Source of the DNA: Massilia aquatica | Lineage (GTDB): Bacteria > Pseudomonadota > Gammaproteobacteria > Burkholderiales > Burkholderiaceae_D | NCBI RefSeq assembly: GCF_011682045.1 | Contig: NZ_VVIW01000008.1 | Location: 124,001 to 188,000, forward strand | Length of the DNA stretch: 64,000 nucleotides | Reading direction: 5' to 3' | In this document: one piece after another, positions 1-64,000 of the stretch | Layout of the letters: each line of letters begins with the position of its first letter | Numbering within the stretch: position 1 is the first letter of the stretch | The notes under the pieces: model-generated | The model's input: only the letters and a program-made list of their open reading frames with translations | The model's database searches: none | Told to the model about the DNA's origin: nothing | Translations under genes and position numbers: made by a program

Positions 1-1
1 T

Positions 2-520
2 TCGCTCGGCAACAAGGCATATTTCCTGCGCTATGCGGACCGGCCCGCCGGCACGCCCGCGTGCTGCCAGTTCTCGCTGGAGAATCACCCACCCCGGCGC
101 GATTTCATCAAGCACTTGCCGTACGATGCGGCGCGCAGCGCGCATCTGGGCGGCAGCCTGCAAGCTTACGCCACGGGCGGGGCCGGACCGCTGTTCGGCT
201 ATGCCTTCGAAAAACGGGCGCGGCGCGACAGTTATAACAAGGCGGCGCCGGCCTACCGCCATCCGCAATCGTTCTACTTTTCCGGCTTTCCGGGCGACCC
301 GCCGAACGCGCCCATCGTCAGCCAGAACTACCGCAACTTCCGCATGCAGCCGCCCGATCCGCGCACGACCTGGGATCAAGTGGCCAGGACATGCCGGCCG
401 CAGCCGCAATGGTGCTGCCTGTTCGACGGCGATTGCGAGGGCGGCGAGAGCAAGGCCGCGACCAGCCACCAGCAATGGAACGGGGTGCCGTCCGGCGCCG
501 GGGACAAGGTGCCGCACTGA
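2..520 (+). CDS. Hypothetical protein, 3' part only
   Basis: The reading frame is open from the left edge of the window to a TGA at 518-520, so at least 172 residues of the C-terminal part are present and the true start lies outside. The visible part has several cysteines (an early CC pair, then a WCC and a nearby DGDC) and is rich in Pro, Tyr and Asn, as in a secreted or surface protein. I do not recognise the family. It runs convergently towards rfbA with only 23 bases between the stops, so it is not part of the minus-strand glycan operon. An internal TTG at 116 could be read as a start, but the open frame upstream argues for a longer protein. Confidence 0.6.
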   Translation, partial: SLGNKAYFLRYADRPAGTPACCQFSLENHPPRRDFIKHLPYDAARSAHLGGSLQAYATGGAGPLFGYAFEKRARRDSYNKAAPAYRHPQSFYFSGFPGDPPNAPIVSQNYRNFRMQPPDPRTTWDQVARTCRPQPQWCCLFDGDCEGGESKAATSHQQWNGVPSGAGDKVPH

Positions 521-525
521 CCTTG

Positions 526-541
526 CCAGGCCGGCGCCTGG
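526..541. terminator. Possible bidirectional terminator stem
   Basis: CCAGGC (526-531) and GCCTGG (536-541) form a 6-bp GC-rich stem around a 4-base loop in the 23-base gap between two convergent stop codons. There is no U-run on either side, so termination is only suggested by the position. Confidence 0.25.
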
Positions 542-543
542 TG

Positions 544-1434
544 TCAGAAAATCTGGTCGTACAAGACCCGCAGCAAATATTTGCCGTAGGCATTGTCCTT
601 GATCGGCCGCGCCAGCGCTTCCAGTTCTTCGGCGCCGATGAAGCCCTTGCGGTACGCGACTTCTTCCGGCACCGCGATTTTGAGGCCCTGGCGCTTTTCG
701 ATGGTGGCGATGAACTGCGAGGCGTCCAGCAGCGATTCGTGGGTCCCGGTATCGAGCCAGGCCATGCCGCGCCCCATCACTTCCACGTGCAACTGGCCGG
801 CCGCCAGATACGCGCGGTTGACATCGGTAATTTCCAGCTCCCCGCGCGCCGATGGACGGATTTCGGCCGCGATGTCGCACACCTGGCGGTCGTAGAAATA
901 CAGGCCGGTGACCGCGTAGTTCGATTTCGGGACCTTGGGTTTTTCTTCGATCGACAGCGCATTCTGTTCGTCGCCGAATTCGACCACGCCGTAGCGTTCC
1001 GGGTCGAGCACGTGATACGCGAACACGGTGGCGCCGTCGTGGTGGTCGTTGGCCTTTTTCAGCTTGTTATCGAGTTCGTGGCCGTAATAGATATTGTCGC
1101 CCAAAATCAGCGCCGACGGCCGGTTGCCGACAAAATGGCGTCCGATAATGAAGGCCTGCGCCAGCCCGTCCGGCGACGGCTGCACCGCGTATTCCAGGTT
1201 GATGCCCCAGGCGCTGCCATCGCCCAGCAGCTCGCGAAAACGCGGCGTGTCCTGCGGCGTCGAAATGATCAATATATCGCGTATCCCGGCCAGCATCAGC
1301 GTGGTGAGCGGATAGTAAATCATTGGCTTGTCGTACACCGGCAGCAGTTGCTTGGAGATGCTGGTCGTGACCGGATACAGGCGCGAACCGGAACCACCGG
1401 CCAGGATGATGCCCTTGCGTTCAAGCGCGCTCAT
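544..1434 (-). CDS. rfbA: Glucose-1-phosphate thymidylyltransferase
   Basis: Makes dTDP-glucose from dTTP and glucose-1-phosphate in the cytoplasm, the first step of dTDP-6-deoxyhexose synthesis. The 296-residue length is normal for RfbA/RmlA. The nucleotide-binding signature [11 protein letters not shown] is at residues 13-23, followed by the conserved [17 protein letters not shown] segment, and [10 protein letters not shown] follows later. The ATG overlaps the rfbB stop (ATGA at 1431-1434), so the two are translationally coupled. It is the last gene of the minus-strand glycan locus. No rfbC or rfbD lies beside it in the window, so the pathway beyond the 4-keto-6-deoxy sugar must be completed elsewhere. 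Confidence 0.95.
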
Positions 1435-2486
1435 GGAGCCACTCCCGCCGGCCAGCGCAGTTCCCGATACGCACCCGAGGCAATCGCCGCCGCCCAGTCG
1501 CGGTGCGCGAGGTACCAGCGCACCGTGCGCGCCAGTCCGCTGGCAAAGTTTTCGGCAGGCGCCCAGCCCAGTTCGCGTTGCAGCTTGCCGGCATCGACCG
1601 CGTAACGGCGGTCATGGCCGGCGCGGTCGGTCACGTGCGCGATCTGGCCGCGGTACGATTGCGCGCCCGGCGCCTCGGCGTCCAGCAGGTCGCACAGGGT
1701 GTGCACCACGTCGATATTGGTCATTTCCTTATTCCCTCCCACGTTATAGACCTCGCCCGGACGGCCGGCCTCGAGAATGCGGCGCAGCGCCGCGCAATGG
1801 TCGCCCACATACAGCCAGTCGCGGATCTGGCGCCCGTCGCCATACACCGGCAGCGCTTTTCCGGCCAGCGCATTGGCGATCATTAAAGGAATGAGTTTTT
1901 CCGGGAATTGGCAGGGCCCGTAATTGTTCGAGCAATTGCTGGTCAGGGTCGGCAAGCCATAGGTGTGATAACAGGCGCGCACCAGATGGTCGGATGCCGC
2001 CTTGGATGCCGCATACGGGCTGTTCGGCGCATATGCCGACTGCTCGGTAAAAGCCGGATCGAGCGGCCCCAGGGTGCCATACACTTCATCGGTCGAGACG
2101 TGCAGGAAGCGAAAGGCGGTCTTATCCGCGCCTTCAAGCGCCTGCCAGTAAGCGCGCGCGGCTTCGAGCAGCGAAAACGTGCCGTTGATATTGGTGGCGA
2201 TGAATTGGCCGGGTGCGTCGATCGAGCGGTCCACATGGCTTTCGGCGGCAAAATGGATCAGCGCGCGCGGCCGGTGCCTGACCAACAGCTGCGCCACCTG
2301 AAGGCGGTCGCCAATATCGCCCTGCACGAACACATGGCGCGCATCGCCACGCAGCGGCGCCAGGTTATCCAGGTTGCCCGCGTACGTCAGCTGGTCGAGA
2401 TTGAGAACCGGCTCGTCGCTGTGCGCCAGCCAGTCGAGGATGAAATTGGATCCGATAAAGCCGGCGCCACCGGTGACAAGAATCAT
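1431..2486 (-). CDS. rfbB: dTDP-glucose 4,6-dehydratase
   Basis: Converts dTDP-glucose to dTDP-4-keto-6-deoxyglucose. The protein is 351 residues, the usual RfbB size. It starts directly with the NAD-binding Rossmann motif [10 protein letters not shown] (GxxGxxG at residues 6-12), carries TDEVYG in the middle, and has the YAASK (YxxxK) catalytic pair of extended SDRs. An in-frame TTG at 2510 would add 8 residues. I chose the ATG at 2486 because a CAGGGAA ribosome site lies 6 bases upstream and the motif begins at once. The stop overlaps the rfbA start by 4 bases, giving the common rfbB-rfbA pair. Confidence 0.94.
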
Positions 2487-2586
2487 GAAGTTTCCCTGGA
2501 AGGTCGGCAATTCGACACGCTGATTTTAGGTGAAATGCGGCGTGGCGGGAATGGAATTGTTTAACATTTGCACGAATACAGCTTCC

Positions 2587-3327
2587 CTACAGATGCTCCA
2601 GAAAACAGATCTCGCACCCGACCGAGGTAATCGACATATCGGTCGGCGAGACTTGCTGGCGCGCGCGGATCGCCTCCATCAGCGGCGCCGCATTGCGCAG
2701 ATAGGGGTCGCTGCGCACGTTGAACTGCAACACCAGCGCGCCGACGTCGCGCAGCGCCTGCAAGAAGTCGACCGCCGTCATCCGGTTCAGGTTGCTGATG
2801 TACGCGTGCCAGCGCTCCGGAAACTGCTCCTTGATCTCGTGCGGCGCCATCCACAGGTGTTCCCAGTTGGTCTTGCCCAGATGGCCGCCGATGGCCGAAA
2901 ACCACAGCCCGTCGGCGTAGATGGCAATCCGGCCGCCCGGGCGCAGCAAGGGGCGCATCGCGTTCAGCACGCCTTTGAGGTCGCTCACATGCTCGAACAC
3001 GCCGTTCGAGACAATCAGGTCGTAGCGCCCCGGATGGTCGAGCGCCAGGTCATGCACATTGCATTCGTGCATGGCATAGCAGAAATCGCCGAAGCCTTCT
3101 TCCGCCATCAGCTCGGCCAGCGGTGCATGGATTGGGTTGCCGAGGTCGATGCCGAGCACGGAACGCGCCCCGCGCCGTGCGCTCCACAGGATTTCGTTGC
3201 CCTGGCCGCAGCCGAATACCAGCACGTCCTTGCCGGCCGGGTCGCCCAGCGGCAGCAGCGCCTTGTCCAGCCCCTTGATGCGCTGGCGGATGTAGTCCTT
3301 CTTGCTGGCGATGTCGTCGGTGGTCAT
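2587..3327 (-). CDS. Class I SAM-dependent methyltransferase
   Basis: A 246-residue protein with a class I methyltransferase core. The SAM-binding motif I is VLVFGCGQGNEI near residues 36-47, an acidic IDLG follows at the end of strand 2, and YDLIVSNGVFEHV is the post-I/motif IV region, as in Methyltransf_11/23 families. The acceptor is unknown. From the context I infer a sugar residue of the glycan. The longer frame (to 3405) overlaps the end of the upstream gene. The ATG at 3327, 13 bases after that gene's stop, gives a normal N-terminus before the first helix. It is the third gene from the 3' end of the glycan locus, about 100 bases before rfbB. Confidence 0.85.
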   Translation of the reverse strand: MTTDDIASKKDYIRQRIKGLDKALLPLGDPAGKDVLVFGCGQGNEILWSARRGARSVLGIDLGNPIHAPLAELMAEEGFGDFCYAMHECNVHDLALDHPGRYDLIVSNGVFEHVSDLKGVLNAMRPLLRPGGRIAIYADGLWFSAIGGHLGKTNWEHLWMAPHEIKEQFPERWHAYISNLNRMTAVDFLQALRDVGALVLQFNVRSDPYLRNAAPLMEAIRARQQVSPTDMSITSVGCEICFLEHL

Positions 3328-3340
3328 CAAGCTGGTGCTT

Positions 3341-3988
3341 TCATGGCTGGTGGTGGAAAAAATGCACAGGCAGGACTGCGCCGGTGCCGGGGTCGGCCGC
3401 TTCATGCATGGTCACGCCGACGCGCCGGCCGGGGCAGCGGAAATGGCGCTCCAGGTCGCGCCCGTACCAGCGCCGCACACTGCCCGCCGGACCCGCCTGG
3501 ATCGCGGTCCACGGCCGCGCACGCGGATCGGCGAAGCAGACCTGCAATAACCCGCGCGGCGACAGCAAACGCAGCAACTGGGCAAAACCGCTGCGGTCGT
3601 TGTCCAGATACTCGAACAGGTGGATCATTCCGATGAAGTCGACACTGCCGGCCCCGTAGCCGGACAGCGCCGCCGGCAAGCTGCCCGCAGCCGCCGAAGG
3701 CAGCGTTGCGCAACTGGCGAACCAGCGCGGATCGGCGCCGTACTCGCTGCCCAGCAGCAGGGCGCGGCGCCAGTCCAGGTCGCCCTTGTGCGTGGCTTGC
3801 AGCGCGCCCGCGCTGACGCGGTGCCGTTCCAGCGAGCCGCAGGCGATGCAGTGCGGGCCGAGCTGGTCCTTGCCGAGGCGTCCGCCTGGACCGGGGCCGA
3901 ACTCCGTGCCGCCGCACAGGTTGCAAACGGGCGTGCCCGGGGCTTGCAAGCGTTCAAGCGCCAGTTGCGTGTCGATGCGCGTATCCAT
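3341..3988 (-). CDS. Zinc-ribbon plus methyltransferase-like protein
   Basis: A 215-residue protein. Near residues 22-60 it has a four-cysteine zinc-ribbon pattern, CNLCGG then about 25 residues then CIACGSLERHR. A methyltransferase-like fold without a clear glycine motif follows, keeping the late segments SVDFIGMIHLFEY and LLSPRGLLQVCFADP. The same module forms the second half of the 8905-10359 product (CNICGG, CRQCGALERQR, HVLEC, ILSPRGLLHIGF) and a degenerate copy starts the 7595-8908 product. The start at 3988 has an AGGTGGAG site just upstream; a longer frame to 4042 lacks one. The role is inferred from context only: glycan or glycosyl-acceptor methylation. It is divergent from cysC, with 112 bases between the two starts. 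Confidence 0.7.
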   Translation of the reverse strand: MDTRIDTQLALERLQAPGTPVCNLCGGTEFGPGPGGRLGKDQLGPHCIACGSLERHRVSAGALQATHKGDLDWRRALLLGSEYGADPRWFASCATLPSAAAGSLPAALSGYGAGSVDFIGMIHLFEYLDNDRSGFAQLLRLLSPRGLLQVCFADPRARPWTAIQAGPAGSVRRWYGRDLERHFRCPGRRVGVTMHEAADPGTGAVLPVHFFHHQP

Positions 3989-4100
3989 GCTCCACCTGAA
4001 AAAAATCGCGCCGCGCGGCCGGAAAACCCGCCGCGAAGGCATTGTTTATGTGAATATATCGTCGCTCCAGTTCGCTCAACCCCTCTTGCCGAGTTCCACC

Positions 4101-4691
4101 ATGCCAACGACTGCCGCCAGCATCACCCGCGCCGAGCGCGCTACTCAAAACCGCCACCGGGGCGCCGTGCTGTGGCTGACCGGCCTGTCCGGGGCCGGCA
4201 AGTCGACCGTGGCCCAGGCGCTGGCGCGGCGCCTGTTCGAGATGGACTGCCGCAGCTACGTGCTCGACGGCGACCAGCTGCGCACCGGCCTGTGCGCCGA
4301 CCTCGGTTTTTCGGACGCCGCCCGCAGCGAAAACATCCGCCGCGCCGGCGAACTGGCGGCCCTGTTCGCCGATGCCGGCATGATCGTCATCTGCGCCTTC
4401 ATCTCGCCCTTCGGCGCCGACCGCGCCCGCGCAAAGGCCCTGGTGCCGGACGGCGCTTTTCTGGAAATCTATTGTCAGTGCCCGCTGGCGGTGTGCGAAG
4501 AGCGCGACGTCAAAGGCCTGTACCGGCGCGCGCGCGACGGCCAGCTGGCCCAGTTCACCGGCATTTCCTCGCCCTACGAGGCGCCCGCCGCGCCCGACCT
4601 GGCGCTCGACACCGCCAGCGGCTCGGTCGACGACGCGCTGGCGGCGCTGCTTGTGCTGCTGCGCGAGCGGCGCATTGTCCATCAGGCGTAG
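4101..4691 (+). CDS. cysC: Adenylylsulfate (APS) kinase
   Basis: Phosphorylates APS to PAPS, the universal sulfate donor. The 196-residue length is typical. The P-loop GLSGAGKST is near residues 33-41, followed by DGDQLRTGLCADLGFS and a SENIRRAGELA helix (the APS-binding region), then DVKGLYRRARDG and FTGISSPYE, all hallmarks of CysC. The frame is open further upstream but the conserved N-terminus fits the ATG at 4101. It is the only plus-strand gene inside the minus-strand glycan locus. It starts divergently from the 3988 gene, and its 3' end overlaps the end of the next methyltransferase gene by 10 bases. Its likely customer is the sulfotransferase at 5592-7607. Confidence 0.93.
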   Translation: MPTTAASITRAERATQNRHRGAVLWLTGLSGAGKSTVAQALARRLFEMDCRSYVLDGDQLRTGLCADLGFSDAARSENIRRAGELAALFADAGMIVICAFISPFGADRARAKALVPDGAFLEIYCQCPLAVCEERDVKGLYRRARDGQLAQFTGISSPYEAPAAPDLALDTASGSVDDALAALLVLLRERRIVHQA

Positions 4692-5599
4692 GCGGCGGCC
4701 GGATCGAGCTTGCGCGCGTGCGCCACCGCATACACGAAGTCGCCCGCATCGGTGTACATGTCGTCAATCGCCAGCAAGGCGGCCAGCAGGCCGTCGTCGC
4801 GCTCCTCGTCCAGGTTGGCCAACATATCGTTCAGCGCCAGCATGTAGACGATGCCGCCGGCCGGCACGATGGCCGCATTCGGAAACACCGCCCGCAAGCT
4901 CGGCAGGATGTTGGCGCTGTCGATGCACTCGCTCGGATCGGCCTCGCGCATGCCGGCGATGGTCGGACGGCTCCTGCGCGCAGGTAGCAGGCGCCCCGGC
5001 TGGTGCGGATCGTCCAGGTAGCGCGCCGGCAGTATCCGGCGCACGCGCTCGGCCAGGTCGAGCTGGTGATCGCTCCACTGCATGTAGCTCGGCGCCACGC
5101 ACTCGTGCATGTAGAACAGGCCGCCGGTGCCCAGCACGCGCCGGCTCCACGCGACCGCGTCCAGGGTCGGGTTCATATGGTGCAGGGCGTCGCGCCAGTA
5201 GACCAGGTCGTACTGCCCGGGCGTGACATTGGCAAAGGCGTCGGTGCTGCTGACCGAGACGCGCATGCTCAAGCCCAGGGCTGCGGCGCGCGCATGGATC
5301 GCCGCCACCCGGCTGGGGGCGATTTCGTACAGGTCGAAGTGCTCGACCACGCCGGCGCGCAGCAGTTCGAGCTCGTGGTAGGCGGTGCCGCAGCCGACCG
5401 AAATGGCGCGCCCGAACGCGGCCCCGCCATTCTGCGCGCGCAGCAGGGCCAGGTCGCCGCCCGCAGTGCCGTCGCTTTCTTCGCCCGCGATGCGGCGGTT
5501 GATGTGGCGCACGATGGCTCTCGATTGCCACCAGCGCGTGCGCAGCGGCAAAGGCGGCGGCGCGTTCCAGTGCGCGGCGGTTTGTTGCGCATCATTCAT
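4682..5599 (-). CDS. Class I SAM-dependent methyltransferase
   Basis: A 305-residue protein. AISVGCGTAYHELEL near residues 65-79 is motif I, FDLYEIAP ends strand 2 with the acidic ribose-binding residue, and YDLVYWRDALHHMN is the motif IV region with LHHM as in many O-methyltransferases. The C-terminal third is all-helical and not assigned. The substrate is unknown and inferred to be a sugar of the glycan. The start overlaps the end of the sulfotransferase gene by 8 bases, which indicates coupling. The last 10 bases run antisense into the end of cysC. Confidence 0.8.
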   Translation of the reverse strand: MNDAQQTAAHWNAPPPLPLRTRWWQSRAIVRHINRRIAGEESDGTAGGDLALLRAQNGGAAFGRAISVGCGTAYHELELLRAGVVEHFDLYEIAPSRVAAIHARAAALGLSMRVSVSSTDAFANVTPGQYDLVYWRDALHHMNPTLDAVAWSRRVLGTGGLFYMHECVAPSYMQWSDHQLDLAERVRRILPARYLDDPHQPGRLLPARRSRPTIAGMREADPSECIDSANILPSLRAVFPNAAIVPAGGIVYMLALNDMLANLDEERDDGLLAALLAIDDMYTDAGDFVYAVAHARKLDPAAAYA

Positions 5600-7607
5600 G
5601 CGACGCCTCCTGGCGCGATGCCTCCAGCGCGCCCAGCAAGGTGCCGACCAGCGGCGGCTGCGGCGTCATCACCACCGACAGGCTGCAACCGGCGCCGAGC
5701 CGGGCGCGCACGCTCGCCGGCAAGGCTGGATGAAATTGCGGATCGCTGCCGGTGGTCAGCAGCAGGGTGGCGCCGTCGACCTCGCAGAAGCGCACGGCGC
5801 GCCAGTCCTGGCCGGCGTGCGCATCGGCGTCCCAGCGCCACATCAGCGCGCCCTTGGGGCTGATCAGTTCCAGCGAGGCCAGGCGCAGCGCCAGGATGCC
5901 GTCGGCCGGGTCGAAGCGCAGGCGCTCGATGCCGGCCACGCCCGCTGGAAAGGTGAAGTGCAGCACCTGCACGCTGCCATCGAGCACGATCGGCAGGGTC
6001 AGCGCCAGTTCTTCGCAGAAGTCCTCGTCCGGCCCGCGCCAGAACAGCTGGCACGCCATGCGCGGCGCGGGTGGGGGGGCGCTCTGGAAGCGCAGCGGCG
6101 CCGGCGCGGCGGGGGCGGCGAACAGGTCGGCGATCTTGCCGGATGCGGTTTTTTGGAGGAACTGGTGGTAGCTCATCAAACCGGTGTACGAGGCGCGCTG
6201 GGCGTCGAATTGCTGGTAGGTGAGGTCGGCCTCGACCGGATAGTCCAGCACCAGTCCGTTGTTCCAGACCAGGCCGCAGCCGAAATCTTCGTCCACCGTG
6301 AACGCCAGTCCCGGATTGTAATGGCGCAGCAGGGCAAACGCCTTGTAGGTTTCGCCGACCCAGGCGCCGGGACAGCGCTTGACGCTGGTGATCGCCTCTT
6401 TCTCTGGATTGCAGTCGTGCACGATCAGGATCCCGCCCGGATTGAGCAGGGCCGGCAGGGCGCGCGCCACCAGGTCGACCTCGGGGCGCACATGCACCGG
6501 GTCGTACAAGATGATGTCGAAGCCTTGCCCGGCATGCCGTTCCAGCAGTTGCGGCAGGGTCAGGATGTCGCCGGTACCGAATTTTTCCACCGTTTGCAGC
6601 AGGCGCTCGGTGACCGGGCCGTCGAGATAGGCGTGTTCGGGGATGAATGCGAGGGTCTTGCTCTCGCAGACGACCTCGGAAAAGCACTTGCCGCCGTCGA
6701 GCTTGTTGTATTCGAGATAGCGCTTGAAGCCGAACTGGCGCACCAGGCGGTTGATCACGTCAGCCTTGCCGATGCGCGCGCGCGTTTCCGGGCCAACTTG
6801 ATCGGGTGTGGGCAGCGCCAGCGGCGGCATGCCGAAAAACTGGCGCCGCTCGCGCACCAGGCGCTCGAAATACACCCAGCTATGCTCGGGTGTGATCAAC
6901 GGCGGGGTGGCCAGGCTCCAGTCGTCGGCGTAGCCGAGGGCGGCCATCAAGGGGTCGAGCAGCGGCCGGTAATGCGCGACGTCGTCCCTGGTGAACCAGT
7001 GGCGCCAGTCGCCGGTGCCCTTGGTGCGCGCCACGCGCTGGTAGGTGGGGTCGATTTTGGCGTCGGGTCGCACCGTCATGCCGAGGTAGGCCGACAGGGC
7101 GTCGAGCCGGCCGGCCACCATGTCTTCGTAACGCAGAATGAACCAGTTGCCGGCATGCGCTTGCGCGAACGCCGCCAGCGCCTGGTTGGTCGCGCAGACC
7201 AGGTTCAGGAGGGCGGACGGGGGTCTTAATTGCGGGAACTCCTGCAAATCGACCGATGCCGGCTCTTTTTGCTTGCGCTGCAAAAGCTGCGCAATGGTGC
7301 GCAGCCAGCCTGGGTCGTCCATCTGGACCCGGTGCGTGGCGACCGCGTACAGCAGGTGGCTGATGAGATTATCGCGCGGGTCGCGTACCAGCAGGATGCG
7401 GCGGTCAAACTTTGCGCCGAAGGCGGCAATATCGTCCGGGCGCTCGTCTTCGAACAGCACCTTGGCCGCCGTGTGGGGCGCGGGTGTCTGCAGGCCGGCA
7501 ATGGGGTCTTCGAAATGGATCACCGGTTCGCCGCCCATGGCTTGCGCCACCGCGTACACCAGCGCCGTGGTGCCGGTCTTGCCGGCGCCGACGATCAGGC
7601 AGCGCAT
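5592..7607 (-). CDS. Sulfotransferase-methyltransferase fusion
   Basis: A 671-residue, at least two-domain cytosolic protein. Residues 1-260 are a PAPS-dependent sulfotransferase. The 5'-phosphosulfate loop is GAGKTGTTAL at the extreme N-terminus and the 3'-phosphate motif is ILLVRDPRDNLIS. Residues ~300-480 resemble a Methyltransf_24-type class I domain (FDIILYDPVHVRPEVDL, LLNPGGILIVHDCNP). The remaining ~170 residues form a beta-rich region of unknown role. It probably transfers sulfate from PAPS made by the nearby CysC to a glycan hydroxyl and may also methylate (inference). The stop overlaps the next gene, and its start lies inside the end of the deacetylase gene (13 bases). I know of no common family with this exact arrangement. 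Confidence 0.75.
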   Translation of the reverse strand: MRCLIVGAGKTGTTALVYAVAQAMGGEPVIHFEDPIAGLQTPAPHTAAKVLFEDERPDDIAAFGAKFDRRILLVRDPRDNLISHLLYAVATHRVQMDDPGWLRTIAQLLQRKQKEPASVDLQEFPQLRPPSALLNLVCATNQALAAFAQAHAGNWFILRYEDMVAGRLDALSAYLGMTVRPDAKIDPTYQRVARTKGTGDWRHWFTRDDVAHYRPLLDPLMAALGYADDWSLATPPLITPEHSWVYFERLVRERRQFFGMPPLALPTPDQVGPETRARIGKADVINRLVRQFGFKRYLEYNKLDGGKCFSEVVCESKTLAFIPEHAYLDGPVTERLLQTVEKFGTGDILTLPQLLERHAGQGFDIILYDPVHVRPEVDLVARALPALLNPGGILIVHDCNPEKEAITSVKRCPGAWVGETYKAFALLRHYNPGLAFTVDEDFGCGLVWNNGLVLDYPVEADLTYQQFDAQRASYTGLMSYHQFLQKTASGKIADLFAAPAAPAPLRFQSAPPPAPRMACQLFWRGPDEDFCEELALTLPIVLDGSVQVLHFTFPAGVAGIERLRFDPADGILALRLASLELISPKGALMWRWDADAHAGQDWRAVRFCEVDGATLLLTTGSDPQFHPALPASVRARLGAGCSLSVVMTPQPPLVGTLLGALEASRQEASHE

Positions 7608-8908
7608 TGCGCTTCTGTCTGGATCATGGATGTCATTCCTTGGAAGACGTCGCGCGGGTGCAGCCAGCGCACGCAGGAAAATCCGGCCGTCACGGCCAGC
7701 AGTTGGTCGAGAAAGCGCCAGGTTCCATCAAGCATCACGCGATGGTGGCTGAGCACGCCGATCGGTTCGCGCAGCTGGCCGTTGCGGCGCATCTGCAAGA
7801 TCGCCACCAGCCGCTCGACCAGCGCCGCCGGCTCGCGCACGCCGGCGCCGTTGCGCCAGTCGACGATGTCGAGATGGGTATCGACCCGCACCAGCCCCGC
7901 CACCGGCGCGTGCGGCTCGGCAAGGTATTGCGACACGCCGCCCAGGCCAAGGGCCGGCAGGCGCGCCGCCAGCGCCGGCGAGAGCTTGTTCCAGGGCGGC
8001 ACCATGACCGGCATGAAGCGCTCGCCGAACAGCGCGCGCATGCGTTCGCCGCCGCGCGCCAGGTCGGCTTCGGCGTCGTGCGCATCGCGCTCAGGGCCGA
8101 ATTCGCTGTTGGGCTGGCCCGCCCCGGCGTGGTTGATGTGGCCCCAGCCGTGCTGGCAAAAGACCAGGGTCGGCATGCCGCCGGCGCTGGCGCTTGCCAG
8201 TTCGGCGTCGGCCTGGGCCGGGATCACCGCCACCAGCACCGGCGCGTCGTGCCGCTGCGAGAGCGCGGCCAGGCGGCGCAGGGCGGGGCTGTCGGCGACC
8301 AGGTCGTCGTCGCGCCACCAGAAGCTGCATTCGCGCTGTTCGGCTTGCCAGACGGCCAGTTCGGTGCGCAGCGCCGCGAACGGGTCCTCGACCACGCTGG
8401 CCGCCACCGCGCCGGGTCCGTGCCACGCTTGCAGCCAGGGCAGCCAGCGCGCCGCGTCGGCAGGATCGCGCAGCAGCAGGGTGGCGCGCTGGCGCGCGCC
8501 GCCGCCCGGTTCGGCCACGTCCATGGCGATCACCGAGCACGGCGCGCAGTTCAGGGCCAGCAGTGCGCCGATGGCGCCGCCGTCGCCATCGAGATACACC
8601 ACGCCGCGCGCCGACAGGTTGTCGAGCGCGTCGATGGCACCGGCCCGATCGGCGAGGGCCAGATCGGCCGGGGTGGCGCGGCCGGCGAACCAGCGTTCAT
8701 CGAGCCCGTGCGGGCCTGGCGCAGGGGCCAGCGTGCGCTGCGCCAGCAAGCCATGCGGCAGCGCCTGGAACACGCTGCGCATCACCCTTTGGGGCGGCGT
8801 GCTGGCGCACAGCGGACACGCTTCGCCCGCCTCCAGGTGCATGCCGGTCCCGCACAGATTGCATTGCGCATCCGTGCGCTGAAAGGTGGGCGCCGGGTGG
8901 CGGTTCAT
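7595..8908 (-). CDS. NodB-like polysaccharide deacetylase with N-terminal zinc ribbon
   Basis: 437 residues. The N-terminus has CNLCG and CPLC (about residues 16-37) followed by a degenerate methyltransferase-like region, related to the modules at 3341-3988 and 8905-10359. From about residue 200 the NodB motifs appear: WWRDDD (catalytic/metal aspartates), HGWGHINH (metal histidines), PPWNK, DTHLDIVDW and GVLSHHRVM. The expected activity is removal of N-acetyl groups from a polysaccharide or lipid-linked sugar. The frame is open to 9256, but the ATG at 8908 overlaps the upstream stop (ATGA at 8905-8908) and starts just before the ribbon. There is no signal peptide, so deacetylation would occur in the cytoplasm, on a precursor. 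Confidence 0.8.
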   Translation of the reverse strand: MNRHPAPTFQRTDAQCNLCGTGMHLEAGEACPLCASTPPQRVMRSVFQALPHGLLAQRTLAPAPGPHGLDERWFAGRATPADLALADRAGAIDALDNLSARGVVYLDGDGGAIGALLALNCAPCSVIAMDVAEPGGGARQRATLLLRDPADAARWLPWLQAWHGPGAVAASVVEDPFAALRTELAVWQAEQRECSFWWRDDDLVADSPALRRLAALSQRHDAPVLVAVIPAQADAELASASAGGMPTLVFCQHGWGHINHAGAGQPNSEFGPERDAHDAEADLARGGERMRALFGERFMPVMVPPWNKLSPALAARLPALGLGGVSQYLAEPHAPVAGLVRVDTHLDIVDWRNGAGVREPAALVERLVAILQMRRNGQLREPIGVLSHHRVMLDGTWRFLDQLLAVTAGFSCVRWLHPRDVFQGMTSMIQTEAQCAA

Positions 8909-10359
8909 GGCAGCGTTTCCTCCACGATGACGAGGGTCGGGTCCCACGCCAGCAGCCAGGCGCGCATGCGGGCGATATCGGCCGGGTCTTTGGCGAACAG
9001 GTGGGCCACGTCGATGGCGCCGGTTACCGGGTCGGTCCCTTGCACGGCCAGCATGCCCATGCCCTTGGCGGCGCAGCCGAAGCGCTGGTAGACGTCGCGC
9101 CCGTAGCGGTGCAGGTTGGCGTAGCGGTCGACCGGGACGGCGAAATCCTCGGTCACGGCGCGCGTGTGGGCGCCGCCGAAGCCGATGTGCAGCAGCCCGC
9201 GCGGCGACAGGATGCGGTGCAGTTCGTCGAACGCGGCCAGGTCGCGCGGAATGCATTCGAGCACGTGGCTGACCGTGATGTAGTCGTAGCTGGCGTCCGG
9301 ACGGTCGATCGCCTGGATGTCGAGGCTGCCTTCGCCTTCGTACACCGACACTTCATGGCTGCGGAACCAGGCCGGGTTGTGCGCCTGGTCGGGGCTGAAT
9401 TGCAGGCTGCGGCGCCAGTCGAGAAAGCCGACCGGCAGCGCCTGGAACATCTGGCGCACCACGCGCTGGCGTTCGAGCGCGCCGCATTGGCGGCAGCAGG
9501 GCGGCGCGCCGGTGCTGGCCAGGCGGCCGGCCGGACCGGGACCGAAGTCGCCGCCGCCGCAGATGTTGCAGGCGGGCGGCGCCGGTTCCTGCACGGCTTT
9601 GCGGCGGCGCAGCACGAACCAGTCCTGGAATTCGTCCTTGCCGGGGTCGCGCAGCCAGCTGCCGCGCTGGAAGTCTTCCACTTCCCAGCCTTCTGCGGCG
9701 AACAGGCGGTGCAGGAAGCCGATGTGGTAGGCGATCACGTGCAGTGGTTCGGCCGGGTTGTGGATGAAGGCGTGTTCGGAAATCTGCTCGGTCAGGTGGT
9801 AGCGCACGTTCGGATGCTGGCTGGCCAGCGAAAAGTCGTCCGGCAGGCTGAAAAAGGTGCAGATCCACTTGCCGTCCTCGCGCAGCAGCGCGCCGACGCG
9901 GCGCAGGTACTGGCGAATATCGTCCTCGTACATGTGCGTAAACACCGAGAACGCGGTCGCGCAATCGAAGCTGGCTTCGGGAAACGGCAGGCTCAGGTCT
10001 TCGAACGGCAGGCCGCCCGGATTGTAGCGGGCGTTATGGACGTTGAGGAACGCGAAGCGGTAGCGCCCCGCGTCTTGCGGGCCGGCGAAGTTGGCGTTGA
10101 GCCAGTCGATCTGGCGCGACAGGATATCGAAGCCCTGGTAGCGGCCCTTGAAGCCGGCGCGCCGCAGTCCGTACGCCAGGCGCCCGTAGCCGCAGCCGAC
10201 GTCGAGCAGGTCGGCGGTCAGGCTGGCCTTGCGCGTCAGGATGTTGCCGCACAGGTGGTCGCAGATCGGCAAAAAATCCGCTTCACTCTCGGCCATGAAG
10301 CGCAGGTTGGCCGGCGGCAGCAGCACGTCGTTGGTATCGGCGTTCAGGACGGCGCTCAT
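8905..10359 (-). CDS. Two-module methyltransferase joined by a zinc ribbon
   Basis: 484 residues. The first module (residues 1-250) is a class I methyltransferase with LLDVGCGYGRLAYGL near residue 50, FDILSRQIDWLN, and FDCATAFSVFTHM. Near residue 266 a zinc ribbon CNICGG...CRQCGALERQR begins the second module, which has YDYITVSHVLECIPRD and ILSPRGLLHIGFGG but lacks an obvious glycine-rich SAM motif. The second module is clearly homologous to the stand-alone 3341-3988 protein. It is coupled at both ends by ATGA overlaps (8905-8908 and 10356-10359). It probably methylates glycan sugars. The second half may be a substrate-recognition or pseudoenzyme module (inference). Confidence 0.82.
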   Translation of the reverse strand: MSAVLNADTNDVLLPPANLRFMAESEADFLPICDHLCGNILTRKASLTADLLDVGCGYGRLAYGLRRAGFKGRYQGFDILSRQIDWLNANFAGPQDAGRYRFAFLNVHNARYNPGGLPFEDLSLPFPEASFDCATAFSVFTHMYEDDIRQYLRRVGALLREDGKWICTFFSLPDDFSLASQHPNVRYHLTEQISEHAFIHNPAEPLHVIAYHIGFLHRLFAAEGWEVEDFQRGSWLRDPGKDEFQDWFVLRRRKAVQEPAPPACNICGGGDFGPGPAGRLASTGAPPCCRQCGALERQRVVRQMFQALPVGFLDWRRSLQFSPDQAHNPAWFRSHEVSVYEGEGSLDIQAIDRPDASYDYITVSHVLECIPRDLAAFDELHRILSPRGLLHIGFGGAHTRAVTEDFAVPVDRYANLHRYGRDVYQRFGCAAKGMGMLAVQGTDPVTGAIDVAHLFAKDPADIARMRAWLLAWDPTLVIVEETLP

Positions 10360-13300
10360 GCTGCCTCCCCGGCGACCGAAGGCTGCGGTGCGGAGACCGT
10401 ATCCGGTGCCACCCGTGCGACGACCTGCAAGATCTCGTCGACCCGGTGCTGGAAGGTATGTTGGGAGATGATCAGTTCACGCAAGCGCTTGCCTCCTTTG
10501 TCAGTGTTTGTTTTGCCGCGCTGTAGCTTGGCAACGCCGGCAGCCAGGTCGTCCGGCGTGCTGTAGTAATGTACCGCATCGCCGAACAGTGCGCGGCACG
10601 CTTGCATCTCGTCGCTGACGATGGTCGCGCCGCAGGCGCCGGCGTCGAACAGGCGGTTCGAGACGAATCCCTGGTCGCGCATGTCGCTCCAGTGGTCGTT
10701 GAGCACCACCTTGGCGCCTGAATAGTAATGCCGCAGGCGCTCGTTGGGAATATATGTCTGGCGCACCATCTGCGGCGGCAGGATGCCTTCCCACATGCCG
10801 CCGTAGACGCTGAAATCGACGCCGCCGGCCAGCGCGTACTGCACCACCTCGCGCAGCTGGCCGCGCGAATTGCCGACGAAAACCACCTCCGGCACTTCCA
10901 GTTCCTGGTCCAGCTCCGGATAGAACAGGGCCGGGTCGGTGCATTGCAGCAGCGGGCTGACCTGGTCGCCCATGCGCTCGCCCAGCCAGGCCGCAAAGCT
11001 GGTCGAGGCCACGAAGGCGTGGTCGTATTGCTGCAGCTCGGTCACGGTCACGTCGTCCGGATGGCTGATCAGCCAGGCCAGGTTGATGGCGGTCGGCTGC
11101 GGCTGGTATTGGGACAGCCCGCGCAGCACGATCACCACGTCGTCGGCGGCGGTGAGGCCGCAGTACCAGTCGGGCAGGATGTCGATGCGCGCCACATGCC
11201 CGCGTTTTTCCAGCGCGCGCTTGATGCCGAGCGCGAAGTGCCAGTCGCCCCATTGCTCGCGCTGGTCCATGGCCGGCACGCCGATCTTGATCGCAAAGCG
11301 CAGGGTGTGCGCGAGCAGGCCGCGCAGGCCGTCGCGGAAGGTGGCGGCGCGCACGTCGTAGGTGTGCTTCTCCAGCACCTCCCGGTGCAGTTGCGCGGCG
11401 AGGGCCTCGCGCTCCTCGTCGTGGTCGAGGTAGTGGCGCAGCAGGGCTTGCAGTTGCTGCTCGTCGTCGAAGGCCGGCAGCAGGTCCGGAAACAGTTCCT
11501 CGGCGCCGCCACGGCAGTTGGTCAGCACCAGTTTGCCGGTGGCGATGGCGTCGAACACGCGCGAATTGAGCGAGTTCCAGTTGCGCGTGACCGGGTGGCT
11601 GTCGTCGAGCACGATCCTGGCGGAGTTGTAGATTGCGGGCAGGGCCGCGTACGGCACGGCGCCGCGCCAGTTGGCCTTCCAGTCGGGCCGGTCTTGCCAG
11701 CCGTGGCCGTAAATGGCGAAGCGGTAGGAATCCCGCGCCAGGTCTTGCAGGCCGATGGCCTCGCGCTCGGCGCCCCAGTAGCTGCCGGTAAAGGTGACGT
11801 CGCTGGCGTGTTCGGGCGCTGCCGGCATCGGCTTGAAGCGCGCGGCGTTGGCGGCGATCGGCAGCAGCGTGGCCTCGATGCCGGTGGCGTCGCGGATATG
11901 GGCAATGGCTTTGTGCGACGATGCAAAGATCAGCTGGTAGGCTTGCAGGTGCGGGGCGTCGAGCCACTGGTCGACCCGGTTGCGCACCCAGGCGACCGTG
12001 ATCAGGCCCGGATTGGCTTCGCTGATTTTTTCGATGGCGTAATCGTGGCGCATCACCACCAGCACGTCGGTGCCGGGCAACTGGTGGGTCGGCATGGAGG
12101 CGAACATGACTTCCCAGCCGTACAGGCGGTGCAGCGCCTCGCCCAGTTCGAGCGCGGTGAAAAAGTCGCCGGCCGGGGTGCTCATCGCCGTGGCGGTCAC
12201 GGCGATGGTCACGCGCAGCGGGGTCGGGCGCCACATGCTCTCGCCCTCGACCAGCGAACGCAGGATGGTGCGGGTCAACTGGCGCCCGTAGCGCTCGATG
12301 TACAGCTTGCGGTTGTTCGCATGCAGCTTGGCCGAGTACATTTTCTGGTGCGTGCCGGCGCGGATCTTGGAGTCGCGCGTGGCGCTGCGGTTGTGCAGCG
12401 CCACGGCGGCGGTATCGCACAGGACCGCCTTGCCGAGTTTGAGGCGCAGCGCCAGGCACAGGTCGACATCTTCCATGCCGTACACATAGCCTTCGTAAAA
12501 GCCGCCCACGGCCGCAAATTCGTCGGCGCGGCACATCAGCAGGGCGGCGGTGGCCACCGGCAGGTCGTAGCAGCCGGCCAGCTCGGCGTGCGCCTGTTCG
12601 CCCACTTCCATCGGCGCGTAATAGCGCTGGCCCTTGCCGGCCAGGGTGTCGACCTTGAACTGCACGCCCTGGTGATGGGTCACGTAGCGCCAGGCGTCGG
12701 CGCCGGTGGCGAGCGGCTCGAGCAGCTTGAGGCCCACCGCGCCGACCTGCGGATCGTCGAGGTGCTCACGCATGGTCGCCAGGCAGTCGTGCAGCATGAC
12801 CAGGTCGTTGTTGGCGAACACCAGGTAGCGCCCGCGCGCCAGGGTGGCGCCATGGTTGTTGGAGGCCGCGAACGAAAAATTGACGCCGCGCGCCAGGATG
12901 CGCAGGGGCAGGCGTTCCGCGTATTCGGCCGCCACGGCCAGGCTGTCGTCGACCGAGCCGTGGTCGACCAGCAGCAGTTCATAGTCGTGCAGCCAGTCCA
13001 CGCGCAGCATGGAGTCGAGCAGGTCGCGCAGGATATTGGCGCCGTTCCAGTTCAGGACGATGATCGAGATCAGCGGCACGCCTGGTTCGGCCAGCGGCGC
13101 CGGCAGGCGCGCGCGCTTGCCCTGCCAAAGATGCGGCGGTGCGCGGTGGGTGTAGTGGCCGTCCGGCAGCGGCGCGATCTGGCGCCCGGCATGGTCGACC
13201 AGCGGGAAGCGCAGGCTGTCGTTCTCGATCTTGATGGCTAAGTTGCCTTCGACGATCACCGCCCTGATCTTGCGCTGCGCGCCGTTCATCAGGTGCGCCG

Positions 13301-14735
13301 GGAACCTGACCAGGAAGGCGTGGTGGCCATGGCGGTTGTCGCCGCGCAGGCGCGCGCTGAAGCGGTTGGCCTGGGTCACGGCCAGCAGTTCGTCGTCGAC
13401 ATACACGGCCACGTGCACCGGCAGCACCGGGTTCTTGCGGTCCCAGGCCCAGCCCATGATCATGCCGGTGTTGAGCTGCTCGACATGGCCGTGATAGCGC
13501 TCGGCCGGGTCGATCTTCGCCAGTTGCTCGGACTTGAGCACGAGCGGCACGTCGTGTTCGAGCCGGAAATTGAGCGGCATGCCGTCCACGCGCACGCTGA
13601 TGCGGCGCGCCTGCCCGTCGTACAGCGCCACCGGGAACAGCAGTTCGAAACCGTGATTGCCTTCGGTCTGGAGCTGCTTGTTGACGTCCGGCCGGAGAAG
13701 CTGGGCCTGGCTCTGGCAAAGCAGCTGCTCGCCGTCGTACAGGCCGACCGTGAGGACCTGGTTGGTGTCGCGCGTGTCGAGCGCCCAGCCGTGCAGGCCG
13801 TTGTCGCCCACCTTGTCGACCCGGCCCACCACCGGATGGCGCCACGCCAGCGACAGCGCGCCGCCCTGGGTGCGCAGGCGGTAGCGCGTGCCGTGCAGGT
13901 TGATGGCGATGGCGTGCTCGGCGCCGTCGTACAGGCTCAATGGCAGCTCGAACTTGAAGTCGAAGGCCGCGCCGTGTTCGGCGCCGGCGCCGGCCGGCAT
14001 CTGGCCCAGGCTGCGCGGGCCGTCGTCGACGCGCAGTCCGGTCGCGCCCCCGGGCACCCGCAGCGGATCGATCCAGCCGTACAGGATGCCGTTGCGGACG
14101 TGGTAGTTGCCGGCATCGACAGGCGTGAACACGCTCAGTTCGCGCGGCAGGGCCAGCTGGGCGTTCAGTTCAGGCACGCGCAGGGTCAACTGGTGCAGCT
14201 GGCCGTCGAACAGCGCGTCCGGCACCGCCAGCATGAATGTCTGGCCGGCCGCCTGCGTGGAGAGCAGCTGGCCGTCGGCATACAGTTCGACAGTGAGGCA
14301 TTGGCCGGGCAGGGCGCCGTGCAGGGTGCCGCCGATGCCGGCCGCTTCCACCTGGTCGAGCGCGATGCCACCGGTGGCATGGTGCACCAGCGCCGCGCCG
14401 CCGTCTTGCGCGGGCGCGCGCGCCAGCTTGATGCCGGTGTCGAACACCCAGGCTTCGAGCGTGTCGAGCGCGACCTGCGGCATGTGGCGCGGCAGCGGCC
14501 AGTGAAAGCCGAAGCCGCCGGCATCGTCGCGCTCGACGCTGCAAGTGGTAAAGCCGATCGGTTTGCCGCCGGCGCGAAATTCCAGCGCCAGTTGCTCCTG
14601 CGGGCAATTGAGGTCCAGGCACCAGCCGCTGATGCCGTCAGGGCCGATGCGCTCGATCAGGCCACGGATGGCGCGTCCGGCCAGTGCGCCGTTGCCGGCG
14701 TGATCGTTCGATACCGCGTTGCTGCTGACATCCAT
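10356..14735 (-). CDS. Giant glycosyltransferase: beta-repeats + GT2 + two CgeB-like GT modules
   Basis: 1,459 residues. Residues ~20-530 hold about four ~100-residue beta-rich repeats, each marked by a Gly-Trp core (GISGWCLD, GILYGWIDP, GLHGWALD, MIMGWAWD), probably a carbohydrate- or partner-binding region. From ~555 a GT2 domain starts with ISIIVLNWNG, has VFANNDLVML as the DxD-like site and GMEDVDL. From ~840 and ~1145 come two GT-B modules of the CgeB/Glyco_trans_1_2 type, with VFDAIATGKLVLTN and LFDAGACGATIVSD as nucleotide-sugar sites. The ATG at 14735 has an AGGAGA site; the longer frame to 14819 lacks support. It likely adds up to three sugars processively on one glycan. The end is coupled to the next gene by ATGA. 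Confidence 0.88.
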   Translation of the reverse strand: MDVSSNAVSNDHAGNGALAGRAIRGLIERIGPDGISGWCLDLNCPQEQLALEFRAGGKPIGFTTCSVERDDAGGFGFHWPLPRHMPQVALDTLEAWVFDTGIKLARAPAQDGGAALVHHATGGIALDQVEAAGIGGTLHGALPGQCLTVELYADGQLLSTQAAGQTFMLAVPDALFDGQLHQLTLRVPELNAQLALPRELSVFTPVDAGNYHVRNGILYGWIDPLRVPGGATGLRVDDGPRSLGQMPAGAGAEHGAAFDFKFELPLSLYDGAEHAIAINLHGTRYRLRTQGGALSLAWRHPVVGRVDKVGDNGLHGWALDTRDTNQVLTVGLYDGEQLLCQSQAQLLRPDVNKQLQTEGNHGFELLFPVALYDGQARRISVRVDGMPLNFRLEHDVPLVLKSEQLAKIDPAERYHGHVEQLNTGMIMGWAWDRKNPVLPVHVAVYVDDELLAVTQANRFSARLRGDNRHGHHAFLVRFPAHLMNGAQRKIRAVIVEGNLAIKIENDSLRFPLVDHAGRQIAPLPDGHYTHRAPPHLWQGKRARLPAPLAEPGVPLISIIVLNWNGANILRDLLDSMLRVDWLHDYELLLVDHGSVDDSLAVAAEYAERLPLRILARGVNFSFAASNNHGATLARGRYLVFANNDLVMLHDCLATMREHLDDPQVGAVGLKLLEPLATGADAWRYVTHHQGVQFKVDTLAGKGQRYYAPMEVGEQAHAELAGCYDLPVATAALLMCRADEFAAVGGFYEGYVYGMEDVDLCLALRLKLGKAVLCDTAAVALHNRSATRDSKIRAGTHQKMYSAKLHANNRKLYIERYGRQLTRTILRSLVEGESMWRPTPLRVTIAVTATAMSTPAGDFFTALELGEALHRLYGWEVMFASMPTHQLPGTDVLVVMRHDYAIEKISEANPGLITVAWVRNRVDQWLDAPHLQAYQLIFASSHKAIAHIRDATGIEATLLPIAANAARFKPMPAAPEHASDVTFTGSYWGAEREAIGLQDLARDSYRFAIYGHGWQDRPDWKANWRGAVPYAALPAIYNSARIVLDDSHPVTRNWNSLNSRVFDAIATGKLVLTNCRGGAEELFPDLLPAFDDEQQLQALLRHYLDHDEEREALAAQLHREVLEKHTYDVRAATFRDGLRGLLAHTLRFAIKIGVPAMDQREQWGDWHFALGIKRALEKRGHVARIDILPDWYCGLTAADDVVIVLRGLSQYQPQPTAINLAWLISHPDDVTVTELQQYDHAFVASTSFAAWLGERMGDQVSPLLQCTDPALFYPELDQELEVPEVVFVGNSRGQLREVVQYALAGGVDFSVYGGMWEGILPPQMVRQTYIPNERLRHYYSGAKVVLNDHWSDMRDQGFVSNRLFDAGACGATIVSDEMQACRALFGDAVHYYSTPDDLAAGVAKLQRGKTNTDKGGKRLRELIISQHTFQHRVDEILQVVARVAPDTVSAPQPSVAGEAA

Positions 14736-14779
14736 GCTGTCTCCTGAATCGATAGAGGGAGTTGGAAAGACGGTTGCGG

Positions 14780-15985
14780 CTAGCTGGCCCCCAGCCATTG
14801 GCGCTGGCGCGCAAGGCACTGCGCCAGGTCGGTCTCGGGGAGGTGGCGTGGTTCGCGCGCACCCTGCGCGCCGGCCGCGCAGCGTTCGGCCAGGGCGCCG
14901 GCAAAGGCGGCGGCATCGAAAAACGGTACGGTCGGCACGTCCAGGCGCGCGGCGAATTCAAGCACCGGCGCGGTGGCCGAGGCGATCACCGGCAGGCCGG
15001 AAATGGCCGCTTCGAGGAACGACCATGACAGCACGAACGGCACGCTCCAGTAGGCGTGCACGCGGCTGATGCTGAGCAGGTCCAGGTACTGCGCCGGCGC
15101 CAGCTGGCCGCTGAAATGCACGCGCTCAAGATCAATGCTGTCGCCCAGTTCCGCCAGCAGGTGTTCCTTCCAGCTGGCGCCGCCCGGCGCCGCGTGGCCG
15201 TAGCCGCCGGTTTCGCCGCCGGCCACGATGACATGCGCCTGCGGGCGCCGTCGCAGCAGTTCGGGCAGGGCGCGCATGAATACCTGGAAGCCGCGTGTCG
15301 GTTCCAGGTGGCGCGCCACGTAGCTGACCACCTCGTCGCCGGGCTGGAAGCTGCGGGTGTCGCCGACGGCCACCGGCAGCGCCAGGCGCGCATCGGGATT
15401 GAAGCGCAGCCGTTCGCTGTCGATGCCGTCGTGGATCACCGTGATTTTGTCACGCGCCCAGGCCGGGTAGGTGCTGCGCTGCCAGTGCGTCGGCGAGACG
15501 GCGGCGTCGGCCAGCTCCATGCTGAGCAGGTTGGTGCTGTTGCGCAGCCTCAGACGCCAGCGCTCGGGCAGGCTCAGGGGCGGCAGGGACGGATCGAAGC
15601 CGACGTCCTGGCCTTCCGGCGCGTAATAGTATTCGCAGTAGATCAGCAGGCGCGCGCGCGGGAACACGTCCTTGATGAACAGTGCTTCGCCCCAGCCCGG
15701 ATGGGCATAGATCAGGTCCGGCGTAAAACCGTCGCGCTGGAGCTGCAGGGCCGCGGCGGCGCAGGCTTCGGCGCAGCGCACATGGGTTTCCTGTTCCGCC
15801 AGCAGCGGATGGACATCGGCCCCCGGCGCGCGCAGCAGCTGGTAGCGGCGCAGGGTAACGCCGGGCGGCGCGGCGCGCTTCTCCATGCACAGCGCCACCA
15901 CCTGGTGGCCGGGACGCTGCGCCAGGTCGGCCGCCAGGTGCAGGAACTGGGCCGGGAAATTCTGGTGAATGAACAGGATCTTCAT
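14780..15985 (-). CDS. Glycosyltransferase family 4
   Basis: 401 residues of GT-B fold. The N-terminus MKILFIHQNFPAQFLHLA is the typical GT4 opening, VIHDGID marks the inter-domain hinge, VSYVARHLEPTRGFQVFMRALPEL and HVIVAGGE start the C-terminal Rossmann domain, and SWSFLEAAISGLPVIAS is the nucleotide-sugar E(x7)E-like region. The start at 15985 overlaps the upstream methyltransferase stop (ATGA at 15982-15985). A 44-base gap separates its stop from the giant glycosyltransferase start. It is probably one of the committed sugar transferases of the cluster; donor and acceptor cannot be read from the sequence. Confidence 0.9.
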   Translation of the reverse strand: MKILFIHQNFPAQFLHLAADLAQRPGHQVVALCMEKRAAPPGVTLRRYQLLRAPGADVHPLLAEQETHVRCAEACAAAALQLQRDGFTPDLIYAHPGWGEALFIKDVFPRARLLIYCEYYYAPEGQDVGFDPSLPPLSLPERWRLRLRNSTNLLSMELADAAVSPTHWQRSTYPAWARDKITVIHDGIDSERLRFNPDARLALPVAVGDTRSFQPGDEVVSYVARHLEPTRGFQVFMRALPELLRRRPQAHVIVAGGETGGYGHAAPGGASWKEHLLAELGDSIDLERVHFSGQLAPAQYLDLLSISRVHAYWSVPFVLSWSFLEAAISGLPVIASATAPVLEFAARLDVPTVPFFDAAAFAGALAERCAAGAQGAREPRHLPETDLAQCLARQRQWLGAS

Positions 15986-16632
15986 TGCATCACCGCTGCC
16001 AGTTGGTCCAGCACCGCCGCATCGGTGGCGCTCATGCAGGCCAGCGCCCACAGGTCCCAGCGGGTGCCCTCGTGCACGCGCGCTTCGGCAAAGCCGGCGC
16101 CGAGCAGGTGGCGGCCCAGGGTGGCGGCGGTAAAGCCGGTGCGGTGCGCCATGTGGCGGTGGCCGGCGGCCAGCGCGGCCTGGTGCCCGAACAGCATGTC
16201 GAGCGGGCTGATGGCGCCGGCGGCGGACTGGTACAGCGGAGCGTCGAGCTGGCCGGCGGCGATGTGCACGGCGATGGCGCGCAGGTCGGGCAGGGTAATG
16301 AGCGCATAGCCGTCCGGGCGCAGCACGCGGCGGAACTCGGCCAGCGCGCGCGGCACCTCGAAGGCGTCGAGGTGTTCCAGGTTGTGGGCGGAGTAGACCG
16401 CGTCGACGCTGGCGTCGGCCAGCATCGACAGGTCGCAGATGCTGGCGACGATGTCGGGTTCGACGCCGGGGTCGATGTCGAGCCGGATTTCCTCCCAGTG
16501 CGGGCCGTGCCAGCAGGCCGGCAGTGCGCGTCCATTGCGCGCGCCGCAGCCGACGTGCAGCAGGCGCCGCACGCGCTGGCTGGCGATCGCGTCAGGTGGT
16601 GGGGGCAGGCATGGCGCCGCTGCGCTGCTCAT
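15982..16632 (-). CDS. Class I SAM-dependent methyltransferase
   Basis: 216 residues. RRLLHVGCGARNG is motif I, IRLDIDPGVEPDIV gives the acidic strand-2 end, and VDAVYSAHNLEHLDAFEVPRAL with FRRVLRPDGYALITLPDL are the Methyltransf_11 core. The start at 16632 overlaps the GT2 stop (ATGA at 16629-16632) and the stop overlaps the GT4 start the same way, so it is a fully coupled middle gene. The HMAHRTGF segment before the C-terminus is seen in methyltransferases of glycan loci. It may methylate or cap a sugar; the acceptor is unknown. Confidence 0.85.
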   Translation of the reverse strand: MSSAAAPCLPPPPDAIASQRVRRLLHVGCGARNGRALPACWHGPHWEEIRLDIDPGVEPDIVASICDLSMLADASVDAVYSAHNLEHLDAFEVPRALAEFRRVLRPDGYALITLPDLRAIAVHIAAGQLDAPLYQSAAGAISPLDMLFGHQAALAAGHRHMAHRTGFTAATLGRHLLGAGFAEARVHEGTRWDLWALACMSATDAAVLDQLAAVMQ

Positions 16633-18587
16633 CGGGCGCCGCTGTGGGCGTACTGGAACGGCGCGGCCGATGGCGGCGCGCCCAGCCAGGCGCTGAACCA
16701 GTAACGGGCGTCGAAGGCGGGGCCGATGCGGACGGTGTCGATGTCGACCGGCAGTTCGTCGCCTTCGCACAGCAGCACCACGGCGCAGGCGCCGATGGCC
16801 AGCAGGCTGGTGTCGTCCAGCAGCGCTTCGCCATGGCGGGTGGCAACCGGCAGGGCGTCGACCACGCCGGTCGCCCACAGCAGTTCGCTCATTTCGCCGA
16901 TGACCAGCAGGCGCACGCTTTGCTTGGCGCGGGCGGCCACCAGGCGCGCCAGGGCCAGCACTTGCGCCGCCTGGGGCGAGCCGAGGCGGTGACGCCAGAC
17001 CGCGATGCGGGTGCACGACGAGGCCGGCGCCTGCGCGAAGCCGGGCGACGCCGGCTGGGCGGCGGAAACGATGGCGGCGCCGGGGTCGGGACCGGCGCGC
17101 TGCGCCAGGGCGGCGCGCGCCGCCGCCAGCGGGTCGCTGCGCAGGAAGCGCTGGTACTCGGGGTAGTAGCCGGGATAGCGCGCCACCAGCACGGCGCGGT
17201 TCTGGTGCACGCGCAGGTGTTTTTCGGCGCCGAACGAGACGCCGCCGGCGTGCGCGACGAACACGCCGGTGGCCACGACGTGGCGGTAGCCGGCCGCGCG
17301 CGCGCGCAGGCACCAGTCGACTTCTTCGCCGTAGCCGCGTTCGAGCGCGGCGCCGTCGAGGGTGCCGATGGCGGCCAGCGCCTCGGCGCGCATCAGCATG
17401 GCGAAGCCGCAGCAGGCCGGCACTTCCACGTCCACGGTGGCGCCGGCGCGGTGCAGGCCGGCGGCGGCCTGGTCCAGCTCGCGCAGGCGGGCCGCATCGG
17501 GCACGGGGGCGGCGCGGGCGATGTCGGGAAAGCTGCTGATTTCGCCATTGTTCGACCATGGCGTCACCGATGCGATGCCGGGAGCGCGGTACAGCGCGGC
17601 GCGCAGGCGGTCGAGCCAGTCGCCCTGGACCTGCGTGTCGGCGTTGAGCAGCAACACATCGTGCCCGGCGCAGTGGCGCAGCCCGCGGTTGACGCTTTCG
17701 ATGAAACCGAGGTTGTAGCGGTTGCGCAGCACCGCCACGCGCGGGTCGGCCTCGACCGTGTCGAGCCAGCTTGAGAGCGCCGCGTCGGCGCTGGCGTCGT
17801 CGATCAGCAGCAGGCGCGCCGCTACCTGGTTGGCGGGCAGGCTGGCCAGCACGCTGGCAACGCACGCGCGGGCCTGTTCGAGGCCGCGATACAGGGGCAC
17901 GAGCACGGTCAGCGGCGCTTGCGGTGCCAGCGTGGCGCTGGCGCGCCTGGGCGCGGCAAACACCAGGGGCGAACCGGGCAGGGCGGCCGCGCCCGGCAAG
18001 GCCAGCGACCAGACGCCGTCCGCATGCGGCGGCGCGAAGCGAAAACGCGCGCCTTCGATCCGCACTTCGTAGTGCTCGCCGCGCTGTTCGTCTTGCAGGG
18101 TCAGGGTGGTGTTAGGCGCGGCATCGAACAGCATGCCTTCGATCTCGGTCCCGCTGCGCCAGCAGGCGCCAGCCGGGGCCAGGCCCGCCGCATGCGCGCG
18201 CGCCAGCAGGCTGGCGTGGTTGCCGGCGCGGCAGCGCTGCGGCAGCAGGACCGGCGCCAGCGAGGCTACCCGTGCCGGGTCGCCGGCGGCCAGCCAGGCA
18301 GTGAGAAGATTGTCTTGTAAGTTGGGGTCTTGCGGATCGCGGCACCAGGCGCGTTGCCACGCCGCCGCAGCCAGGTTTGATCCCAGCGATTGCAGAACGA
18401 CGGCGCGCAGCAATGCCGGCGCCACCAGTTCGGGATGGCGCCGGCACAGCGCTTCCGCGCCGAGCAGGGCATCGGCCGGAAATCCGGCCTGGAATGCCTC
18501 GACGGCGCGCGACAACAGGAAGTCGTCGCGCAGGCGTGGCGAGCGCCAGGCCGATGGCAGCGCCGTGACCGGCGCGCTCGCCACCAC
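16629..18587 (-). CDS. Glycosyltransferase family 2 with helical N-terminal region
   Basis: 652 residues. The first ~130 residues are Ala/Leu-rich helical, TPR-like. A short beta segment follows, then GT2 from about residue 225: LTVLVPLYRGLEQARACVASVL, LLLIDDASADAAL, NRYNLGFIESVNRGL, LLLNADTQVQGDWLDRL (DxD), and ERGYGEEVDWCLRARAAGYRHV (acceptor/catalytic ED). The last ~140 residues may be a small extra domain. The frame starts with an ATG at 18587, 2 bases after the DUF4214 stop, so the glycosyltransferase is directly downstream of the surface-protein gene. This coupling suggests that it acts on that protein or its glycan (inference). Confidence 0.88.
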   Translation of the reverse strand: MVASAPVTALPSAWRSPRLRDDFLLSRAVEAFQAGFPADALLGAEALCRRHPELVAPALLRAVVLQSLGSNLAAAAWQRAWCRDPQDPNLQDNLLTAWLAAGDPARVASLAPVLLPQRCRAGNHASLLARAHAAGLAPAGACWRSGTEIEGMLFDAAPNTTLTLQDEQRGEHYEVRIEGARFRFAPPHADGVWSLALPGAAALPGSPLVFAAPRRASATLAPQAPLTVLVPLYRGLEQARACVASVLASLPANQVAARLLLIDDASADAALSSWLDTVEADPRVAVLRNRYNLGFIESVNRGLRHCAGHDVLLLNADTQVQGDWLDRLRAALYRAPGIASVTPWSNNGEISSFPDIARAAPVPDAARLRELDQAAAGLHRAGATVDVEVPACCGFAMLMRAEALAAIGTLDGAALERGYGEEVDWCLRARAAGYRHVVATGVFVAHAGGVSFGAEKHLRVHQNRAVLVARYPGYYPEYQRFLRSDPLAAARAALAQRAGPDPGAAIVSAAQPASPGFAQAPASSCTRIAVWRHRLGSPQAAQVLALARLVAARAKQSVRLLVIGEMSELLWATGVVDALPVATRHGEALLDDTSLLAIGACAVVLLCEGDELPVDIDTVRIGPAFDARYWFSAWLGAPPSAAPFQYAHSGAR

Positions 18588-18589
18588 CG

Positions 18590-19624
18590 TCAGACGATAT
18601 TGTGGACGACGGTCACCGAGCCGACCACGACCGGCTCGACGTGGGCAGCGGTGCCGTCCAGGCTCTGGCCGGCATCGGAAACGAAGCCCGACAGCACCGA
18701 CGCGCGCGAGACGCCGCTTTCCAGTACCTTGGTCCAGAACGCCAGTCCGCCGGCGTCCGGTGCGCGGTCGAAGGTGTTCTTGTACAAGGTGGTCAGGAAT
18801 TGCTGGTTGTCCAGTGCCGGCAGGGCCTTGTACTCGGCCGAGTCGAGGAAGCTCTGGGCAATGCTTTCCAGCGAGACGCCGGCACGCGCGGCGTCGAGCC
18901 AGAAGTCGAGACCACCGGCGTCCGGCGTACGGCCCAGCGCGGATTGGTAGATGGTGGCCACGCCGGCTTCCTTGAAGTCCTCGGCGAAAATCAGCGCCTT
19001 GCCGCCGTCGAGCTCGACGTACTGCAGCTTGCTGATGTCGGTGGTTTTCAGGGTCGTGTTGCTGCTCACGATGGCGTGACCGTCCTTGACCGTGACCTTG
19101 TAATCGGCCGCGCTGCCCGCCAGCTTGACGATGGCGTTGCCGGTGCCGCCCACCACGGTGCTGTTGCCCAGGCCGGCAACCACGGTGTCGTTGCCGCCGC
19201 CGGTTTGCACGGTGCTGTTGCCGCTACCCAGGTTGAGCTGGGTATCGCGCGAATCGGCGATCACGAACTTGTCGGTGTTGTTGGTGCCGACCACAACGCG
19301 GTCGACCTTGTTGTCGGGCGCGGGACCGCCGATGTCCTGGAACTTGACGTCGACGCCGCCCTTGCCCTGGAACACGATCACCGGCGCATTGGTCGGTGGC
19401 GTGATGACGGTGACGAAATTGTCGGACGAGTTGACCAACAACACTTCGGCGCCAAACGGTGCGGTGACCTTGCCGTAGGTGTCGGGAGCGACCGTATCGA
19501 AGCGCACCGAATTATCGGTGGCGGCGGTGAGCCCCAGAATGCGGTCGATGGTGCCCTGGGTGAAGATCAGGGGATTGATGCCACGCAGGGTCGTGGTGGC
19601 ACTCGCGCTCGGTAGTTCATACAT
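18590..19624 (-). CDS. DUF4214 domain surface/secreted protein
   Basis: 344 residues, very rich in Gly, Asn, Asp, Thr and Val, with no cysteine and no classical signal peptide. The middle has RTX-like beta-roll strands (LNLGSGNSTVQTGGGNDTVV then GLGNSTVVGGTGNAIV). Two DUF4214 units follow (ALGRTPDAGGLDFWLDAARA and TFDRAPDAGGLAFWTKVLES). The C-terminus ends in hydrophobic residues (VVHNIV), as in type I secretion substrates. A strong GAGGAG site precedes the ATG. It lies at the head of the glycan operon and is a candidate glycosylation acceptor, with many Ser/Thr and Asn. A second DUF4214 protein is encoded at 60602-61954. Confidence 0.85.
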   Translation of the reverse strand: MYELPSASATTTLRGINPLIFTQGTIDRILGLTAATDNSVRFDTVAPDTYGKVTAPFGAEVLLVNSSDNFVTVITPPTNAPVIVFQGKGGVDVKFQDIGGPAPDNKVDRVVVGTNNTDKFVIADSRDTQLNLGSGNSTVQTGGGNDTVVAGLGNSTVVGGTGNAIVKLAGSAADYKVTVKDGHAIVSSNTTLKTTDISKLQYVELDGGKALIFAEDFKEAGVATIYQSALGRTPDAGGLDFWLDAARAGVSLESIAQSFLDSAEYKALPALDNQQFLTTLYKNTFDRAPDAGGLAFWTKVLESGVSRASVLSGFVSDAGQSLDGTAAHVEPVVVGSVTVVHNIV

Positions 19625-19686
19625 AGGTAGTTCTCCTCTTGTCGTTGAGACGCCTGCTCAAGCCGGACCTTGCGCCCGCATGCTGC

Positions 19687-20589
19687 TCACGAAGCGAGCT
19701 GCTGTGCGGTGCCGTTCGACTTGAACACCTTGGTGCTGGCCGATTCCTGCCAGGGATTGCGCTGGGCGCCGACCTGCTCGTCCAATGTTGCGCTCAGGTT
19801 GACTGCCGTGAGATGTTCGAGCCCGGATGGCCCGCTCAGCGGTACGGCAGATTGCAGCGGCACCTGATAGCCGCCGCTGAAGTAAGCTGTTCCATCCAGA
19901 CGCCACTGGCTGGCCTGGGGGCCGATCAGGGCGAAGGTGACAGCGATGATGCGGCGCGCTTCGCCACGGGTGCCGCAAAATTTGCCGCTCTTGACCATCG
20001 GCAGGGCGCCGCCGCCCTCGACCACGATGTTGTAGGCCAGGTCGACGCCCTCCGGGCGGTCGGGCCACATCACCTGGAAGCCTTCCAGGCGCAACAGGCT
20101 GTGCGGGTCGCCAAGCAGCTCGCCCGGCGCGGCGACCACGTCGCCCTCGCGCTCCACATGGCCGATCAGGGTGATGCCGCTGGCGCCGATCTGCATGCTG
20201 GCGGCCGCCGGCGGCGCGGCAACGATGGCCCGGGCCGATGGCGGCGGCGCACTCCTGCGCGCCGGCTGCGCAAGAGCGGGCGGGGCGGATGCGCCGGGGC
20301 GGTCGAGACCGATCTGGTCGACGCGCAGCGCCGGGACCGGGTCGCCCTGTTGTTCGAGAAATGCGGTGACCAGAAGACTGACTGGCCCCTCGCTGATGTG
20401 CACGACGATGCAGTCGCTGCCGTCGCGCAGGATGGTGTGATGGGTGTTGGGCGTGCCCAGGGTTTCCATCTTGCCGTCGCCGGGCGCGCCGGGGGCGCGT
20501 GCGATGGAAAGAGGCGCCATGCCCTGCTTGGGATGGCGCAGGATATACATGCCAGGCTGAAGTAGAACTGTGGAACCAGTAATTTCCAT
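19687..20589 (-). CDS. Hypothetical protein, first gene of the glycan operon
   Basis: 300 residues, soluble, with no signal peptide or membrane segment. The N-terminal ~90 residues form a small beta domain (STVLLQPGMYILRHP, CIVVHISEGPVSLLVTAFL). A Pro/Ala-rich linker follows (about 100-130), then a second beta-rich domain with WPDRPEGVDLAYNIVVEGGG and GTAYFSGGYQ. The family is not recognised. It lies 62 bases upstream of the DUF4214 gene and in the same direction, so a role in secreting, folding or modifying that protein is plausible. A GTG at 20601 would add 4 residues. I prefer the ATG at 20589, which has a GGGTGG sequence upstream. Confidence 0.65.
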   Translation of the reverse strand: MEITGSTVLLQPGMYILRHPKQGMAPLSIARAPGAPGDGKMETLGTPNTHHTILRDGSDCIVVHISEGPVSLLVTAFLEQQGDPVPALRVDQIGLDRPGASAPPALAQPARRSAPPPSARAIVAAPPAAASMQIGASGITLIGHVEREGDVVAAPGELLGDPHSLLRLEGFQVMWPDRPEGVDLAYNIVVEGGGALPMVKSGKFCGTRGEARRIIAVTFALIGPQASQWRLDGTAYFSGGYQVPLQSAVPLSGPSGLEHLTAVNLSATLDEQVGAQRNPWQESASTKVFKSNGTAQQLAS

Positions 20590-20730
20590 GCGGTACACCA
20601 CCCAGAAAAAATAGATTAATGGCTAAGTTTCATATGCAAAAACTATAACGCAAAGCAAGGGTGCGCACGTCTTGAGTGCTAGCTATTTTTTTCGGGTGTT
20701 GTAAAACGGAGGAATCGATAGCGTAAGGAA

Positions 20731-20755
20731 GCGCACCATATGGCGTATGGCGCGC
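20731..20755. other. Hairpin-forming inverted repeat
   Basis: GCGCACCATA (20731-20740) and TATGGCGCGC (20746-20755) pair over 10 positions with one mismatch around a 5-base loop. It lies between the receptor gene and the 20589 gene, next to the 22-nt repeat array. It may be part of a transcription end region or an mRNA structure; there is no U-run immediately after it on the minus strand. Confidence 0.4.
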
Positions 20756-20759
20756 TTCT

Positions 20760-20860
20760 TACTGCTGAGCTGGAGAGGGCTTACTGCTGAGCTAAAAAAT
20801 CCGTACTGCTGAGCTAAAAAATCCTTACTGCTGAGCTAGCGCGGCGCGTACTGCTGAGCT
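20760..20860. repeat. Array of five TACTGCTGAGCT repeats, 22-nt period
   Basis: Five identical 12-mers TACTGCTGAGCT start at 20760, 20782, 20804, 20826 and 20849, giving steps of 22, 22, 22 and 23 bases. Spacers are 10-11 bases. Two spacers are nearly identical A-rich sequences (AAAAAATCCG and AAAAAATCCT), while the others are unrelated. The array lies just after the stop codon of the siderophore-receptor gene at 20879. On the receptor transcript it reads AGCTCAGCAGTA, with U-runs between the middle copies. Too short for CRISPR. Possible roles are a protein-binding array (two helical turns apart), RNA-level repeats in a 3' UTR, or a slippage-expanded tandem repeat. Confidence 0.9.
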
Positions 20861-20870
20861 AACGCGCCGC
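20841..20870 (-). terminator. Strong GC hairpin after the receptor gene
   Basis: GCGGCGCG (20841-20848) and CGCGCCGC (20863-20870) form a perfect 8-bp stem. The 14-base loop contains the fifth repeat copy whole. It begins 8 bases after the receptor stop codon. U-runs (six T on the minus strand) come 25-45 bases later between repeat copies, so it could terminate the receptor mRNA or protect its 3' end. Confidence 0.5.
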
Positions 20871-20878
20871 CGGCTTGT

Positions 20879-23317
20879 CTACCAACGATAGTTGGCGGTG
20901 GCCAGCACTTCACGCCGGTCGCCCGGATAGCAATCGCCATCGCTGCAATTGCCCAGATGCTTCTTGTCGAACAGGTTGCGCGCGTTGAGCGACAGTTCCC
21001 AATGCGTGCCGATCTGATAGCCGAGGCGCGCATCGAACAAGGTCACGCCCGGTACCCAGCGCACGTTCTCGAAGTCGGGCACCTTGCTGTTATAACGCAC
21101 GCCCATGCCGACTTTCATGCCCGACACCCACGCGCCCGGGATGCGCGCGTTCACCCACAGCGCCGCCTTGTGCGACGGTACCAGGCCGTTCTTGCGCCCG
21201 ATCAGATTCGGCTTGGTGTCTTGCGTGACCCTGGCGTCGGTGTAGCTGTAGCTGGCGGTGGTGTCGATGCCCTGCGCCAGGCTGGCGTTCGCTTCGAGCT
21301 CGATCCCGCGCGAGCCGACTTCGCCGCGCTGCACGTTGAACCCTTCGTGCAGCGGATCGGAAGCGGCCACGTTTTGCTGGACGATGTCGAACACGGCCGC
21401 CGAGATCATGGCGTTGCTGCCGGCCGGCTCGTAGCGCACGCCGACTTCGTACTGGCGTCCGCTGGTCGGCTTGAACTTGAGGCCATCATAGGTGGCGCCG
21501 TTCTGCGGCTCGAACGAGGTGGCGTAGCCGACGTAAGGCGACACGCCGTTCGGCAGCAGCCACACGCCACCGACGCGGCCGGTGGTCTTGTTGGTGTTGA
21601 CAGGACCGTCGACCCAGGCGGCGACGGCGCTTTCGCGGAAGCGGTCCTGGCGCACGCCGGCCACGATTACGAACTGCCCGTCGTACTTGGCCTGGTTTTG
21701 CACGTACAGGCCGGTCTGGCGCGTGGTCGCCACGTACTCGGCCTTGAGCAGCGGCGCGGCGAACGCGCCGCTACCGGTGGAGAGGTCGAACTGGTTGGTG
21801 GCCGTGGTGCCACGGAACGACGCGCCACTGATCTTGCTCAGGTCGACGCCGGCGATGGTGGTGTTCGACCACTTGCCGGCGTTCCACTGGTATTCCATAT
21901 AGTTGTCGGTCTGGCGGCTCTCGGTGTAATCGTTGATGTGCTGCCCGCGCCGCGTCACAACGCTCTTGCTGATCAGGCCGGTGAGGAAATTGACCTGGTA
22001 GTCGAGCTTGACCTTGCCATAGCGGCTGCGGCTGTGAAAACTCAGCTTGTCGTTGATGCGGTGCTCGAACAGCACGCCGGTCGACCATTGATCGCGGTGA
22101 AAGTGATCCCAGCCTTTTTCGGCCACCGGAACGTAGTAGCCCAGCGCTTCGACGTACTTGAAAGGATAGGCGTCGCCCGCGATGCGGTCTTCCTGGTAGT
22201 TCGCCAGCACCGTCAGGGAGGTGTCGCCGTTGATCTTCCAGGTCAGCGAGGGCGCGAAGTAGCGCTCTTTCTTGGTCGAGCCCGGGGTCATCAGGTCGTA
22301 TTGCTCGGTCAGGCCGACCAGGCGGTACAGCAGGGAGCCGTCCGCGTTCAAGGGGCCGGAAATGTCGCCGGCCACGCCACGCCGGGCGATGTCGCCGGCG
22401 CGCACGCGGATCTCGCCCTGCGCTTCCGCGGTCGGACGCTTGGTGATCGAATTGACGGTGCCGCCGGGGATGGCGCTGCCGAACAGCAGCGAGGCCGGGC
22501 CGCGCAGGAATTCGACGCGCTCCACGCCGTAGCTGTTCAGGCGCGGCATGGCGTAGACATTGCCGGCGTCCTTCAGGCCGTCGCGGTAGTTGCCGCCGTT
22601 GGTGCTGCCGATACCGCGCGCGATCGACCAGTCATAGCGGTCGTCGCGGCCGTAGGTGCGCGGGGTAAAGCCCGGCACGTATTCGAGCGCTTCGGCCAGG
22701 TTCGATACGCCGCGCGCGTCCAGGTTGTCGCGCGTGACGACCGAGATCGACTGCGGCATCTCGCGCGTGGCGGTGGCGGTCTTGCTGGCCGTGCTGCTTT
22801 TCTTGGCGACGTAGCCGGCCAGCGGCGCGCTCGGGCTGTCGCCTTCGGCGCGCGCGGTCACGGTAATTTCGGACAAAGCCTGGGTGCGCGCCGGCGCTGC
22901 CACGGCGGCCGTGGCGGCGACCGGCGCCTGCTTGACCAGTATATAGCCGCCATTGGCTTGCGCCACGGCCGTCAGGTTGCTGCCTTGTAAGAGCACGGCC
23001 AGGCCGTCATTCACGCTGTAGTTGCCGTTCAGGCCCGCGCTTTGCAGGCCGGCGGTGGTAGCGGTCGGAAACGACAGCAAGATGCCCGCTTCGCGACCGA
23101 AGCGGTTCAGCGCGCCTTCGAGCGGACCGGCCGGGATGGCGTAGGCCTTGCGCGCCGGGGTGGCGTCGGCGGCCAGCGCCGCGCCTGGCAGGGCGGCCGT
23201 GGCGACCAGGCCGGTGGCCAGCGCGTGGCCGATGGCCACCAGCAGCGCGCGCTGGGTGAAGCGCGTGCGCGGCAGGGGGGTGATGGAAAGGTGTTGCGCC
23301 TTGTTGCGTGACCGCAT
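20879..23317 (-). CDS. TonB-dependent siderophore receptor with signalling domain
   Basis: 812 residues. A signal peptide ends near the ALAAD sequence. A secretin/TonB short N-terminal domain follows (AYAIPAGPLEGALNRFGREAGI to GGYILVKQA), which in FecA-type transducers contacts the anti-sigma factor. Next come the plug (SEITVTA, MPQSISVVTRDNL, VEFLRGPASLLFGSAIPGGTVNSITKRP) and a 22-strand-type barrel ending in the aromatic residue W. It imports a ferric siderophore across the outer membrane and signals its presence. The ATG at 23317 has an AAGGAAT site and starts the signal peptide. fecR and fecI lie immediately upstream, so expression is expected to depend on FecI and iron. Confidence 0.94.
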   Translation of the reverse strand: MRSRNKAQHLSITPLPRTRFTQRALLVAIGHALATGLVATAALPGAALAADATPARKAYAIPAGPLEGALNRFGREAGILLSFPTATTAGLQSAGLNGNYSVNDGLAVLLQGSNLTAVAQANGGYILVKQAPVAATAAVAAPARTQALSEITVTARAEGDSPSAPLAGYVAKKSSTASKTATATREMPQSISVVTRDNLDARGVSNLAEALEYVPGFTPRTYGRDDRYDWSIARGIGSTNGGNYRDGLKDAGNVYAMPRLNSYGVERVEFLRGPASLLFGSAIPGGTVNSITKRPTAEAQGEIRVRAGDIARRGVAGDISGPLNADGSLLYRLVGLTEQYDLMTPGSTKKERYFAPSLTWKINGDTSLTVLANYQEDRIAGDAYPFKYVEALGYYVPVAEKGWDHFHRDQWSTGVLFEHRINDKLSFHSRSRYGKVKLDYQVNFLTGLISKSVVTRRGQHINDYTESRQTDNYMEYQWNAGKWSNTTIAGVDLSKISGASFRGTTATNQFDLSTGSGAFAAPLLKAEYVATTRQTGLYVQNQAKYDGQFVIVAGVRQDRFRESAVAAWVDGPVNTNKTTGRVGGVWLLPNGVSPYVGYATSFEPQNGATYDGLKFKPTSGRQYEVGVRYEPAGSNAMISAAVFDIVQQNVAASDPLHEGFNVQRGEVGSRGIELEANASLAQGIDTTASYSYTDARVTQDTKPNLIGRKNGLVPSHKAALWVNARIPGAWVSGMKVGMGVRYNSKVPDFENVRWVPGVTLFDARLGYQIGTHWELSLNARNLFDKKHLGNCSDGDCYPGDRREVLATANYRW

Positions 23318-23411
23318 GGTTGATTCCTTGTGCAATAGTTGAAGATGTTGAGTGCTCACCTTCCATGTCACGCGAGAATCGAAAACAGCTCAGGTTTGTG
23401 AAAATATATTT

Positions 23412-24428
23412 TTATTGGCGTACCGGACGCACCGTAACCCAGTAGCGCGTGAGGAAATCGATCTCCACCGGCAGGGTGGTGCGCAGGGTGTCGAGGATGC
23501 GGCCGGTGTCGGCCAGCGGGTAGCTGCCGGACACGCGCAGGTTGGCAACCGCCGGGTCGCAGCCCAGGCGGCCGGGCCGGTGGCGTCCGAGTTCGGCCAG
23601 AAAATCGGCCAGGCGCATGCCGCTGGCGACCAGCATGCCGTCGGCCCAGGCGACGCTGTCGTCATCGGCGGCCTGGGCTGGCGCGACGGCAGCGGCGCTG
23701 AAGCGGGCCTGCTGGCCGGCGCGCAGGATGCGTAGCGGGGCCTCTATGGCGTTGCGCGGGCGGATCGCAACCGCGCCGTCGAATACATCGACCCTGCTGG
23801 CGCCGGCATGCTGGCGCACGGCGAAGCGGGTGCCGAGCGCTTGCAATTCGCCTTCGGCGGTTTCGACGATGAAAGGGCGCTCGCCGGGGTCCTTGCCGCT
23901 CGTGACCAGGATTTCACCGCCGACCAGCCGCACGCGCCGTTCGGTGGCGGAAAAGCGCACATCGACCGCACTGCCGCTGTTGAGCCAGACCGTGCCGCCA
24001 TCGGCCAGCACGATGCTGCGGCGCTGGCCGGTGCCGGTGCGGGCGTCGGCGCGCCATTCGCGCCAGGGCGCCTGCTGCTGCGCCAGCCAGGCGCCGCCGC
24101 CGGCGCACAGCAGGGCCGCCAGGGTCTTGGCGGCGGCGCGCCGGGGCAGGGGACGCGCCGGGGCGGCGGGCGTATCGAGCAGGGCCGCGTGCGACAGCGG
24201 CGAGGCACCGGCGGCGCCGCGCCAGCGCGCGTTGACGGCGGCGATGTGCTGCCAGGCGCGCTCGTGTTCGGGGTGGGCGGCGCGCCATTGCTGCAAGGCG
24301 GCGCGGGTGGCCTCGCTGGCCTCGTCCGACTGGAGCTCGACCAGCCACTCGACCGCCTGGCGCGCCACCGCGGCCGGGACCGGCGTGGGGTCGGTCCGAA
24401 GCTGCGCGCTGGCGTCGATTGCCCCCAT
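23412..24428 (-). CDS. fecR: FecR-type anti-sigma / sigma regulator
   Basis: 338 residues. An N-terminal DUF4880-like cytoplasmic part (AVEWLVELQSDEASEATRAALQQW...HERAWQHI), one membrane segment (AAAKTLAALLCAGGGAWLA), then the periplasmic FecR domain (RRSIVLADGGTVWLNSGSAVDV, GEILVTSGKD, FIVETAEGELQALGTRFAVR) and a C-terminal STN-like tail. It senses the receptor's periplasmic domain and controls FecI. The ATG at 24428 shares its A with the fecI stop (TGATG). I reject the longer frame to 24455 because it would overlap fecI. The gap to the receptor gene is 94 bases. Confidence 0.93.
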   Translation of the reverse strand: MGAIDASAQLRTDPTPVPAAVARQAVEWLVELQSDEASEATRAALQQWRAAHPEHERAWQHIAAVNARWRGAAGASPLSHAALLDTPAAPARPLPRRAAAKTLAALLCAGGGAWLAQQQAPWREWRADARTGTGQRRSIVLADGGTVWLNSGSAVDVRFSATERRVRLVGGEILVTSGKDPGERPFIVETAEGELQALGTRFAVRQHAGASRVDVFDGAVAIRPRNAIEAPLRILRAGQQARFSAAAVAPAQAADDDSVAWADGMLVASGMRLADFLAELGRHRPGRLGCDPAVANLRVSGSYPLADTGRILDTLRTTLPVEIDFLTRYWVTVRPVRQ

Positions 24429-24943
24429 CAGTCGAGCGACAGGCCGAAGTAGCACTGGGCGCCGGCGCGCACCAGGTGGCGCTTGACGGTGCTCAGTGAA
24501 ATGCCGAGTTCGGCGGCGATCTCGGCCTGGCCCATGCCATCGAGCTGGGCCAGCAAAAAGGCGCGCCTGACCTGGGCCGGCAGGCCGGCCAGTACGCTGT
24601 CGATCTCGACCAGCGTCTCGAGCAGGATGGCGCGTTCTTCAGGCGAGGGCGAGAGCGCGGCCGGCACCTGCGCCAGCGCGTCCAGGCAGGCGCGCTCGAT
24701 CTGCTCGCGGCGCCAGTGGTTGGCCAGCGCGCGCTGGGCCACGGTGGTCAGGAAGGCGCGCGGCTGGTCGATCGCGACCGGCTCCTCGCGCGCCAGCAGG
24801 CGCAGGAAGATGTCGTGCGCCAGGTCGGCGGCGCGCTGCGAACAGCCGAGCTTATTGCGCAGCCAGCCGCGCAGCCATCCGTGGTGGTGGCTGTACAGCT
24901 GGTGGACCTGCTGCTGAAGAAGCGCCGGGGCGGCAACGGACAT
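24428..24943 (-). CDS. fecI: ECF RNA polymerase sigma factor, FecI type
   Basis: 171 residues. Region 2 carries LYSHHHGWLRGWLRNKLGC and AADLAHDIFLRLLARE. Region 4 carries LPAQVRRAFLLAQLDGMGQAEIAAELGISLSTVKRHL, the helix-turn-helix for -35 binding. The length and both regions fit FecI-like ECF factors that turn on a cognate TonB receptor. An AGGAAT site precedes the ATG. A near-consensus Fur box lies 44-62 bases upstream, so transcription should rise when iron is scarce. It is the first gene of fecI-fecR-receptor. Confidence 0.94.
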   Translation of the reverse strand: MSVAAPALLQQQVHQLYSHHHGWLRGWLRNKLGCSQRAADLAHDIFLRLLAREEPVAIDQPRAFLTTVAQRALANHWRREQIERACLDALAQVPAALSPSPEERAILLETLVEIDSVLAGLPAQVRRAFLLAQLDGMGQAEIAAELGISLSTVKRHLVRAGAQCYFGLSLD

Positions 24944-24986
24944 GACACGATTCCTGGTCAGGTGCCCTGCACCGACAAATGTGAAT

Positions 24987-25005
24987 GAGAATGATTATCA
25001 TTATA
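24987..25005. promoter_or_regulatory. Fur box upstream of fecI
   Basis: The 19-mer GAGAATGATTATCATTATA matches the classical Fur consensus GATAATGATAATCATTATC at 16 of 19 positions, with the central inverted repeat intact. It sits 44 bases upstream of the fecI start, where promoter occlusion by Fe-Fur would silence the operon. Confidence 0.88.
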
Positions 25006-25423
25006 GACGACGCTCGGATGGCATGGCAATTTCAATCTTGTATTTGGGATTTGGACTTCGGCCGCACGCGCCCGGCCATTATTGCGTGTCAAGCTTAAAC
25101 AGGCTCGAACGTATCGGGCGGTTGATGCCTTGTGGTACAGCATTTTCGATTTCGCGCATCTGGGCCGCCACGTGGCTTGTCAAGCAGCCGGGTCTTGATC
25201 GTTGATCAGTGCCTGGCATGTCCACACCGGAAGTTGCAAAAACTAAAAATTAGACTTGTGTCAAATAGCAATCCAGCAATACTATTAGGTCGGTTTAGTT
25301 GCTTTAATTGCAGCTAGGCCAGGGCGGTTTTTTTATGCAAAAACACGCCCGCAGATCCGCAACCAAGCGCAGGAAGACATCTCACCACGACCAGATATTC
25401 ACCAAGCCGCGAAAGGGCACCGC
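25006..25423. other. Intergenic region, no gene seen
   Basis: About 420 bases, less GC-rich than the neighbours, between the divergent fecI and metalloprotease genes. Short frames are present but none has a ribosome site and credible composition. The promoter of the protease gene should lie here; an AAAGGGC site sits 10 bases before its ATG. A run of seven T at 25328-25334 follows a GC-rich stretch but I cannot draw a clean stem. Confidence 0.5.
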
Positions 25424-28400
25424 ATGACAATGAAGCCTTGGAATCCGCTGTACAACGGCGGGTTGCAACATCCGCATAGCGCCGTCTGTAAGAAATCCTC
25501 TCTTGCCCTCTGTATTGCCCTGGCCTTCGCCGCCGCCGCGCCTCTCGCGCAGGCGGCCGTGGCCGCACCCGCCGCCGCGCCGGTGTCCACGCAGCGCGCC
25601 GCCCCGTACTGGCAGGACGCGACCGTCTCCACCGGGCGCATGGGCATCGCCAGCGCCGGCGCCAAAACGCCGGCCCTCTCGCTCAAGCGCTTTCGCGGCG
25701 CCACCCTGGACGCGGCCGGCATGGCCTCGCTGACCGCCAGCGCGCCCCTCGAGCGCGGCAACAGCATGATGGCCAGCAGCCAGACCATTTCGCTGCCGCA
25801 TCCGGACGGCGGCTACCAGCGCTTTACCCTGGTCGAGTCGCCCATCATGGAAGCCGGCCTGGCCGCGAAACACCCCGAGATCAAGACCTACAAGGGACGC
25901 GGCATCGACGACTCCAGCGCCACCTTGCGCATGGATATCACCCCGCTCGGCCTGCACGCCTCGGTGCGCTCGGCCAACGGCGGCTGGTACGTGGACCCGT
26001 ACTATCACCTCGATACCAGCCTGTACGCCAGCTACAGCCGCAGCGACCTGATCAACCAGCACGGCCCGCTGCTCGAAGGCGCGCTGCCCGAAGCGCAACT
26101 GGCGCTGGCGCACTCGTTCTATAAAGAAGGCGTCCCGGTCGAGGTGCGCGGCAGCGGCTTTGTGCCCGGCGCCACCGTCAACCTGACCGTGCGCGGCGAA
26201 GGCGACGCGGCCGCGCTGCACAGCGTCAGCGCCACGGCCGACGCCAGGGGCGCGATCAGCGTGATTCTGCCTGCGGGCCGGGCCGGCGCGTTCGAACTCT
26301 CCGCCACCGACGGCCACAGCACGGGCGCCGCGCCGTTCCGCGTGATGGACGCCGGCATGAACCCGAACGTGGCCGTCAGCGACCAGCTGCGCACCTACCG
26401 GCTGGCGCTGGTCACCGACCCGACCTACGCCACCTATTTCGGCGGTCCGGCCAACGTCACGGCGGCCAAGGTCACCCTGATGAACCGGGTCAGCCAGGTG
26501 TATGAGGATGAAACCTCGATCCGCATGGTGCTGATCGACGCCACCGACGCCCTCAATCTCGATACCCCGGCCCAGATGACCGAGCCGAACGGCCCGTGCG
26601 GCGCGGCGGCGTGCTTTACCCCGACCCAGGCGTCCGGTTGCGGCAGCGGCACCTTGTCGCGCAACCGCATCGTCACCGGCTTGCTGGCCGGGGCCGGCAA
26701 CTTCGATGTCGGCCACATTGCGCTCGGCCTGAACGGCGGCGGCGTCGCCAGCCTGGGCGTGGTTGGCGCCAACGCCAAGGCGCAGGGCTGCACCGGCCTG
26801 CCCAAGCCGATCGGCGACGCCTTTGCGGTCGACTACGTGGCGCACGAACTGGGCCACCAGTTCGCCGGCAACCACACGTTTAACGGCATTACTTCCAATT
26901 GCAGCGGCGGCAACCGCAATCCGGGTACCTCGGTCGAAGTCGGCAGCGGCTCGTCGATCATGGCCTACGCCGGCATTTGCAGCACCGACAACCTGCAGCC
27001 GCACAGCGACCCGTACTGGTCGCAGCGCAGCTTCGACGAGATCGTCGCCTATACCTCGAGCGCCGAGTCGATCCTCAACGAAGTGCAGGTCGCCGCGCTG
27101 CGCGGCTTTACCACGGCCGGGCAGCAATTCCGCATCAACGTGAACGGCAATCTGTCGGCGCCGATCGTGCGCGGCACCAATTACACCACGGCCGGCGTCA
27201 AGGCTGCGCTGGAAAGCAGCCCGGGCTGGCCCGCAGGCGGCACGGTGACGGTCAGCGCCCTGAGCGACACGGCCTTTACCGTGACCTTCAACGGTGCGCT
27301 GGCCGGGGTGAATGTGGCGCCATTGCAACTGGTCGACTTTACGCCGGGTGCGAGCGGTTTTGTGGGCGAAGTCGCCGTGGGCGGCCCGACCAGGCGCGGC
27401 GGCACCGTCGCCGCGACCGGCAACAACGCGCCGGTGGTGACCGTCCCGGGCAGCTACACGATTCCGGTGCGCACGCCATTCGCCCTGACCGGCAGCGCCA
27501 CCGATGCCGATGGCGACCCGCTCACCTACATGTGGGAGCAGAACGACCGGGGCGCGTCCAGCGGCACCGGGCTGACCAGCAACGTCAAGCTCAACGGCCC
27601 GCTGTTCCGCCAGTTCGGCACCCGCGCCACCGTCAGCGCCGCCGACACGCTCGAATACAACTCGCCGGGCGAGAACCACACGACGACCGATCCGACGCGG
27701 GTGTTCCCGGACCTGGCGCAGATCCTGTCGAACAACACCAATGCGGTGACGGGCGCGTGCGCGGTGGCGGCCACGCCGCCGAGCCTGGCCGATATCGAGT
27801 GCTATTCGGAATTCCTGCCGACGGCCGCCTACGTTGGCCTGGCCGGCACCAACGCCGCGCCGGCCTCGCTCACCTTCAAATTGACGGCGCGTGACGGCCG
27901 CGGTGGCGTCAACAGCGCGAGCACCAGCCTGGTGCTGGCGCCGGCGGCCGGTCCGTTCCTGGTGACCTCGCCCAACAGCGCGGTGACGCTCGATCCGGGC
28001 TCGGTGCAGACCGTTACCTGGAACGTCGCCAACACCGACGTGGCGCCGGTCGGCGCGGCCAGCGTCAACATTGCGCTCTCGACCGACGGCGGCAAGACCT
28101 GGCCGCTGCTGCTGGCCGAAGGCGTGCCGAACAACGGCAGCGCCAAGGTGACCTTGCCGGCGACGCCAGTGGCGGCTGCGCGGATCAAGGTGGAAGCGGT
28201 GGGTAATGTGTTCTTCGACATTTCCAATGCCGACATCGGCATCCACCTGGCGGGCGACCAGAACGTCGACGGCAGCGTCGACTGCGCCGACCTGGCCCTG
28301 GTCAAGGCGGCGTTCGGCAAGCGCAGCGGCCAGGACGGCTTCGATGTCCGTGCCGATGCGCAGGCCGACGGCGTTGTCAACGCGCGCGACCTGACTTATG

Positions 28401-28438
28401 TAGCGCAGCGCCTGGCCAAAGGCGCCGCCTGCAACTGA
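25424..28438 (+). CDS. Secreted reprolysin-like metalloprotease with C-terminal dockerin
   Basis: 1,004 residues. A signal peptide (hydrophobic ALCIALAFAAAAPLAQAA) is followed by a ~300-residue propeptide-like region. A zincin catalytic domain carries HELGHQFAGNH (His474, Glu475, His478, His484; HExxHxxGxxH) and a Met-turn SSIMAYAG near residue 512, as in M12B/reprolysin-like peptidases. PA-like and beta-sandwich domains follow (TDADGDPLTYMWEQ). The last ~60 residues (from 945) are a type I dockerin: DQNVDGSVDCAD and DAQADGVVNARD are two duplicated Ca-binding loops. The next gene encodes a cohesin, the natural dockerin partner. Expected to be exported by Sec and held at the surface. Confidence 0.92.
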   Translation: MTMKPWNPLYNGGLQHPHSAVCKKSSLALCIALAFAAAAPLAQAAVAAPAAAPVSTQRAAPYWQDATVSTGRMGIASAGAKTPALSLKRFRGATLDAAGMASLTASAPLERGNSMMASSQTISLPHPDGGYQRFTLVESPIMEAGLAAKHPEIKTYKGRGIDDSSATLRMDITPLGLHASVRSANGGWYVDPYYHLDTSLYASYSRSDLINQHGPLLEGALPEAQLALAHSFYKEGVPVEVRGSGFVPGATVNLTVRGEGDAAALHSVSATADARGAISVILPAGRAGAFELSATDGHSTGAAPFRVMDAGMNPNVAVSDQLRTYRLALVTDPTYATYFGGPANVTAAKVTLMNRVSQVYEDETSIRMVLIDATDALNLDTPAQMTEPNGPCGAAACFTPTQASGCGSGTLSRNRIVTGLLAGAGNFDVGHIALGLNGGGVASLGVVGANAKAQGCTGLPKPIGDAFAVDYVAHELGHQFAGNHTFNGITSNCSGGNRNPGTSVEVGSGSSIMAYAGICSTDNLQPHSDPYWSQRSFDEIVAYTSSAESILNEVQVAALRGFTTAGQQFRINVNGNLSAPIVRGTNYTTAGVKAALESSPGWPAGGTVTVSALSDTAFTVTFNGALAGVNVAPLQLVDFTPGASGFVGEVAVGGPTRRGGTVAATGNNAPVVTVPGSYTIPVRTPFALTGSATDADGDPLTYMWEQNDRGASSGTGLTSNVKLNGPLFRQFGTRATVSAADTLEYNSPGENHTTTDPTRVFPDLAQILSNNTNAVTGACAVAATPPSLADIECYSEFLPTAAYVGLAGTNAAPASLTFKLTARDGRGGVNSASTSLVLAPAAGPFLVTSPNSAVTLDPGSVQTVTWNVANTDVAPVGAASVNIALSTDGGKTWPLLLAEGVPNNGSAKVTLPATPVAAARIKVEAVGNVFFDISNADIGIHLAGDQNVDGSVDCADLALVKAAFGKRSGQDGFDVRADAQADGVVNARDLTYVAQRLAKGAACN

Positions 28439-28445
28439 CCGACGT

Positions 28446-28477
28446 GGCCGTCCGGGTGCACGCGCATCCGGCCGGCC
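28446..28477 (+). other. Intercistronic hairpin
   Basis: Bases 28446-28458 and 28465-28477 form a 13-position GC-rich stem with one mismatch and one wobble around a 6-base loop. It starts 8 bases after the protease stop and precedes the cohesin gene. There is no U-run, so it is more likely an attenuating or mRNA-stabilising structure than a full terminator; it would let the cohesin be co-transcribed at a different level. Confidence 0.4.
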
Positions 28478-28518
28478 CTTACCGCATACAATCCCATCAG
28501 GGCAATAGGACCAATCAG

Positions 28519-29082
28519 ATGATGACTTTCAAAAAATACTTCGCTGCCATGCTGCTGGCCGCGAGCACCCAGGCGTTTGCCATTCCGACGCTGTCGGTGA
28601 GTGCGTTACCGGCGCCGGTGGTATCGGGCGGCAAGCTGGACCTGGCTGTGAAGATTTCGGATATTACCGACCTGTACGGCTACCAGTTCACGCTCAGCTT
28701 CGATGCGGCGCTGCTCAAGGCGAACAGTTTCACGGAGGGCGCGTTTTTGTCGGGCGCCGGCACTACGTTCAGCGACGGCGGCACGATCGACAATGCGACC
28801 GGCACGATTTCGTTCGTGTTCAACACGCTGGTCGGTGCCGGGCCGGGCGCATCCGGAAGCGGAGAGCTGGGGCTGTTCAGTTTCGATACCTTTGGCAACG
28901 GCAATGCGGCGCTGACTTTTTCCGACGTGCTGTTCCTCGATGCGAACCTGAACGAGATTGCGGTCGTGGCCGAGGGTAGCTCGGTGCAGGTGGTGCCGGA
29001 GCCGGAAAGCTTCCTGCTGGTGGGGATTGGTTTGCTGGCGGCAGGTGTTGTGCGCCGGCGCCAGCTGGCGGCGCGCGGCTGA
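28519..29082 (+). CDS. Cohesin-domain protein with PEP-CTERM anchor
   Basis: 187 residues. The signal peptide ends at AFA near residue 20. Residues ~22-155 are a cohesin-type beta-sandwich (SVSALPAPVVSGGKLDLAV, DLYGYQFTLSFDAALLKA, GELGLFSFDTFGNGNAALTF, FLDANLNEI). The C-terminus has VPEPESFLLVGIGLLAAG followed by VVRRR, a complete PEP-CTERM sorting signal: motif, membrane helix and basic tail, processed by an exosortase (EpsH/XrtA type). The ATG at 28519 has an AGGA site. It lies 80 bases after the dockerin-bearing protease gene on the same strand. I infer that it is the surface receptor for that protease. No exosortase gene is in the window. Confidence 0.88.
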   Translation: MMTFKKYFAAMLLAASTQAFAIPTLSVSALPAPVVSGGKLDLAVKISDITDLYGYQFTLSFDAALLKANSFTEGAFLSGAGTTFSDGGTIDNATGTISFVFNTLVGAGPGASGSGELGLFSFDTFGNGNAALTFSDVLFLDANLNEIAVVAEGSSVQVVPEPESFLLVGIGLLAAGVVRRRQLAARG

Positions 29083-29146
29083 TTGACGGGGTAGCAGGCG
29101 GCGCGCTGCACAGGGCGCGCCGCCTGCGCAACGGGGGAAATACGCA

Positions 29147-29515
29147 ATGCCAGATCGGGTCTCTGAGGTACTGGCGGCATACGCACGCGGTGAGCGACGC
29201 TTTCACGGCCTGGAGATCGACGGCGAGAGTTTCGAGCGCCAGGTATTGAAAGATGTGGTGTTTGAGGACTGCTTCTTCTATGTCAGTTTCCGGTTCGCCA
29301 ATCTGCGTAACGCAACATTCGTCAATGGCAATATCAAATGCTGCGATTTCAGGGATGCCGACCTGAGCGGCGCCCATTTCGAGAATTTGTCCGTTGAAAG
29401 CTCGCAATATGCACGCGCCAAAACGGATGGGCTCGTCTGGACCGGCAACTGGGCCTACGGCAGCATCTCGACCCAGGAGGACTTCGACAGCTGGATCAAG
29501 GACCATGAATACTAG
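29147..29515 (+). CDS. Pentapeptide-repeat protein
   Basis: 122 residues, cytoplasmic. A run of pentapeptide repeats with central Phe/Leu is visible (FRFANLRNATFVNG, CDFRDADLSGAHFENLSV), preceded by a short helical head and followed by a non-repeat tail (GSISTQEDFDSWIKDHEY). Such right-handed beta-helix proteins have varied roles, including topoisomerase protection and immunity; nothing here decides between them. GGGGGAAA upstream of the ATG is a good ribosome site. It stands alone between the cohesin gene and the convergent epoxide hydrolase gene. Confidence 0.75.
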   Translation: MPDRVSEVLAAYARGERRFHGLEIDGESFERQVLKDVVFEDCFFYVSFRFANLRNATFVNGNIKCCDFRDADLSGAHFENLSVESSQYARAKTDGLVWTGNWAYGSISTQEDFDSWIKDHEY

Positions 29516-29586
29516 TTGGAGTGCAGCCACCCCACCGTGGAACGCCGCACTGGCGTCATGGACTGGCGCTGGATGTGAACGCCGCT

Positions 29587-30741
29587 TTAGCGGGCAAACC
29601 TGAACGTTTCACGAACCTCATCGATAAAGTCCGCCGGTTGTTCCAGCGCGGCAAAATGGCCGCCGTGTTCCAGCTCCCCGAAATGGACCAGCCTGGCAAA
29701 GCGCGCTTCAGCCCAGCGCTTCGACAGCCTGACCTGTTCTCCCGGAAACATACTGATCCCGGTCGGGGTTGGCATCGGCGCCGACGGCATGCCGTCCTGG
29801 CGCATCGCCTGCATGCATTCCCAGTAAAAGCGGGCCGAACTGGCGCCGCTGTTGGGCAGCCAGTACAGCATGATGTCGTCGATCAGCTCGTCCAGCGCGA
29901 AAACGCTCTCGACATCGCCGCCGCTGTCGGACACGTCCTGGAACAGCGCATAAATCCACGCAGCCAGTCCAACCGGCGAATCGGCCAGGCTAAAACCCAC
30001 CGATTGCGGGCGCGAACTTTGCAGCTTGTAGTAGCCCGAAAACTGCTGCTCGTAGCGCTGGGCGTCGTCCAGCATGGCTTGTTCGTCTGCGGTGGCGTCG
30101 GCCCGTTCCTGTTCGGTCGGCTGGAACATGACCATGTTCAGGTGGATGCCGATCAGGCCCGGCGGCGTCATGTAGCCCAGGGTGGTGGCGACAGCGGCGC
30201 CCCAGTCGCCTCCCTGCGCTGCCCAGCGCGCATAGCCGAGCCGTTTCATCAAGGTGGTCCACGCCTGCGCGATATGGCCGACGTTCCAGCCGCCGCTGGT
30301 CGGCTTGCTTGAGAAGCCGAAGCCCGGCAGCGAGGGAATGACCAGGTGAAAGGCGTCGCTGGCCTTGCCGCCATGCGCGGCCGGATCGGTCAGCGCGGCG
30401 ATGACCTTGCGAAATTCCAGCACCGATCCTGGCCAGCCGTGCGTGAGCAGCAGCGGAATCGCGTCCGGCTCGGGCGAGCGCACGTGCAGGAAATGGATGT
30501 CGAGCCCGTCGATTTCGGTGCGATACTGGCCCAGCTCGTTGAGCATGGTCTCGCAGCGGCGCCAGTCGTAGCCATCCTGCCAGCGCGCCACCAGCGCGCG
30601 CAGCTTGGCCAGTTGCGGTCCCTGGCTGGTGTCGGGCACGGTTTCGGCGTCGGGCCAGCGGGTGTGCGCAAGGCGGCGCTGCAAATCGTCCAGATCGGCT
30701 TGGGGGATGGACAGGTGGAATGGATGGACTGCGTCGGGCAT
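29587..30741 (-). CDS. Epoxide hydrolase, EHN-type alpha/beta hydrolase
   Basis: 384 residues. The N-terminal EHN domain is recognisable (PFHLSIPQADLDDLQRRLAHTRWP). The alpha/beta core shows HGWPGS (oxyanion), GGDWGA with the nucleophilic Asp, and a late HFGELEHGGHFAALEQP with the catalytic His. It hydrolyses epoxides, in the cytoplasm, to diols. It is divergent from a TetR-family gene with a perfect palindromic operator between them, so repression by that TetR protein and induction by a substrate-like ligand is likely. Confidence 0.92.
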   Translation of the reverse strand: MPDAVHPFHLSIPQADLDDLQRRLAHTRWPDAETVPDTSQGPQLAKLRALVARWQDGYDWRRCETMLNELGQYRTEIDGLDIHFLHVRSPEPDAIPLLLTHGWPGSVLEFRKVIAALTDPAAHGGKASDAFHLVIPSLPGFGFSSKPTSGGWNVGHIAQAWTTLMKRLGYARWAAQGGDWGAAVATTLGYMTPPGLIGIHLNMVMFQPTEQERADATADEQAMLDDAQRYEQQFSGYYKLQSSRPQSVGFSLADSPVGLAAWIYALFQDVSDSGGDVESVFALDELIDDIMLYWLPNSGASSARFYWECMQAMRQDGMPSAPMPTPTGISMFPGEQVRLSKRWAEARFARLVHFGELEHGGHFAALEQPADFIDEVRETFRFAR

Positions 30742-30833
30742 GGTGTTTCCCTCATGGTGAGCATCGGCGGGCCGGCGGCGGTAGGGCAGGTGGGACGCGG
30801 GTACAATCAGCGGGTTTGCTGGATTTAAACTGA

Positions 30834-30848
30834 ACTGAACTGTTCAGT
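30834..30848. promoter_or_regulatory. TetR-type operator
   Basis: ACTGAAC and GTTCAGT form a perfect 7-bp inverted repeat around one T (ACTGAACTGTTCAGT). It is in the 162-base gap between the divergent epoxide hydrolase and TetR genes, 56 bases before the TetR start. Another ACTGAA lies just upstream. This size and symmetry suits a TetR dimer. Confidence 0.75.
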
Positions 30849-30903
30849 CTAGATTAACACAGAATCAATTTGCCATGACGAACGATTGTGCGAGAAGGAA
30901 AGT

Positions 30904-31590
30904 ATGGACCCGGTAGAACACGACAAGCGCGGCGCCGGAGGGCGGCCGGCGGCGGGGCGCAAGGGCGAGGTCGATGCCCGGCTGCTGGACGCGGCCACGC
31001 GGCTGTTCCTGACCCTGGGATTCGACGCCACCAGTTGCGACCAGGTGGCGCTCGATGCGCGCGCCGGCAAGGCGAGCATTTATGCGCGCTATGCCAACAA
31101 GGGGGCGCTGTTTGCCGCCGTCATCGAAAGTAATCTGGCGCGCCTGTTTGCAGCGGATGAGGTGGTGCACGCGGTCGACAGTCCTTTGCGCGAGCGCATG
31201 ACAGCGGCTTGCCTGAGCGTCGTGGAGCAGGCCTTGCAGCCGGACGCGGTTGCGTTGCTGCGTTTGCTCGTTGCGGAAGCGCCGCGCTTGCAGGGCATGG
31301 CCCTGAGCGCCGACCAGGTGCGCTGGCGCATGGGCGTGGGACGGGTTGCCGACGCCATCGCCGCGCGCTCGTCCGAGCCCGATGAGATCGCCAGGGCGAC
31401 CGTGCCCGCCGCGCAGCTGATCGACATCGTCCTCGCGCCGGCATTGATGCGCGCGCTGCTGGGTGAGAATGAGGCTGGGCTCATGCAGGGCGCGAAAGAG
31501 CGCATCGGCGCGGCCATCGACTTCCTGGCTGCGCGCGGCGCCTTGGACAGCTGGGATCAAGCTGCCTTCCCGGATACTGTACACAAATGA
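30904..31590 (+). CDS. TetR/AcrR family transcriptional regulator
   Basis: 228 residues. A basic N-terminal extension (GAGGRPAAGRKGEVD) leads into the TetR HTH: LLDAATRLFLTLGFDATSCDQVALDARAGKASIYARYANKGALFAAVI. A C-terminal ligand-binding domain of the TetR_C type follows. The ATG at 30904 has AAGGAAAG just upstream; a longer frame from 30886 is less likely. It should bind the operator at 30834-30848 and control itself and the divergent epoxide hydrolase. The last codons overlap the next gene (ATGA). Confidence 0.9.
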   Translation: MDPVEHDKRGAGGRPAAGRKGEVDARLLDAATRLFLTLGFDATSCDQVALDARAGKASIYARYANKGALFAAVIESNLARLFAADEVVHAVDSPLRERMTAACLSVVEQALQPDAVALLRLLVAEAPRLQGMALSADQVRWRMGVGRVADAIAARSSEPDEIARATVPAAQLIDIVLAPALMRALLGENEAGLMQGAKERIGAAIDFLAARGALDSWDQAAFPDTVHK

Positions 31591-32030
31591 CAAAAATTGA
31601 CGCGTCCGCATTGAATGAACTATCCCGGCTGGAGGGGCAGGCAATTGCCGTCGAGGATTTTAATGAAGGCGGTGACGCCCTGCAAGCGCTGGCAAAGTTA
31701 GATAAAGCGCGTGCGCAAGCGGTGGCATTGAGGATCCTGCGCGAGCAGATCGGCGATGTGTATTACCAGGCAGGCGCGTTCGATGTTCTTTATGGTGTGT
31801 CCGCGCCAGATGCGGTCCGCTACATGGAGGAAGCCGCCAGCATTGTCGATCCGTACATTCTGGGTGCGATGCTGACCGAGATTGCCGTCGATTCGGGCTA
31901 TATCGAACATCAGGCCATTGTGGCGAAGGCGGTTCCGATACTGCGCCGCGCGCTCGCATGCAGGAGCATGGAGGAGTTAGGCGCAATCGAGGCCTCCATA
32001 AAACACTTCGATGAAACTTATCCTGCCTAA
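31587..32030 (+). CDS. Hypothetical helical-repeat protein
   Basis: 147 residues, cytoplasmic, almost entirely helical (ALQALAKLDKARAQAVALRIL, YMEEAASIVDPYILGAMLTEI). The pattern suggests an armadillo/HEAT- or TPR-like mini-solenoid. The family is not recognised. Its ATG overlaps the TetR stop by 4 bases (ATGA at 31587-31590), so it is co-translated with the regulator. Codon use is less GC-extreme than in the flanking genes (GATTTTAATGAA, TTAGATAAAGCG), hinting at a different origin from its neighbours. Confidence 0.65.
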   Translation: MTKIDASALNELSRLEGQAIAVEDFNEGGDALQALAKLDKARAQAVALRILREQIGDVYYQAGAFDVLYGVSAPDAVRYMEEAASIVDPYILGAMLTEIAVDSGYIEHQAIVAKAVPILRRALACRSMEELGAIEASIKHFDETYPA

Positions 32031-32032
32031 AT

Positions 32033-32130
32033 CCGGTGTCAGGTCTGACATTGGGACACGAACTCAGCATAAGGGGCCAGCCGTTTGCTTTATGCTCGAG
32101 CTCGTGTCCGTTTGTCAGACCTGGCACCGG
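32033..32130. repeat. 98-bp nested palindrome between convergent genes
   Basis: The outer arms CCGGTGTCAGGTCTGACA (32033-32050) and TGTCAGACCTGGCACCGG (32113-32130) pair over 18 positions with a single G-T-type mismatch. Inside, GGACACGA pairs with TCGTGTCC, and AGCATAA pairs with TTATGCT around a short loop. Its left end is 3 bases after the stop of the 32030 gene and its right end is 9 bases before the stop of the TonB receptor gene. It could terminate both transcripts. The size and folding also fit a dispersed REP- or MITE-like element; no second copy is seen in the window. Confidence 0.8.
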
Positions 32131-32138
32131 GTTGGTGG

Positions 32139-34649
32139 TCAGAACTTGTAGCTGGCGCGCGCGTACACGAAGCGTCCCGAGCGGCCGAATGGTGCGCGGT
32201 TGGCGTACGGCACCGCCGCCGTGGTGTTGAGCGACGCCGGCACCGGGTCCGAATACACATCGAACAGATTGTCCGCACCAACCGCCAGGGTGGCGCCGCC
32301 CGCCAGGGTGTAGCGCGCTTCCAGGTTGACCACGGTCTTGGGCGTGAGCCAGAAGTCGGTCGCTTGCGTGGTGCCGGCCGACAGCAGCTTCCCGTAGCGT
32401 GTGGCGTTGAAGGTCGCGCCCCATTGCGCCAGTTTCCAGCGCGCGCTGGCGCTGATCTTGTTCTTCGGCTGGCCTTCTTCGATGCCCAGCACGTTGGCGC
32501 GCCCGAACAGCGACGGCGCCGGGTTGAGCGCCGCAAGCTGCTCCGTGACCGGCACGCGCGTCACTTCGGTGGTGTTGAAGTTGCCGGCCAGGGTCAGGTC
32601 GATCAAGCCCGCCGTGCTGCGCAGCGGCCAGTTCGCCACCACATCCACGCCGGTCGTGGTCGAGTTGACCCCGTTGATGAAGAAGCGGCTGCCGCCCACG
32701 CCCGCATAACCGCTTGCCGCGAGGAACTGGCGCACGTTGGCTTGGGTGAGGTTTTCACTCAATACGATGCGGTCGCGGATCTTGATGCGGTAGGCGTCGA
32801 CGGTCAGGCTGAGCGCGCCGATGCGCGCCACCGCGCCAAGCGCGACGTTGACCGATTTTTCAGCCTCCAGCGGCTTGGCGCCGAGCGCGACGGCGACCGG
32901 ATCGTTGGGCCGGAAAGTGGCGATGTTGAACGCGGCGCCGTCGATGAAGGTCATCGCGGTCGAGGTGTAGAACTGCTGCTGCGGCGATGGCGCCCGAAAG
33001 CCGTTTTGCAGCGAGCCGCGCAGGCCGAACGACGGTGTGAAGTCGTAGCGTGTGGCCAGCTTGCCGGTGACATTGCTGCCGAAGTCGGAATAACGCTCGG
33101 CGCGCACCGCCAGCGAGGTCAGCAATTCCGGAGTCAGCTTGGTTTCCAGGTCAAGAAAAGCGCCGATCGAATGGCGCCCGCTGTCGATGGCGTTGGCCGG
33201 GGTGTAGCCGGGGAACACTTGCGAGCCGGCCGCGCTGGGACGGCCGTCGGCCAAGGTGACGCCGCCGTAGCGGTAGGAGTCCGCTTCGCCGGCCCACAGT
33301 TCGTAGTTTTCGCGGCGCGCTTCGGCGCCCACTGCCACGTTCAGCGGGGCTGGCAGGATGGCCACGCTGACCGGTTTGACGGCCGAGAAATTTAAGGTCA
33401 GCTGGTCGTAGGCAAAACCGCCGGCGTCGAATTCGGTCTTGCTGGTCGCGCCGAGCGAGCGGTTGAGCGAGTTTTCGACCGTAAACGCCATCTTGTTGCG
33501 GCCGAAACCGAGCGAGGCGTCGAAGTCCCAGCCCTGCGCGCTCCAGGCCAGCCCGCCGGTGGCGCTGAAGTCGTCCACCGTCGGCGCGATAACCGGCAGG
33601 TAGCCGTCCGGATACACCGAGGCAATGTTCTCATCTTGCAGCGGACGGCGGAAGAAGCCGGCCGCGCTCGAATCGCGCTTCTGGTAGCTGGCCGAACCGT
33701 ACAGTTTGGCGTCGCCCGTCAGTGGAATCCCGGCATTGGCGAACAAGGTCGTCTGCGTCAGCTCCGGCTCGCCGCCCCAGGTGTTGTAGCGCTTGATGGT
33801 TTGCTCGCGCGGGTCGAACTTGCCGTTGATGAGCGGATATTGCTGGCGCACGTCGTAGGCGCTGCGCTCGGTATGCGATTGCTTCTTGTACTCGGCCGCC
33901 ACGGTCAGGAAGCCGTCCTCGCCCAGGGTAAAGCCTTTCCAGCCGCTCACGGTGGTGGTCTGGCCGTCGGTGCGCTTGCGCTTGTTGGGCACGTCGAGCG
34001 CCAGCCCGGCCGGCACGGCGCCGGTGTTGTAGTCGTATTCCGAGATGCGCGCGCCTGTGCTGGCAGTAAATTCCCCGCCACTGCGGTTTTCGCGCAGGCG
34101 GAAGTTGATCACGCCGGCAATCGCGTCCGACCCGTACTGGGCGGCGGCGCCGTCGCGCAGCACTTCGACCGTCTGGATGATGCCCGCCGGGATGGTGTTC
34201 AGGTCGGCCGAGGCCGAACCGCGCCCCACGGTGCCGTTGACATTGACCAGCGCCGACGCATGGCGGCGCTTGGAATTGACCAGCACCAGCGCCTGGTCCG
34301 GCGCCAGTCCGCGCAGGGTGACCGGGCGCACGGTATCGGTGCCGTCGGTCAGGCCCGGACGCGGGAAATTGAGCGCGGGCAGGGCGGCCGACAGCGCCTG
34401 GCTGACTTCGGTCACGCCATTGTTGTTGATCAGGTCGGCCGACACCACGTCGACCGCCGAGGCCGTATCGAGCACGGAACGGTTCGATACGCGGGTGCCG
34501 GTCACCACCACGGCCGGCGGCGCGGCGTCGGCGCTTGCACCGGCCGCGCTGGTCTGGGCCATGGCCGGCACCGACAGCGACGCGATCGACATGGCCAGAA
34601 TGCTGAGGCGCAGGCCCTTGGGTGCGCGCGCAATACCGTGTTGCTTCAT
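32139..34649 (-). CDS. TonB-dependent outer-membrane receptor
   Basis: 836 residues. A signal peptide ends at AMAQ (residue ~32). The plug has VVVTGTRVSNRSVLDTASAVDVV, LRGLAPDQALVLVNSKRRHASA, IQTVEVLRDGAAAQYGSDAIAGVINFRL. The barrel ends in YARASYKF with terminal Phe. There is no STN domain and no sigma/anti-sigma gene beside it, so unlike the 20879-23317 receptor it is not a transducer. The plug type (NTIPAGIIQTVEVLRDGAAAQYGSDA) is seen in receptors for organic ligands rather than in classical siderophore receptors, so the ligand is open. Confidence 0.92.
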   Translation of the reverse strand: MKQHGIARAPKGLRLSILAMSIASLSVPAMAQTSAAGASADAAPPAVVVTGTRVSNRSVLDTASAVDVVSADLINNNGVTEVSQALSAALPALNFPRPGLTDGTDTVRPVTLRGLAPDQALVLVNSKRRHASALVNVNGTVGRGSASADLNTIPAGIIQTVEVLRDGAAAQYGSDAIAGVINFRLRENRSGGEFTASTGARISEYDYNTGAVPAGLALDVPNKRKRTDGQTTTVSGWKGFTLGEDGFLTVAAEYKKQSHTERSAYDVRQQYPLINGKFDPREQTIKRYNTWGGEPELTQTTLFANAGIPLTGDAKLYGSASYQKRDSSAAGFFRRPLQDENIASVYPDGYLPVIAPTVDDFSATGGLAWSAQGWDFDASLGFGRNKMAFTVENSLNRSLGATSKTEFDAGGFAYDQLTLNFSAVKPVSVAILPAPLNVAVGAEARRENYELWAGEADSYRYGGVTLADGRPSAAGSQVFPGYTPANAIDSGRHSIGAFLDLETKLTPELLTSLAVRAERYSDFGSNVTGKLATRYDFTPSFGLRGSLQNGFRAPSPQQQFYTSTAMTFIDGAAFNIATFRPNDPVAVALGAKPLEAEKSVNVALGAVARIGALSLTVDAYRIKIRDRIVLSENLTQANVRQFLAASGYAGVGGSRFFINGVNSTTTGVDVVANWPLRSTAGLIDLTLAGNFNTTEVTRVPVTEQLAALNPAPSLFGRANVLGIEEGQPKNKISASARWKLAQWGATFNATRYGKLLSAGTTQATDFWLTPKTVVNLEARYTLAGGATLAVGADNLFDVYSDPVPASLNTTAAVPYANRAPFGRSGRFVYARASYKF

Positions 34650-34761
34650 TCCATTTACTCCTCAGTGATAGGTGCACCGGCACTGCGGCCGAGCGGGCAG
34701 TCACTATAAAGTGTGCCCGCCGTTATCAGAACGACGCATTTCACATAAGCTTAGAAGCGTC

Positions 34762-35613
34762 TCATTGCCGCGACGGCTGGCCCAGGCGTTCCAGCAGGGC
34801 TTGCCCGACCTGCACGGCGGACGCCGGATTCTGGCCGGTGATCAGTTCGCGGTCGCTCACCACGTGGCTGGTCCATGGCGCCGCATTGCTGCTGTAGCGC
34901 GCGCCAGCGGTTTGCAGCGCGGTCTGCGGCAGCAGCTTCATCGTGCCGCCTTTTAACGCCGCCTTGGCCAGCGCTTCTTCCTGGTTGCTGATCACGGTCA
35001 TGCGGTAACCGGCGTAGATCCAACCCGGCGGCGTGGCCTTGCCGCCTTGCTCCATGCGGGCGATGGCGCTCTCGGGCTTGGGCAAGCTCGATAGCAGCGC
35101 AGCCGGACCATGGCACACCAGCGCAGTGATCTTGCCGGCCTGGTGGAAATGCGTCAGCAGGCGTCCGAGCGCGGCGCTGCGGATCAGGTCTTGCATCGGC
35201 GCATGTCCGCCCGGGATGTAGACGGCGTCATAGCGCGCATAGCCAATCTGTTCGACCCGCGCCAGGCTGATCACCGGCGAACGCTGCTGCGAGGTGATGG
35301 CGAGCTTGTCGACCAGATCCTGGTGCCGCTTCATGTCGGCCGCGTCGCCGCCGAAATACATGGGGTCGAGCGAGCCGGCATCGACCGTGGGCGCCTTGCC
35401 GTTGGGGGTGGCGAAGGTGACCTCATGGCCGGCATCGAGCAGGAGCTTGAGGGGCTGGGCCAGTTCGTTGAGGTAAAAGCCGGTCGGGAAGGTCTTGCCA
35501 CCTTTAAGTTCCAGGTGGTCGGCGTCGGACAGCACGACCAGCACGTTGGCGGCGTTGGCCGCCCCCGCCAGGGTGAGCAGCATGGCGGCGAGCAGGGGTT
35601 TGAGGTGGGTCAT
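34762..35613 (-). CDS. Exported DJ-1/PfpI family protein
   Basis: 283 residues. The ATG at 35613 (AAGGAAACC upstream) starts a clear signal peptide (LLAAMLLTLAGAANA); the longer frame to 35712 destroys it. The DJ-1/PfpI core follows: VLVVLSDADHLELKGGKTFPTGFYLNEL..., YDAVYIPGGHAPMQDL, and the nucleophile elbow ALVCHGPAALL with Cys. Relatives act as chaperones, glyoxalases or amidotransferase-like hydrolases. Export to the periplasm is unusual for the family but known. It is divergent from a LysR regulator (102-base gap), which probably controls it. Confidence 0.88.
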   Translation of the reverse strand: MTHLKPLLAAMLLTLAGAANAANVLVVLSDADHLELKGGKTFPTGFYLNELAQPLKLLLDAGHEVTFATPNGKAPTVDAGSLDPMYFGGDAADMKRHQDLVDKLAITSQQRSPVISLARVEQIGYARYDAVYIPGGHAPMQDLIRSAALGRLLTHFHQAGKITALVCHGPAALLSSLPKPESAIARMEQGGKATPPGWIYAGYRMTVISNQEEALAKAALKGGTMKLLPQTALQTAGARYSSNAAPWTSHVVSDRELITGQNPASAVQVGQALLERLGQPSRQ

Positions 35614-35714
35614 GGCCGGTTTCCTTCGGTAGTTAGGGTATGCAAGACTATATTCGCGCCTCGAAAGGAGATAAACTGCCTGCTGGGTCAATGAATAGTT
35701 CTTTGAAGGCAAAA

Positions 35715-36614
35715 ATGGCGCGGCGTTACGGGCATTTGGGCGATGTGGAAATTTTCCTGGCGGTGGCCGAACACGGCTCTTTGACGGCGGCGGCAGTCAC
35801 GCTGGCCACCACGGCGTCGGTGGTCAGCCGCGCGCTGGGCCGGCTGGAACAGCGTCTGGGCAGCCAGCTGTTCCGGCGCACCACGCGCAGCCTGAGCATC
35901 ACCGATGCCGGCCAGCTGTACCTGGAGCAGTCGCTGGCCGCGTTCGCGCTGATCGACGAGGCCGAGCGCGCCATCCTGGGCCAGGCCGACGAGGTGGCCG
36001 GGCGGGTGCGCCTGAGCGTGCCGACCACCTACGGCCATTACCGCCTGCCGCCGCTGCTGGAGGCCTTTGCGCGGCAATATCCGCTGGTGCGGGTGGAGCT
36101 CAACATCGCCAACCGCAACGTGGACCTGGTGGCCGAAGGTTTCGATGTGGCGGTGCGCCTGGGCGAGCTGCCCGACAGCGGCATGGTGGCGCGCAAGCTG
36201 GAAGACGCGCCGCTGCGCCTGGTGGCCTCGCCCGACTACCTGCAACGGGCGGGTACGCCGGCTTCCTTCGACCAGTTGCAGCCGCACGCCTGCATCTGCT
36301 TTGTCATGCCCAGTACCGGGCGCGTGTCGCCGTGGCTGCTGCGCGATGACGGGGGCGATGTGGACTGGTCGCCGCCAGCGCGGTTTACCGTCTCGGACGA
36401 TGTGCTCGGGGTCGTGTCGCTGGCGGTGCACGGCCTGGGCGTGTGCCAGAGCTACGACTTTATCGTGCGCGACCGGATCGAACGGGGCGAACTGGTGGAG
36501 CTGCTGCCGCAAATGGGCGGGCGCACGCGCATTTTTTCAGCGATCTATGCGGCGCACCGGCGTCCGTCGGCGGCTGCGCGCGCCCTGATCGGCGCGCTGA
36601 CGGCCGTGCGCTAG
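35715..36614 (+). CDS. LysR-family transcriptional regulator
   Basis: 299 residues, the usual length. The winged HTH is DVEIFLAVAEHGSLTAAAVTLATTASVVSRALGRLEQRLGSQLFRRTTR, followed by the LysR substrate-binding fold (VRLSVPTTYGHYRLPPLLEAF). I chose the ATG at 35715, which has GAAGG 6 bases upstream. Starts at 35640 or 35691 only add an atypical N-terminus. It is divergent from the DJ-1/PfpI gene and is a likely regulator of it. The TAG stop shares CTAG with the stop of the convergent ankyrin gene (4-base overlap). Confidence 0.9.
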   Translation: MARRYGHLGDVEIFLAVAEHGSLTAAAVTLATTASVVSRALGRLEQRLGSQLFRRTTRSLSITDAGQLYLEQSLAAFALIDEAERAILGQADEVAGRVRLSVPTTYGHYRLPPLLEAFARQYPLVRVELNIANRNVDLVAEGFDVAVRLGELPDSGMVARKLEDAPLRLVASPDYLQRAGTPASFDQLQPHACICFVMPSTGRVSPWLLRDDGGDVDWSPPARFTVSDDVLGVVSLAVHGLGVCQSYDFIVRDRIERGELVELLPQMGGRTRIFSAIYAAHRRPSAAARALIGALTAVR

Positions 36615-37663
36615 CGCCGGTAGGCCGGCTTTTCCATCGCCACCGGCTGTGGATTAAGCAGCACCCAGGCCACCGACAACTCGGCCAGGCGCGCGGTGTC
36701 GCACGATTGGCGCTTGGCGGCGCCGATCAGCGCCGCGAATTCGGCCAGCGCGGGCGCCGGCAGCGGCTGCCCGCTTTGCACGTGCCCGAGCAGGGCCTCG
36801 GCCATGCGTTTGTAGTCGCTGTCCCAGTTGCAGCCGCCGTTGCCATCCAGTTCGCGTGCGATGCGTCCCGAAATGCGGATTACTTCACCCTGCACGGTGG
36901 CCGCGTATCCCTCCGGGCGCACCAGCGCATCCCACAGTTCCTGGTGCTGCGCCTGCCAGTGGCCCGCCGCGACGGTGATCGGGCTGCGCCCATCGTGCAT
37001 GATGCGGCGCGCCACCGGCGTCACATCGAACAGCACATACAGCGCGTCGAGCGCAGCGCTGGTGGCGTCGACGTAGTCGGGGTTGAACGCGGCGCGCATC
37101 TCTTCGAAACCCGTGCCGACCGACCGTACATGGTCCTTCATTGACGCGCTGAGCGGGGCGCCGGCCGCCAGCAGGTCGCGGGCGATCAGGATCATCTCGG
37201 TCAGGTCCGTGTTGCCGCAGGTCTTGAGCGCCAGTTCCAGCGGCGTCAGGCCGTGGGCGTCAACGGCGTCCACCTTCGCTCCGTGTGCGAGCAGCACGCG
37301 GGTGCTGTCGGCCCGGTGGCAGCGCGCCGCTTCGTGCAGCGGCGTGGCGCCGGACGCGTTGGGACGGTTGACGTCCGCACCGAGCGCCAGCAAGACTTCC
37401 ACGCGGCCGCGCCAGCTGCACGCGCGCAGGTGCAGGGGCGTGTCGCCGCCGCTGTTGGGCGCGTACAGATCGGCCCCTTGCGCAAGCAGCCAGCGCGCCA
37501 GCGGTTCCGCACACAGGTCGAAAGCGAGCGCAGGGCGCTTGTCGTAGTCGCCGCGGGCGTCGATCAGGCGCGTCTCGAACACCGCCTTGAGTTCGTCGAG
37601 ATCGCCGTTCTCGAGCATCGCCTCAAAATCTTTCGGCAGCAGTTTTCGTTTGGGCTTGGCCAT
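36611..37663 (-). CDS. Ankyrin-repeat protein
   Basis: 350 residues, no signal peptide. A lysine-rich head (MAKPKRKLLPKDFEAML) is followed by about four ankyrin repeats at residues ~60-165 (GGDTPLHLRACSWRGRVEVLLALGADVN, GATPLHEAARCHRADSTRVLLAHGAKVD, GLTPLELALKTCG). The C-terminal half is helical and not assigned. It is probably a protein-protein interaction module. The ATG at 37663 has AAGGACC upstream, and the frame beyond it has no homology. It is divergent from the LysR gene at 37793. Confidence 0.85.
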   Translation of the reverse strand: MAKPKRKLLPKDFEAMLENGDLDELKAVFETRLIDARGDYDKRPALAFDLCAEPLARWLLAQGADLYAPNSGGDTPLHLRACSWRGRVEVLLALGADVNRPNASGATPLHEAARCHRADSTRVLLAHGAKVDAVDAHGLTPLELALKTCGNTDLTEMILIARDLLAAGAPLSASMKDHVRSVGTGFEEMRAAFNPDYVDATSAALDALYVLFDVTPVARRIMHDGRSPITVAAGHWQAQHQELWDALVRPEGYAATVQGEVIRISGRIARELDGNGGCNWDSDYKRMAEALLGHVQSGQPLPAPALAEFAALIGAAKRQSCDTARLAELSVAWVLLNPQPVAMEKPAYRR

Positions 37664-37792
37664 GCGGGGTCCTTCGTTATCTGAATATGATCGGTGCGGG
37701 CATTCTATACCGGCCCGGCAGGCGGGCCGCTGGGATGGGATAATGCGCCCGGTCGATGCCGCCGGCGCGGCGCACTTCCCGGAGACCTTGTC

Positions 37793-38707
37793 ATGCTCAT
37801 GCTGTCGAAACACCTGCCCAGCACCCGGGCCTTGCAGTGCTTCCTGGCGGTAGCGCAGGAGCTCAATTTCCGCCGCGCCGCCGAGCTGCTGAACATGTCG
37901 CAGCCGCCGCTGACGCGCCAGATCCAGGGCTTGGAGGAGATGCTCAGGGTGCGCCTGATCGAGCGCGACACCCAGCGTGTCAGCCTGACCCCGGCCGGGC
38001 TCGCGTTCAAGGAACAGGCGTCCGGCATTCTGCTTGCGCTGGACGCCGCCATTGGCGCGGCCAGGGCGACGGTCGACGACGGCGCCGTGCGCATGGGCCT
38101 GACCAGCGTGATCAACCACTCGCTGATGCCGGCCCTGCATGCGCTGCTTGCCGATGCGGCATTTTGCGGCGGGCGGGCGCTGGAACGGGCCTGGTCGCGC
38201 CAGCTGGTCGAGCGCGTGCGCAGCGGCGCGCTCGATCTGGCGATCGTCGGCGATATCGTCGCGCCCGGGGCGGACCTGGCGCTGCAGGCGCTCGTCTGCG
38301 AACCGATGATCCTGGCCCTGCCCGAGACGCATGCGGCGGCGGCCAACGCGCAGGTCGATCTGGCCGACGTTGGCGACTTGCCGCTGTTCTGGTTTGCGCG
38401 CGCCGACAATCCGGCCTTTTACGACAAGTGCGAGCGCGCTTTCAGGCGCTTAGGCTACGCGGCCGCGCGCCGGCCGGAGCCGAAAGACTTCACGCAGTTG
38501 CTGGCCGCGGTGGCGGCGGGCGAGGGCGTGGCGCTGTGCCCGCAATCGATGCGGGCCACCTCGCGCCTGGGCGTGGCCTATCGCGCGCTGCCGCCCGCCG
38601 TGGAACGCTTGTTCTCGATCGACGTGCAGGTGGTGGCGCGCGCGCACGAAACGCGGGCGGCGGTGCTGGAGAAGATCGCCCGGATCCACGCCGCGCTCCG
38701 CCGCTAG
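37793..38707 (+). CDS. LysR-family transcriptional regulator
   Basis: 304 residues. The HTH is TRALQCFLAVAQELNFRRAAELLNMSQPPLTRQIQGLEEMLRVRLIERDTQRVSLTPAG, followed by the effector-binding domain (LDLAIVGDIVAPGADLAL, GVALCPQSMRATSRLGVAYRAL). It resembles the BenM/CatM-like subgroup in the QPPLTRQI signature. The ATG at 37793 has GGAGA upstream; a second ATG two codons later is also possible. The target is unknown; it may act on the divergent ankyrin gene. The stop overlaps the broken DUF1801 gene by 4 bases. Confidence 0.88.
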   Translation: MLMLSKHLPSTRALQCFLAVAQELNFRRAAELLNMSQPPLTRQIQGLEEMLRVRLIERDTQRVSLTPAGLAFKEQASGILLALDAAIGAARATVDDGAVRMGLTSVINHSLMPALHALLADAAFCGGRALERAWSRQLVERVRSGALDLAIVGDIVAPGADLALQALVCEPMILALPETHAAAANAQVDLADVGDLPLFWFARADNPAFYDKCERAFRRLGYAAARRPEPKDFTQLLAAVAAGEGVALCPQSMRATSRLGVAYRALPPAVERLFSIDVQVVARAHETRAAVLEKIARIHAALRR

Positions 38708-39090
38708 CCTGGCGTGGCCGGCTTGCTCCAAAAGGTTGCGCAATCGGCTTTGTCGGCGATGTTGAAGCCGATGATTGTTTCGAGCAGGGCGAAGTCGACC
38801 TTGTCGCTCCAGGCAATGCGGATCAACAGCTTGGTGTGATCGTAGCCGGCCTGCTTGATCTGGCCGGCGAAGTGCGCGATGGCAGCCGCTTCGGGCGCCA
38901 CCGCCAGATGATGCCGGGCAGTGCTGAAACCGATGATGAAGGTGCCATGGTCGGTGAACATGGGCTGGTTCTAGGCGATCCTCGGTTCCAGCGCGGGGAA
39001 TGTGGCGCCGACCCAGTCCAGTACGCCGCAGGTTCGCGCGCGCTGGGCCGCATCGTCCATCGTTGCCAGGTAGTCCGCAAAAACGTCCAT
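38704..39090 (-). pseudogene. DUF1801/YdhG-family gene interrupted by one amber codon
   Basis: Two pieces in one frame together make a normal ~128-residue DUF1801 (iron-chaperone-like YdhG/Frataxin-fold) protein. The N-terminal piece runs MDVFADYLATMDDAAQRA...ALEPRIA and the C-terminal piece NQPMFTDHGTFIIGFSTARHHLAVAPEAA...DKADCATFW. Between them is TAG (38971-38973) exactly where this family has Trp in its IAWNQPMF motif, so a single G-to-A change (TGG to TAG) explains it. Start 39090 has a GAGGTGA site. It is either a recent pseudogene or a sequencing error. The rest of the frame shows no further damage. Confidence 0.88.
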
Positions 39091-39284
39091 GCTGTCACCT
39101 CGGAGATCATATTGGTGGTGCCCCAGCCGAGGATGTTGCCGCGATAATCGTATGCGGTCAAGGTGCGCCGCGATGCAGCCGCCACAATTGTAGAAAACCG
39201 AGGCCAAGGATTTAACATTAATTTATTGGCAATGCTGCCGCGTTGCAGCCATAATACTGATTAGTTAATATTTTTGGAGTCAAC

Positions 39285-39776
39285 ATGGCAACAGATGTCT
39301 ACTTGCAACTCGACGGTATCAAGGGCGAATCCACGGATGCCGGCCACAAGGACTGGATCGAAGTGTCGCGCGTGACCTGGAGCGTGTACCAGCCGGGCGC
39401 GTCGACCGCATCGACGGCCGGCGGCATGACCACCGGCCGGGCGGAATTGTCGGACCTGTCTTTCAAAAAGCTGGCCGACATGGCTTCCCCGATTCTGCAA
39501 CAGCATTGCGCGATGGGCAAGACCATTCCGAAAGCGTCGTTCCAGTTCATGCGCGCCGATGGTGACGGCAAGCCGGTCAATTATTACACTGTGGATCTGG
39601 AAAATGTGATCGTGGCCAGCGTCACGCCGGATAGCGGCGACAGCGGCATCGTGACCGAATACGTGCATCTGGCGTATTCCAAGATGAAATGGAAGTACAC
39701 CCGCCAGGGCATCAAGGGTGGACCAGAAGGCAACTCCGCCGGCGGCTGGGATTGCGCGTCGAATAAATGCGCGTAA
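39285..39776 (+). CDS. hcp: Hcp family type VI secretion tube/effector carrier
   Basis: 163 residues, typical for Hcp1. MATDVYLQLDGIKGESTD is the diagnostic opening, with SVYQPGASTASTAGGMTTGRAELSDLSFKKLADMASPIL and a beta-barrel core ending AYSKMKWKYTRQ. The rings stack as the T6SS inner tube and carry small effectors in their lumen. GGAGTC precedes the ATG. No other T6SS structural gene (tssB/C, vgrG, clpV) is nearby, so it is an orphan Hcp. The next genes are an amidase effector and immunity candidates, meaning this Hcp is probably dedicated to that toxin. Confidence 0.95.
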   Translation: MATDVYLQLDGIKGESTDAGHKDWIEVSRVTWSVYQPGASTASTAGGMTTGRAELSDLSFKKLADMASPILQQHCAMGKTIPKASFQFMRADGDGKPVNYYTVDLENVIVASVTPDSGDSGIVTEYVHLAYSKMKWKYTRQGIKGGPEGNSAGGWDCASNKCA

Positions 39777-39788
39777 GGGGAGGTCGCG

Positions 39789-40244
39789 ATGCCCCACCCC
39801 GTTGTTTACCGTGACGACCTGGACGAGCTGGTCGCTGAATGGGAGCGCACTGACACGAAAAAGATTGATAATGGGCAGTGCGCGCGCCTGCCTCAGGCCT
39901 ATACCAGTGTTGGCCATACCAGCCGATGGCAGCGGGGGGAACGGGTGCTCGATCTGTCGACCCTGGCGCCTGGCACGGTGATTGCCAACTTTAAACTTGT
40001 TGATAAAAAATGGCGATATCCCAATGAAGAGGGATATCACGCCGCGTTGTTCCATGGTTTCAGCGACATCGGGAAAGATGCCAAGGGCAAGCCGACGGCG
40101 ATCATGATGGTCGACCAATGGGTCGGCCGGGCTCCCGGCAAGCGCCATGTGATCACCCCGACGGCGGCACAAATGAAAGGCAACCCCAAGTTGCTCAAGG
40201 CCTCGAACCGGGCCTCGGAATTCTACGTGGTGGTCGTGCAATGA
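39789..40244 (+). CDS. BPSL0067-family (NlpC/P60-like) amidase, T6SS effector candidate
   Basis: 151 residues, no signal peptide. The papain-like catalytic Cys is in DNGQCARLPQ (Cys31) and the His in EGYHAALFHGF (His84). A late MMVDQWVGR is also conserved in the BPSL0067 family, which cleaves peptidoglycan cross-links. It starts 12 bases after hcp, and its stop overlaps the next gene (ATGA at 40241-40244). Small size, lack of export signal and position behind hcp fit an Hcp-lumen-delivered T6SS toxin. The target bond (D,L- or L,D-) cannot be read from sequence. Confidence 0.88.
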   Translation: MPHPVVYRDDLDELVAEWERTDTKKIDNGQCARLPQAYTSVGHTSRWQRGERVLDLSTLAPGTVIANFKLVDKKWRYPNEEGYHAALFHGFSDIGKDAKGKPTAIMMVDQWVGRAPGKRHVITPTAAQMKGNPKLLKASNRASEFYVVVVQ

Positions 40245-40672
40245 AAGCGCTGTTGCTGGCGGCCTTGATCATGTCCCCGGCGGCGCAGGCCGTCGAGGTC
40301 AAATGTCCCGATGTCTATCCGGCCAAGACCCTGAAGTTGGCGCCCGATGCGTCCGACACGGAAGGGCATGGCCTGATGAAGCGCGCGCACCTGAGCTATA
40401 CCTACATCCACGACGGCGAGCTCTACAGCGAGCAGACACTGGTTCCGCCACCGCGCACCAAGGTCAAAGGCGGATGGCACACCGAGTTCGGGGTCGTTCC
40501 GGACACCGACAACTGGCTGGTGTGCGTGTACGGCGGCGCAACGTGGGGCGATGGGAGCCTGGAACGCTGGCAACGGCTCGACAGCAAATTGAGCTCGTGC
40601 GTGTTACACGTCAAGCAGACCAAGTTGAAGCACAACCCTCAGCTCTGGAACGCCTGGGCCGTTTGCAAGTGA
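40241..40672 (+). CDS. STY0301-family periplasmic protein, likely immunity 1
   Basis: 143 residues. The signal peptide is MKALLLAALIMSPAAQA, then a mature domain with CPDVYPAKTL, KGGWHTEFGV, DNWLVCVYGG and a C-terminal WAVCK. The four Cys fit two disulfides in the periplasm. STY0301-family proteins accompany BPSL0067-type amidases, and here the start overlaps the amidase stop by 4 bases, so it is almost certainly the cognate immunity protein, blocking self-intoxication. A longer frame from 40118 lies inside the amidase gene and is rejected. A paralogue of identical length follows. Confidence 0.85.
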   Translation: MKALLLAALIMSPAAQAVEVKCPDVYPAKTLKLAPDASDTEGHGLMKRAHLSYTYIHDGELYSEQTLVPPPRTKVKGGWHTEFGVVPDTDNWLVCVYGGATWGDGSLERWQRLDSKLSSCVLHVKQTKLKHNPQLWNAWAVCK

Positions 40673-40739
40673 TCAGCCGCGTTGCCGTATCGCGCAAGCC
40701 GGCCCGGCACGCAGTGGACGATGCCGTGGCGGTAGTCGC

Positions 40740-41171
40740 ATGAAAGCACTGCTGATATCAGCCCTTGTCGTGTCGCCCCGTGCGCAGGCGCAGGTGCTTG
40801 GCTGCCCGAACATCTATCCGCTGGCCGAGACGGCGCTTTCGAGCAGCGCTTCCGACCCGAACGGCATCGGGCGGCTGAAACGTGGCCATCTCTCGTTTGC
40901 GTACATGTATTTCGGCAAACTGTTCGGAAAGCAGTTTGTGGTGCCAAGTGGCCCGGTCAAGGTCAAGGGCGGCTGGTATACCATCGTCGATGTCAATCCG
41001 CAGCACGAAAATTGGCTGGTATGCCGATACGGCGGTGGTTCCTGGGGTTTGGGCGACATCGAGCGCTGGGAAAAGCTGGCGCCGGCTATCACCTCCTGCA
41101 AACTGGACGTGAGGGAAATCAAGTCGCGCGTTTACGCAACTGAATACACGGTCTCAGCCATCTGCAAATAA
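40740..41171 (+). CDS. STY0301-family periplasmic protein, likely immunity 2
   Basis: 143 residues, the same length as the preceding paralogue and aligned along its whole length: signal peptide MKALLISALVVSPRAQA, then GCPNIYPLAE, KGGWYTIVDV, ENWLVCRYGG, and C-terminal SAICK. The four Cys are conserved, but other surface residues diverge strongly. It is separated from paralogue 1 by 67 bases. It may protect against a variant amidase from kin or be a decayed duplicate. Its 3' end overlaps the convergent TetR gene by 18 bases. Confidence 0.82.
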   Translation: MKALLISALVVSPRAQAQVLGCPNIYPLAETALSSSASDPNGIGRLKRGHLSFAYMYFGKLFGKQFVVPSGPVKVKGGWYTIVDVNPQHENWLVCRYGGGSWGLGDIERWEKLAPAITSCKLDVREIKSRVYATEYTVSAICK

Positions 41172-41786
41172 GACGGCAGGCCCCGCGCGAAATGCGTGCA
41201 TCGCCTGCGCCGCCACACCCAGCAAGGCCGCGCGCCCGAGTCCGTCGCGCGCCAGTACCGACATGCCCTGGATGACGCCGATCGCCAGCTGCGCGAGGGC
41301 GGGCGCGTCCGTGTCCGCAGCCAGCAGTCCCAGCGCGACGTCGCGTTCGATCCTGCGCCGCACCAGCGTCGCAATGTCGTGCCGCACGCCTGCCACCACC
41401 GCCTGTACCTCCGCGCTGGCCGCCGAGCCGCTGGCCGTGGCGCTAGCCAGCAGACAGCCGGGCGGCGTCGATTCCCCGGTGAAGCGCGCAGCCGCCCCCT
41501 CCAGCATCGCCAGCACCGCCGCGCGCGCACTTGGCGCGGCATCGAGCGCGGCGCCGATGGCCGCCGGCTCGCCCGCGTACAAGCGCAGCGCCTCCAGGAA
41601 CAGGCTCTTCTTGTCGCCGAAGGCCGCGTACAGGCTGGGGGCGGTCACGCCCATCGCCGCCGTTAGTTCCGCCACCGAGGTGGTTTCGTAGCCGTGCCGC
41701 CAGAACGCATGCATGGCGCGCTCCAGCGCCACGCCGCGTTCGAACGACAGGGGGCGGCCGGTTTTCTTCGCTTGTGATTCTTTCAT
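41154..41786 (-). CDS. TetR-family regulator next to aldo/keto reductase
   Basis: 210 residues. A lysine-rich head (MKESQAKKTGRPLSFERGV) leads to the HTH: LERAMHAFWRHGYETTSVAELTAAMGVTAPSLYAAFGDKKSLFLEAL. A TetR_C-like domain follows. It resembles the AcrR/YcdC type. The ATG at 41786 is the usual position before MKES; an ATG at 41795 adds 3 residues. It is divergent from the reductase gene, with two near-identical 14-mers overlapping or close to both starts as probable operators. It is likely a repressor of itself and the reductase. Confidence 0.88.
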   Translation of the reverse strand: MKESQAKKTGRPLSFERGVALERAMHAFWRHGYETTSVAELTAAMGVTAPSLYAAFGDKKSLFLEALRLYAGEPAAIGAALDAAPSARAAVLAMLEGAAARFTGESTPPGCLLASATASGSAASAEVQAVVAGVRHDIATLVRRRIERDVALGLLAADTDAPALAQLAIGVIQGMSVLARDGLGRAALLGVAAQAMHAFRAGPAVLFADG

Positions 41787-41852
41787 AGCAATCATTATAA
41801 AAAGGATTGACCGCCATGCGCAAGCATGCGAGACTTTAATAACGATCACTAT
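41785..41852. promoter_or_regulatory. Two TetR-type half-palindromic boxes
   Basis: ATAGCAATCATTAT (41785-41798) and ATAACGATCACTAT (41839-41852) match at 11 of 14 positions and each is partly palindromic (ATA...TAT). One touches the TetR start and the other is 12 bases before the reductase start. A dimer on each would silence both divergent genes. Confidence 0.6.
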
Positions 41853-41863
41853 GAAAGGCAAAC

Positions 41864-42940
41864 ATGGACCTTACCGCATATCGCACCGTCGGCCGTTCCG
41901 GTCTGGTTGTCAGTCCGCTGGCGCTGGGCACCATGACCTTCGGCACGCCGCGCTGGGGCGTCGACGAAGCCGGGGCGCGGACCCTGTTCGACACCTACCT
42001 CGGCCAGGGCGGCAACTTCATCGACAGCGCCGATATTTACTCGGGCGGCGCCAGCGAAGCGATGGTGGGCCGTTTTATCGCCGACGCCGGGGTGCGCGAC
42101 CAGGTCGTGCTGGCGACCAAGTTCGGTTTCAACGGGTCGGCCAGCCCGCTGGCTGCGCAGGCGGGACGGCCAGGCAATCCGAATGCCGGCGGCGCCGGCG
42201 CCAAGAACATCCACCGTGCGCTCGATGCCTCGCTCAAGCGCCTTGGCACAGATTACATCGACCTGTACTGGATGCACATCTGGGACGGCGTCACCCCGGT
42301 CGAGGAAATCATGCACACGCTTGGCGACCTGGTGCGGGCCGGCAAAATCCGCTATTTCGCCTTTTCCGACATGCCGGCCTGGCTGGCGATGAAGGCGGCC
42401 ACCATCGCCAGCGAACGGCGGGTGCCGGGCCCGGTGGCGATGCAGCTGGAATATTCGCTGGTGGCGCGCGATATCGAGCGCGAACATGTGCCTGCCGCGC
42501 TCGAGGCGGGCATGGCGGTCATGCCGTGGAGCCCGCTGGCCGGTGGATTCCTGTCAGGCAAATACCAGCGCGGCCAAAGCAGCGGTGCGGGGCGCCTGGG
42601 CGGCGCCAATCCTTTCGGCGACAGCAAGTTCACCGATAAGAATTGGGCGATCCTCGATGTGCTGGCCGAGGTCGCGGCGGAGCAGGAGCGCGCGCCGGCC
42701 CAGCTGGCGCTGGCGTGGCTGCTGGGCCGGCCGGGCGTGGGCTCGGTGCTGGTCGGGGCCAGCACGCTGGCGCAGTTGAACGACAACCTGGCTGCGCTCG
42801 GCTGCACGCTCACGCCGGCGCAACGCGCGCGCCTGGATGCGGTCAGCGCCATGGTGCCGGGCTTTACCGACAGCCTGGCCAGCCCGGCCATCCGGCGCAT
42901 GGTGTTTGGCGGGCACGCGGTGCGCGGCTGGGGCGAATAG
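41864..42940 (+). CDS. Aldo/keto reductase
   Basis: 358 residues. NADPH-dependent (beta/alpha)8 barrel: VSPLALGTMTFG, FIDSADIYSGGASE (catalytic Asp and Tyr), VVLATKFGFN (Lys), IDLYWMHIWD (His), AMQLEYSLVARDIE, VMPWSPLAGGFLSGKYQRG and PGVGSVLVGASTLAQLNDNLAAL. It is a close match to YajO/TAS-type reductases acting on small carbonyls; the substrate is unknown. It lies divergent from the TetR gene, which probably represses it until an aldehyde-like inducer appears. Confidence 0.93.
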   Translation: MDLTAYRTVGRSGLVVSPLALGTMTFGTPRWGVDEAGARTLFDTYLGQGGNFIDSADIYSGGASEAMVGRFIADAGVRDQVVLATKFGFNGSASPLAAQAGRPGNPNAGGAGAKNIHRALDASLKRLGTDYIDLYWMHIWDGVTPVEEIMHTLGDLVRAGKIRYFAFSDMPAWLAMKAATIASERRVPGPVAMQLEYSLVARDIEREHVPAALEAGMAVMPWSPLAGGFLSGKYQRGQSSGAGRLGGANPFGDSKFTDKNWAILDVLAEVAAEQERAPAQLALAWLLGRPGVGSVLVGASTLAQLNDNLAALGCTLTPAQRARLDAVSAMVPGFTDSLASPAIRRMVFGGHAVRGWGE

Positions 42941-42949
42941 AAAAGCGCC

Positions 42950-44086
42950 TCAGCGAGGCGACGCTGGCGGGGACGCGGCAATCTGGCGCCACTGGGCCGC
43001 CTTGTCCGGATCGGCCGTCACGCCGATACCGCGTTCGTACAGGTCGACCAGGACTTTCTGCGCCGCTTTGCTGCCATTGAGCGCGGCCTTTTCGAACAGG
43101 GCCGCCGCCTCGGTGTCGTCGCGCTCGACGCCGTGTCCGACCTGGTAGGCGCGCGCCAGGGCCAGCTGGCCACTTGCATGGTTTTGCGCGACCGCCTTGC
43201 GCAGCAGCGCCAATCCTTGCGCGACCGCTTCGGGCTCGCTCTCCTGCATCAGCATGGTGCCGTAGGCAGCCTGGCTGTGCGCGTAGCCGCGCTCCGCCGC
43301 CTTGCGCAGCCAGTCGCGCGCTTGCGCCTTGTCGCCGGCGCCATCGCGCCGCGCGAGCAAGGTCGCCAGGCCATGCTGGCCTTCCGCCGAGCCCAGGTCG
43401 GCCGCCTTGCGGTACCAGTCCAGGGCTTGCGCCTCGTCGGCTGGTCCCGCAAGGCCGACGCGCAGGCCCATGGCCAGCGACAGCTGCGCCGGCACATAGC
43501 CTTGCTCGGCCGCCTTGCGCCATAAGTCCATGGCTTCGCGCGGTTTGCGCGCAAGTCCGGCCGCATTCATGTAGATCAGTCCGAGCTGGTGCTGGTACGC
43601 CGGGTCGCCGCGTTCGGCGCCCGCAACAGCGTGGGCCAGGTCGGCCGCCGCCCGTGCCGGGTCGGGCCCGCTGCCGAGGGTCCAGACATATTGCATCTGC
43701 ATCCAGGCTTGCACCGGCTGGCCGTCAACCAGCGTCGGGTTGAACTTGCAGCGGCCGATGCCGTCATTGGCCGCCTTGTCGAGCAAGGGGAAGCCGCTCG
43801 ACTTGACGATCTTCGATCCCTTTACAGCGCCGTCGGTGCCGATCAGGAACGACAGCGTCACCGTGCCCGTCTGCTCCTGGCGCAGCGCCTCGGGCGGGTA
43901 CAGCGGCTTGGCGCAGGTGGCGAAATTGGGGCCGCGCTTGACTGGCGTGGCGCGTTGCGCCGCCGCTCCCGGTGCGTCACCCTGTTGGGCATGCGCGCCT
44001 GCGCACAGCATGGCAAGCGAGGCCGCAAGGCAAATCAGTGCGCGCGGGCGGCGCACGTGGAGCATGAATGGAGCAGGGGCGGTCAT
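42950..44086 (-). CDS. TonB-domain and Sel1-repeat protein
   Basis: 378 residues. A signal peptide (ALICLAASLAMLCAGAHAQ) is followed by a TonB C-terminal-like domain at residues ~50-135 (CAKPLYPPEALRQEQTGTVTLSFLIGTDGAVKG...WMQMQYVWTL). Then come six or so Sel1 repeats (HQLGLIYMNAAGLARKPREAMDLWRKAAEQGY and similar). It is probably periplasmic; TonB-like domains with Sel1 tails form scaffolds for envelope proteins. An ATG at 44065 is an alternative start, with no better ribosome site. It converges with the reductase gene across a 9-base gap. Confidence 0.85.
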   Translation of the reverse strand: MTAPAPFMLHVRRPRALICLAASLAMLCAGAHAQQGDAPGAAAQRATPVKRGPNFATCAKPLYPPEALRQEQTGTVTLSFLIGTDGAVKGSKIVKSSGFPLLDKAANDGIGRCKFNPTLVDGQPVQAWMQMQYVWTLGSGPDPARAAADLAHAVAGAERGDPAYQHQLGLIYMNAAGLARKPREAMDLWRKAAEQGYVPAQLSLAMGLRVGLAGPADEAQALDWYRKAADLGSAEGQHGLATLLARRDGAGDKAQARDWLRKAAERGYAHSQAAYGTMLMQESEPEAVAQGLALLRKAVAQNHASGQLALARAYQVGHGVERDDTEAAALFEKAALNGSKAAQKVLVDLYERGIGVTADPDKAAQWRQIAASPPASPR

Positions 44087-44162
44087 CTGGTCTGATCGTT
44101 AAGGTTGCAATAAATCAATTTTACAGGCTAGTGAGGCCCGCGTGCGAAAGCATGACGCTGCT

Positions 44163-44606
44163 TCAGGGTGCTTGGCCGGGCGCTGTCTCGAGGTATGCCA
44201 GTTCGTATTCGAGATCGTGGAGCGCGATGACGGTTGCGGGCGAGGTGAAATACAAGGCCAGGTCGAGCGTCGCTTGCCGGCGCCAGATGCTGCTGACGAA
44301 GGCGCCGCAAGCGTGTATCCGCGCCACCACGTGGAAGGGCTGTTCGCAGGGGATGTGTACCTCGGGGCCGGCGCGCGCGATGCGGGTACGGACAAAGTCC
44401 AGCACGGCGGCCCGGTCGACCGGATGAGGCCAGCGCCGCAGCCCCGGCGCATCAAGCGCGTTCGCCTGCGCAAGCGCCTGGCGGTGCCGCAGGAAGTCGC
44501 CCGGCGCCGGCTGGCTGATGCGCACATCGTCAAGTCCGTCCAGCGCGGCGGCGAACTGGCGCACGCGGCGCTCAAGCAGCTTGATGCGCAAGGTGTCCGA
44601 TGTCAT
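44163..44606 (-). CDS. Hypothetical protein
   Basis: 147 residues, no signal peptide or membrane segment. The composition is ordinary for this genome, with a helical start (RIKLLERRVRQFAAALDGL) and a beta-rich end (ARAGPEVHIPCEQPFHVVARIHACGAFVSSIW, LDLALYFTSPATVIALHDLEYEL). I do not recognise it. No ribosome site is evident before the ATG at 44606, so the start is uncertain. It is separated by 77 bases from the TonB/Sel1 gene on the same strand. Confidence 0.55.
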   Translation of the reverse strand: MTSDTLRIKLLERRVRQFAAALDGLDDVRISQPAPGDFLRHRQALAQANALDAPGLRRWPHPVDRAAVLDFVRTRIARAGPEVHIPCEQPFHVVARIHACGAFVSSIWRRQATLDLALYFTSPATVIALHDLEYELAYLETAPGQAP

Positions 44607-45054
44607 GGTGAAGGCATCCGGCTCAATCGACAGTGAGCACCCAGAACGCGGCGCCGAGGAACATCGGCACCCTGTTGAGCACCAGGCTGACCCATTTGGA
44701 AGCTGAGCAGCGCGAGTCTGCTTGCGTGGATCAGCATGGTGGTTATCCAGGAAAGGTGGTGGTCATGGGCACAGGGCCTGCATGTCGCGAATCAGTTCGC
44801 TGTCCGCGTTCGGGTCGAGCGCGGCCAGCCGATCGTGCTCACCGAATTCGTCGGCATCGCCTTCGACAGGAGCGCGACAGGCGAGTATACCTGAGGCTAC
44901 GCATGCGCCGGCTCGGAAGCGGCTTTTGCTGCACCCAGTTCGCCGACATCTTCCAGGAGACCAACGGGCTGCTGCGCGGACCGCACGCCCAAGGTGCCGC
45001 TCGAGCAGATCAGCGCGGCGACCCGCAATCTGCAGCGCTAACCCGCAGGCCTGT
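44607..45054. other. Stretch with gene fragments, no intact gene
   Basis: About 450 bases. On the plus strand a 52-codon frame at 44736-44894 gives GLHVANQFAVRVRVERGQP then an early TGA, and a later frame ending near 45042 reads RTPKVPLEQISAATRNLQR before its stop. On the minus strand a hydrophobic tail SLVLNRVPMFLGAAFWVL ends at about 44623. Each looks like protein but none is complete. Decayed genes are likely; I cannot name them. Confidence 0.35.
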
Positions 45055-46242
45055 TTATTCGAGCGCGGGCGCGAGCCCGGCCGCGGGCAGCGCCGGCGCA
45101 TCGTGCGCTGCCGCGCGGCTGCCCGCGTCGACATATGGACGGCAGTCGACCGGCACATCGATCAGGAAGGTGGTCCCGGCGGCCGCCGAGCTGTCCACGG
45201 CCGCGCTGCCGCCGTGGCTTTCGGCAGCCTGCCTGACGAACGGCAGGCCGATGCCCCAGCCTGGCGCCTGCACCTGCCGCTCGCGCCGCAGATAATCGAA
45301 AATGCGCGCGCGCTGCTCCGCGCCGAGCGGATTGCCGGTGTTGTGCACGGTGAGCACGATATTTCCATGCGCTTCGGTCAGCTCGATGCGAATCGGGCCG
45401 CCGTCGCCATATTTGATCGCGTTCGCCACCAGGTTCTCCAGCGCCCGGCGCAGCGTTTCGCGGCACCACCAGCCGGTGACGCTGGGCGCGGCCACTTCCA
45501 GCGCGGCCGGATAGCGGTCGGCGAATTCGCGCCGCACCTGCCCGATCAGTTCGCGCATGTCGAAGCGGGCCAGGCGCAGCGGCAGGCGCGCGCCCTTGTG
45601 CGCGGTGAGCGCATCGAGCACCTCGCCGACCATGGTCTCGAGGCGCTGCGCATTGGCGCCGATTTTCTGGCCGAGGCGCCTGGCCTGCGCCAGGTCTTGC
45701 GCCACCTCGATCAGCTGGGCGCCGTTGGGGATGACGGCCAGCGGGGTGCGCATGTCGTGCGACAGCGCGGCCGCCACCTTGTGGCGCAGCTCTTCATGAA
45801 TCGAGGTGAATGCGCGCACCGATTCGCGAATGGCGGCGTTGACGGAGCGCTCGATGATCAGCCATTCGTCACCGCTGATGGCCACGCCTTGCGCCGCGCT
45901 GACCTCGCGGATCGCTTCCTGGAGCAACTGGTATTCGTGGATCAGCTGTTCGGCGCCGTAGTCGGTCATGCGGGCGCGCTCGCCGCCGTGCGCGCTCGCC
46001 GCGCTGGAATGGCTGGTGGCGTCGTCGCGCGGGTAGCCGGGCGTGAGCGCCTGCAGCAGGTTGGCGTAGAACGAGGGCAGGGTGTTGACCAGGATGGGCG
46101 TGAGCAGCGCCTGGGCGCCGCGTATGTTGCGGCGGACCAGCATGGCCCAATGCGCCAGCACCGGTTCGCGCAGTGCCTCGAGTGCCTTCGAGACGCCGGA
46201 CAATGGCCGGGCGCCGCTGTTCTGATCGGTCGCCAGAGTCAT
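45055..46242 (-). CDS. Orphan sensor histidine kinase with RsbRD-like N-terminus
   Basis: 395 residues, no membrane segment, so cytoplasmic. Residues ~10-150 are helical and resemble the RsbRD N-terminal domain (HWAMLVRRNIRGAQALLTPILVNTLPSFYANLL). The dimerisation box holds the phospho-acceptor in ALSHDMRTPLAVIPNG (His ~166), and the ATPase has ENLVANAIKYGDGG (N box), IFDYLRRERQ and GWGIGLPFVRQAAESHGG (G boxes). The ATG at 46242 has a GAGAGGGAT site; the frame to 46305 is not supported. No response regulator gene is beside it. The partner and the signal are unknown. Confidence 0.9.
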   Translation of the reverse strand: MTLATDQNSGARPLSGVSKALEALREPVLAHWAMLVRRNIRGAQALLTPILVNTLPSFYANLLQALTPGYPRDDATSHSSAASAHGGERARMTDYGAEQLIHEYQLLQEAIREVSAAQGVAISGDEWLIIERSVNAAIRESVRAFTSIHEELRHKVAAALSHDMRTPLAVIPNGAQLIEVAQDLAQARRLGQKIGANAQRLETMVGEVLDALTAHKGARLPLRLARFDMRELIGQVRREFADRYPAALEVAAPSVTGWWCRETLRRALENLVANAIKYGDGGPIRIELTEAHGNIVLTVHNTGNPLGAEQRARIFDYLRRERQVQAPGWGIGLPFVRQAAESHGGSAAVDSSAAAGTTFLIDVPVDCRPYVDAGSRAAAHDAPALPAAGLAPALE

Positions 46243-46368
46243 CTCATCCCTCTCAGTCTGCTTGCATCGCCATCGCCGGCTCGGCGCGCTGCCCCGGCAT
46301 GACAATTTTTTCAGGTTTACAAGCGTACTGTATTTTCGGGATTCGGGGCTGACACTTGAAACGCTTCG

Positions 46369-46569
46369 CTAGCAGTTACCCTTGGTATCCATGTGCGATA
46401 AGGCGGTCTGGTGTGCGTTTTCGCCGTCGGACGCCTCATCCGGCTCCGGTTCGACCCGGATCGAGATCATTTTCCCCGCGTTGACTTCGAACAGGATGCG
46501 ATCGTGTCCACGCTGCTGCATGATGATGAAGGTGCCCTCGGGCGGGACCAGGTGTCGGCGTGCGGGCAT
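46369..46569 (-). CDS. Small hypothetical protein
   Basis: 66 residues, from an ATG at 46569 with AAGGAATTG 5 bases upstream; the frame is open further but without a site. The first half is beta-like (RRHLVPPEGTFIIMQQRGHDRILFEV) and the second is acidic (EPEPDEASDGENAHQT). The family is not recognised. The ribosome site and good codon pattern support a real gene. It lies 126 bases before the kinase gene on the same strand. Confidence 0.55.
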   Translation of the reverse strand: MPARRHLVPPEGTFIIMQQRGHDRILFEVNAGKMISIRVEPEPDEASDGENAHQTALSHMDTKGNC

Positions 46570-46839
46570 GGCAATTCCTTTCGAATGGTCGAACATGAAA
46601 ACGGGCGGCCGGCTAATCGCGTCGTTACTGCGTGGCGCCGCGGCCGGCATATCTACCCATAGCGCATGGCGCCACGGTTCGGTTGACAGGCGATCGGCGC
46701 GCAGACGCGCAAGACCGGCGCCGGCTCTTTGAACGCGATACTTTTCGTAACAAAGTAAACGGAAAAGGCAGCATTCTTTGCTTAGCAAGGCAGGTCGATT
46801 CCCGTATGATCCGCTCACATTATTAATAGAAAGTTAAAC

Positions 46840-47580
46840 ATGCGTCTTCCGCAAGTTAATGCCGTGCGCGCCGCCGCCGGCCTGTGTCTGTTGTTGCTCG
46901 TGAGCGGATGCGCCACCCGTTCGATTTCCGATTCCGGTTACCAGGGCGACTCCGGACGCTACGGGCGCAGTCACAACACGGCATACCAGGGCGAGCTGAC
47001 CGAATTCAATGTACTGGGAATCGACACCACCGTCCCGGTGACGGACGAGGCGATTCGCGCCGCGCTCGAATCGCGCCAGAAAATGACCGTTGCCAAAAAC
47101 AGTCCGGTGATGCTGGTGCAATCGGGCGCCATGATTCCCGACGAGGCGATGGTCAAGGCCTTTTCGCAGTACTACCAGCCGATCGCGTTCAGCGGCCGCC
47201 CCGAACGGACCGAGGGCAAGACCAATTACGCCGGCCACCTGCGCATGGCGGCCGCCCGCAGCGGCACCGAGAAGATCATGGTGTATTGGGGCCTCTTGGA
47301 ATCGGGCCGTGAAAACCTGTCGACCAAGGTGGTGTCGTGGGTGCCGATCCTGGGCGCGCTCGTTCCCGATGAAAACCAGCGCATGCGCATTCGCCTGAAA
47401 GTGGCGCTGGTCGATGTCAAGACCGGCCAGTGGGAGATGTTCTCGCCGGAGCCGTTCGAAGATGTCGACTTCAGCTCGCGCGGCTCACGCGCGGCCACCG
47501 ACCAGGCCCAGGTCGCACTGCTGAAGGATAAAGCGTATCGCGCGGCGGTGATGCAGTTGTTTTACAAGTTTTCGAGCTGA
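46840..47580 (+). CDS. Outer-membrane-type lipoprotein
   Basis: 246 residues. A signal peptide with lipobox LVSGC (Cys ~25) gives a diacylated lipoprotein. The mature part begins with a flexible Gly/Ser region, followed by a folded domain (LTEFNVLGIDTTVPVTDEAIRAAL, AKNSPVMLVQSGAMIPDEAMVKAFSQYY, VYWGLLESGRENLSTKVVSWVPILG, KVALVDVKTGQWEMFSPEPFEDV). The family is unfamiliar; a role in stress or envelope assembly is possible. AGAAAG precedes the ATG. The upstream 270 bases contain no gene and should hold its promoter. Confidence 0.85.
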   Translation: MRLPQVNAVRAAAGLCLLLLVSGCATRSISDSGYQGDSGRYGRSHNTAYQGELTEFNVLGIDTTVPVTDEAIRAALESRQKMTVAKNSPVMLVQSGAMIPDEAMVKAFSQYYQPIAFSGRPERTEGKTNYAGHLRMAAARSGTEKIMVYWGLLESGRENLSTKVVSWVPILGALVPDENQRMRIRLKVALVDVKTGQWEMFSPEPFEDVDFSSRGSRAATDQAQVALLKDKAYRAAVMQLFYKFSS

Positions 47581-48143
47581 CCACTCGACAGGGATCGCGG
47601 CCGCGCCGTGGTGATCAGATGCCGACGATTCCAAACCTACGCGCGGCGCCAGCAAATCCCGTGGTTCCGCATGGCCGCCTGGAACCGGTGACAGTCAGTA
47701 AGCGTCTTTAGGGAAGGTCGGTCGAGCTCAGGTAATCCGGGGTGATGCGCACGCCGATCGCGTAGGCACCTGGCGCCGCCTTGATGCGCAAGGCCATGCC
47801 GAAGCGCTTGTCGTGCAGGGCCTCGAATCCGCGCTCGGCCGTGAAGATTGGCCCGCTGATGAAGAAACCCCTGGGGGCGCTGCGGATCTGCGCCGTGTGG
47901 ACCATGCGCGCCGATCGTATTGTTCCACTTGACGTTGTGGAAGGGGGGGCTGCGATGCGCATCGGGCGGACGTTAAATCGACGACAAGGGCAAGCTGGCC
48001 GACGCGAAGGCGCGCGGCAATGCCGGCGCGTGTCGACAGTGGTACGTGGCTCAAGCAGCGGTTACCGTGAATGATCGGGAAGTGCGTGCGCGGCCGGATG
48101 GCCGCGCACGGGTCGCGCAGGTCGCTGACGGCGACGCCTGGCG
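47581..48143. other. Stretch with likely gene remnants
   Basis: About 560 bases. On the minus strand at 47708-47905 an open frame ends RRGFFISGPIFTAERGFEAL-like then DKRFGMALRIKAAPGAYAIG and a stop. It looks like the last ~65 residues of a real protein without its front. On the plus strand from ~47973 a frame reads DDKGKLADAKARGNAGACRQ and WYVAQAAVTVNDREVRARP but has no clear start. Both are read as decayed fragments. No name can be given. Confidence 0.35.
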
Positions 48144-48575
48144 CTATTTCTCAACAGGCGGGAAGGCTTTCGCTTTGCATTTCGGGCAATACAGATAAAC
48201 GGTTCGCCCATTGTTCAGCTTGAGCGATCCGGCGCGATACTGCTGGATCTGCCAGGTGCCCTTGACGCCGTTCTTGAAGCTGACCTCTCCGCTCGCGTAG
48301 CAGGGCGACCAGTCGAGCATGTGCAGGTAATCGTGCTCGGCGACTTCGCCGGCCTTGCCGAGGTACTGGCGGATTTCCTTGTTGCTGAGTTTGAAACCGG
48401 CGCACTGCTCGGCCGGCTCCTTGGAAGCGGGAGACGTCGCGCCACTTTCCAGGATGGTGACTGCGGTAATCCGCGGAAGCTGCGCATTGCGCATGGCCGG
48501 TTCGGTATCCGAACCCGCGGCCGTCGCCCCGGGCGCGCTGGCCAATAGCGCGAACAGCAGGCTAGCGCCTACCAT
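48144..48575 (-). CDS. Periplasmic protein, probable amidase immunity
   Basis: 143 residues. The signal peptide is MVGASLLFALLASAPGATA. The mature part has CAGFKLSNKEIRQYLGKAGEV, DYLHMLDWSPCYASGEVSF, TWQIQQYRAGSLKLNNGRTV and a CPKC pair near the end, giving four Cys. Its ATG overlaps the end of the amidase gene by 7 bases on the same strand. Small size, export and toxin-coupled position are the pattern of T6SS amidase immunity proteins. The homology itself I cannot confirm by eye, so immunity is an inference. Confidence 0.75.
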   Translation of the reverse strand: MVGASLLFALLASAPGATAAGSDTEPAMRNAQLPRITAVTILESGATSPASKEPAEQCAGFKLSNKEIRQYLGKAGEVAEHDYLHMLDWSPCYASGEVSFKNGVKGTWQIQQYRAGSLKLNNGRTVYLYCPKCKAKAFPPVEK

Positions 48576-49150
48576 GATGCGCTCGCCGCTTCGGACGGGG
48601 TTTTGCGGGAGACTTCCGGGTGCCTGAAGATCTCGCTCATCGGTACGCCCAAGGTCGAGGTCAGCTCGGCAACGAGCCAGTGAAGCGACGCATTCTGCTG
48701 CGCATTGACCGTTTCATAGACGCCTTCGCTGGTCAAGGCGCCGACAATCTCGATCCCCACGCTGTCCTCGTTCGACGGATAACGCTGCGGCACCTGCTTG
48801 GCGCTTTCCCGGCGGTGTTCGGCGGTTGGACTGAAGGTTTTCAGCGCGGTGAGCTCGGTCGGGGTGCAGCGGTTCTCGACCAGACAGCGCGCCTTCAGCT
48901 TACCCACGTGCCTGGTCTGCTTGCGCAAGGACGCGACCTGATACATCGTGCCATCCTTGTCGATCAAAAAATGCGCGCCGTTGGCATTTTGCAGCAGGTA
49001 GCTACTCAAGCTCGACGAAGCACTATTGCCGCCGGTCTGGTGGACGATGATGCCACGAATCCGGCTTAACACGCCGTGCTCGATGTTCGGGCGCGGTGTC
49101 CGTGTCACACGGTCACTGATAATGTAGCCTTGATTGTCCACAATAAGCAT
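48569..49150 (-). CDS. N-acetylmuramoyl-L-alanine amidase (Amidase_2), effector candidate
   Basis: 193 residues, no signal peptide. The PGRP/Amidase_2 fold is visible in IRGIIVHQTGG (first zinc His), NGAHFLIDKDGTMYQVASL, EDSVGIEIVG (catalytic Glu region) and the C-terminal IFRHPEVSRKTPSEAASA (second zinc His). It cuts the bond between MurNAc and L-Ala in peptidoglycan. Absence of an export signal together with a downstream exported, overlapping gene suggests a T6SS-delivered toxin, not a housekeeping recycling enzyme. A strong GAGGTGA site precedes the ATG. A lysozyme-like recycling role (AmpD) is the main alternative. Confidence 0.85.
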   Translation of the reverse strand: MLIVDNQGYIISDRVTRTPRPNIEHGVLSRIRGIIVHQTGGNSASSSLSSYLLQNANGAHFLIDKDGTMYQVASLRKQTRHVGKLKARCLVENRCTPTELTALKTFSPTAEHRRESAKQVPQRYPSNEDSVGIEIVGALTSEGVYETVNAQQNASLHWLVAELTSTLGVPMSEIFRHPEVSRKTPSEAASASW

Positions 49151-49629
49151 CAGGTCACCTCTTTCTGTCAGAGTTATTTTGAGATGGGCAAGATACCCAC
49201 CTTGAAGGCGTCAAATGCGGCCCGCCAAAGCATAGTAGAAAATGCATTATAACTAACAAAACAAAATTGAGTTATTAAATAACAACTAAATTTAATGGTT
49301 TGGGAGCGGCCGCAAAACACAATCCCGTCGCCCACGTTGTTCATGGCATCGTGCCCGCTCGACGACTGGGCGTAAGTAACAGGTCCGTCTGGTCGGCGGT
49401 CTTGAGCTGTTGCTTGAGGATGCTGGTCCAGCCATCGCTGCCGCTGCCGGCGCAGCCAGCCGCATCGGTGCTATTGCAAGGTGGTAAAACGGTGAGCGGC
49501 GTCTGGGCAAACGTCGTCCGTGGCGAGGCACTCCGGCCGGTCAGTGCGGCCAGCAGGCCGGCACAGATTGCTGCGGTTTCAAATGAAGGCTTGGTATACT
49601 GCGCGCATTTTCACGCACAAGGTACGCCA
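49151..49629. other. Intergenic, with one degenerate frame
   Basis: About 480 bases. The left part (49210-49290) is AT-rich and could hold the amidase promoter. From ~49600 down to ~49350 the minus strand is open with plausible residues (TAAICAGLLAALTG, TPLTVLPPCNSTDAAG, GWTSILKQQLKTADQT) but has no ATG, GTG or TTG at its head. It is probably the remnant of a secreted protein. Nothing else is supported. Confidence 0.35.
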
Positions 49630-50430
49630 ATGGCCCACCCGCTGGAACTGCGCGCGCATGCGTTGCAGTGCTTACTCGAACCCGATCCGGCCACCAAGAC
49701 GGCGGCCATTGCCATGCTGGCGCAAGCGCAGCTGGGCGGCGACTGGCGCGTCGATCATGGGGCCGTGTTCGACGTCGCCCGTCCACTACCGGGCCGGCCG
49801 GAACGCCCGCAGCTGGTGCCGCCGCGCCTGGTGGGGCGGCGTTCGATGGTGACGGTGGAGGGGCGCGCGATGCTGGTCCATTCGCTGGCCCATATCGAAT
49901 TTAACGCCATGAACCTGGCGCTCGATGCGCTGTGGCGCTTCCCGAGCCTGCCGGACGGGTACTACACCGACTGGCTGCGCGTGGCCAAGGAAGAGGCGGT
50001 TCATTTTTCGATGCTGGCCGCGCACCTCGGGGTGCTGGGGTACGGCTACGGCGACTTCCCGGCGCACGACAGCCTGTGGGAGATGGTCGAGAAAACCAAG
50101 GGCGACGTGCTGGCGCGCATGGCGCTGGTGCCGCGCACCTTGGAGGCGCGCGGGCTCGATGCGATTCCGCCGCTGCGCGCAAAGATCGCGCAGGCGGGCG
50201 ACATGGCGGCGGCTGCGATCCTCGACATCATCCTGCGCGAGGAGGTAGGGCATGTGGAAATCGGCAACCGCTGGTACCGCTATCTGTGCGACCAGCGCGG
50301 GCTCGATCCGCAGGCGGCGTACGCCGCTCTGGCGCTGCGTTATGAAGCGCCGGTGCTCAAGGGGCCGTTCAATATCGAGGCGCGCCGGCGGGCGGGGTTT
50401 ACCGAGGCCGAGCTGATCGATTTTTCGTAA
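49630..50430 (+). CDS. DUF455 ferritin-like protein
   Basis: 266 residues. The DUF455 helical core carries the di-metal-type ligands in AHIEFNAMNLALDALWRF, AKEEAVHFSMLAAHLG and REEVGHVEIGNRWYRYLC. The rest (VPPRLVGRRSM, VEKTKGDVLARMALVPRTLEARGLDA) is typical of the family, which is found beside tRNA-modification genes and is thought to be a ferritin-like oxidoreductase (relative of MiaE). The function is unproven. The ATG at 49630 has AAGGTACG upstream; the longer frame to 49300 is not supported. It stands alone. Confidence 0.9.
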   Translation: MAHPLELRAHALQCLLEPDPATKTAAIAMLAQAQLGGDWRVDHGAVFDVARPLPGRPERPQLVPPRLVGRRSMVTVEGRAMLVHSLAHIEFNAMNLALDALWRFPSLPDGYYTDWLRVAKEEAVHFSMLAAHLGVLGYGYGDFPAHDSLWEMVEKTKGDVLARMALVPRTLEARGLDAIPPLRAKIAQAGDMAAAAILDIILREEVGHVEIGNRWYRYLCDQRGLDPQAAYAALALRYEAPVLKGPFNIEARRRAGFTEAELIDFS

Positions 50431-50596
50431 ATTGCCGGCGTTGGATTTTGCTGGGAAGTGCCAGGTTGCGGATCCCAGCTTCTTGTCCATGATGTGACCG
50501 ACCGCGGACTCGATCGCAAAAAATTCGCGCAAATCGGGAACCAAGGGCCGGGAACAAAATCCAAAGCAAAAAGGCGGGATTCCGGCAACCGGGGCA

Positions 50597-51130
50597 ATGA
50601 TGAGAGCGACAAATATACCGATGCTGGCGCTGGCATGTTTCTGCGTGCAGGCCCATGCAGACACCTACCAGCGCCATCTGCCGGGCGCAATCATGGTGAC
50701 GCTTGTAGACGGTCCCTTTCACGAGGGTGACCATCATATTGATCACTGCAATCAGGCCGATACCTGCCTGGTTGATCACCTTCCGCCACTGATGACACTC
50801 GGGCTTCCTACCGTCGAAATAAAGTCGATCACGGTCAGCGTCGGTGGAATGACTTATGCCCTTCCTTCGTCACGCATGTTCAATCCTGGACTGAGTTCGC
50901 AATCTGGCGGACTGGAGCGATTTGCGGGCTATTGCGCCAACCGTTTCAATTGTGCCTTCCGGGCGAGATTTGCCGAAGCCGGGGGAGCCTACGCGGCAGA
51001 ATGGATTATCAGAAATGGCGTTGCGACAAGGACGGTACTTTCTACCAGTATCGATATTTCGACGCTGTTTTCCGAGAACCGCATGCCACCGCGGGATGAA
51101 AAGTGCTCGCTGCCAGCGCGCACGTTTTAA
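50597..51130 (+). CDS. Secreted cysteine-rich protein, paralogue A
   Basis: 177 residues. A signal peptide (IPMLALACFCVQAHA) is followed by a ~150-residue beta-rich domain with GAIMVTLVDGPFHEGDHHI, DTCLVDHLPPL, IKSITVSVGGMTYALPSSRMFNP, AGYCANRFNCAFRARF and AEWIIRNGVATRTVLS. The cysteine pattern (CxxxxxC, then CxxxxxC) is shared with the next gene. The family is not recognised. It could be a periplasmic inhibitor or immunity protein given the neighbourhood, but no toxin is adjacent. Confidence 0.7.
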   Translation: MMRATNIPMLALACFCVQAHADTYQRHLPGAIMVTLVDGPFHEGDHHIDHCNQADTCLVDHLPPLMTLGLPTVEIKSITVSVGGMTYALPSSRMFNPGLSSQSGGLERFAGYCANRFNCAFRARFAEAGGAYAAEWIIRNGVATRTVLSTSIDISTLFSENRMPPRDEKCSLPARTF

Positions 51131-51224
51131 TGGCCGAACTGATCCTCGGACCGCCTTCGCCGTTGTCTGGCCGTCTGTCATAGTCAAGCAATGCGACCGG
51201 AATGACCGTATGAGGAGAGCAGCG

Positions 51225-51737
51225 ATGAACTTACCTTTCTTGGCACTGCCTATACTATCGTTCCTGGCGTTCGTTACATCCGACATACGAGCAGAGACCT
51301 ACCGATACGTCATGCCGGGAGAGATGATTGTCACGGTTGTGGATGGTCCTTTTCTGGCGTCCGGACACCATATTCGCGGTTGCGGTAGAGGGCCAACCTG
51401 CATAGTCGACCATGCGCCCCCCTTGGTCGGACCTGGTCGACCGCGTGACGAAATCAAGTCGATTTCCATTAGCGTTGACGGCCTGACCTACGCGCTTGAC
51501 GCTTCAGGCATGTTCAATACCAGCGCTGCCTTGCGTAACGGAGGAATCAAGCGAATCGGCGGATATTGCTACGATCGCCGCAATTGCGCATTCCGTGGGC
51601 GATTTGGCGATAATGGCCGGTCGTACGTTGCTGAATGGGTCATCAAGAACGGTATCCCGACGCGCACGGTGCTGTCGCCGAGCATGGATCTGGGTTGGTT
51701 ATTCGATGACAATCCGGCGCCGCCGAAATATGAGTAA
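51225..51737 (+). CDS. Secreted cysteine-rich protein, paralogue B
   Basis: 170 residues. The ATG at 51225 has AGGAGAGC 4 bases upstream and opens a signal peptide (LPFLALPILSFLAFVTSDIRA); the frame back to 50922 overlaps paralogue A and is rejected. The mature domain matches paralogue A over its length: GEMIVTVVDGPFLASGHHI, PTCIVDHAPPL, IKSISISVDGLTYALDASGMFN, GGYCYDRRNCAFRGRF, AEWVIKNGIPTRTVLS. The four Cys are kept. It is a tandem duplication with 94 bases between the copies. Function unknown. Confidence 0.75.
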   Translation: MNLPFLALPILSFLAFVTSDIRAETYRYVMPGEMIVTVVDGPFLASGHHIRGCGRGPTCIVDHAPPLVGPGRPRDEIKSISISVDGLTYALDASGMFNTSAALRNGGIKRIGGYCYDRRNCAFRGRFGDNGRSYVAEWVIKNGIPTRTVLSPSMDLGWLFDDNPAPPKYE

Positions 51738-51861
51738 GGAACTGGCGGCTATCCGACGATTCCCTCCCGGCCTTGGGCACGCGAACGGCCCGTAGAGCGT
51801 CCGGAGCAGTAATGCAGGACGATGCGCCGATGACCAGCAGCGCATCTGTTTTTGCCGGTTT

Positions 51862-53241
51862 TTAAGTCGTCGGGTTCGGAAAGCGCAGCGTGAAGCAGCT
51901 GCCATCGACGCCGCTCTCCACCCGCGCCGATCCGCCATGCAACTGCATGATCGACGCCACAATCGCCAGGCCCAGCCCGCCGGTGTCGCCATGGCCGCTG
52001 CGCGCGGCATCGGCACGGTAAAAGCGCTCGAACAGGTGCGGCAAATGCGCGGTGCCGATCTGCGGGCCGACGTTATGCACGCTCACTTCCACCATGCCGT
52101 CGACGACGGCGCTGGCCACCCCGATCGTGCTGCCGGGCGTGCCGTAGCGCAGCGCATTGGCCAGCAGGTTAGCCAGCGCGCGCCGCAGCAGGTCGGGGTC
52201 GGCCGCTACGCTGCCCTGCACGCGGTTCTCGAAGCGCATCCCGCGCTCCTCGGCCATGCCCTCGAAATACTCGCATAATTGGTCTACCAGCGGCGCCAGG
52301 TCGACCTGGCCGCGGCGCACCAGCGCGTCCGCGTGTTCGTTGCGGGCCAGGAACAGCATGCTGTCGATCATGCGCGCCAGGCGCTCGTATTCTTCCTGGT
52401 TCGAGGCCAGCAGTTCCTGGTATTGCTCGATGCTGCGACCGCGCGACAAGGTCTGCTGGGTGTGGCCCATCAGGTTATTGAGCGGGGTGCGCAGTTCGTG
52501 CGCCAGGTCTTCCGAAAAACGCGACAGTTGCGCAAAGCCGTGCTCCAGCCGCGCCAGCATGGTGTCGAGCGCCGCGCTCAGTTCGGCCAGTTCGGTGACG
52601 TCGTCGCGCCCGGCCAGGCGCAGGTGCAGGTGCGCGCTGTCGATGGCGGCCGCGCGCGCAGCCAGGCGCCGCACCGGGGCCAGTCCGTGCCGGCTCACCT
52701 GCCAGCCCAGCGCGAACATCAGCAGGGCGCTGGCGGCCAGCGCCAGCAGGACCTTGTCGCGGTAGGACGCCATCATCTGGTCGCGCTCGGCCAGCAGCTT
52801 GCCGGCCACCAGGGTCAGGCCCGCGCCACGGTGTTCCAGGCGGCGCCAGGCCAGGCGCGCCGGCGTGGGCCCTGGCAGGTCGCCGAACTGGATCTCGGCG
52901 CGGCCCGGCAGGCGTGGGACCGGCAAGTGCGCCGGATTGATCGAAATGCGCGCGGCGCCCTGGTCGTCGACGATCCACAGCATGCTGTCGCGGTTGCCCA
53001 TCATGTTCCCGTAGAGCTGGGGGCGGCGCTGCAAGGCGTCGATGCTGGCGCTGTCGTCGATCAGCGCGCCCATGCGCTCGACCCGGCCGGCCAGCGCCTG
53101 GTCGTCGCGCCCGGCCAGTTCGCGCGCCAGTGACTGGTACAGATACAGGCCCATGGCGCCGGTCAGGAGCGCGCCGGCCAGTGCGAATTGCAGCGCCAGG
53201 CGCAGGCTCAGCGAGCGCAGGGGGAACATCGTGGCGCGCAT
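51862..53241 (-). CDS. Heavy-metal/redox sensor histidine kinase
   Basis: 459 residues. Two membrane segments (LRLALQFALAGALLTGAMGLYLY and LLALAASALLMFALGW) flank a ~130-residue periplasmic domain (QLYGNMMGNRDSMLWIVDDQG). The HAMP region is RHGLAPVRRLAARAAAIDSAHL, the H box is FSEDLAHELRTPLNNLMGHTQQT, and the ATPase has ANLLANALRYGTPGS and GDTGGLGLAIVASIMQLHGG. It is of the CusS/CopS/HprS (IrlS) family. The ATG at 53241 shares a base with the response regulator stop (TGATG). The upstream frame to 53382 is antisense to the regulator's domain and is discarded. Confidence 0.92.
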   Translation of the reverse strand: MRATMFPLRSLSLRLALQFALAGALLTGAMGLYLYQSLARELAGRDDQALAGRVERMGALIDDSASIDALQRRPQLYGNMMGNRDSMLWIVDDQGAARISINPAHLPVPRLPGRAEIQFGDLPGPTPARLAWRRLEHRGAGLTLVAGKLLAERDQMMASYRDKVLLALAASALLMFALGWQVSRHGLAPVRRLAARAAAIDSAHLHLRLAGRDDVTELAELSAALDTMLARLEHGFAQLSRFSEDLAHELRTPLNNLMGHTQQTLSRGRSIEQYQELLASNQEEYERLARMIDSMLFLARNEHADALVRRGQVDLAPLVDQLCEYFEGMAEERGMRFENRVQGSVAADPDLLRRALANLLANALRYGTPGSTIGVASAVVDGMVEVSVHNVGPQIGTAHLPHLFERFYRADAARSGHGDTGGLGLAIVASIMQLHGGSARVESGVDGSCFTLRFPNPTT

Positions 53242-53912
53242 CAGGGCGGCGCTTCCAGCAGGTAGCCGGTGCCGCGCAGGGTGTGGATCAGTTTCACGGG
53301 GTAGGGGTCGTCGACCTTGGCGCGCAGGCGCCGGATGGCGACGTCGACCACATTGGTGTCGCTGTCGAAATTCATCTGCCACACCTGGGAGGCGATGAAG
53401 CTGCGCGAGAGCGCTTCGCCTTCGCGGCTGAGCAGCAGGTGCAGCAGCGCGAATTCCTTGTTGGTGAGGACGATGCGTTCGCCATTGCGGGTGACTTTGC
53501 GGCGCAGCAGGTCCAGGTGCAGGTCGGCCACTTGCAGGGTGTCGAGCTCGCGCGGCGGACCGCGCCGCAGCAGGGTACGCACGCGCGCCAGCAGTTCGGC
53601 GTAGGAAAAGGGCTTGACCAGGTAATCGTCGGCGCCCAGTTCGAGCCCCTTGACGCGGTCTTCGACGGCGTCGCGCGCGGTCAGGAACAGCACCGGGGTG
53701 GCGCCGCGCTGGCGCGCGATTTTGAGCAGTTGCCAGCCGTCCAGGCCGGGCAGCATGACGTCGAGGATGATCAGGTCGAACGTTTCTTCCTCGATCAGGT
53801 GACGCCCGTCGTGGCCGTCGCAGGCGACCGACACCATGTAGCCGGACTCGCCCAGGCCCTTGCGCAGGTAGTCCGCCGTCTTGCTTTCGTCTTCCACCAA
53901 TAAGATGCGCAT
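53241..53912 (-). CDS. Heavy-metal/redox response regulator, OmpR family
   Basis: 223 residues. The receiver has [16 protein letters not shown], the phospho-acceptor in [14 protein letters not shown] (Asp ~52) and [39 protein letters not shown]. The winged helix has [52 protein letters not shown]. The family is CusR/CopR/HprR. It is divergent from the hbpS-like and hiuH genes, with a matching dyad at 53966-53980 in between. It should control both directions. Confidence 0.93.
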
Positions 53913-53965
53913 GCCCGCTCCTTCGCCACTGGCCCGATTATGCCCCAGCCGGGCCTGCGGCTGGG

Positions 53966-53980
53966 TTACAAATTCGTCAT
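53966..53980. promoter_or_regulatory. CusR/HprR-type box
   Basis: TTACAAATTCGTCAT is an imperfect dyad of the kind bound by CusR/CopR/HprR regulators (ATGACAAnnTTGTCAT-like). It lies 53 bases upstream of the response regulator start and 70 bases upstream of the plus-strand gene. A further GGCTGTCATG nearby may be a weaker half-site. Confidence 0.55.
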
Positions 53981-54050
53981 GCGGCTGTCATGCTGGCGTG
54001 GGGGAGGGGGCGCTAGCATGGGGTCTTTGCTGCCCACTTGAAGGTCCGAC

Positions 54051-54551
54051 ATGGCTTTGCGCCTCGCTTCACTGTTTTTCCCGCTGCTGCTCGCCGGCGG
54101 CGGCGCCACCGCCGCCCCGCTGCTGCGGCCCGATATCGCCTTGCCGCTGGCCGCCGAACTGGTCGACGCCACCCTGGCCGCCTGCCAGGCGCAGGGGCGC
54201 GGCGCGGCCGTGGCCGTGGTCGACCGCGGCGGCAACCTGGTGGCGCTCAAGCGCGCCGACGGGGTCGGTCCGCACAACACTCTTGCGGCCCAGCGCAAGG
54301 CGTACACGGCCTTGTCGTCCAAAACGCCGACCCGGGTGCTGGCCGAACGGGCGCGCAGCGATCCCGACAGCGCCAACCTGGCCACCTTGCCGGAATTGCT
54401 GTTGCTCGGCGGTGGCTTGCCGCTCGTGTCGGGCAACGAGGTCATCGGCGCGATTGGCGTGGCCGGGGCCGGCGGGGCGGCGATGGACGAAGCCTGCGCC
54501 GCGCGCGCCATCGCAGCGCTGGCATCGAAGCTGTCCATTCAATCGAACTAA
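54051..54551 (+). CDS. HbpS/GlcG-like (DUF336) exported protein
   Basis: 166 residues. The signal peptide is FFPLLLAGGGATAAP. The GlcG/HbpS domain follows (AELVDATLAACQAQGRGAAVAVVDRGGNLVALKRADGVGPHNTLAAQRKAYTALSSKTPT, GGGLPLVSGNEVIGAIGVAGAGG). HbpS relatives bind haem and act as redox sensors; GlcG proteins are of uncertain role. Its stop contains the ribosome site for hiuH, so the two genes form an operon. Location divergent from the metal/redox two-component system suggests oxidative or copper stress control. Confidence 0.88.
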   Translation: MALRLASLFFPLLLAGGGATAAPLLRPDIALPLAAELVDATLAACQAQGRGAAVAVVDRGGNLVALKRADGVGPHNTLAAQRKAYTALSSKTPTRVLAERARSDPDSANLATLPELLLLGGGLPLVSGNEVIGAIGVAGAGGAAMDEACAARAIAALASKLSIQSN

Positions 54552-54563
54552 AGGAGTATGACC

Positions 54564-54968
54564 ATGAAAATGAAATCGTTTGCCGCCGCCCTGATCCTGT
54601 CGGGCATCGCGCAACTGGCCGCCGCCGCCAATCCGCTCAGCGTGCATGTGCTCAATTTGCAGGATGGGTTGCCGTCGGCCCAGGTCGACGTGACCCTGGA
54701 AAAACAGGCTGGCAAGCAGTGGGTTGCGCTCGCATCGGGCACGACCAATGCCGACGGACGCATCCCGGCGCTGTTTCCCGAGGGCGAGCGCTTCGATAAA
54801 GGGATTTACCGGGTGACCTTCAAGACCGGCGCCTGGTTCGCCGCCAGGAAGACCGACAGCTTCTTCCCGGAAGTGCCGGTGGTGTTCGTGGTCGACGGCA
54901 AGGTGGCGCATTACCACATTCCCTTGCTGATCAGCCCCTTCGGCTTCTCGACCTATCGGGGCAATTAA
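54564..54968 (+). CDS. hiuH: Periplasmic 5-hydroxyisourate hydrolase (transthyretin-like)
   Basis: 134 residues. The signal peptide is FAAALILSGIAQLAAAA. The transthyretin-like domain has NPLSVHVLNLQDGLPSAQVDV, FDKGIYRVTFKTGAWFA, FFPEVPVVFVVDGKVAHYHIPLLISPFGFSTYRGN, including the invariant C-terminal YRG(N/S) tetrapeptide. It hydrolyses 5-hydroxyisourate in urate breakdown. The AAGGAG at 54551-54556 is 1 base before the ATG at 54558 but 7 before 54564, so 54564 is the true start. In E. coli, hiuH sits beside the HprRS two-component genes, as here. It converges on pstS. Confidence 0.92.
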   Translation: MKMKSFAAALILSGIAQLAAAANPLSVHVLNLQDGLPSAQVDVTLEKQAGKQWVALASGTTNADGRIPALFPEGERFDKGIYRVTFKTGAWFAARKTDSFFPEVPVVFVVDGKVAHYHIPLLISPFGFSTYRGN

Positions 54969-54979
54969 GCGTCGCCGAA

Positions 54980-56044
54980 TCAGCGCATCTTCAGAGCGTC
55001 GGTGAGGGACCACTTCAGTGGTGCGCCGGCGCTGTCGGTGATGGTGGTCAGTTCGCCGAAGATGCGGCCCTGGACGTTGTCCGGCAGGCGCACGAAGGCG
55101 GTATTGCCGACCGCGTCGTCGCCATGCACGAAGCCCCAGGTAAAGAACTTGATTGCCGCGACCGTCTTGTCGGGCGTGCTGCTGACCTGCGGCACGATGG
55201 CGTAGGTGCTGGCGGTGATCGGCCAGCTGGCCGCGCCCGGTTTGTCGGTCAGCATTTCTTCATACGCCCCTTTGCTGGCCCAGCCGCTGTTGTTCATGGC
55301 CGACGAGAAACCCGCGCCGGTTGGCGAGACAAATTTGCCATCGCGGTTTTTCAGGCTGGCGAAGCTGAGCTTGTTCTTGGCGACATACTGGAAGTCCACG
55401 TAGCCAATCGCGCCCGCGGTCTGCTTGACCGCGGCCACCGCGCCGGAACTGCCCTTGACGGGCGTGGTGCCGGCCGCCCAGGTGATGCTGTAATTGCTGC
55501 CGTAGCCCGCTTTCCACTGCGCGCTGCTCTTGCTCAGGTAGTCCGAGAAATTGTAGGTGCTGCCGGAGCCGTCCTGGCGCGTCACGACCGTGATCGCCAG
55601 GGCGGGCAGGGCCAGGTCAGGGTTGACGGCCTGCAGCTTCGGGTCATTCCATTTCGTGATTTTGCGGCTGAAGATGTCGGCCAGCAGTTCGCCCGTCAAC
55701 TTGAGCTGGCCGCTGCTTACGCCGGGCAGGTTGATGACCGGGACGATGCCCGATACGGCCGTCGGGAAGCACAGCAGTTTGGCGGCCTTGCGTTCGTCGG
55801 CGGACAGGGCAACGTCGGTCGCACCGAAGTCGACCTTGCGGTTCTTGACTTGCGCAACGCCTTCGGTGGAACTGTTGGACTGGTAACTCAGATTCACGTT
55901 CGCCGATTTGCTGTAGGCGCTGGCCATCGAGGTGTACAGGATTTCGGCGGCCGACGAACCGGCGCCGGTCAAGGACGTTTGTGCATACAAAGCAGGCGAA
56001 GCCGCGACGATCGCGGCAAAAATGATCTTTTTAGAATAGGACAT
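54980..56044 (-). CDS. pstS: Phosphate ABC transporter substrate-binding protein
   Basis: 354 residues. The signal peptide is IIFAAIVAASPALYAQ. The PstS fold has TSLTGAGSSAAEILYTSMASAYSKSANVNLSYQSNSSTEGV, FGATDVALSADE, VTRQDGSGSTYNFSDYLSKSS (phosphate-binding RxDGSG(S)T), VKGSSGAVAAVKQTAGAIGYVDFQYV. It binds phosphate in the periplasm. pstC, pstA and pstB are not in the window, so this is an orphan copy, perhaps a second binding protein. It converges on hiuH across an 11-base gap. Confidence 0.93.
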   Translation of the reverse strand: MSYSKKIIFAAIVAASPALYAQTSLTGAGSSAAEILYTSMASAYSKSANVNLSYQSNSSTEGVAQVKNRKVDFGATDVALSADERKAAKLLCFPTAVSGIVPVINLPGVSSGQLKLTGELLADIFSRKITKWNDPKLQAVNPDLALPALAITVVTRQDGSGSTYNFSDYLSKSSAQWKAGYGSNYSITWAAGTTPVKGSSGAVAAVKQTAGAIGYVDFQYVAKNKLSFASLKNRDGKFVSPTGAGFSSAMNNSGWASKGAYEEMLTDKPGAASWPITASTYAIVPQVSSTPDKTVAAIKFFTWGFVHGDDAVGNTAFVRLPDNVQGRIFGELTTITDSAGAPLKWSLTDALKMR

Positions 56045-56488
56045 GGCAGTATTTCCGGGTTCGATAATTGTTCAGGGTGTGGCGACCGCGTGTCTCCGGC
56101 GCCATGGCTGGCGCAAGCGTGAGCGGGCGTGTCGTTTATCTCAGGCTATGCCGGGCTTGGCGCGGCAAGTTTGCAGGCCTGCAACGCGGCGCAATGCCAC
56201 GGCAGGCTGGAACGCTGGCAGTGTCGCCGGCTAAGCTGCCAGCGACCTGTTGATAGATAACTTTTTACGAACAATCATTCTACACGGAAATATCTTGGGT
56301 GTAGCTTATGCACCCGTCATTAGAGTAAATACTCGGAATTGCGCGCTGTTAGCGCGATTAAGGAACAGGGCTTAGTATCGAGGAAGAATTGTAAATACGT
56401 AAGATTGTCCTTTTTGCTATGCTGCGGCTGGAATCGGTTGACGAAATAATATTTGTCGGGCCGGTCGACCAGGCGCGGCTGCGCCCGT
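56045..56488. other. Intergenic region, no gene seen
   Basis: About 440 bases before pstS. The right part is AT-rich (56270-56400) and likely carries the pstS promoter reading leftwards. No frame with a ribosome site and normal composition was found. A Pho box is not evident by eye. Confidence 0.5.
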
Positions 56489-56514
56489 AAAAACGCCACC
56501 GCCTGGGCGGTGGC
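56489..56514 (-). terminator. Rho-independent terminator of the ligase gene
   Basis: GCCACCGCC (56495-56503) and GGCGGTGGC (56506-56514) form a perfect 9-bp stem with a very short loop. Reading on the minus strand it is followed by GTTTTTACG, a U-run. It starts 21 bases after the stop codon at 56535. Confidence 0.85.
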
Positions 56515-56534
56515 TGTGTGGCAAGGGGCGCGCC

Positions 56535-57653
56535 TCAGGCGGCTGCGGCGTCGCTCTCTTCATCGTCGCCTTCGCCTTCTTCCAGGGCCGCGTCGGCCTT
56601 GTATTTAAGCTGGGCGACGCTGCAGGCCGAGATGTCCAGATCGTCGCGCTCGCCCTTGTAGGTCGAGATATGCAGCTTGCCGTCGGGATGGGCGTACAGG
56701 TAGCGCACGTCGACCAGGGCGCCGACCGGCGGAATCTCGAAGTTCGACGAAATGGTGACCTTGCCCATGTCGACCTTGGCGCCGGCAGGGTCGAACACGG
56801 CCAGGTGCACGCTGCGCTTGCCCTTGGCGACCTGCTCGACCAGGAAGGTGCCGGTTTCATAGAACACGTGCTTGAGGGCGTCGCCGCCCGAGGCCGGCCG
56901 GCCGTGGGCGTAGGTGGCGTCCTTCTTGCGGAACACCACGCCTTCGCCGCGCTTTTGCCGGATCCGCTCGAAGGCCTCGGTCTTGGCCGCCGTGCCCCGG
57001 TACAGCGGCGAGACCGACACGTTGGCGCTCGCGCCTACCGCCGCGCTGAGCAGGGCGTGGCGTTCCTCGAAGCCGAGCTCGTGCAGCTTACGGTCGCCCA
57101 GCTCCAGGATGTCGAAAATGGAGAGGCGCGGACCGGGCAGCGCTTCGCCATCCAGGATGGTGCCGGCCGGCAGGCTGGACAAGTCCTGCACCACGCCCAG
57201 CGGCAGCGGGACCGGAAATCCGTTGCGCTTGCTGCCGACCAGTTCGCCGGGCGCCTTGACCGCCACCATGCGCCGGTGGCCGTCGTCTTTTTCCTGCATG
57301 ACCCAGGCATCGTCTTGCAGCAGCTTGAGGGCGCGCTCTTCGGGGATGGGATTGAGCAACTGCGGCAGCACGCCGGTAAACGCCGATTCCAGCTCGGTGC
57401 CCTGGTAGGGCACGCCCGCGTCGTCGGGGCTGTAGCCGCCCTTGAGCTTGCTGCGCACCAGGGTGTCGTAGATCTCTTTGGCTTCGGCGTGGGGCAGGGG
57501 TGTGGCGGTCTTGGCCTGGTGGGTCAGCGCGCTGCCGCGCCGGCCATTACGCCCGTACACCATCCAGCCGCCCTCGACCGGGTCGAGGTGGCAATGGTAT
57601 TCCTTGTCGGTCGAGCCCTTGGTCTGGTACAGCGAGACTGATTCTTTTTCCAT
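56535..57653 (-). CDS. WGR-domain ATP-dependent nucleic-acid ligase
   Basis: 372 residues. Residues ~7-75 are a WGR-like domain (SLYQTKGSTDKEYHCHLDP, GWMVYGRNGRRG). The nucleotidyltransferase follows: motif I EKDDGHRRM with the adenylated Lys122, ILDGEAL (motif III), RIRQKRGEGVVFRKKDATY (motif IV) and LKHVFYETGTFLV (motif V). An OB-like C-terminal part ends in an acidic tail. It is an ATP-dependent ligase of the small bacterial type, but the linking of WGR to the ligase is uncommon. Substrate (DNA or RNA) is unknown. Start 57653 has AGGACAAT upstream; the longer frame is discarded. Confidence 0.82.
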   Translation of the reverse strand: MEKESVSLYQTKGSTDKEYHCHLDPVEGGWMVYGRNGRRGSALTHQAKTATPLPHAEAKEIYDTLVRSKLKGGYSPDDAGVPYQGTELESAFTGVLPQLLNPIPEERALKLLQDDAWVMQEKDDGHRRMVAVKAPGELVGSKRNGFPVPLPLGVVQDLSSLPAGTILDGEALPGPRLSIFDILELGDRKLHELGFEERHALLSAAVGASANVSVSPLYRGTAAKTEAFERIRQKRGEGVVFRKKDATYAHGRPASGGDALKHVFYETGTFLVEQVAKGKRSVHLAVFDPAGAKVDMGKVTISSNFEIPPVGALVDVRYLYAHPDGKLHISTYKGERDDLDISACSVAQLKYKADAALEEGEGDDEESDAAAA

Positions 57654-57746
57654 GCGATTGTCCTGACAAATAAAATGAGAAGATCCACGTTGCGCCGGCG
57701 CCAGCCATGCTGGCACGCCCGGTGGCGCCGGTGGTAAGATCGGGGC

Positions 57747-58205
57747 ATGACAAATACACTTGCCACCACACTCCAGCCGACCCTGGTCCATACCCTGCGC
57801 ATGCCGATCCGCTGGGGCGACATGGATGCCATGGGCCACGTCAACAATACCGTGTACTTTCGCTATATCGAACAGGCGCGCATTTCCTGGTTCGACGAGA
57901 TCGCCTGCACCCCCGACCCGGTCGGCGAGGGACCGGTCATCGTTAACGCCCATTGTTCATTCCTGAAACAGCTCAAGTACCCGGGCGAGATCGAGATCAG
58001 CACCTTCGTCGGTCCGCCGGGGCGCTCGAGCTTCGAGATGTTCCACCAGATCCGCATGGTCGGCGCCGACGGCAATCCGGGCACTTTACACGCCGAGGGC
58101 GGCGCCAAGATCGTTTGGGTCAATTTTCCCGCCGAAAAATCGGTGCCGTTGCCGCCGGCGATCTGCAAGCTTCTGCCGCCACAAAAGTTCTTGCCGCCGA
58201 AGTAG
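57747..58205 (+). CDS. 4HBT-family acyl-CoA thioesterase
   Basis: 152 residues. The hotdog-fold signature MPIRWGDMDAMGHVNNTVYFRYIEQARISWF carries the catalytic Asp of the YbgC/4-hydroxybenzoyl-CoA type. NAHCSFLKQLKYPGEIEISTFVGPPGRSSFEMFHQI follows. It hydrolyses acyl-CoA thioesters; chain preference cannot be seen. It is divergent from the ligase gene (93 bases). A loose CGGGGC ribosome region precedes its ATG. Confidence 0.9.
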   Translation: MTNTLATTLQPTLVHTLRMPIRWGDMDAMGHVNNTVYFRYIEQARISWFDEIACTPDPVGEGPVIVNAHCSFLKQLKYPGEIEISTFVGPPGRSSFEMFHQIRMVGADGNPGTLHAEGGAKIVWVNFPAEKSVPLPPAICKLLPPQKFLPPK

Positions 58206-58454
58206 CCTTTCTGTCGCTCCGATATCTTATCAGCAATTTTCGCGCTGAGAAAATTGGACCGATCCCATCCTTTCATCCGGGTGGTGGGGGATCGTGCGCG
58301 ATCGGCAACTACCGACGGAACACGTCCGTTTAGCCCTGGCCTGATAAAAGTATTCGCACAGTGTTCGATGGATTTGTAAATAATCGGAGCTCTTGCTCAC
58401 GGAAAATGCGCCCCGGTGCGCCCGCAGCCGGCCGGAAGCCGTTTATCACACGAT

Positions 58455-58766
58455 ATGCAAAAAATTCCGAAGATGTTGATTCTTATCATGTTGGCTGGGT
58501 GTTCTGCCGCTCCGATATCCCAGGAGGGGATGCAAGTTCGCCAAATTCAGGCGAATGATTCATCAACTTGCAAATTCATCCAGGTTGTCGAGGTAAGTGG
58601 CGGTATGTTTTACAGTAGTCTGGCAGAAGCGAAGCGTGACATGCTTGCCAAGCTTCGAAACCAGGTTGCAAGTCTGAATGGCAATGCGTATGTTCCTACC
58701 GCAGTCGTTGTCGAGCGGGGAGTGAGCTTGCCTTTTGCCCAGGCGGACGCTTACAGGTGCCCTTAA
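58455..58766 (+). CDS. Small lipoprotein, DUF4156-like
   Basis: 103 residues. The signal peptide MQKIPKMLILIMLAGC ends in a lipobox (LAGC, Cys16). The mature part has EGMQVRQIQANDSSTCKFIQVVEVSGGMFYSSLAEAKRDMLAKLRNQVASLNGNAYV, as in DUF4156 outer-membrane lipoproteins. The sequence is less GC-rich than the window average, hinting at transfer or a different codon load. The longer frame from 58416 lacks a signal peptide at its head. A terminator follows at 58943. Confidence 0.8.
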   Translation: MQKIPKMLILIMLAGCSAAPISQEGMQVRQIQANDSSTCKFIQVVEVSGGMFYSSLAEAKRDMLAKLRNQVASLNGNAYVPTAVVVERGVSLPFAQADAYRCP

Positions 58767-58942
58767 CAATGAAATCGTCGGCCACCTGGGCAAGATAATT
58801 CGTCTGGGGTGGATTGCTGAAAAAATGATGTCGCGATCTTGATCGGATGAAGAAACGCTGCACCTGTTTCAGTTTTTGCTGGTCTTCTTGTTTCTGCGGG
58901 CGTCTTGGACCCGCGCATCGGGTCCGCCAGCCACTAAAGAAA

Positions 58943-58962
58943 AAGCCCCGACTTCGGGGCTT
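58943..58962. terminator. Bidirectional Rho-independent terminator
   Basis: AAGCCCCG (58943-58950) and CGGGGCTT (58955-58962) form an 8-bp stem with loop ACTT. T-runs follow on the plus strand and A-runs precede it, so it works in both directions, ending the lipoprotein mRNA and the convergent permease mRNA. Confidence 0.9.
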
Positions 58963-58995
58963 TTTTCTTGCAGCTTGACTAGTTGCCAGTGGCGT

Positions 58996-60393
58996 CTATT
59001 TCTGTGTGTTGAGCAGCGAGTGCCGGCGCGAATACGCAAAGTACACCACCAGCCCGATCGCCAGCCAGATGCCGAAGGCGATCCAGGTGGTTTTGCTCAG
59101 GAAGGTCATCAGGGCGATGCAGAAGATGATGGCCAGTCCCGGCACCACCGGCACGCCAGGGCAGCGGAAGGCGCGCGGCAGGTCCGGACGGGTCTTGCGC
59201 AGCACGATCACCGCCACCGACACCAGGCAGAACGCGGCCAGGGTGCCGATGTTGATCAGCTCGGCCAGCACGCCGAGCGGCACCACGGCGGCGATCAGGC
59301 CGAACAGGATGCCGACGATCCACGTTGCAAAGAATGGCGTGCCGTATTTCGGATGGATCTTGGCCAGGCGCTGCGGCAGCAGGCCGTCGCGCGACATGGC
59401 GAAAATCACGCGGGTCTGGCCGTAGGTCATCACCAGAATCACGGTGGTCATGCCCAGGATGGCGCCCAGGTCGACGAAGCCGGCGACCCAGTTCTGCTTG
59501 GCGTACTGCAGGGCCAGCGAGACCGGGTGATCGACCCCGGCAAACTGCTGGTACGGCACGATGCCGGTCATGATGGCCGAGACGATCACGTACAGGATGG
59601 TGCACACCACCAGCGAGCCGATAATGCCGATCGGCAGGTCGCGCTCGGGGCGCTTGACTTCTTCCGCCGCCGAGGTCACCGCGTCGAAACCGATGAAGGC
59701 GAAGAACACCAGCGCGGCCGCACTCATCGTGCCGTTCATGCCAAACGGCATGAATGGCTGCCAGTTGCTCGGCTCGACATAGCGCGCGCCGACCACGATG
59801 AACAGCAGCACCACGCCGATCTTGATCACCACCATCACGCTGTTGATGCGAGCCGATTCACGCACGCCGAACGAGAGCATGGCGGTGAGCAGCAGCATGA
59901 TGATCATGGCCGGCAGGTTGAACAGGGTGTCGACACCGGGAATCGATCCGGGCGCGGCCGTGAGCGCAACCGGCAGCTTGATCCCGAAACCGCCGATCAG
60001 CGACTGGAAGTAGCCCGACCAGCCGACCGACACGGCCGAGGTGGCCAAGCCGTATTCGAGCAGCAAGTCCCAGCCGATCATCCAGGCTACCACTTCGCCC
60101 ATGGTGGCGTAGCTGTAGGTATAGATCGAGCCGGCCACGGGAATGGTGGAGGCGAATTCGGCGTAGCACAGGGCGGCAAAGCCGCAGGCCATCGCGGCGA
60201 TCACGAAAGATAGCGTCAGGGCCGGGCCGGCCGTCACGGCGCCGGTGCCGGTCAGCACGAAGATGCCGGTGCCGACGATGGCGCCGATGCCCATCAGGAC
60301 CAGGTCAAGCGGTCCCAGCACTTTCTTCAACCCGCCGGCGGCGCGGCTTTGCGCCACCATGGCGTCCAGATTTTTGGTTCGGAACAGGCTCAT
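58996..60393 (-). CDS. APC-family amino-acid permease
   Basis: 465 residues, about 12 membrane helices. Diagnostic segments are GPLDLVLMGIGAIVGTGIFVLTG (first helix with the GAIVGTGIF substrate site), ALCYAEFASTIPVAGSIYTYSYATMGEVVAWMIGWDLLLEYGLA, FFAFIGFDAVTSAAEEVKRPERDLPIGI and FAMSRDGLLPQRLAKIHPKYGTPFFAT. It is the YfnA/CAT cationic-amino-acid transporter type; the exact substrate is unknown. There is no neighbour on the same strand, so it is probably monocistronic, ending at the 58943 terminator. Confidence 0.93.
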   Translation of the reverse strand: MSLFRTKNLDAMVAQSRAAGGLKKVLGPLDLVLMGIGAIVGTGIFVLTGTGAVTAGPALTLSFVIAAMACGFAALCYAEFASTIPVAGSIYTYSYATMGEVVAWMIGWDLLLEYGLATSAVSVGWSGYFQSLIGGFGIKLPVALTAAPGSIPGVDTLFNLPAMIIMLLLTAMLSFGVRESARINSVMVVIKIGVVLLFIVVGARYVEPSNWQPFMPFGMNGTMSAAALVFFAFIGFDAVTSAAEEVKRPERDLPIGIIGSLVVCTILYVIVSAIMTGIVPYQQFAGVDHPVSLALQYAKQNWVAGFVDLGAILGMTTVILVMTYGQTRVIFAMSRDGLLPQRLAKIHPKYGTPFFATWIVGILFGLIAAVVPLGVLAELINIGTLAAFCLVSVAVIVLRKTRPDLPRAFRCPGVPVVPGLAIIFCIALMTFLSKTTWIAFGIWLAIGLVVYFAYSRRHSLLNTQK

Positions 60394-60566
60394 TCAATTG
60401 TCTCGCTTAAAGTCTTATGTTTTTAAGATGCCACCCCAGCCGCTTCTTTACGGCAAAGGTGTACGACTACTGCGCCGGGGATTGTAACGTACCGGGCGCG
60501 GGCATTGACGAGTTGGGGGAGTAAAGATGGCGAAAAGAAAACAACAGAGGGGGCGGGCGGGGGCGC

Positions 60567-60590
60567 GCGCGCCGGAAGTTGCCGGCGCGC
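60567..60590 (-). terminator. Likely terminator hairpin of the DUF4214 gene
   Basis: GCGCGCCGG (60567-60575) and CCGGCGCGC (60582-60590) form a 9-bp perfect stem with a 6-base loop, 11 bases after the DUF4214 stop on the minus strand. The U-rich stretch (GTTGTTTTCTTTT) comes about 20 bases later, so termination is probable but not textbook. Confidence 0.55.
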
Positions 60591-60601
60591 ACGAGGTAGA
60601 A

Positions 60602-61954
60602 TCAGGCGTACAGGAAGGCGGACGGCAGGCTGTCCACGCCGCCGAGCAGGATGGCCGGGGCGTCCGGGTGCGCGAGCGGGGCCAGGCCGCCGGCCGAGGT
60701 CGGCAGGGAATCGACCGCTTTCATCACCTGGGTCTGGAAGGTGAAGGCATCGGTGCTGGCGTTGACCTGCTTGAGCAGTTCGCGCGACACTGCGGCCGCG
60801 CCCAGGCCGTTATAGGCGCCCACCTTGCCTTCGGTTTCCACGCCATAGGTGAAATTCAAGGCCACGCTGATCTTGTTGCCGATCAGAAGGGCGTCGAGCT
60901 TGCCCTGGTTGCTGCTATTGCCCTGCGCGCCGGCCATGATCGACAGCGACGCGTTGGCGCGCGTGAGTGTGCCGGCGTTGATGGCGCCGGTCCAGAAATC
61001 GAGCCCGCCCTGGTCCGGCTCGCGGCTCAGCAAGTTGCTGTAGATGGCCCGTACGAAGGCCTTGTTGTCGCCGGAATACAGGTCATTCGACTCGGCGCTC
61101 GATGCGAACGAGTCGATCAGGCCTTTGATGCGCGCGTCGGTGTTGTAGCGGGCGCTCAGTTCGGCCGCGCTCGATGGTGCGTTGAACTGGCTCAGGCGCG
61201 CCTGGAAATTCTTCAGGCCGCCGGGGTCGGCCGCGCGTCCGAAGTAGCTGACGTACAGTGCCTGGGCCAGATCGCTGTGCGCGATGTCGGTCACGCTGTC
61301 GCTGAAGCGCAGCTCTTCCACATTGCGCAGCTTGTCCACGCCATCGTTGCTGACCAGCGAGTAGACCGTCAGTTCGGCGCCGCTCTTGACGATGTCGTAA
61401 TCGACGCGCTTGCCTTTGTAGACCATGGTGTCGATCCCGCCCGCGCCATCGACCAGGTCGGCGCTTTTGGTGGCGATGAACGTGTCGGCGCCGCTGGTGC
61501 CGGTCATGGTGTTGGTCAGTGGCGGGATGGTGTCGAGGTCGGCGAAAATCGACAGCGACGCGCCGAAGTGGGGACTGACCGAGCCCTGGTGCCAGCCCGC
61601 GTTGACATACATCTTGCCCGAATAGGGCGCCGCGAAGCGGCCCAGGACGTCGTGGCCATAGTCGTAGTCGCTTTCCCTGTCGACCGCGATCACCCTGCCG
61701 GCGGCATCGTAGAGCGTGATCATGAAGGGGTCGAAAAAGCTGCTGGTGTAGAAACTATAGGTGGCGTTCTCGACGACCGTGAACGAGTACAGATCGTCCA
61801 GGGAGGCGTAAGGGTCGCTGGTGTAAACGAAGGCCGTCAGTTCCCACGAGGCATTGGGGCTGGGCTGGTCGGGTTTTTCAAGCACCAATGGATGGGCTAG
61901 GGCAAGTTGTTGCGCTGTCAACGAGGGCAGGTAGTCGAGTGTTGGGTAGGCCAT
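60602..61954 (-). CDS. Large DUF4214 surface/secreted protein
   Basis: 450 residues without signal peptide. An N-terminal ~150-residue beta domain resembles pre-peptidase C-type or Ca-binding modules (DLYSFTVVENATYSFYTSSFFDPFMITLYDAAG). An RTX-like strand set follows (GTSGADTFIATKSADLVDGAGGIDTMVYKGKR), then DUF4214 repeats (YVSYFGRAADPGGLKNFQARL, YSNLLSREPDQGGLDFWTGAI). It ends in hydrophobic FLYA. It is a type I secretion candidate, like the 344-residue DUF4214 protein. The ATG at 61954 has AAGGACC upstream; the frame to 61999 is not needed. No secretion ABC gene is beside it. Confidence 0.85.
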   Translation of the reverse strand: MAYPTLDYLPSLTAQQLALAHPLVLEKPDQPSPNASWELTAFVYTSDPYASLDDLYSFTVVENATYSFYTSSFFDPFMITLYDAAGRVIAVDRESDYDYGHDVLGRFAAPYSGKMYVNAGWHQGSVSPHFGASLSIFADLDTIPPLTNTMTGTSGADTFIATKSADLVDGAGGIDTMVYKGKRVDYDIVKSGAELTVYSLVSNDGVDKLRNVEELRFSDSVTDIAHSDLAQALYVSYFGRAADPGGLKNFQARLSQFNAPSSAAELSARYNTDARIKGLIDSFASSAESNDLYSGDNKAFVRAIYSNLLSREPDQGGLDFWTGAINAGTLTRANASLSIMAGAQGNSSNQGKLDALLIGNKISVALNFTYGVETEGKVGAYNGLGAAAVSRELLKQVNASTDAFTFQTQVMKAVDSLPTSAGGLAPLAHPDAPAILLGGVDSLPSAFLYA

Positions 61955-62270
61955 GGCAGGGTCCTTGTCGTTCGTCGGGGGAAGCGGTATGCCTGGCAAA
62001 CCGCTGGCAGAGCCTCAGTATTCCACGAAAGCCGTAAAATTTCTAGATAGAAATATGTCTTTCTTGTTAACGGACTGTTAGCAAGTGTAAGCACACGTAA
62101 GCGCGCATGTTCTCGGGCCAATGTCGTGGTGGTTTAGACCAAGTTGCGATCAGTGTGTTGATAAAAACGACATTAATATAAAATATATCATTGATCTTGA
62201 TAAAAATCATGACATCTGCATAAGAAACTATTATCATAGGCAATTCTTTATGTAACTCGGAGTAACACAA
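61955..62270. other. AT-rich divergent promoter region
   Basis: About 315 bases between the divergent DUF4214 and M48 genes, markedly AT-rich on the right half. Two TTGATAAAAA copies, about 40 bases apart (from ~62158 and ~62197), and a TATAAAATAT stretch suggest promoter or operator sequences for the M48 gene. No gene was found. Confidence 0.5.
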
Positions 62271-63185
62271 ATGTTGAACACCATGCAAACCAAGCTGTGC
62301 CTGGCCGTCATCGCCGTAGCCGCCCTGGCCGGTTGCGCCACTAGCACCAAGCCGGGCGCTGTCGGCGTTACCCGTACCCAGTTGTTGATCGTGCCAGCGT
62401 CGGAAGTCGATGCAATGGCGCTGAGCGATTTCAGCAACCAGAATCAGAAGGCAAAAAGTGCGGGACGCCTGCTGACCAGTGGGCCTGAGTACACGCGCGT
62501 TGCGCGCATCGCCAAAGCGTTGCAGGTGCAAGTGCCGGTGTTCCGCGACGACACCAAGGACTGGAAATGGGAACTGGCGCTGATCGACGCGCCGATCCTC
62601 AACGCCACCTGCGCGCCGGGCGGCAAGATCACCTTTTACACGGGCTTGATTCGCAAGCTCAAACTGACCGACGATGAAATCGCGATGATCATGGGCCACG
62701 AGATCGCCCACGCCTTGCGCGAGCACGGCCGTGAGCGCATGTCGCAGGCCAAGGCCACCGGCGGCCTGGCCGCACTGGCCAACGTGCTGGCGCCAACCAA
62801 GGGCTTGCAGGTCGCCGTTGCCAGCGAAGCGTCGCACTACCTGTTCACCCTGCCGAATTCGCGCCAGAACGAAACCGAAGCCGACACCATCGGCCTGGAA
62901 CTGGCGGCACGCGCCGGCTACAATCCGAAAGCGGCAATGTCGGTGTGGGAAAAGATGGCGGCCGAAGGTGGCGGCGCCGGCAATGCCGAGTTCTTGTCGA
63001 CCCACCCGGCCGACTCGACCCGGATCGCTTCGCTGACCGCGATGCAGCCGCGCGTGGTGCCGCTGTATGAGGCAGCGGCCAAGGCGGATACGGGCAGCAG
63101 CAAGGCGGAAGCGTCGGCCAGTGCCGCCGCGTCGGGCAAGCCGGCGGCGGCAACCAAGTCGCGCAAGAAGAAGTCGTCCAAGTAA
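62271..63185 (+). CDS. M48-family metalloprotease lipoprotein (LoiP/YggG-like)
   Basis: 304 residues. The signal peptide ends at the lipobox LAGC (Cys ~22). The peptidase domain has APGGKITFYTGLIRKLKLTDDEIAMIMGHEIAHALREHG with HExxH at His143-His147 and ETEADTIGLELAARAGYNP (third ligand Glu). Its size and order fit LoiP-like outer-membrane quality-control proteases. The C-terminus is a lysine- and alanine-rich tail. CGGAG lies 9 bases before the ATG at 62271; the later in-frame ATG at 62283 has no site. Confidence 0.93.
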   Translation: MLNTMQTKLCLAVIAVAALAGCATSTKPGAVGVTRTQLLIVPASEVDAMALSDFSNQNQKAKSAGRLLTSGPEYTRVARIAKALQVQVPVFRDDTKDWKWELALIDAPILNATCAPGGKITFYTGLIRKLKLTDDEIAMIMGHEIAHALREHGRERMSQAKATGGLAALANVLAPTKGLQVAVASEASHYLFTLPNSRQNETEADTIGLELAARAGYNPKAAMSVWEKMAAEGGGAGNAEFLSTHPADSTRIASLTAMQPRVVPLYEAAAKADTGSSKAEASASAAASGKPAAATKSRKKKSSK

Positions 63186-63476
63186 GCTTGTTGGCACAAG
63201 TGAAGGCCGTGTGCATGCATGGCCGTAATGTCCAGTTGCCAGCAGCGGCGCCAGCCTCGCAAGGTCAGCGCCGCTGCTGGCGATGAAGTCGCCAGCATGC
63301 CGGCGCACCGGCTTGCCCTGGCACCCCCGCCCGGCCATGCCAGAATCATCACCGCATTCATCCCACTCCCCTGAAAGCCGGGCGCACCGGCCACCATCTG
63401 AATCACGTCCGCAGAGGTCTTGACGTTGCCAGCACGCAAGCGCAGAATGATCTGTCGAAAATTTTCAGATTGTCAT

Positions 63477-63689
63477 ATGGAAGACTTTATCGCCACCCTG
63501 GTGTGGTTCGCAGTGACGAGCTGGCGCATGACCACGGTGGTGATCGCTTCCACTGTGCTGGCGGTCGGCCTGGCGATGGCTATCCCCCCGTTCACCGGTC
63601 CCTATGGGATCGCACTTGTGCTGTTCGGTTTCGGGGTTGGCATGTGGTGGCATTCCAAGGCCCTGGAAATCAAGGCGCGCAAGGCCTGA
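63477..63689 (+). CDS. Small membrane protein
   Basis: 70 residues with two hydrophobic segments (IATLVWFAVTSWR..VVIASTVLAVGLAMAI and YGIALVLFGFGVGMWW) and a basic tail (KALEIKARKA). An inner-membrane hairpin with no recognised family. No clear ribosome site precedes the ATG at 63477, so the start, and partly the gene itself, is uncertain; the frame from 63420 is longer but odd at its head. Confidence 0.55.
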   Translation: MEDFIATLVWFAVTSWRMTTVVIASTVLAVGLAMAIPPFTGPYGIALVLFGFGVGMWWHSKALEIKARKA

Positions 63690-63981
63690 TCCGGCGCACC
63701 AGCCCTGCAAACACCGGCAGGCCGTCCGCGCCGCCCTGATCGTTCTCGCTCATGTGCGGCGATGAGGCGCGCACGTCATCACTGGCGCATTCAGTAGCCG
63801 CGCTGATAAGTCCTGCAAGTAAATCCGCTCTATTCGTACGGTGCGTGTGCCCGGCGCGCGCTTTATCGCACGAGTGTGCGTCTTTTAACAGACGGATTTA
63901 TGCACACCGGGCATTCTTGATAAATTGCACGTTTTGCGTACGCGCAAAACACCATTCAACGCCTTCAAAGGATGCCAACCC
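63690..63981. promoter_or_regulatory. Upstream region with a perfect palindrome at 63931-63950
   Basis: About 290 bases without a gene. GTTTTGCG (63931-63938) and CGCAAAAC (63943-63950) are perfect inverted arms around TACG, 31 bases before the next start codon, a good operator candidate. Further up, CGTCT/AGACG inside GTGTGC/GCACAC (~63873-63908) forms a nested hairpin in the leader. Confidence 0.55.
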
Positions 63982-64000
63982 ATGGACGAGTTCAGCGACA
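63982..64000 (+). CDS. 5' end of a gene cut by the window edge
   Basis: An ATG at 63982 has AAGGATG about 7 bases upstream and reads MDEFSD before the window ends. Too little is visible to name it. Confidence 0.5.

Follow-up and report, generated by a model that had tools for sequence, protein, structure and literature searches.

A PEP-CTERM cohesin and a neighbouring dockerin-bearing metalloprotease of Massilia aquatica as a likely enzyme-tethering pair

The scaffoldin ScaE of Ruminococcus flavefaciens carries a single cohesin. As presented in the available part of PMC12484212, it is a cohesin scaffoldin anchored by sortase. For freshwater Planctomycetes, the Planctosome hypothesis proposes that M12B reprolysin-like peptidases are tethered at the outer surface by cohesin-dockerin interaction (PMC6461901, available part). 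A 2017 paper states in its accessible text that it is not known what cohesin and dockerin proteins do outside the cellulosome (PMC5244752). Our literature search retrieved no description of an exosortase-anchored cohesin-dockerin pair (a prior mention in Peer 2009 or Haft 2012 is possible), and no publication combining dockerin, cohesin and PEP-CTERM, or the cohesin domain and PEP-CTERM. In the literature searched, dockerin together with exosortase was encountered in archaea only. The pair analysed here is encoded by two adjacent genes of Massilia aquatica, within a stretch of 64,000 nucleotides, the whole of which is referred to as the window.

The first gene (25424..28438, forward strand) encodes an M12B/reprolysin-like metalloprotease of 1004 aa with a C-terminal dockerin, as identified by Pfam and by the alignment of 23 orthologues. 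Residues 343-528 matched Reprolysin_2 (7.8e-30) and residues 943-997 matched Dockerin_1 (PF00404; 34.7 bits versus a cut-off of 22.9), and the protein contains the zinc motif HELGHQFAGNH (residues 474-484; 26843..26875, forward strand), which confirms the first-pass annotation of a zincin protease ending in a dockerin. The motif is a metzincin HExxHxxxxxH site, in which H474, E475, H478 and H484 are invariant in all 23 orthologues, as is M513, which we read as the Met-turn; A, S and G all occur at position 481 of the orthologues, where G is not strictly kept.

The type I dockerin (28250..28435, forward strand; Pfam, alignments A3 and A5) extends up to the C terminus of the protease and contains a pair of cysteines, one at position 10 of loop 1 and the other being the C-terminal Cys. 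At calcium position 3 of a dockerin loop, N or D is usual. Of the two loops previously described as canonical, this holds for loop 1 (DQNVDGSVDCAD) but not for loop 2 (DAQADGVVNARD), which is non-canonical because it has Gln at this position; across 20 orthologous dockerins (A3) the same position is occupied by Q, L, V or N. All 28 members of A5 matched Dockerin_1 at E <= 0.01, and the profile of this alignment matched the solved dockerin 2y3n_B with 56 bits. The GDSL-type dockerins have a degenerate loop 1 and the window clade lacks the usual position-3 ligand in loop 2, so that the binding of two calcium ions by these dockerins is uncertain. The cysteine pair was found in all paired loci (39/39) and in all dockerins of A3 (20/20), and five control loci (L121, L137, L145, L146, L147) have no Cys at position 10 of loop 1. 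The dockerin of control locus L146 consists of a single loop. Five further control loci (L141, L142, L144, L148, L149) had been read on the wrong strand and were left out of this comparison.

The second gene (28519..29082, forward strand) encodes a protein of 187 aa, counted from ATG, with a signal peptide (recognized by eye), a single cohesin and a PEP-CTERM tail. As had been noted in the first reading, it follows the protease gene on the same strand and combines both domains: Cohesin scored 40.3 bits (PF00963; cut-off 24.1), PEP-CTERM 27.8 bits (PF07589; cut-off 20.7) and TIGR02595 20.9 bits (cut-off 16). The sorting signal (28993..29061, forward strand; Pfam, TIGR02595) has the form VPEPES-hydrophobic-RRR, and the protein shows the PEP motif, hydrophobic stretch, basic end and signal peptide of a PEP-CTERM substrate. 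The profile of cohesin alignment A4 matched solved cohesins (best E 4.2e-13; 52.2 bits for 3l8q), and within A4 all 32 members matched Cohesin at E <= 0.01 and 28 of them PEP-CTERM (Pfam). Judged by these profile matches, the small protein is a member of the cohesin family. The window cohesin has no Cys residue. The two genes are separated by 80 bp, stop to start (28439..28518), and the corresponding gaps in 19 orthologous loci range from 21 to 147 bp, with the nearest Met taken as the start. A consensus scan of the 80-bp gap revealed no promoter-like or terminator-like sites, although such scans say little.

Protease matches were detected in 24 of the 294 genomes of the family scan, and the omission of one weak, partial match (G152) left 23 orthologues. 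In these genome scans the best candidates per genome were scored (e.g. the best 2, 8 or 11, depending on the scan). Among the candidates scored, a cohesin gene adjoined the protease gene on the same strand in all 20 orthologues with a dockerin, and was absent in all three whose protease ends before the dockerin. These three proteases form one clade, which points to a single evolutionary event. Since the domain scores exceed curated cut-offs and both genes have been kept as neighbours in relatives, the window pair is beyond chance. A search of 22 genomes with the dockerin profile revealed equal numbers of strong dockerin matches (74 bits or more) and short cohesins in 17, with 18 strong dockerins in total, including G210 with two of each; three further genomes contained neither. 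A second dockerin over the Pfam cut-off was located elsewhere in G222 (30.1 bits), G144 (27 bits) and G232 (25 bits), and by Pfam the pairing is thus not strictly 1:1.

In a scan that selected loci on the cohesin alone, 37 of 40 encoded a dockerin protein no farther than about 1 kb away, which scored 42.8-127.3 bits against a profile derived solely from the dockerins of proteases. The three misses were L187-L189; in two of them the cohesin and dockerin-like loops are contained in one chain, and in one the dockerin is absent. Eight of the 37 loci come from genomes also covered by the family scan (L150-L153, L155, L158, L177, L186), and L161 and L164 are near-copies. The gene order is dockerin-first and codirectional in 19 loci, divergent in 14 and cohesin-first in four (that of L180 was assigned from its start, as an overlapping open frame made the script count it as dockerin-first). 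Besides M12B proteases, the partner enzymes include a GDSL hydrolase, GH10 xylanase, penicillin amidase, C25 peptidase and metallophosphoesterase. Among nine non-M12B partners, scanned as whole proteins, L174, L175 and L185 alone exceed the Pfam dockerin cut-off; those of L181, L183, L064 and L065 fall below it and L180 and L184 are not listed by Pfam, so the dockerin calls for these sub-cut-off partners rest on the profile built in this analysis. The cohesins adjacent to GDSL and GH10 enzymes form separate clades (SH-aLRT 100 and 98, respectively). Mirror-tree analysis of 40 pairs gave a partial correlation of 0.36 after removal of the protease-core distance, a value reached in none of 1000 label shuffles, which ignore phylogeny; this signal weakly favours pairing.

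Several Burkholderiales genera include named strains that carry the pair. The first-pass view of a single pair that would anchor a protease fits the window but is too narrow in one respect, as other enzymes and several genera are involved. When 72,556 plasmid records were searched with the cohesin by tblastn, no match was obtained at 1e-5, and spread of the pair by plasmids was rejected. Long-frame cohesin matches of the family (open frames from 586 aa up) were not counted as members of the pair system, since L246, the only one checked by Pfam, comprises a secretin, TPRs and a C-terminal cohesin. A short cohesin in G117 was dropped as part of a secretin split over three frames, because the neighbouring frames match the same secretin as L246.

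The predicted pairing of cohesin with dockerin, already suggested in the first-pass annotation, is strongly supported: the two are present or absent together, they stay adjacent in three gene orders, and the attached enzyme is swapped. We consider it likely that the two genes form an enzyme-tethering module, in which a cohesin processed as an exosortase substrate would bind its own dockerin enzyme, by way of calcium, at the outer surface or in the exopolysaccharide; we infer the binding, the exosortase processing, the final location and the benefit. Both proteins would be exported by N-terminal signal peptides, as read from their sequences. As expected of the family, XrtA or XrtB would cut the single-cohesin protein at its PEP-CTERM signal, and the cut cohesin would end up at the outer surface or in the exopolysaccharide matrix. 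The protease, secreted separately, would then attach to this cohesin through its C-terminal dockerin in a calcium-dependent manner, and may act while held on the cell or in the matrix rather than diffuse away. Elsewhere in the Burkholderiales, the cohesin-dockerin pair is combined with different enzymes, and every pair seems to move as a single unit.

Gene linkage and mostly equal numbers are as compatible with a dedicated partner as with an anchor. In an alternative reading, the cohesin would bind the dockerin in the periplasm, to assist export of the protease or to inhibit it temporarily, and the PEP-CTERM tail would keep the cohesin in the inner membrane until release; it may be added that the PEP-CTERM sorting mechanism has the status of a proposal in the available text of PMC1569441. 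We regard this explanation as improbable: the GDSL, GH10, penicillin amidase and metallophosphoesterase partners are not proteases, which makes an inhibitor role unlikely, and the exosortase-type tail has been kept on 28 of 32 cohesins (Pfam).

A lack of binding between the two domains is less probable still; the dockerin would then be just a calcium-stabilised C-terminal cap and the cohesin a separate adhesin, with shared regulation keeping the genes together. The binding is deduced from linkage, and cohesin-PEP-CTERM genes without a dockerin neighbour do exist (G125, G321, G569, G540). Two of these genomes, G125 and G569, completed the 22 searched with the dockerin profile and have no strong dockerin genome-wide, and in G540 the sole dockerin match is on a different contig. 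Against this explanation, loss of the dockerin coincides with absence of the cohesin gene, adjacency persists in codirectional, divergent and reversed orders without one common operon structure, and the same pair accompanies unrelated enzymes.

The genome of M. aquatica contains one cohesin match and one dockerin over the Pfam cut-off, i.e. the two window proteins. It encodes no multi-cohesin scaffoldin, as judged from the single cohesin match, and Pfam scanning of the two window proteins detected no carbohydrate-binding module. Following the suggestion of the first-pass annotation, we searched for exosortases, and both XrtA (348.6 bits; cut-off 208) and XrtB (408.8 bits; cut-off 275) were found, along with 51 PEP-CTERM matches; no other dockerin-ended protein exceeded the cut-off. 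Three sub-cut-off dockerin matches (C55, C5, C44) do not, from their frames, look like dockerins of the window type; we read the first as an EF-hand-like secreted protein, the second as glycerophosphodiesterase-like and the third as noise. In a further reading, the pair would be one part of a bigger cellulosome-like complex of many subunits, whose remaining scaffoldins or dockerin proteins are encoded at other sites of the genome. This has a precedent in the peptidase complex proposed for Planctomycetes (PMC6461901, available part) and would suit the additional over-cut-off dockerins of G222, G144 and G232, but is highly improbable and largely refuted for the window genome, where one cohesin and one over-cut-off dockerin were found and the three weaker matches do not resemble the window type.

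Returning to the tethering module, we are inclined to think that it represents an undescribed, widespread Gram-negative platform for enzyme display, composed of an exosortase-sorted single-cohesin receptor and a private dockerin enzyme, in which the enzyme has been exchanged in evolution, the plug and socket have been kept, and mutually private pairs may coexist in one cell (G210). The exchanged enzymes would comprise M12B, C25, GDSL, GH10, penicillin amidase and phosphoesterases, and possibly adhesins, and the dockerin with the cysteine pair would represent a subtype of its own. To our knowledge, the role of most PEP-CTERM proteins is open. A minimal, linked, enzyme-swapping pair makes the roles of both non-cellulosomal cohesins and dockerins and PEP-CTERM proteins directly testable. 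The pair suggests a simple, little-studied Gram-negative route for holding enzymes at the surface and, if tethering is true, offers a natural part for holding them there or in the matrix.

With the PEP-CTERM/exosortase system (Haft 2006, PMC1569441) the window pair shares the signal peptide, the PEP-CTERM tail and the genomic exosortases; in the available main text of that paper, cohesin and dockerin have no occurrences and no PEP-CTERM protein is presented as the receptor for another enzyme. The clostridial cellulosome (type I/II cohesin-dockerin) employs the same domain families, whereas the window pair lacks a multi-cohesin scaffoldin and has a protease in place of a glycoside hydrolase. 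The Planctosome likewise involves the proposed tethering of M12B peptidases via cohesin-dockerin, and both systems are predictions; it differs in that its adaptors and anchors are large proteins of several domains, anchoring is by lamin tails and M14 peptidases are also included, and the available part of PMC6461901 contains neither PEP-CTERM nor a two-gene unit. ScaE is a cohesin protein that is held at the envelope by a C-terminal sorting signal and receives dockerin proteins, as is predicted for the window cohesin. ScaE relies on Gram-positive LPXTG/sortase anchoring to the cell wall and serves a multi-protein cellulosome, whereas the window pair has PEP-CTERM/exosortase, an outer-membrane bacterium as host, and one cohesin with one enzyme. 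In its proposed manner of working, the window pair is like a sortase-anchored cohesin, but it is no cellulosome.

The window lies in a 7.47-Mb genome and carries, on its + strand, two genes separated by 80 bp. The first (25424-28438, +) encodes a secreted protease of 1004 aa. Pfam assigns residues 343-528 to Reprolysin_2 (7.8e-30), marking the protein as an M12B/reprolysin-like metalloprotease, and recognizes a type I dockerin at its C-terminus (residues 943-997; 34.7 bits versus a cut-off of 22.9). The product of the second (28519-29082, +) is 187 aa long and comprises a signal peptide (read by eye), one cohesin domain (Pfam, 40.3 bits versus a cut-off of 24.1) and a PEP-CTERM tail (Pfam, 27.8 bits versus 20.7; TIGR02595 is also above its cut-off). 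All the motifs from which the first-pass annotation derived a surface-display pair are present in the sequence, but its description of two canonical calcium loops has to be corrected, as position 3 of loop 2 is Gln. The closest named matches to the cohesin in a search of species genomes belong to Massilia species; among relatives, the NCBI names encountered are PEP-CTERM sorting domain-containing protein and cohesin domain-containing protein.

Immediately preceding the protease gene are opposite-strand genes (20879-24943, -) which, from their sequences, are TonB-dependent-receptor-like, FecR-like and sigma-factor-like; FecR-like and sigma-like genes recur in the stretches of genomes G111, G148 and G170, and a sigma-like gene alone in G138. 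Pfam also detected both RTX calcium-binding repeats and DUF4214 in one protein (18590-19624, -) and, downstream of the cohesin gene, a small pentapeptide-repeat protein (29147-29515, +) that is below the cut-off of every listed NCBIfam model.

Analysis of the whole genome revealed a single cohesin match and 51 PEP-CTERM matches. The exosortase whose presence the first-pass annotation had suggested checking was found twice (XrtA and XrtB by NCBIfam), while the search for other dockerin-ended proteins returned only the protease above the cut-off. Three weaker matches were rejected on reading, being unlike dockerins of the protease type.

Among 294 genomes of the same family, the protease was matched in 24 (E <= 1e-10); G152, with a weak partial match, was left out, giving 23 orthologues. 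Twenty of these reach the end of the dockerin, and in all 20 the cohesin gene adjoins on the same strand, with a gap of 21-147 bp in the 19 loci other than the window. The remaining three (G177, G067 and G282) stop exactly ahead of the dockerin; no cohesin gene adjoins their proteases, and the dockerin profile found no dockerin of this type anywhere in their genomes. The one Pfam dockerin match above the cut-off in G067 covers a single loop and lies in a frame of 409 aa. The family cohesin scan gave no match in G067 or G282, and two in G177, both in long frames (769 and 775 aa) of a size seen in secretin fusions. In a protease tree built without an outgroup, the three form one clade nested in the dockerin-bearing proteases (forks supported 83-100) and were therefore counted as one event, the simplest reading of which would be joint loss of dockerin and cohesin.

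The cohesin model detected 24 short-frame genes in the family, one of which (G117) was dropped because it is a piece of a secretin broken up into three frames. Of the 23 others, in 22 genomes, 20 adjoin the protease gene and two (the one in G005 and a second copy carried by G210) a GDSL-type hydrolase with a C-terminal dockerin; the last, in G125, lacks a neighbouring dockerin, and its genome contains none of this type. A dockerin-profile search of 22 genomes yielded 18 strong dockerins, equal in number to the short cohesins in 17 genomes; three genomes had neither, and two (G125, G569) the cohesin alone. One further dockerin match above the Pfam cut-off was located elsewhere in each of G222, G144 and G232, which suggests that in some strains one cohesin might serve more than the neighbouring enzyme.

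Many genomes of the family also encode a long cohesin-matching protein; the one checked (L246:3263-5695, G125:C251) is a TPR-containing secretin that carries its cohesin at the C-terminus. The cohesin search found no such protein in the window's own genome. In the small genome G006, a stand-alone 113-aa frame (L245:5028-5366) contains a strong dockerin (58.5 bits), and no cohesin match was obtained.

An independent scan of 84,980 species genomes, with selection by cohesin alone, gave 40 loci, which were searched with a dockerin profile built exclusively from protease dockerins. In 37 (including eight genomes shared with the family scan and two near-copies), a dockerin-bearing protein (42.8-127.3 bits) is encoded no further than about 1 kb from the cohesin. 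Two Poribacteria MAG loci (L187, L188) were counted as misses, having dockerin-like loops and the cohesin match in one long chain, and the profile found no dockerin near the cohesin in one Saprospiraceae locus. By eye, the L188 chain also contains WD-like repeats. Nineteen of the 37 loci are dockerin-first and codirectional, 14 divergent (one clade in the protease tree) and four cohesin-first, the order in L180 having been assigned by reading. These three gene orders argue that the pair has been kept together through rearrangement, for which a single shared operon alone would be an insufficient cause.

The partners are not only proteases: GDSL hydrolases take this place in L183, L184, L064 and L065, GH10 xylanases in L174, L175 and L181, and a penicillin amidase in L180, while the partner in L185, from a Bryobacter MAG, is an Ig-like protein. 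Whole-protein Pfam analysis placed the dockerin above the cut-off in L174, L175 and L185, below it in L181 and three GDSL proteins, and listed no match in L184 or L180, so that the calls in L181, L180 and the four GDSL partners rest on the protease-dockerin profile built here. In the cohesin tree the cohesins of GDSL partners group in one clade (support 100) and those of GH10 partners in another (support 98). G210 carries two pairs together, one with M12B and one with GDSL, and accordingly has two dockerins of this type and two short cohesins.

Alignment revealed two cysteines common to the paired dockerins, at position 10 of loop 1 and near the C-terminus, invariant in 28/28 sequences; by pattern, the pair is present in 39/39 paired loci and in all 20 aligned orthologous protease dockerins. 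The loop 1 cysteine is missing from all five usable dockerin-like controls located away from short cohesins. By sequence, the paired dockerins would be a dockerin subtype. Since the window cohesin has no cysteine, a disulfide within the dockerin is likely. The nearest solved structures by profile are 2y3n_B (dockerin, 56 bits) and 3l8q (cohesin, 52.2 bits).

The scan of the order covered 399 genomes, with up to 8 (one search) and up to 15 (the other) candidates scored per genome. Eight short-frame cohesin matches of at least 46 bits were found among these candidates, and a dockerin-like protein adjoins six (G000, G018, G481, G623, G308, G594) but not G321 or G569. Partners included a C25 peptidase (G481), a metallophosphoesterase (G623), and proteins with PKD/cadherin repeats (G308) or an IgGFc-binding-like domain (G594). 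G308 and G594, with cohesin and dockerin below the Pfam cut-offs (and PEP-CTERM slightly below in G308), and G481, with its cohesin below, are weaker members of the group. G324, reached from the dockerin side (phospholipase C family), has a dockerin below the cut-off, and Pfam gave no cohesin match there. In G540 the cohesin match is weaker and no dockerin adjoins it, the sole dockerin match of that genome being on a different contig.

Loci L237, L238 and L241 (G321, G569, G540) encode distant cohesin-PEP-CTERM proteins for which no dockerin neighbour was found. The divergent dockerin-like ends in L239 and L240 (G308, G594), followed by a cysteine-containing tail, may represent another dockerin subtype that has cohesin-PEP-CTERM proteins as partners.

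We propose that an exosortase would process the PEP-CTERM cohesin, which would then become part of the outer surface or of the exopolysaccharide; the enzyme would follow, caught through its dockerin, and could act where its products can be used by the cell. A paper on a floc-forming Aquincola strain describes PEP-CTERM proteins as a possible part of extracellular polymers (PMC9850573), and the GH10 version of the pair occurs in an Aquincola locus (L181). Our literature search, which did not extend to the two likeliest sources, did not find cohesin, dockerin and PEP-CTERM joined. The nearest known ideas are the sortase-anchored cohesin, a feature of Gram-positive cellulosomes (PMC12484212), and the planctosome, itself a proposal (PMC6461901).
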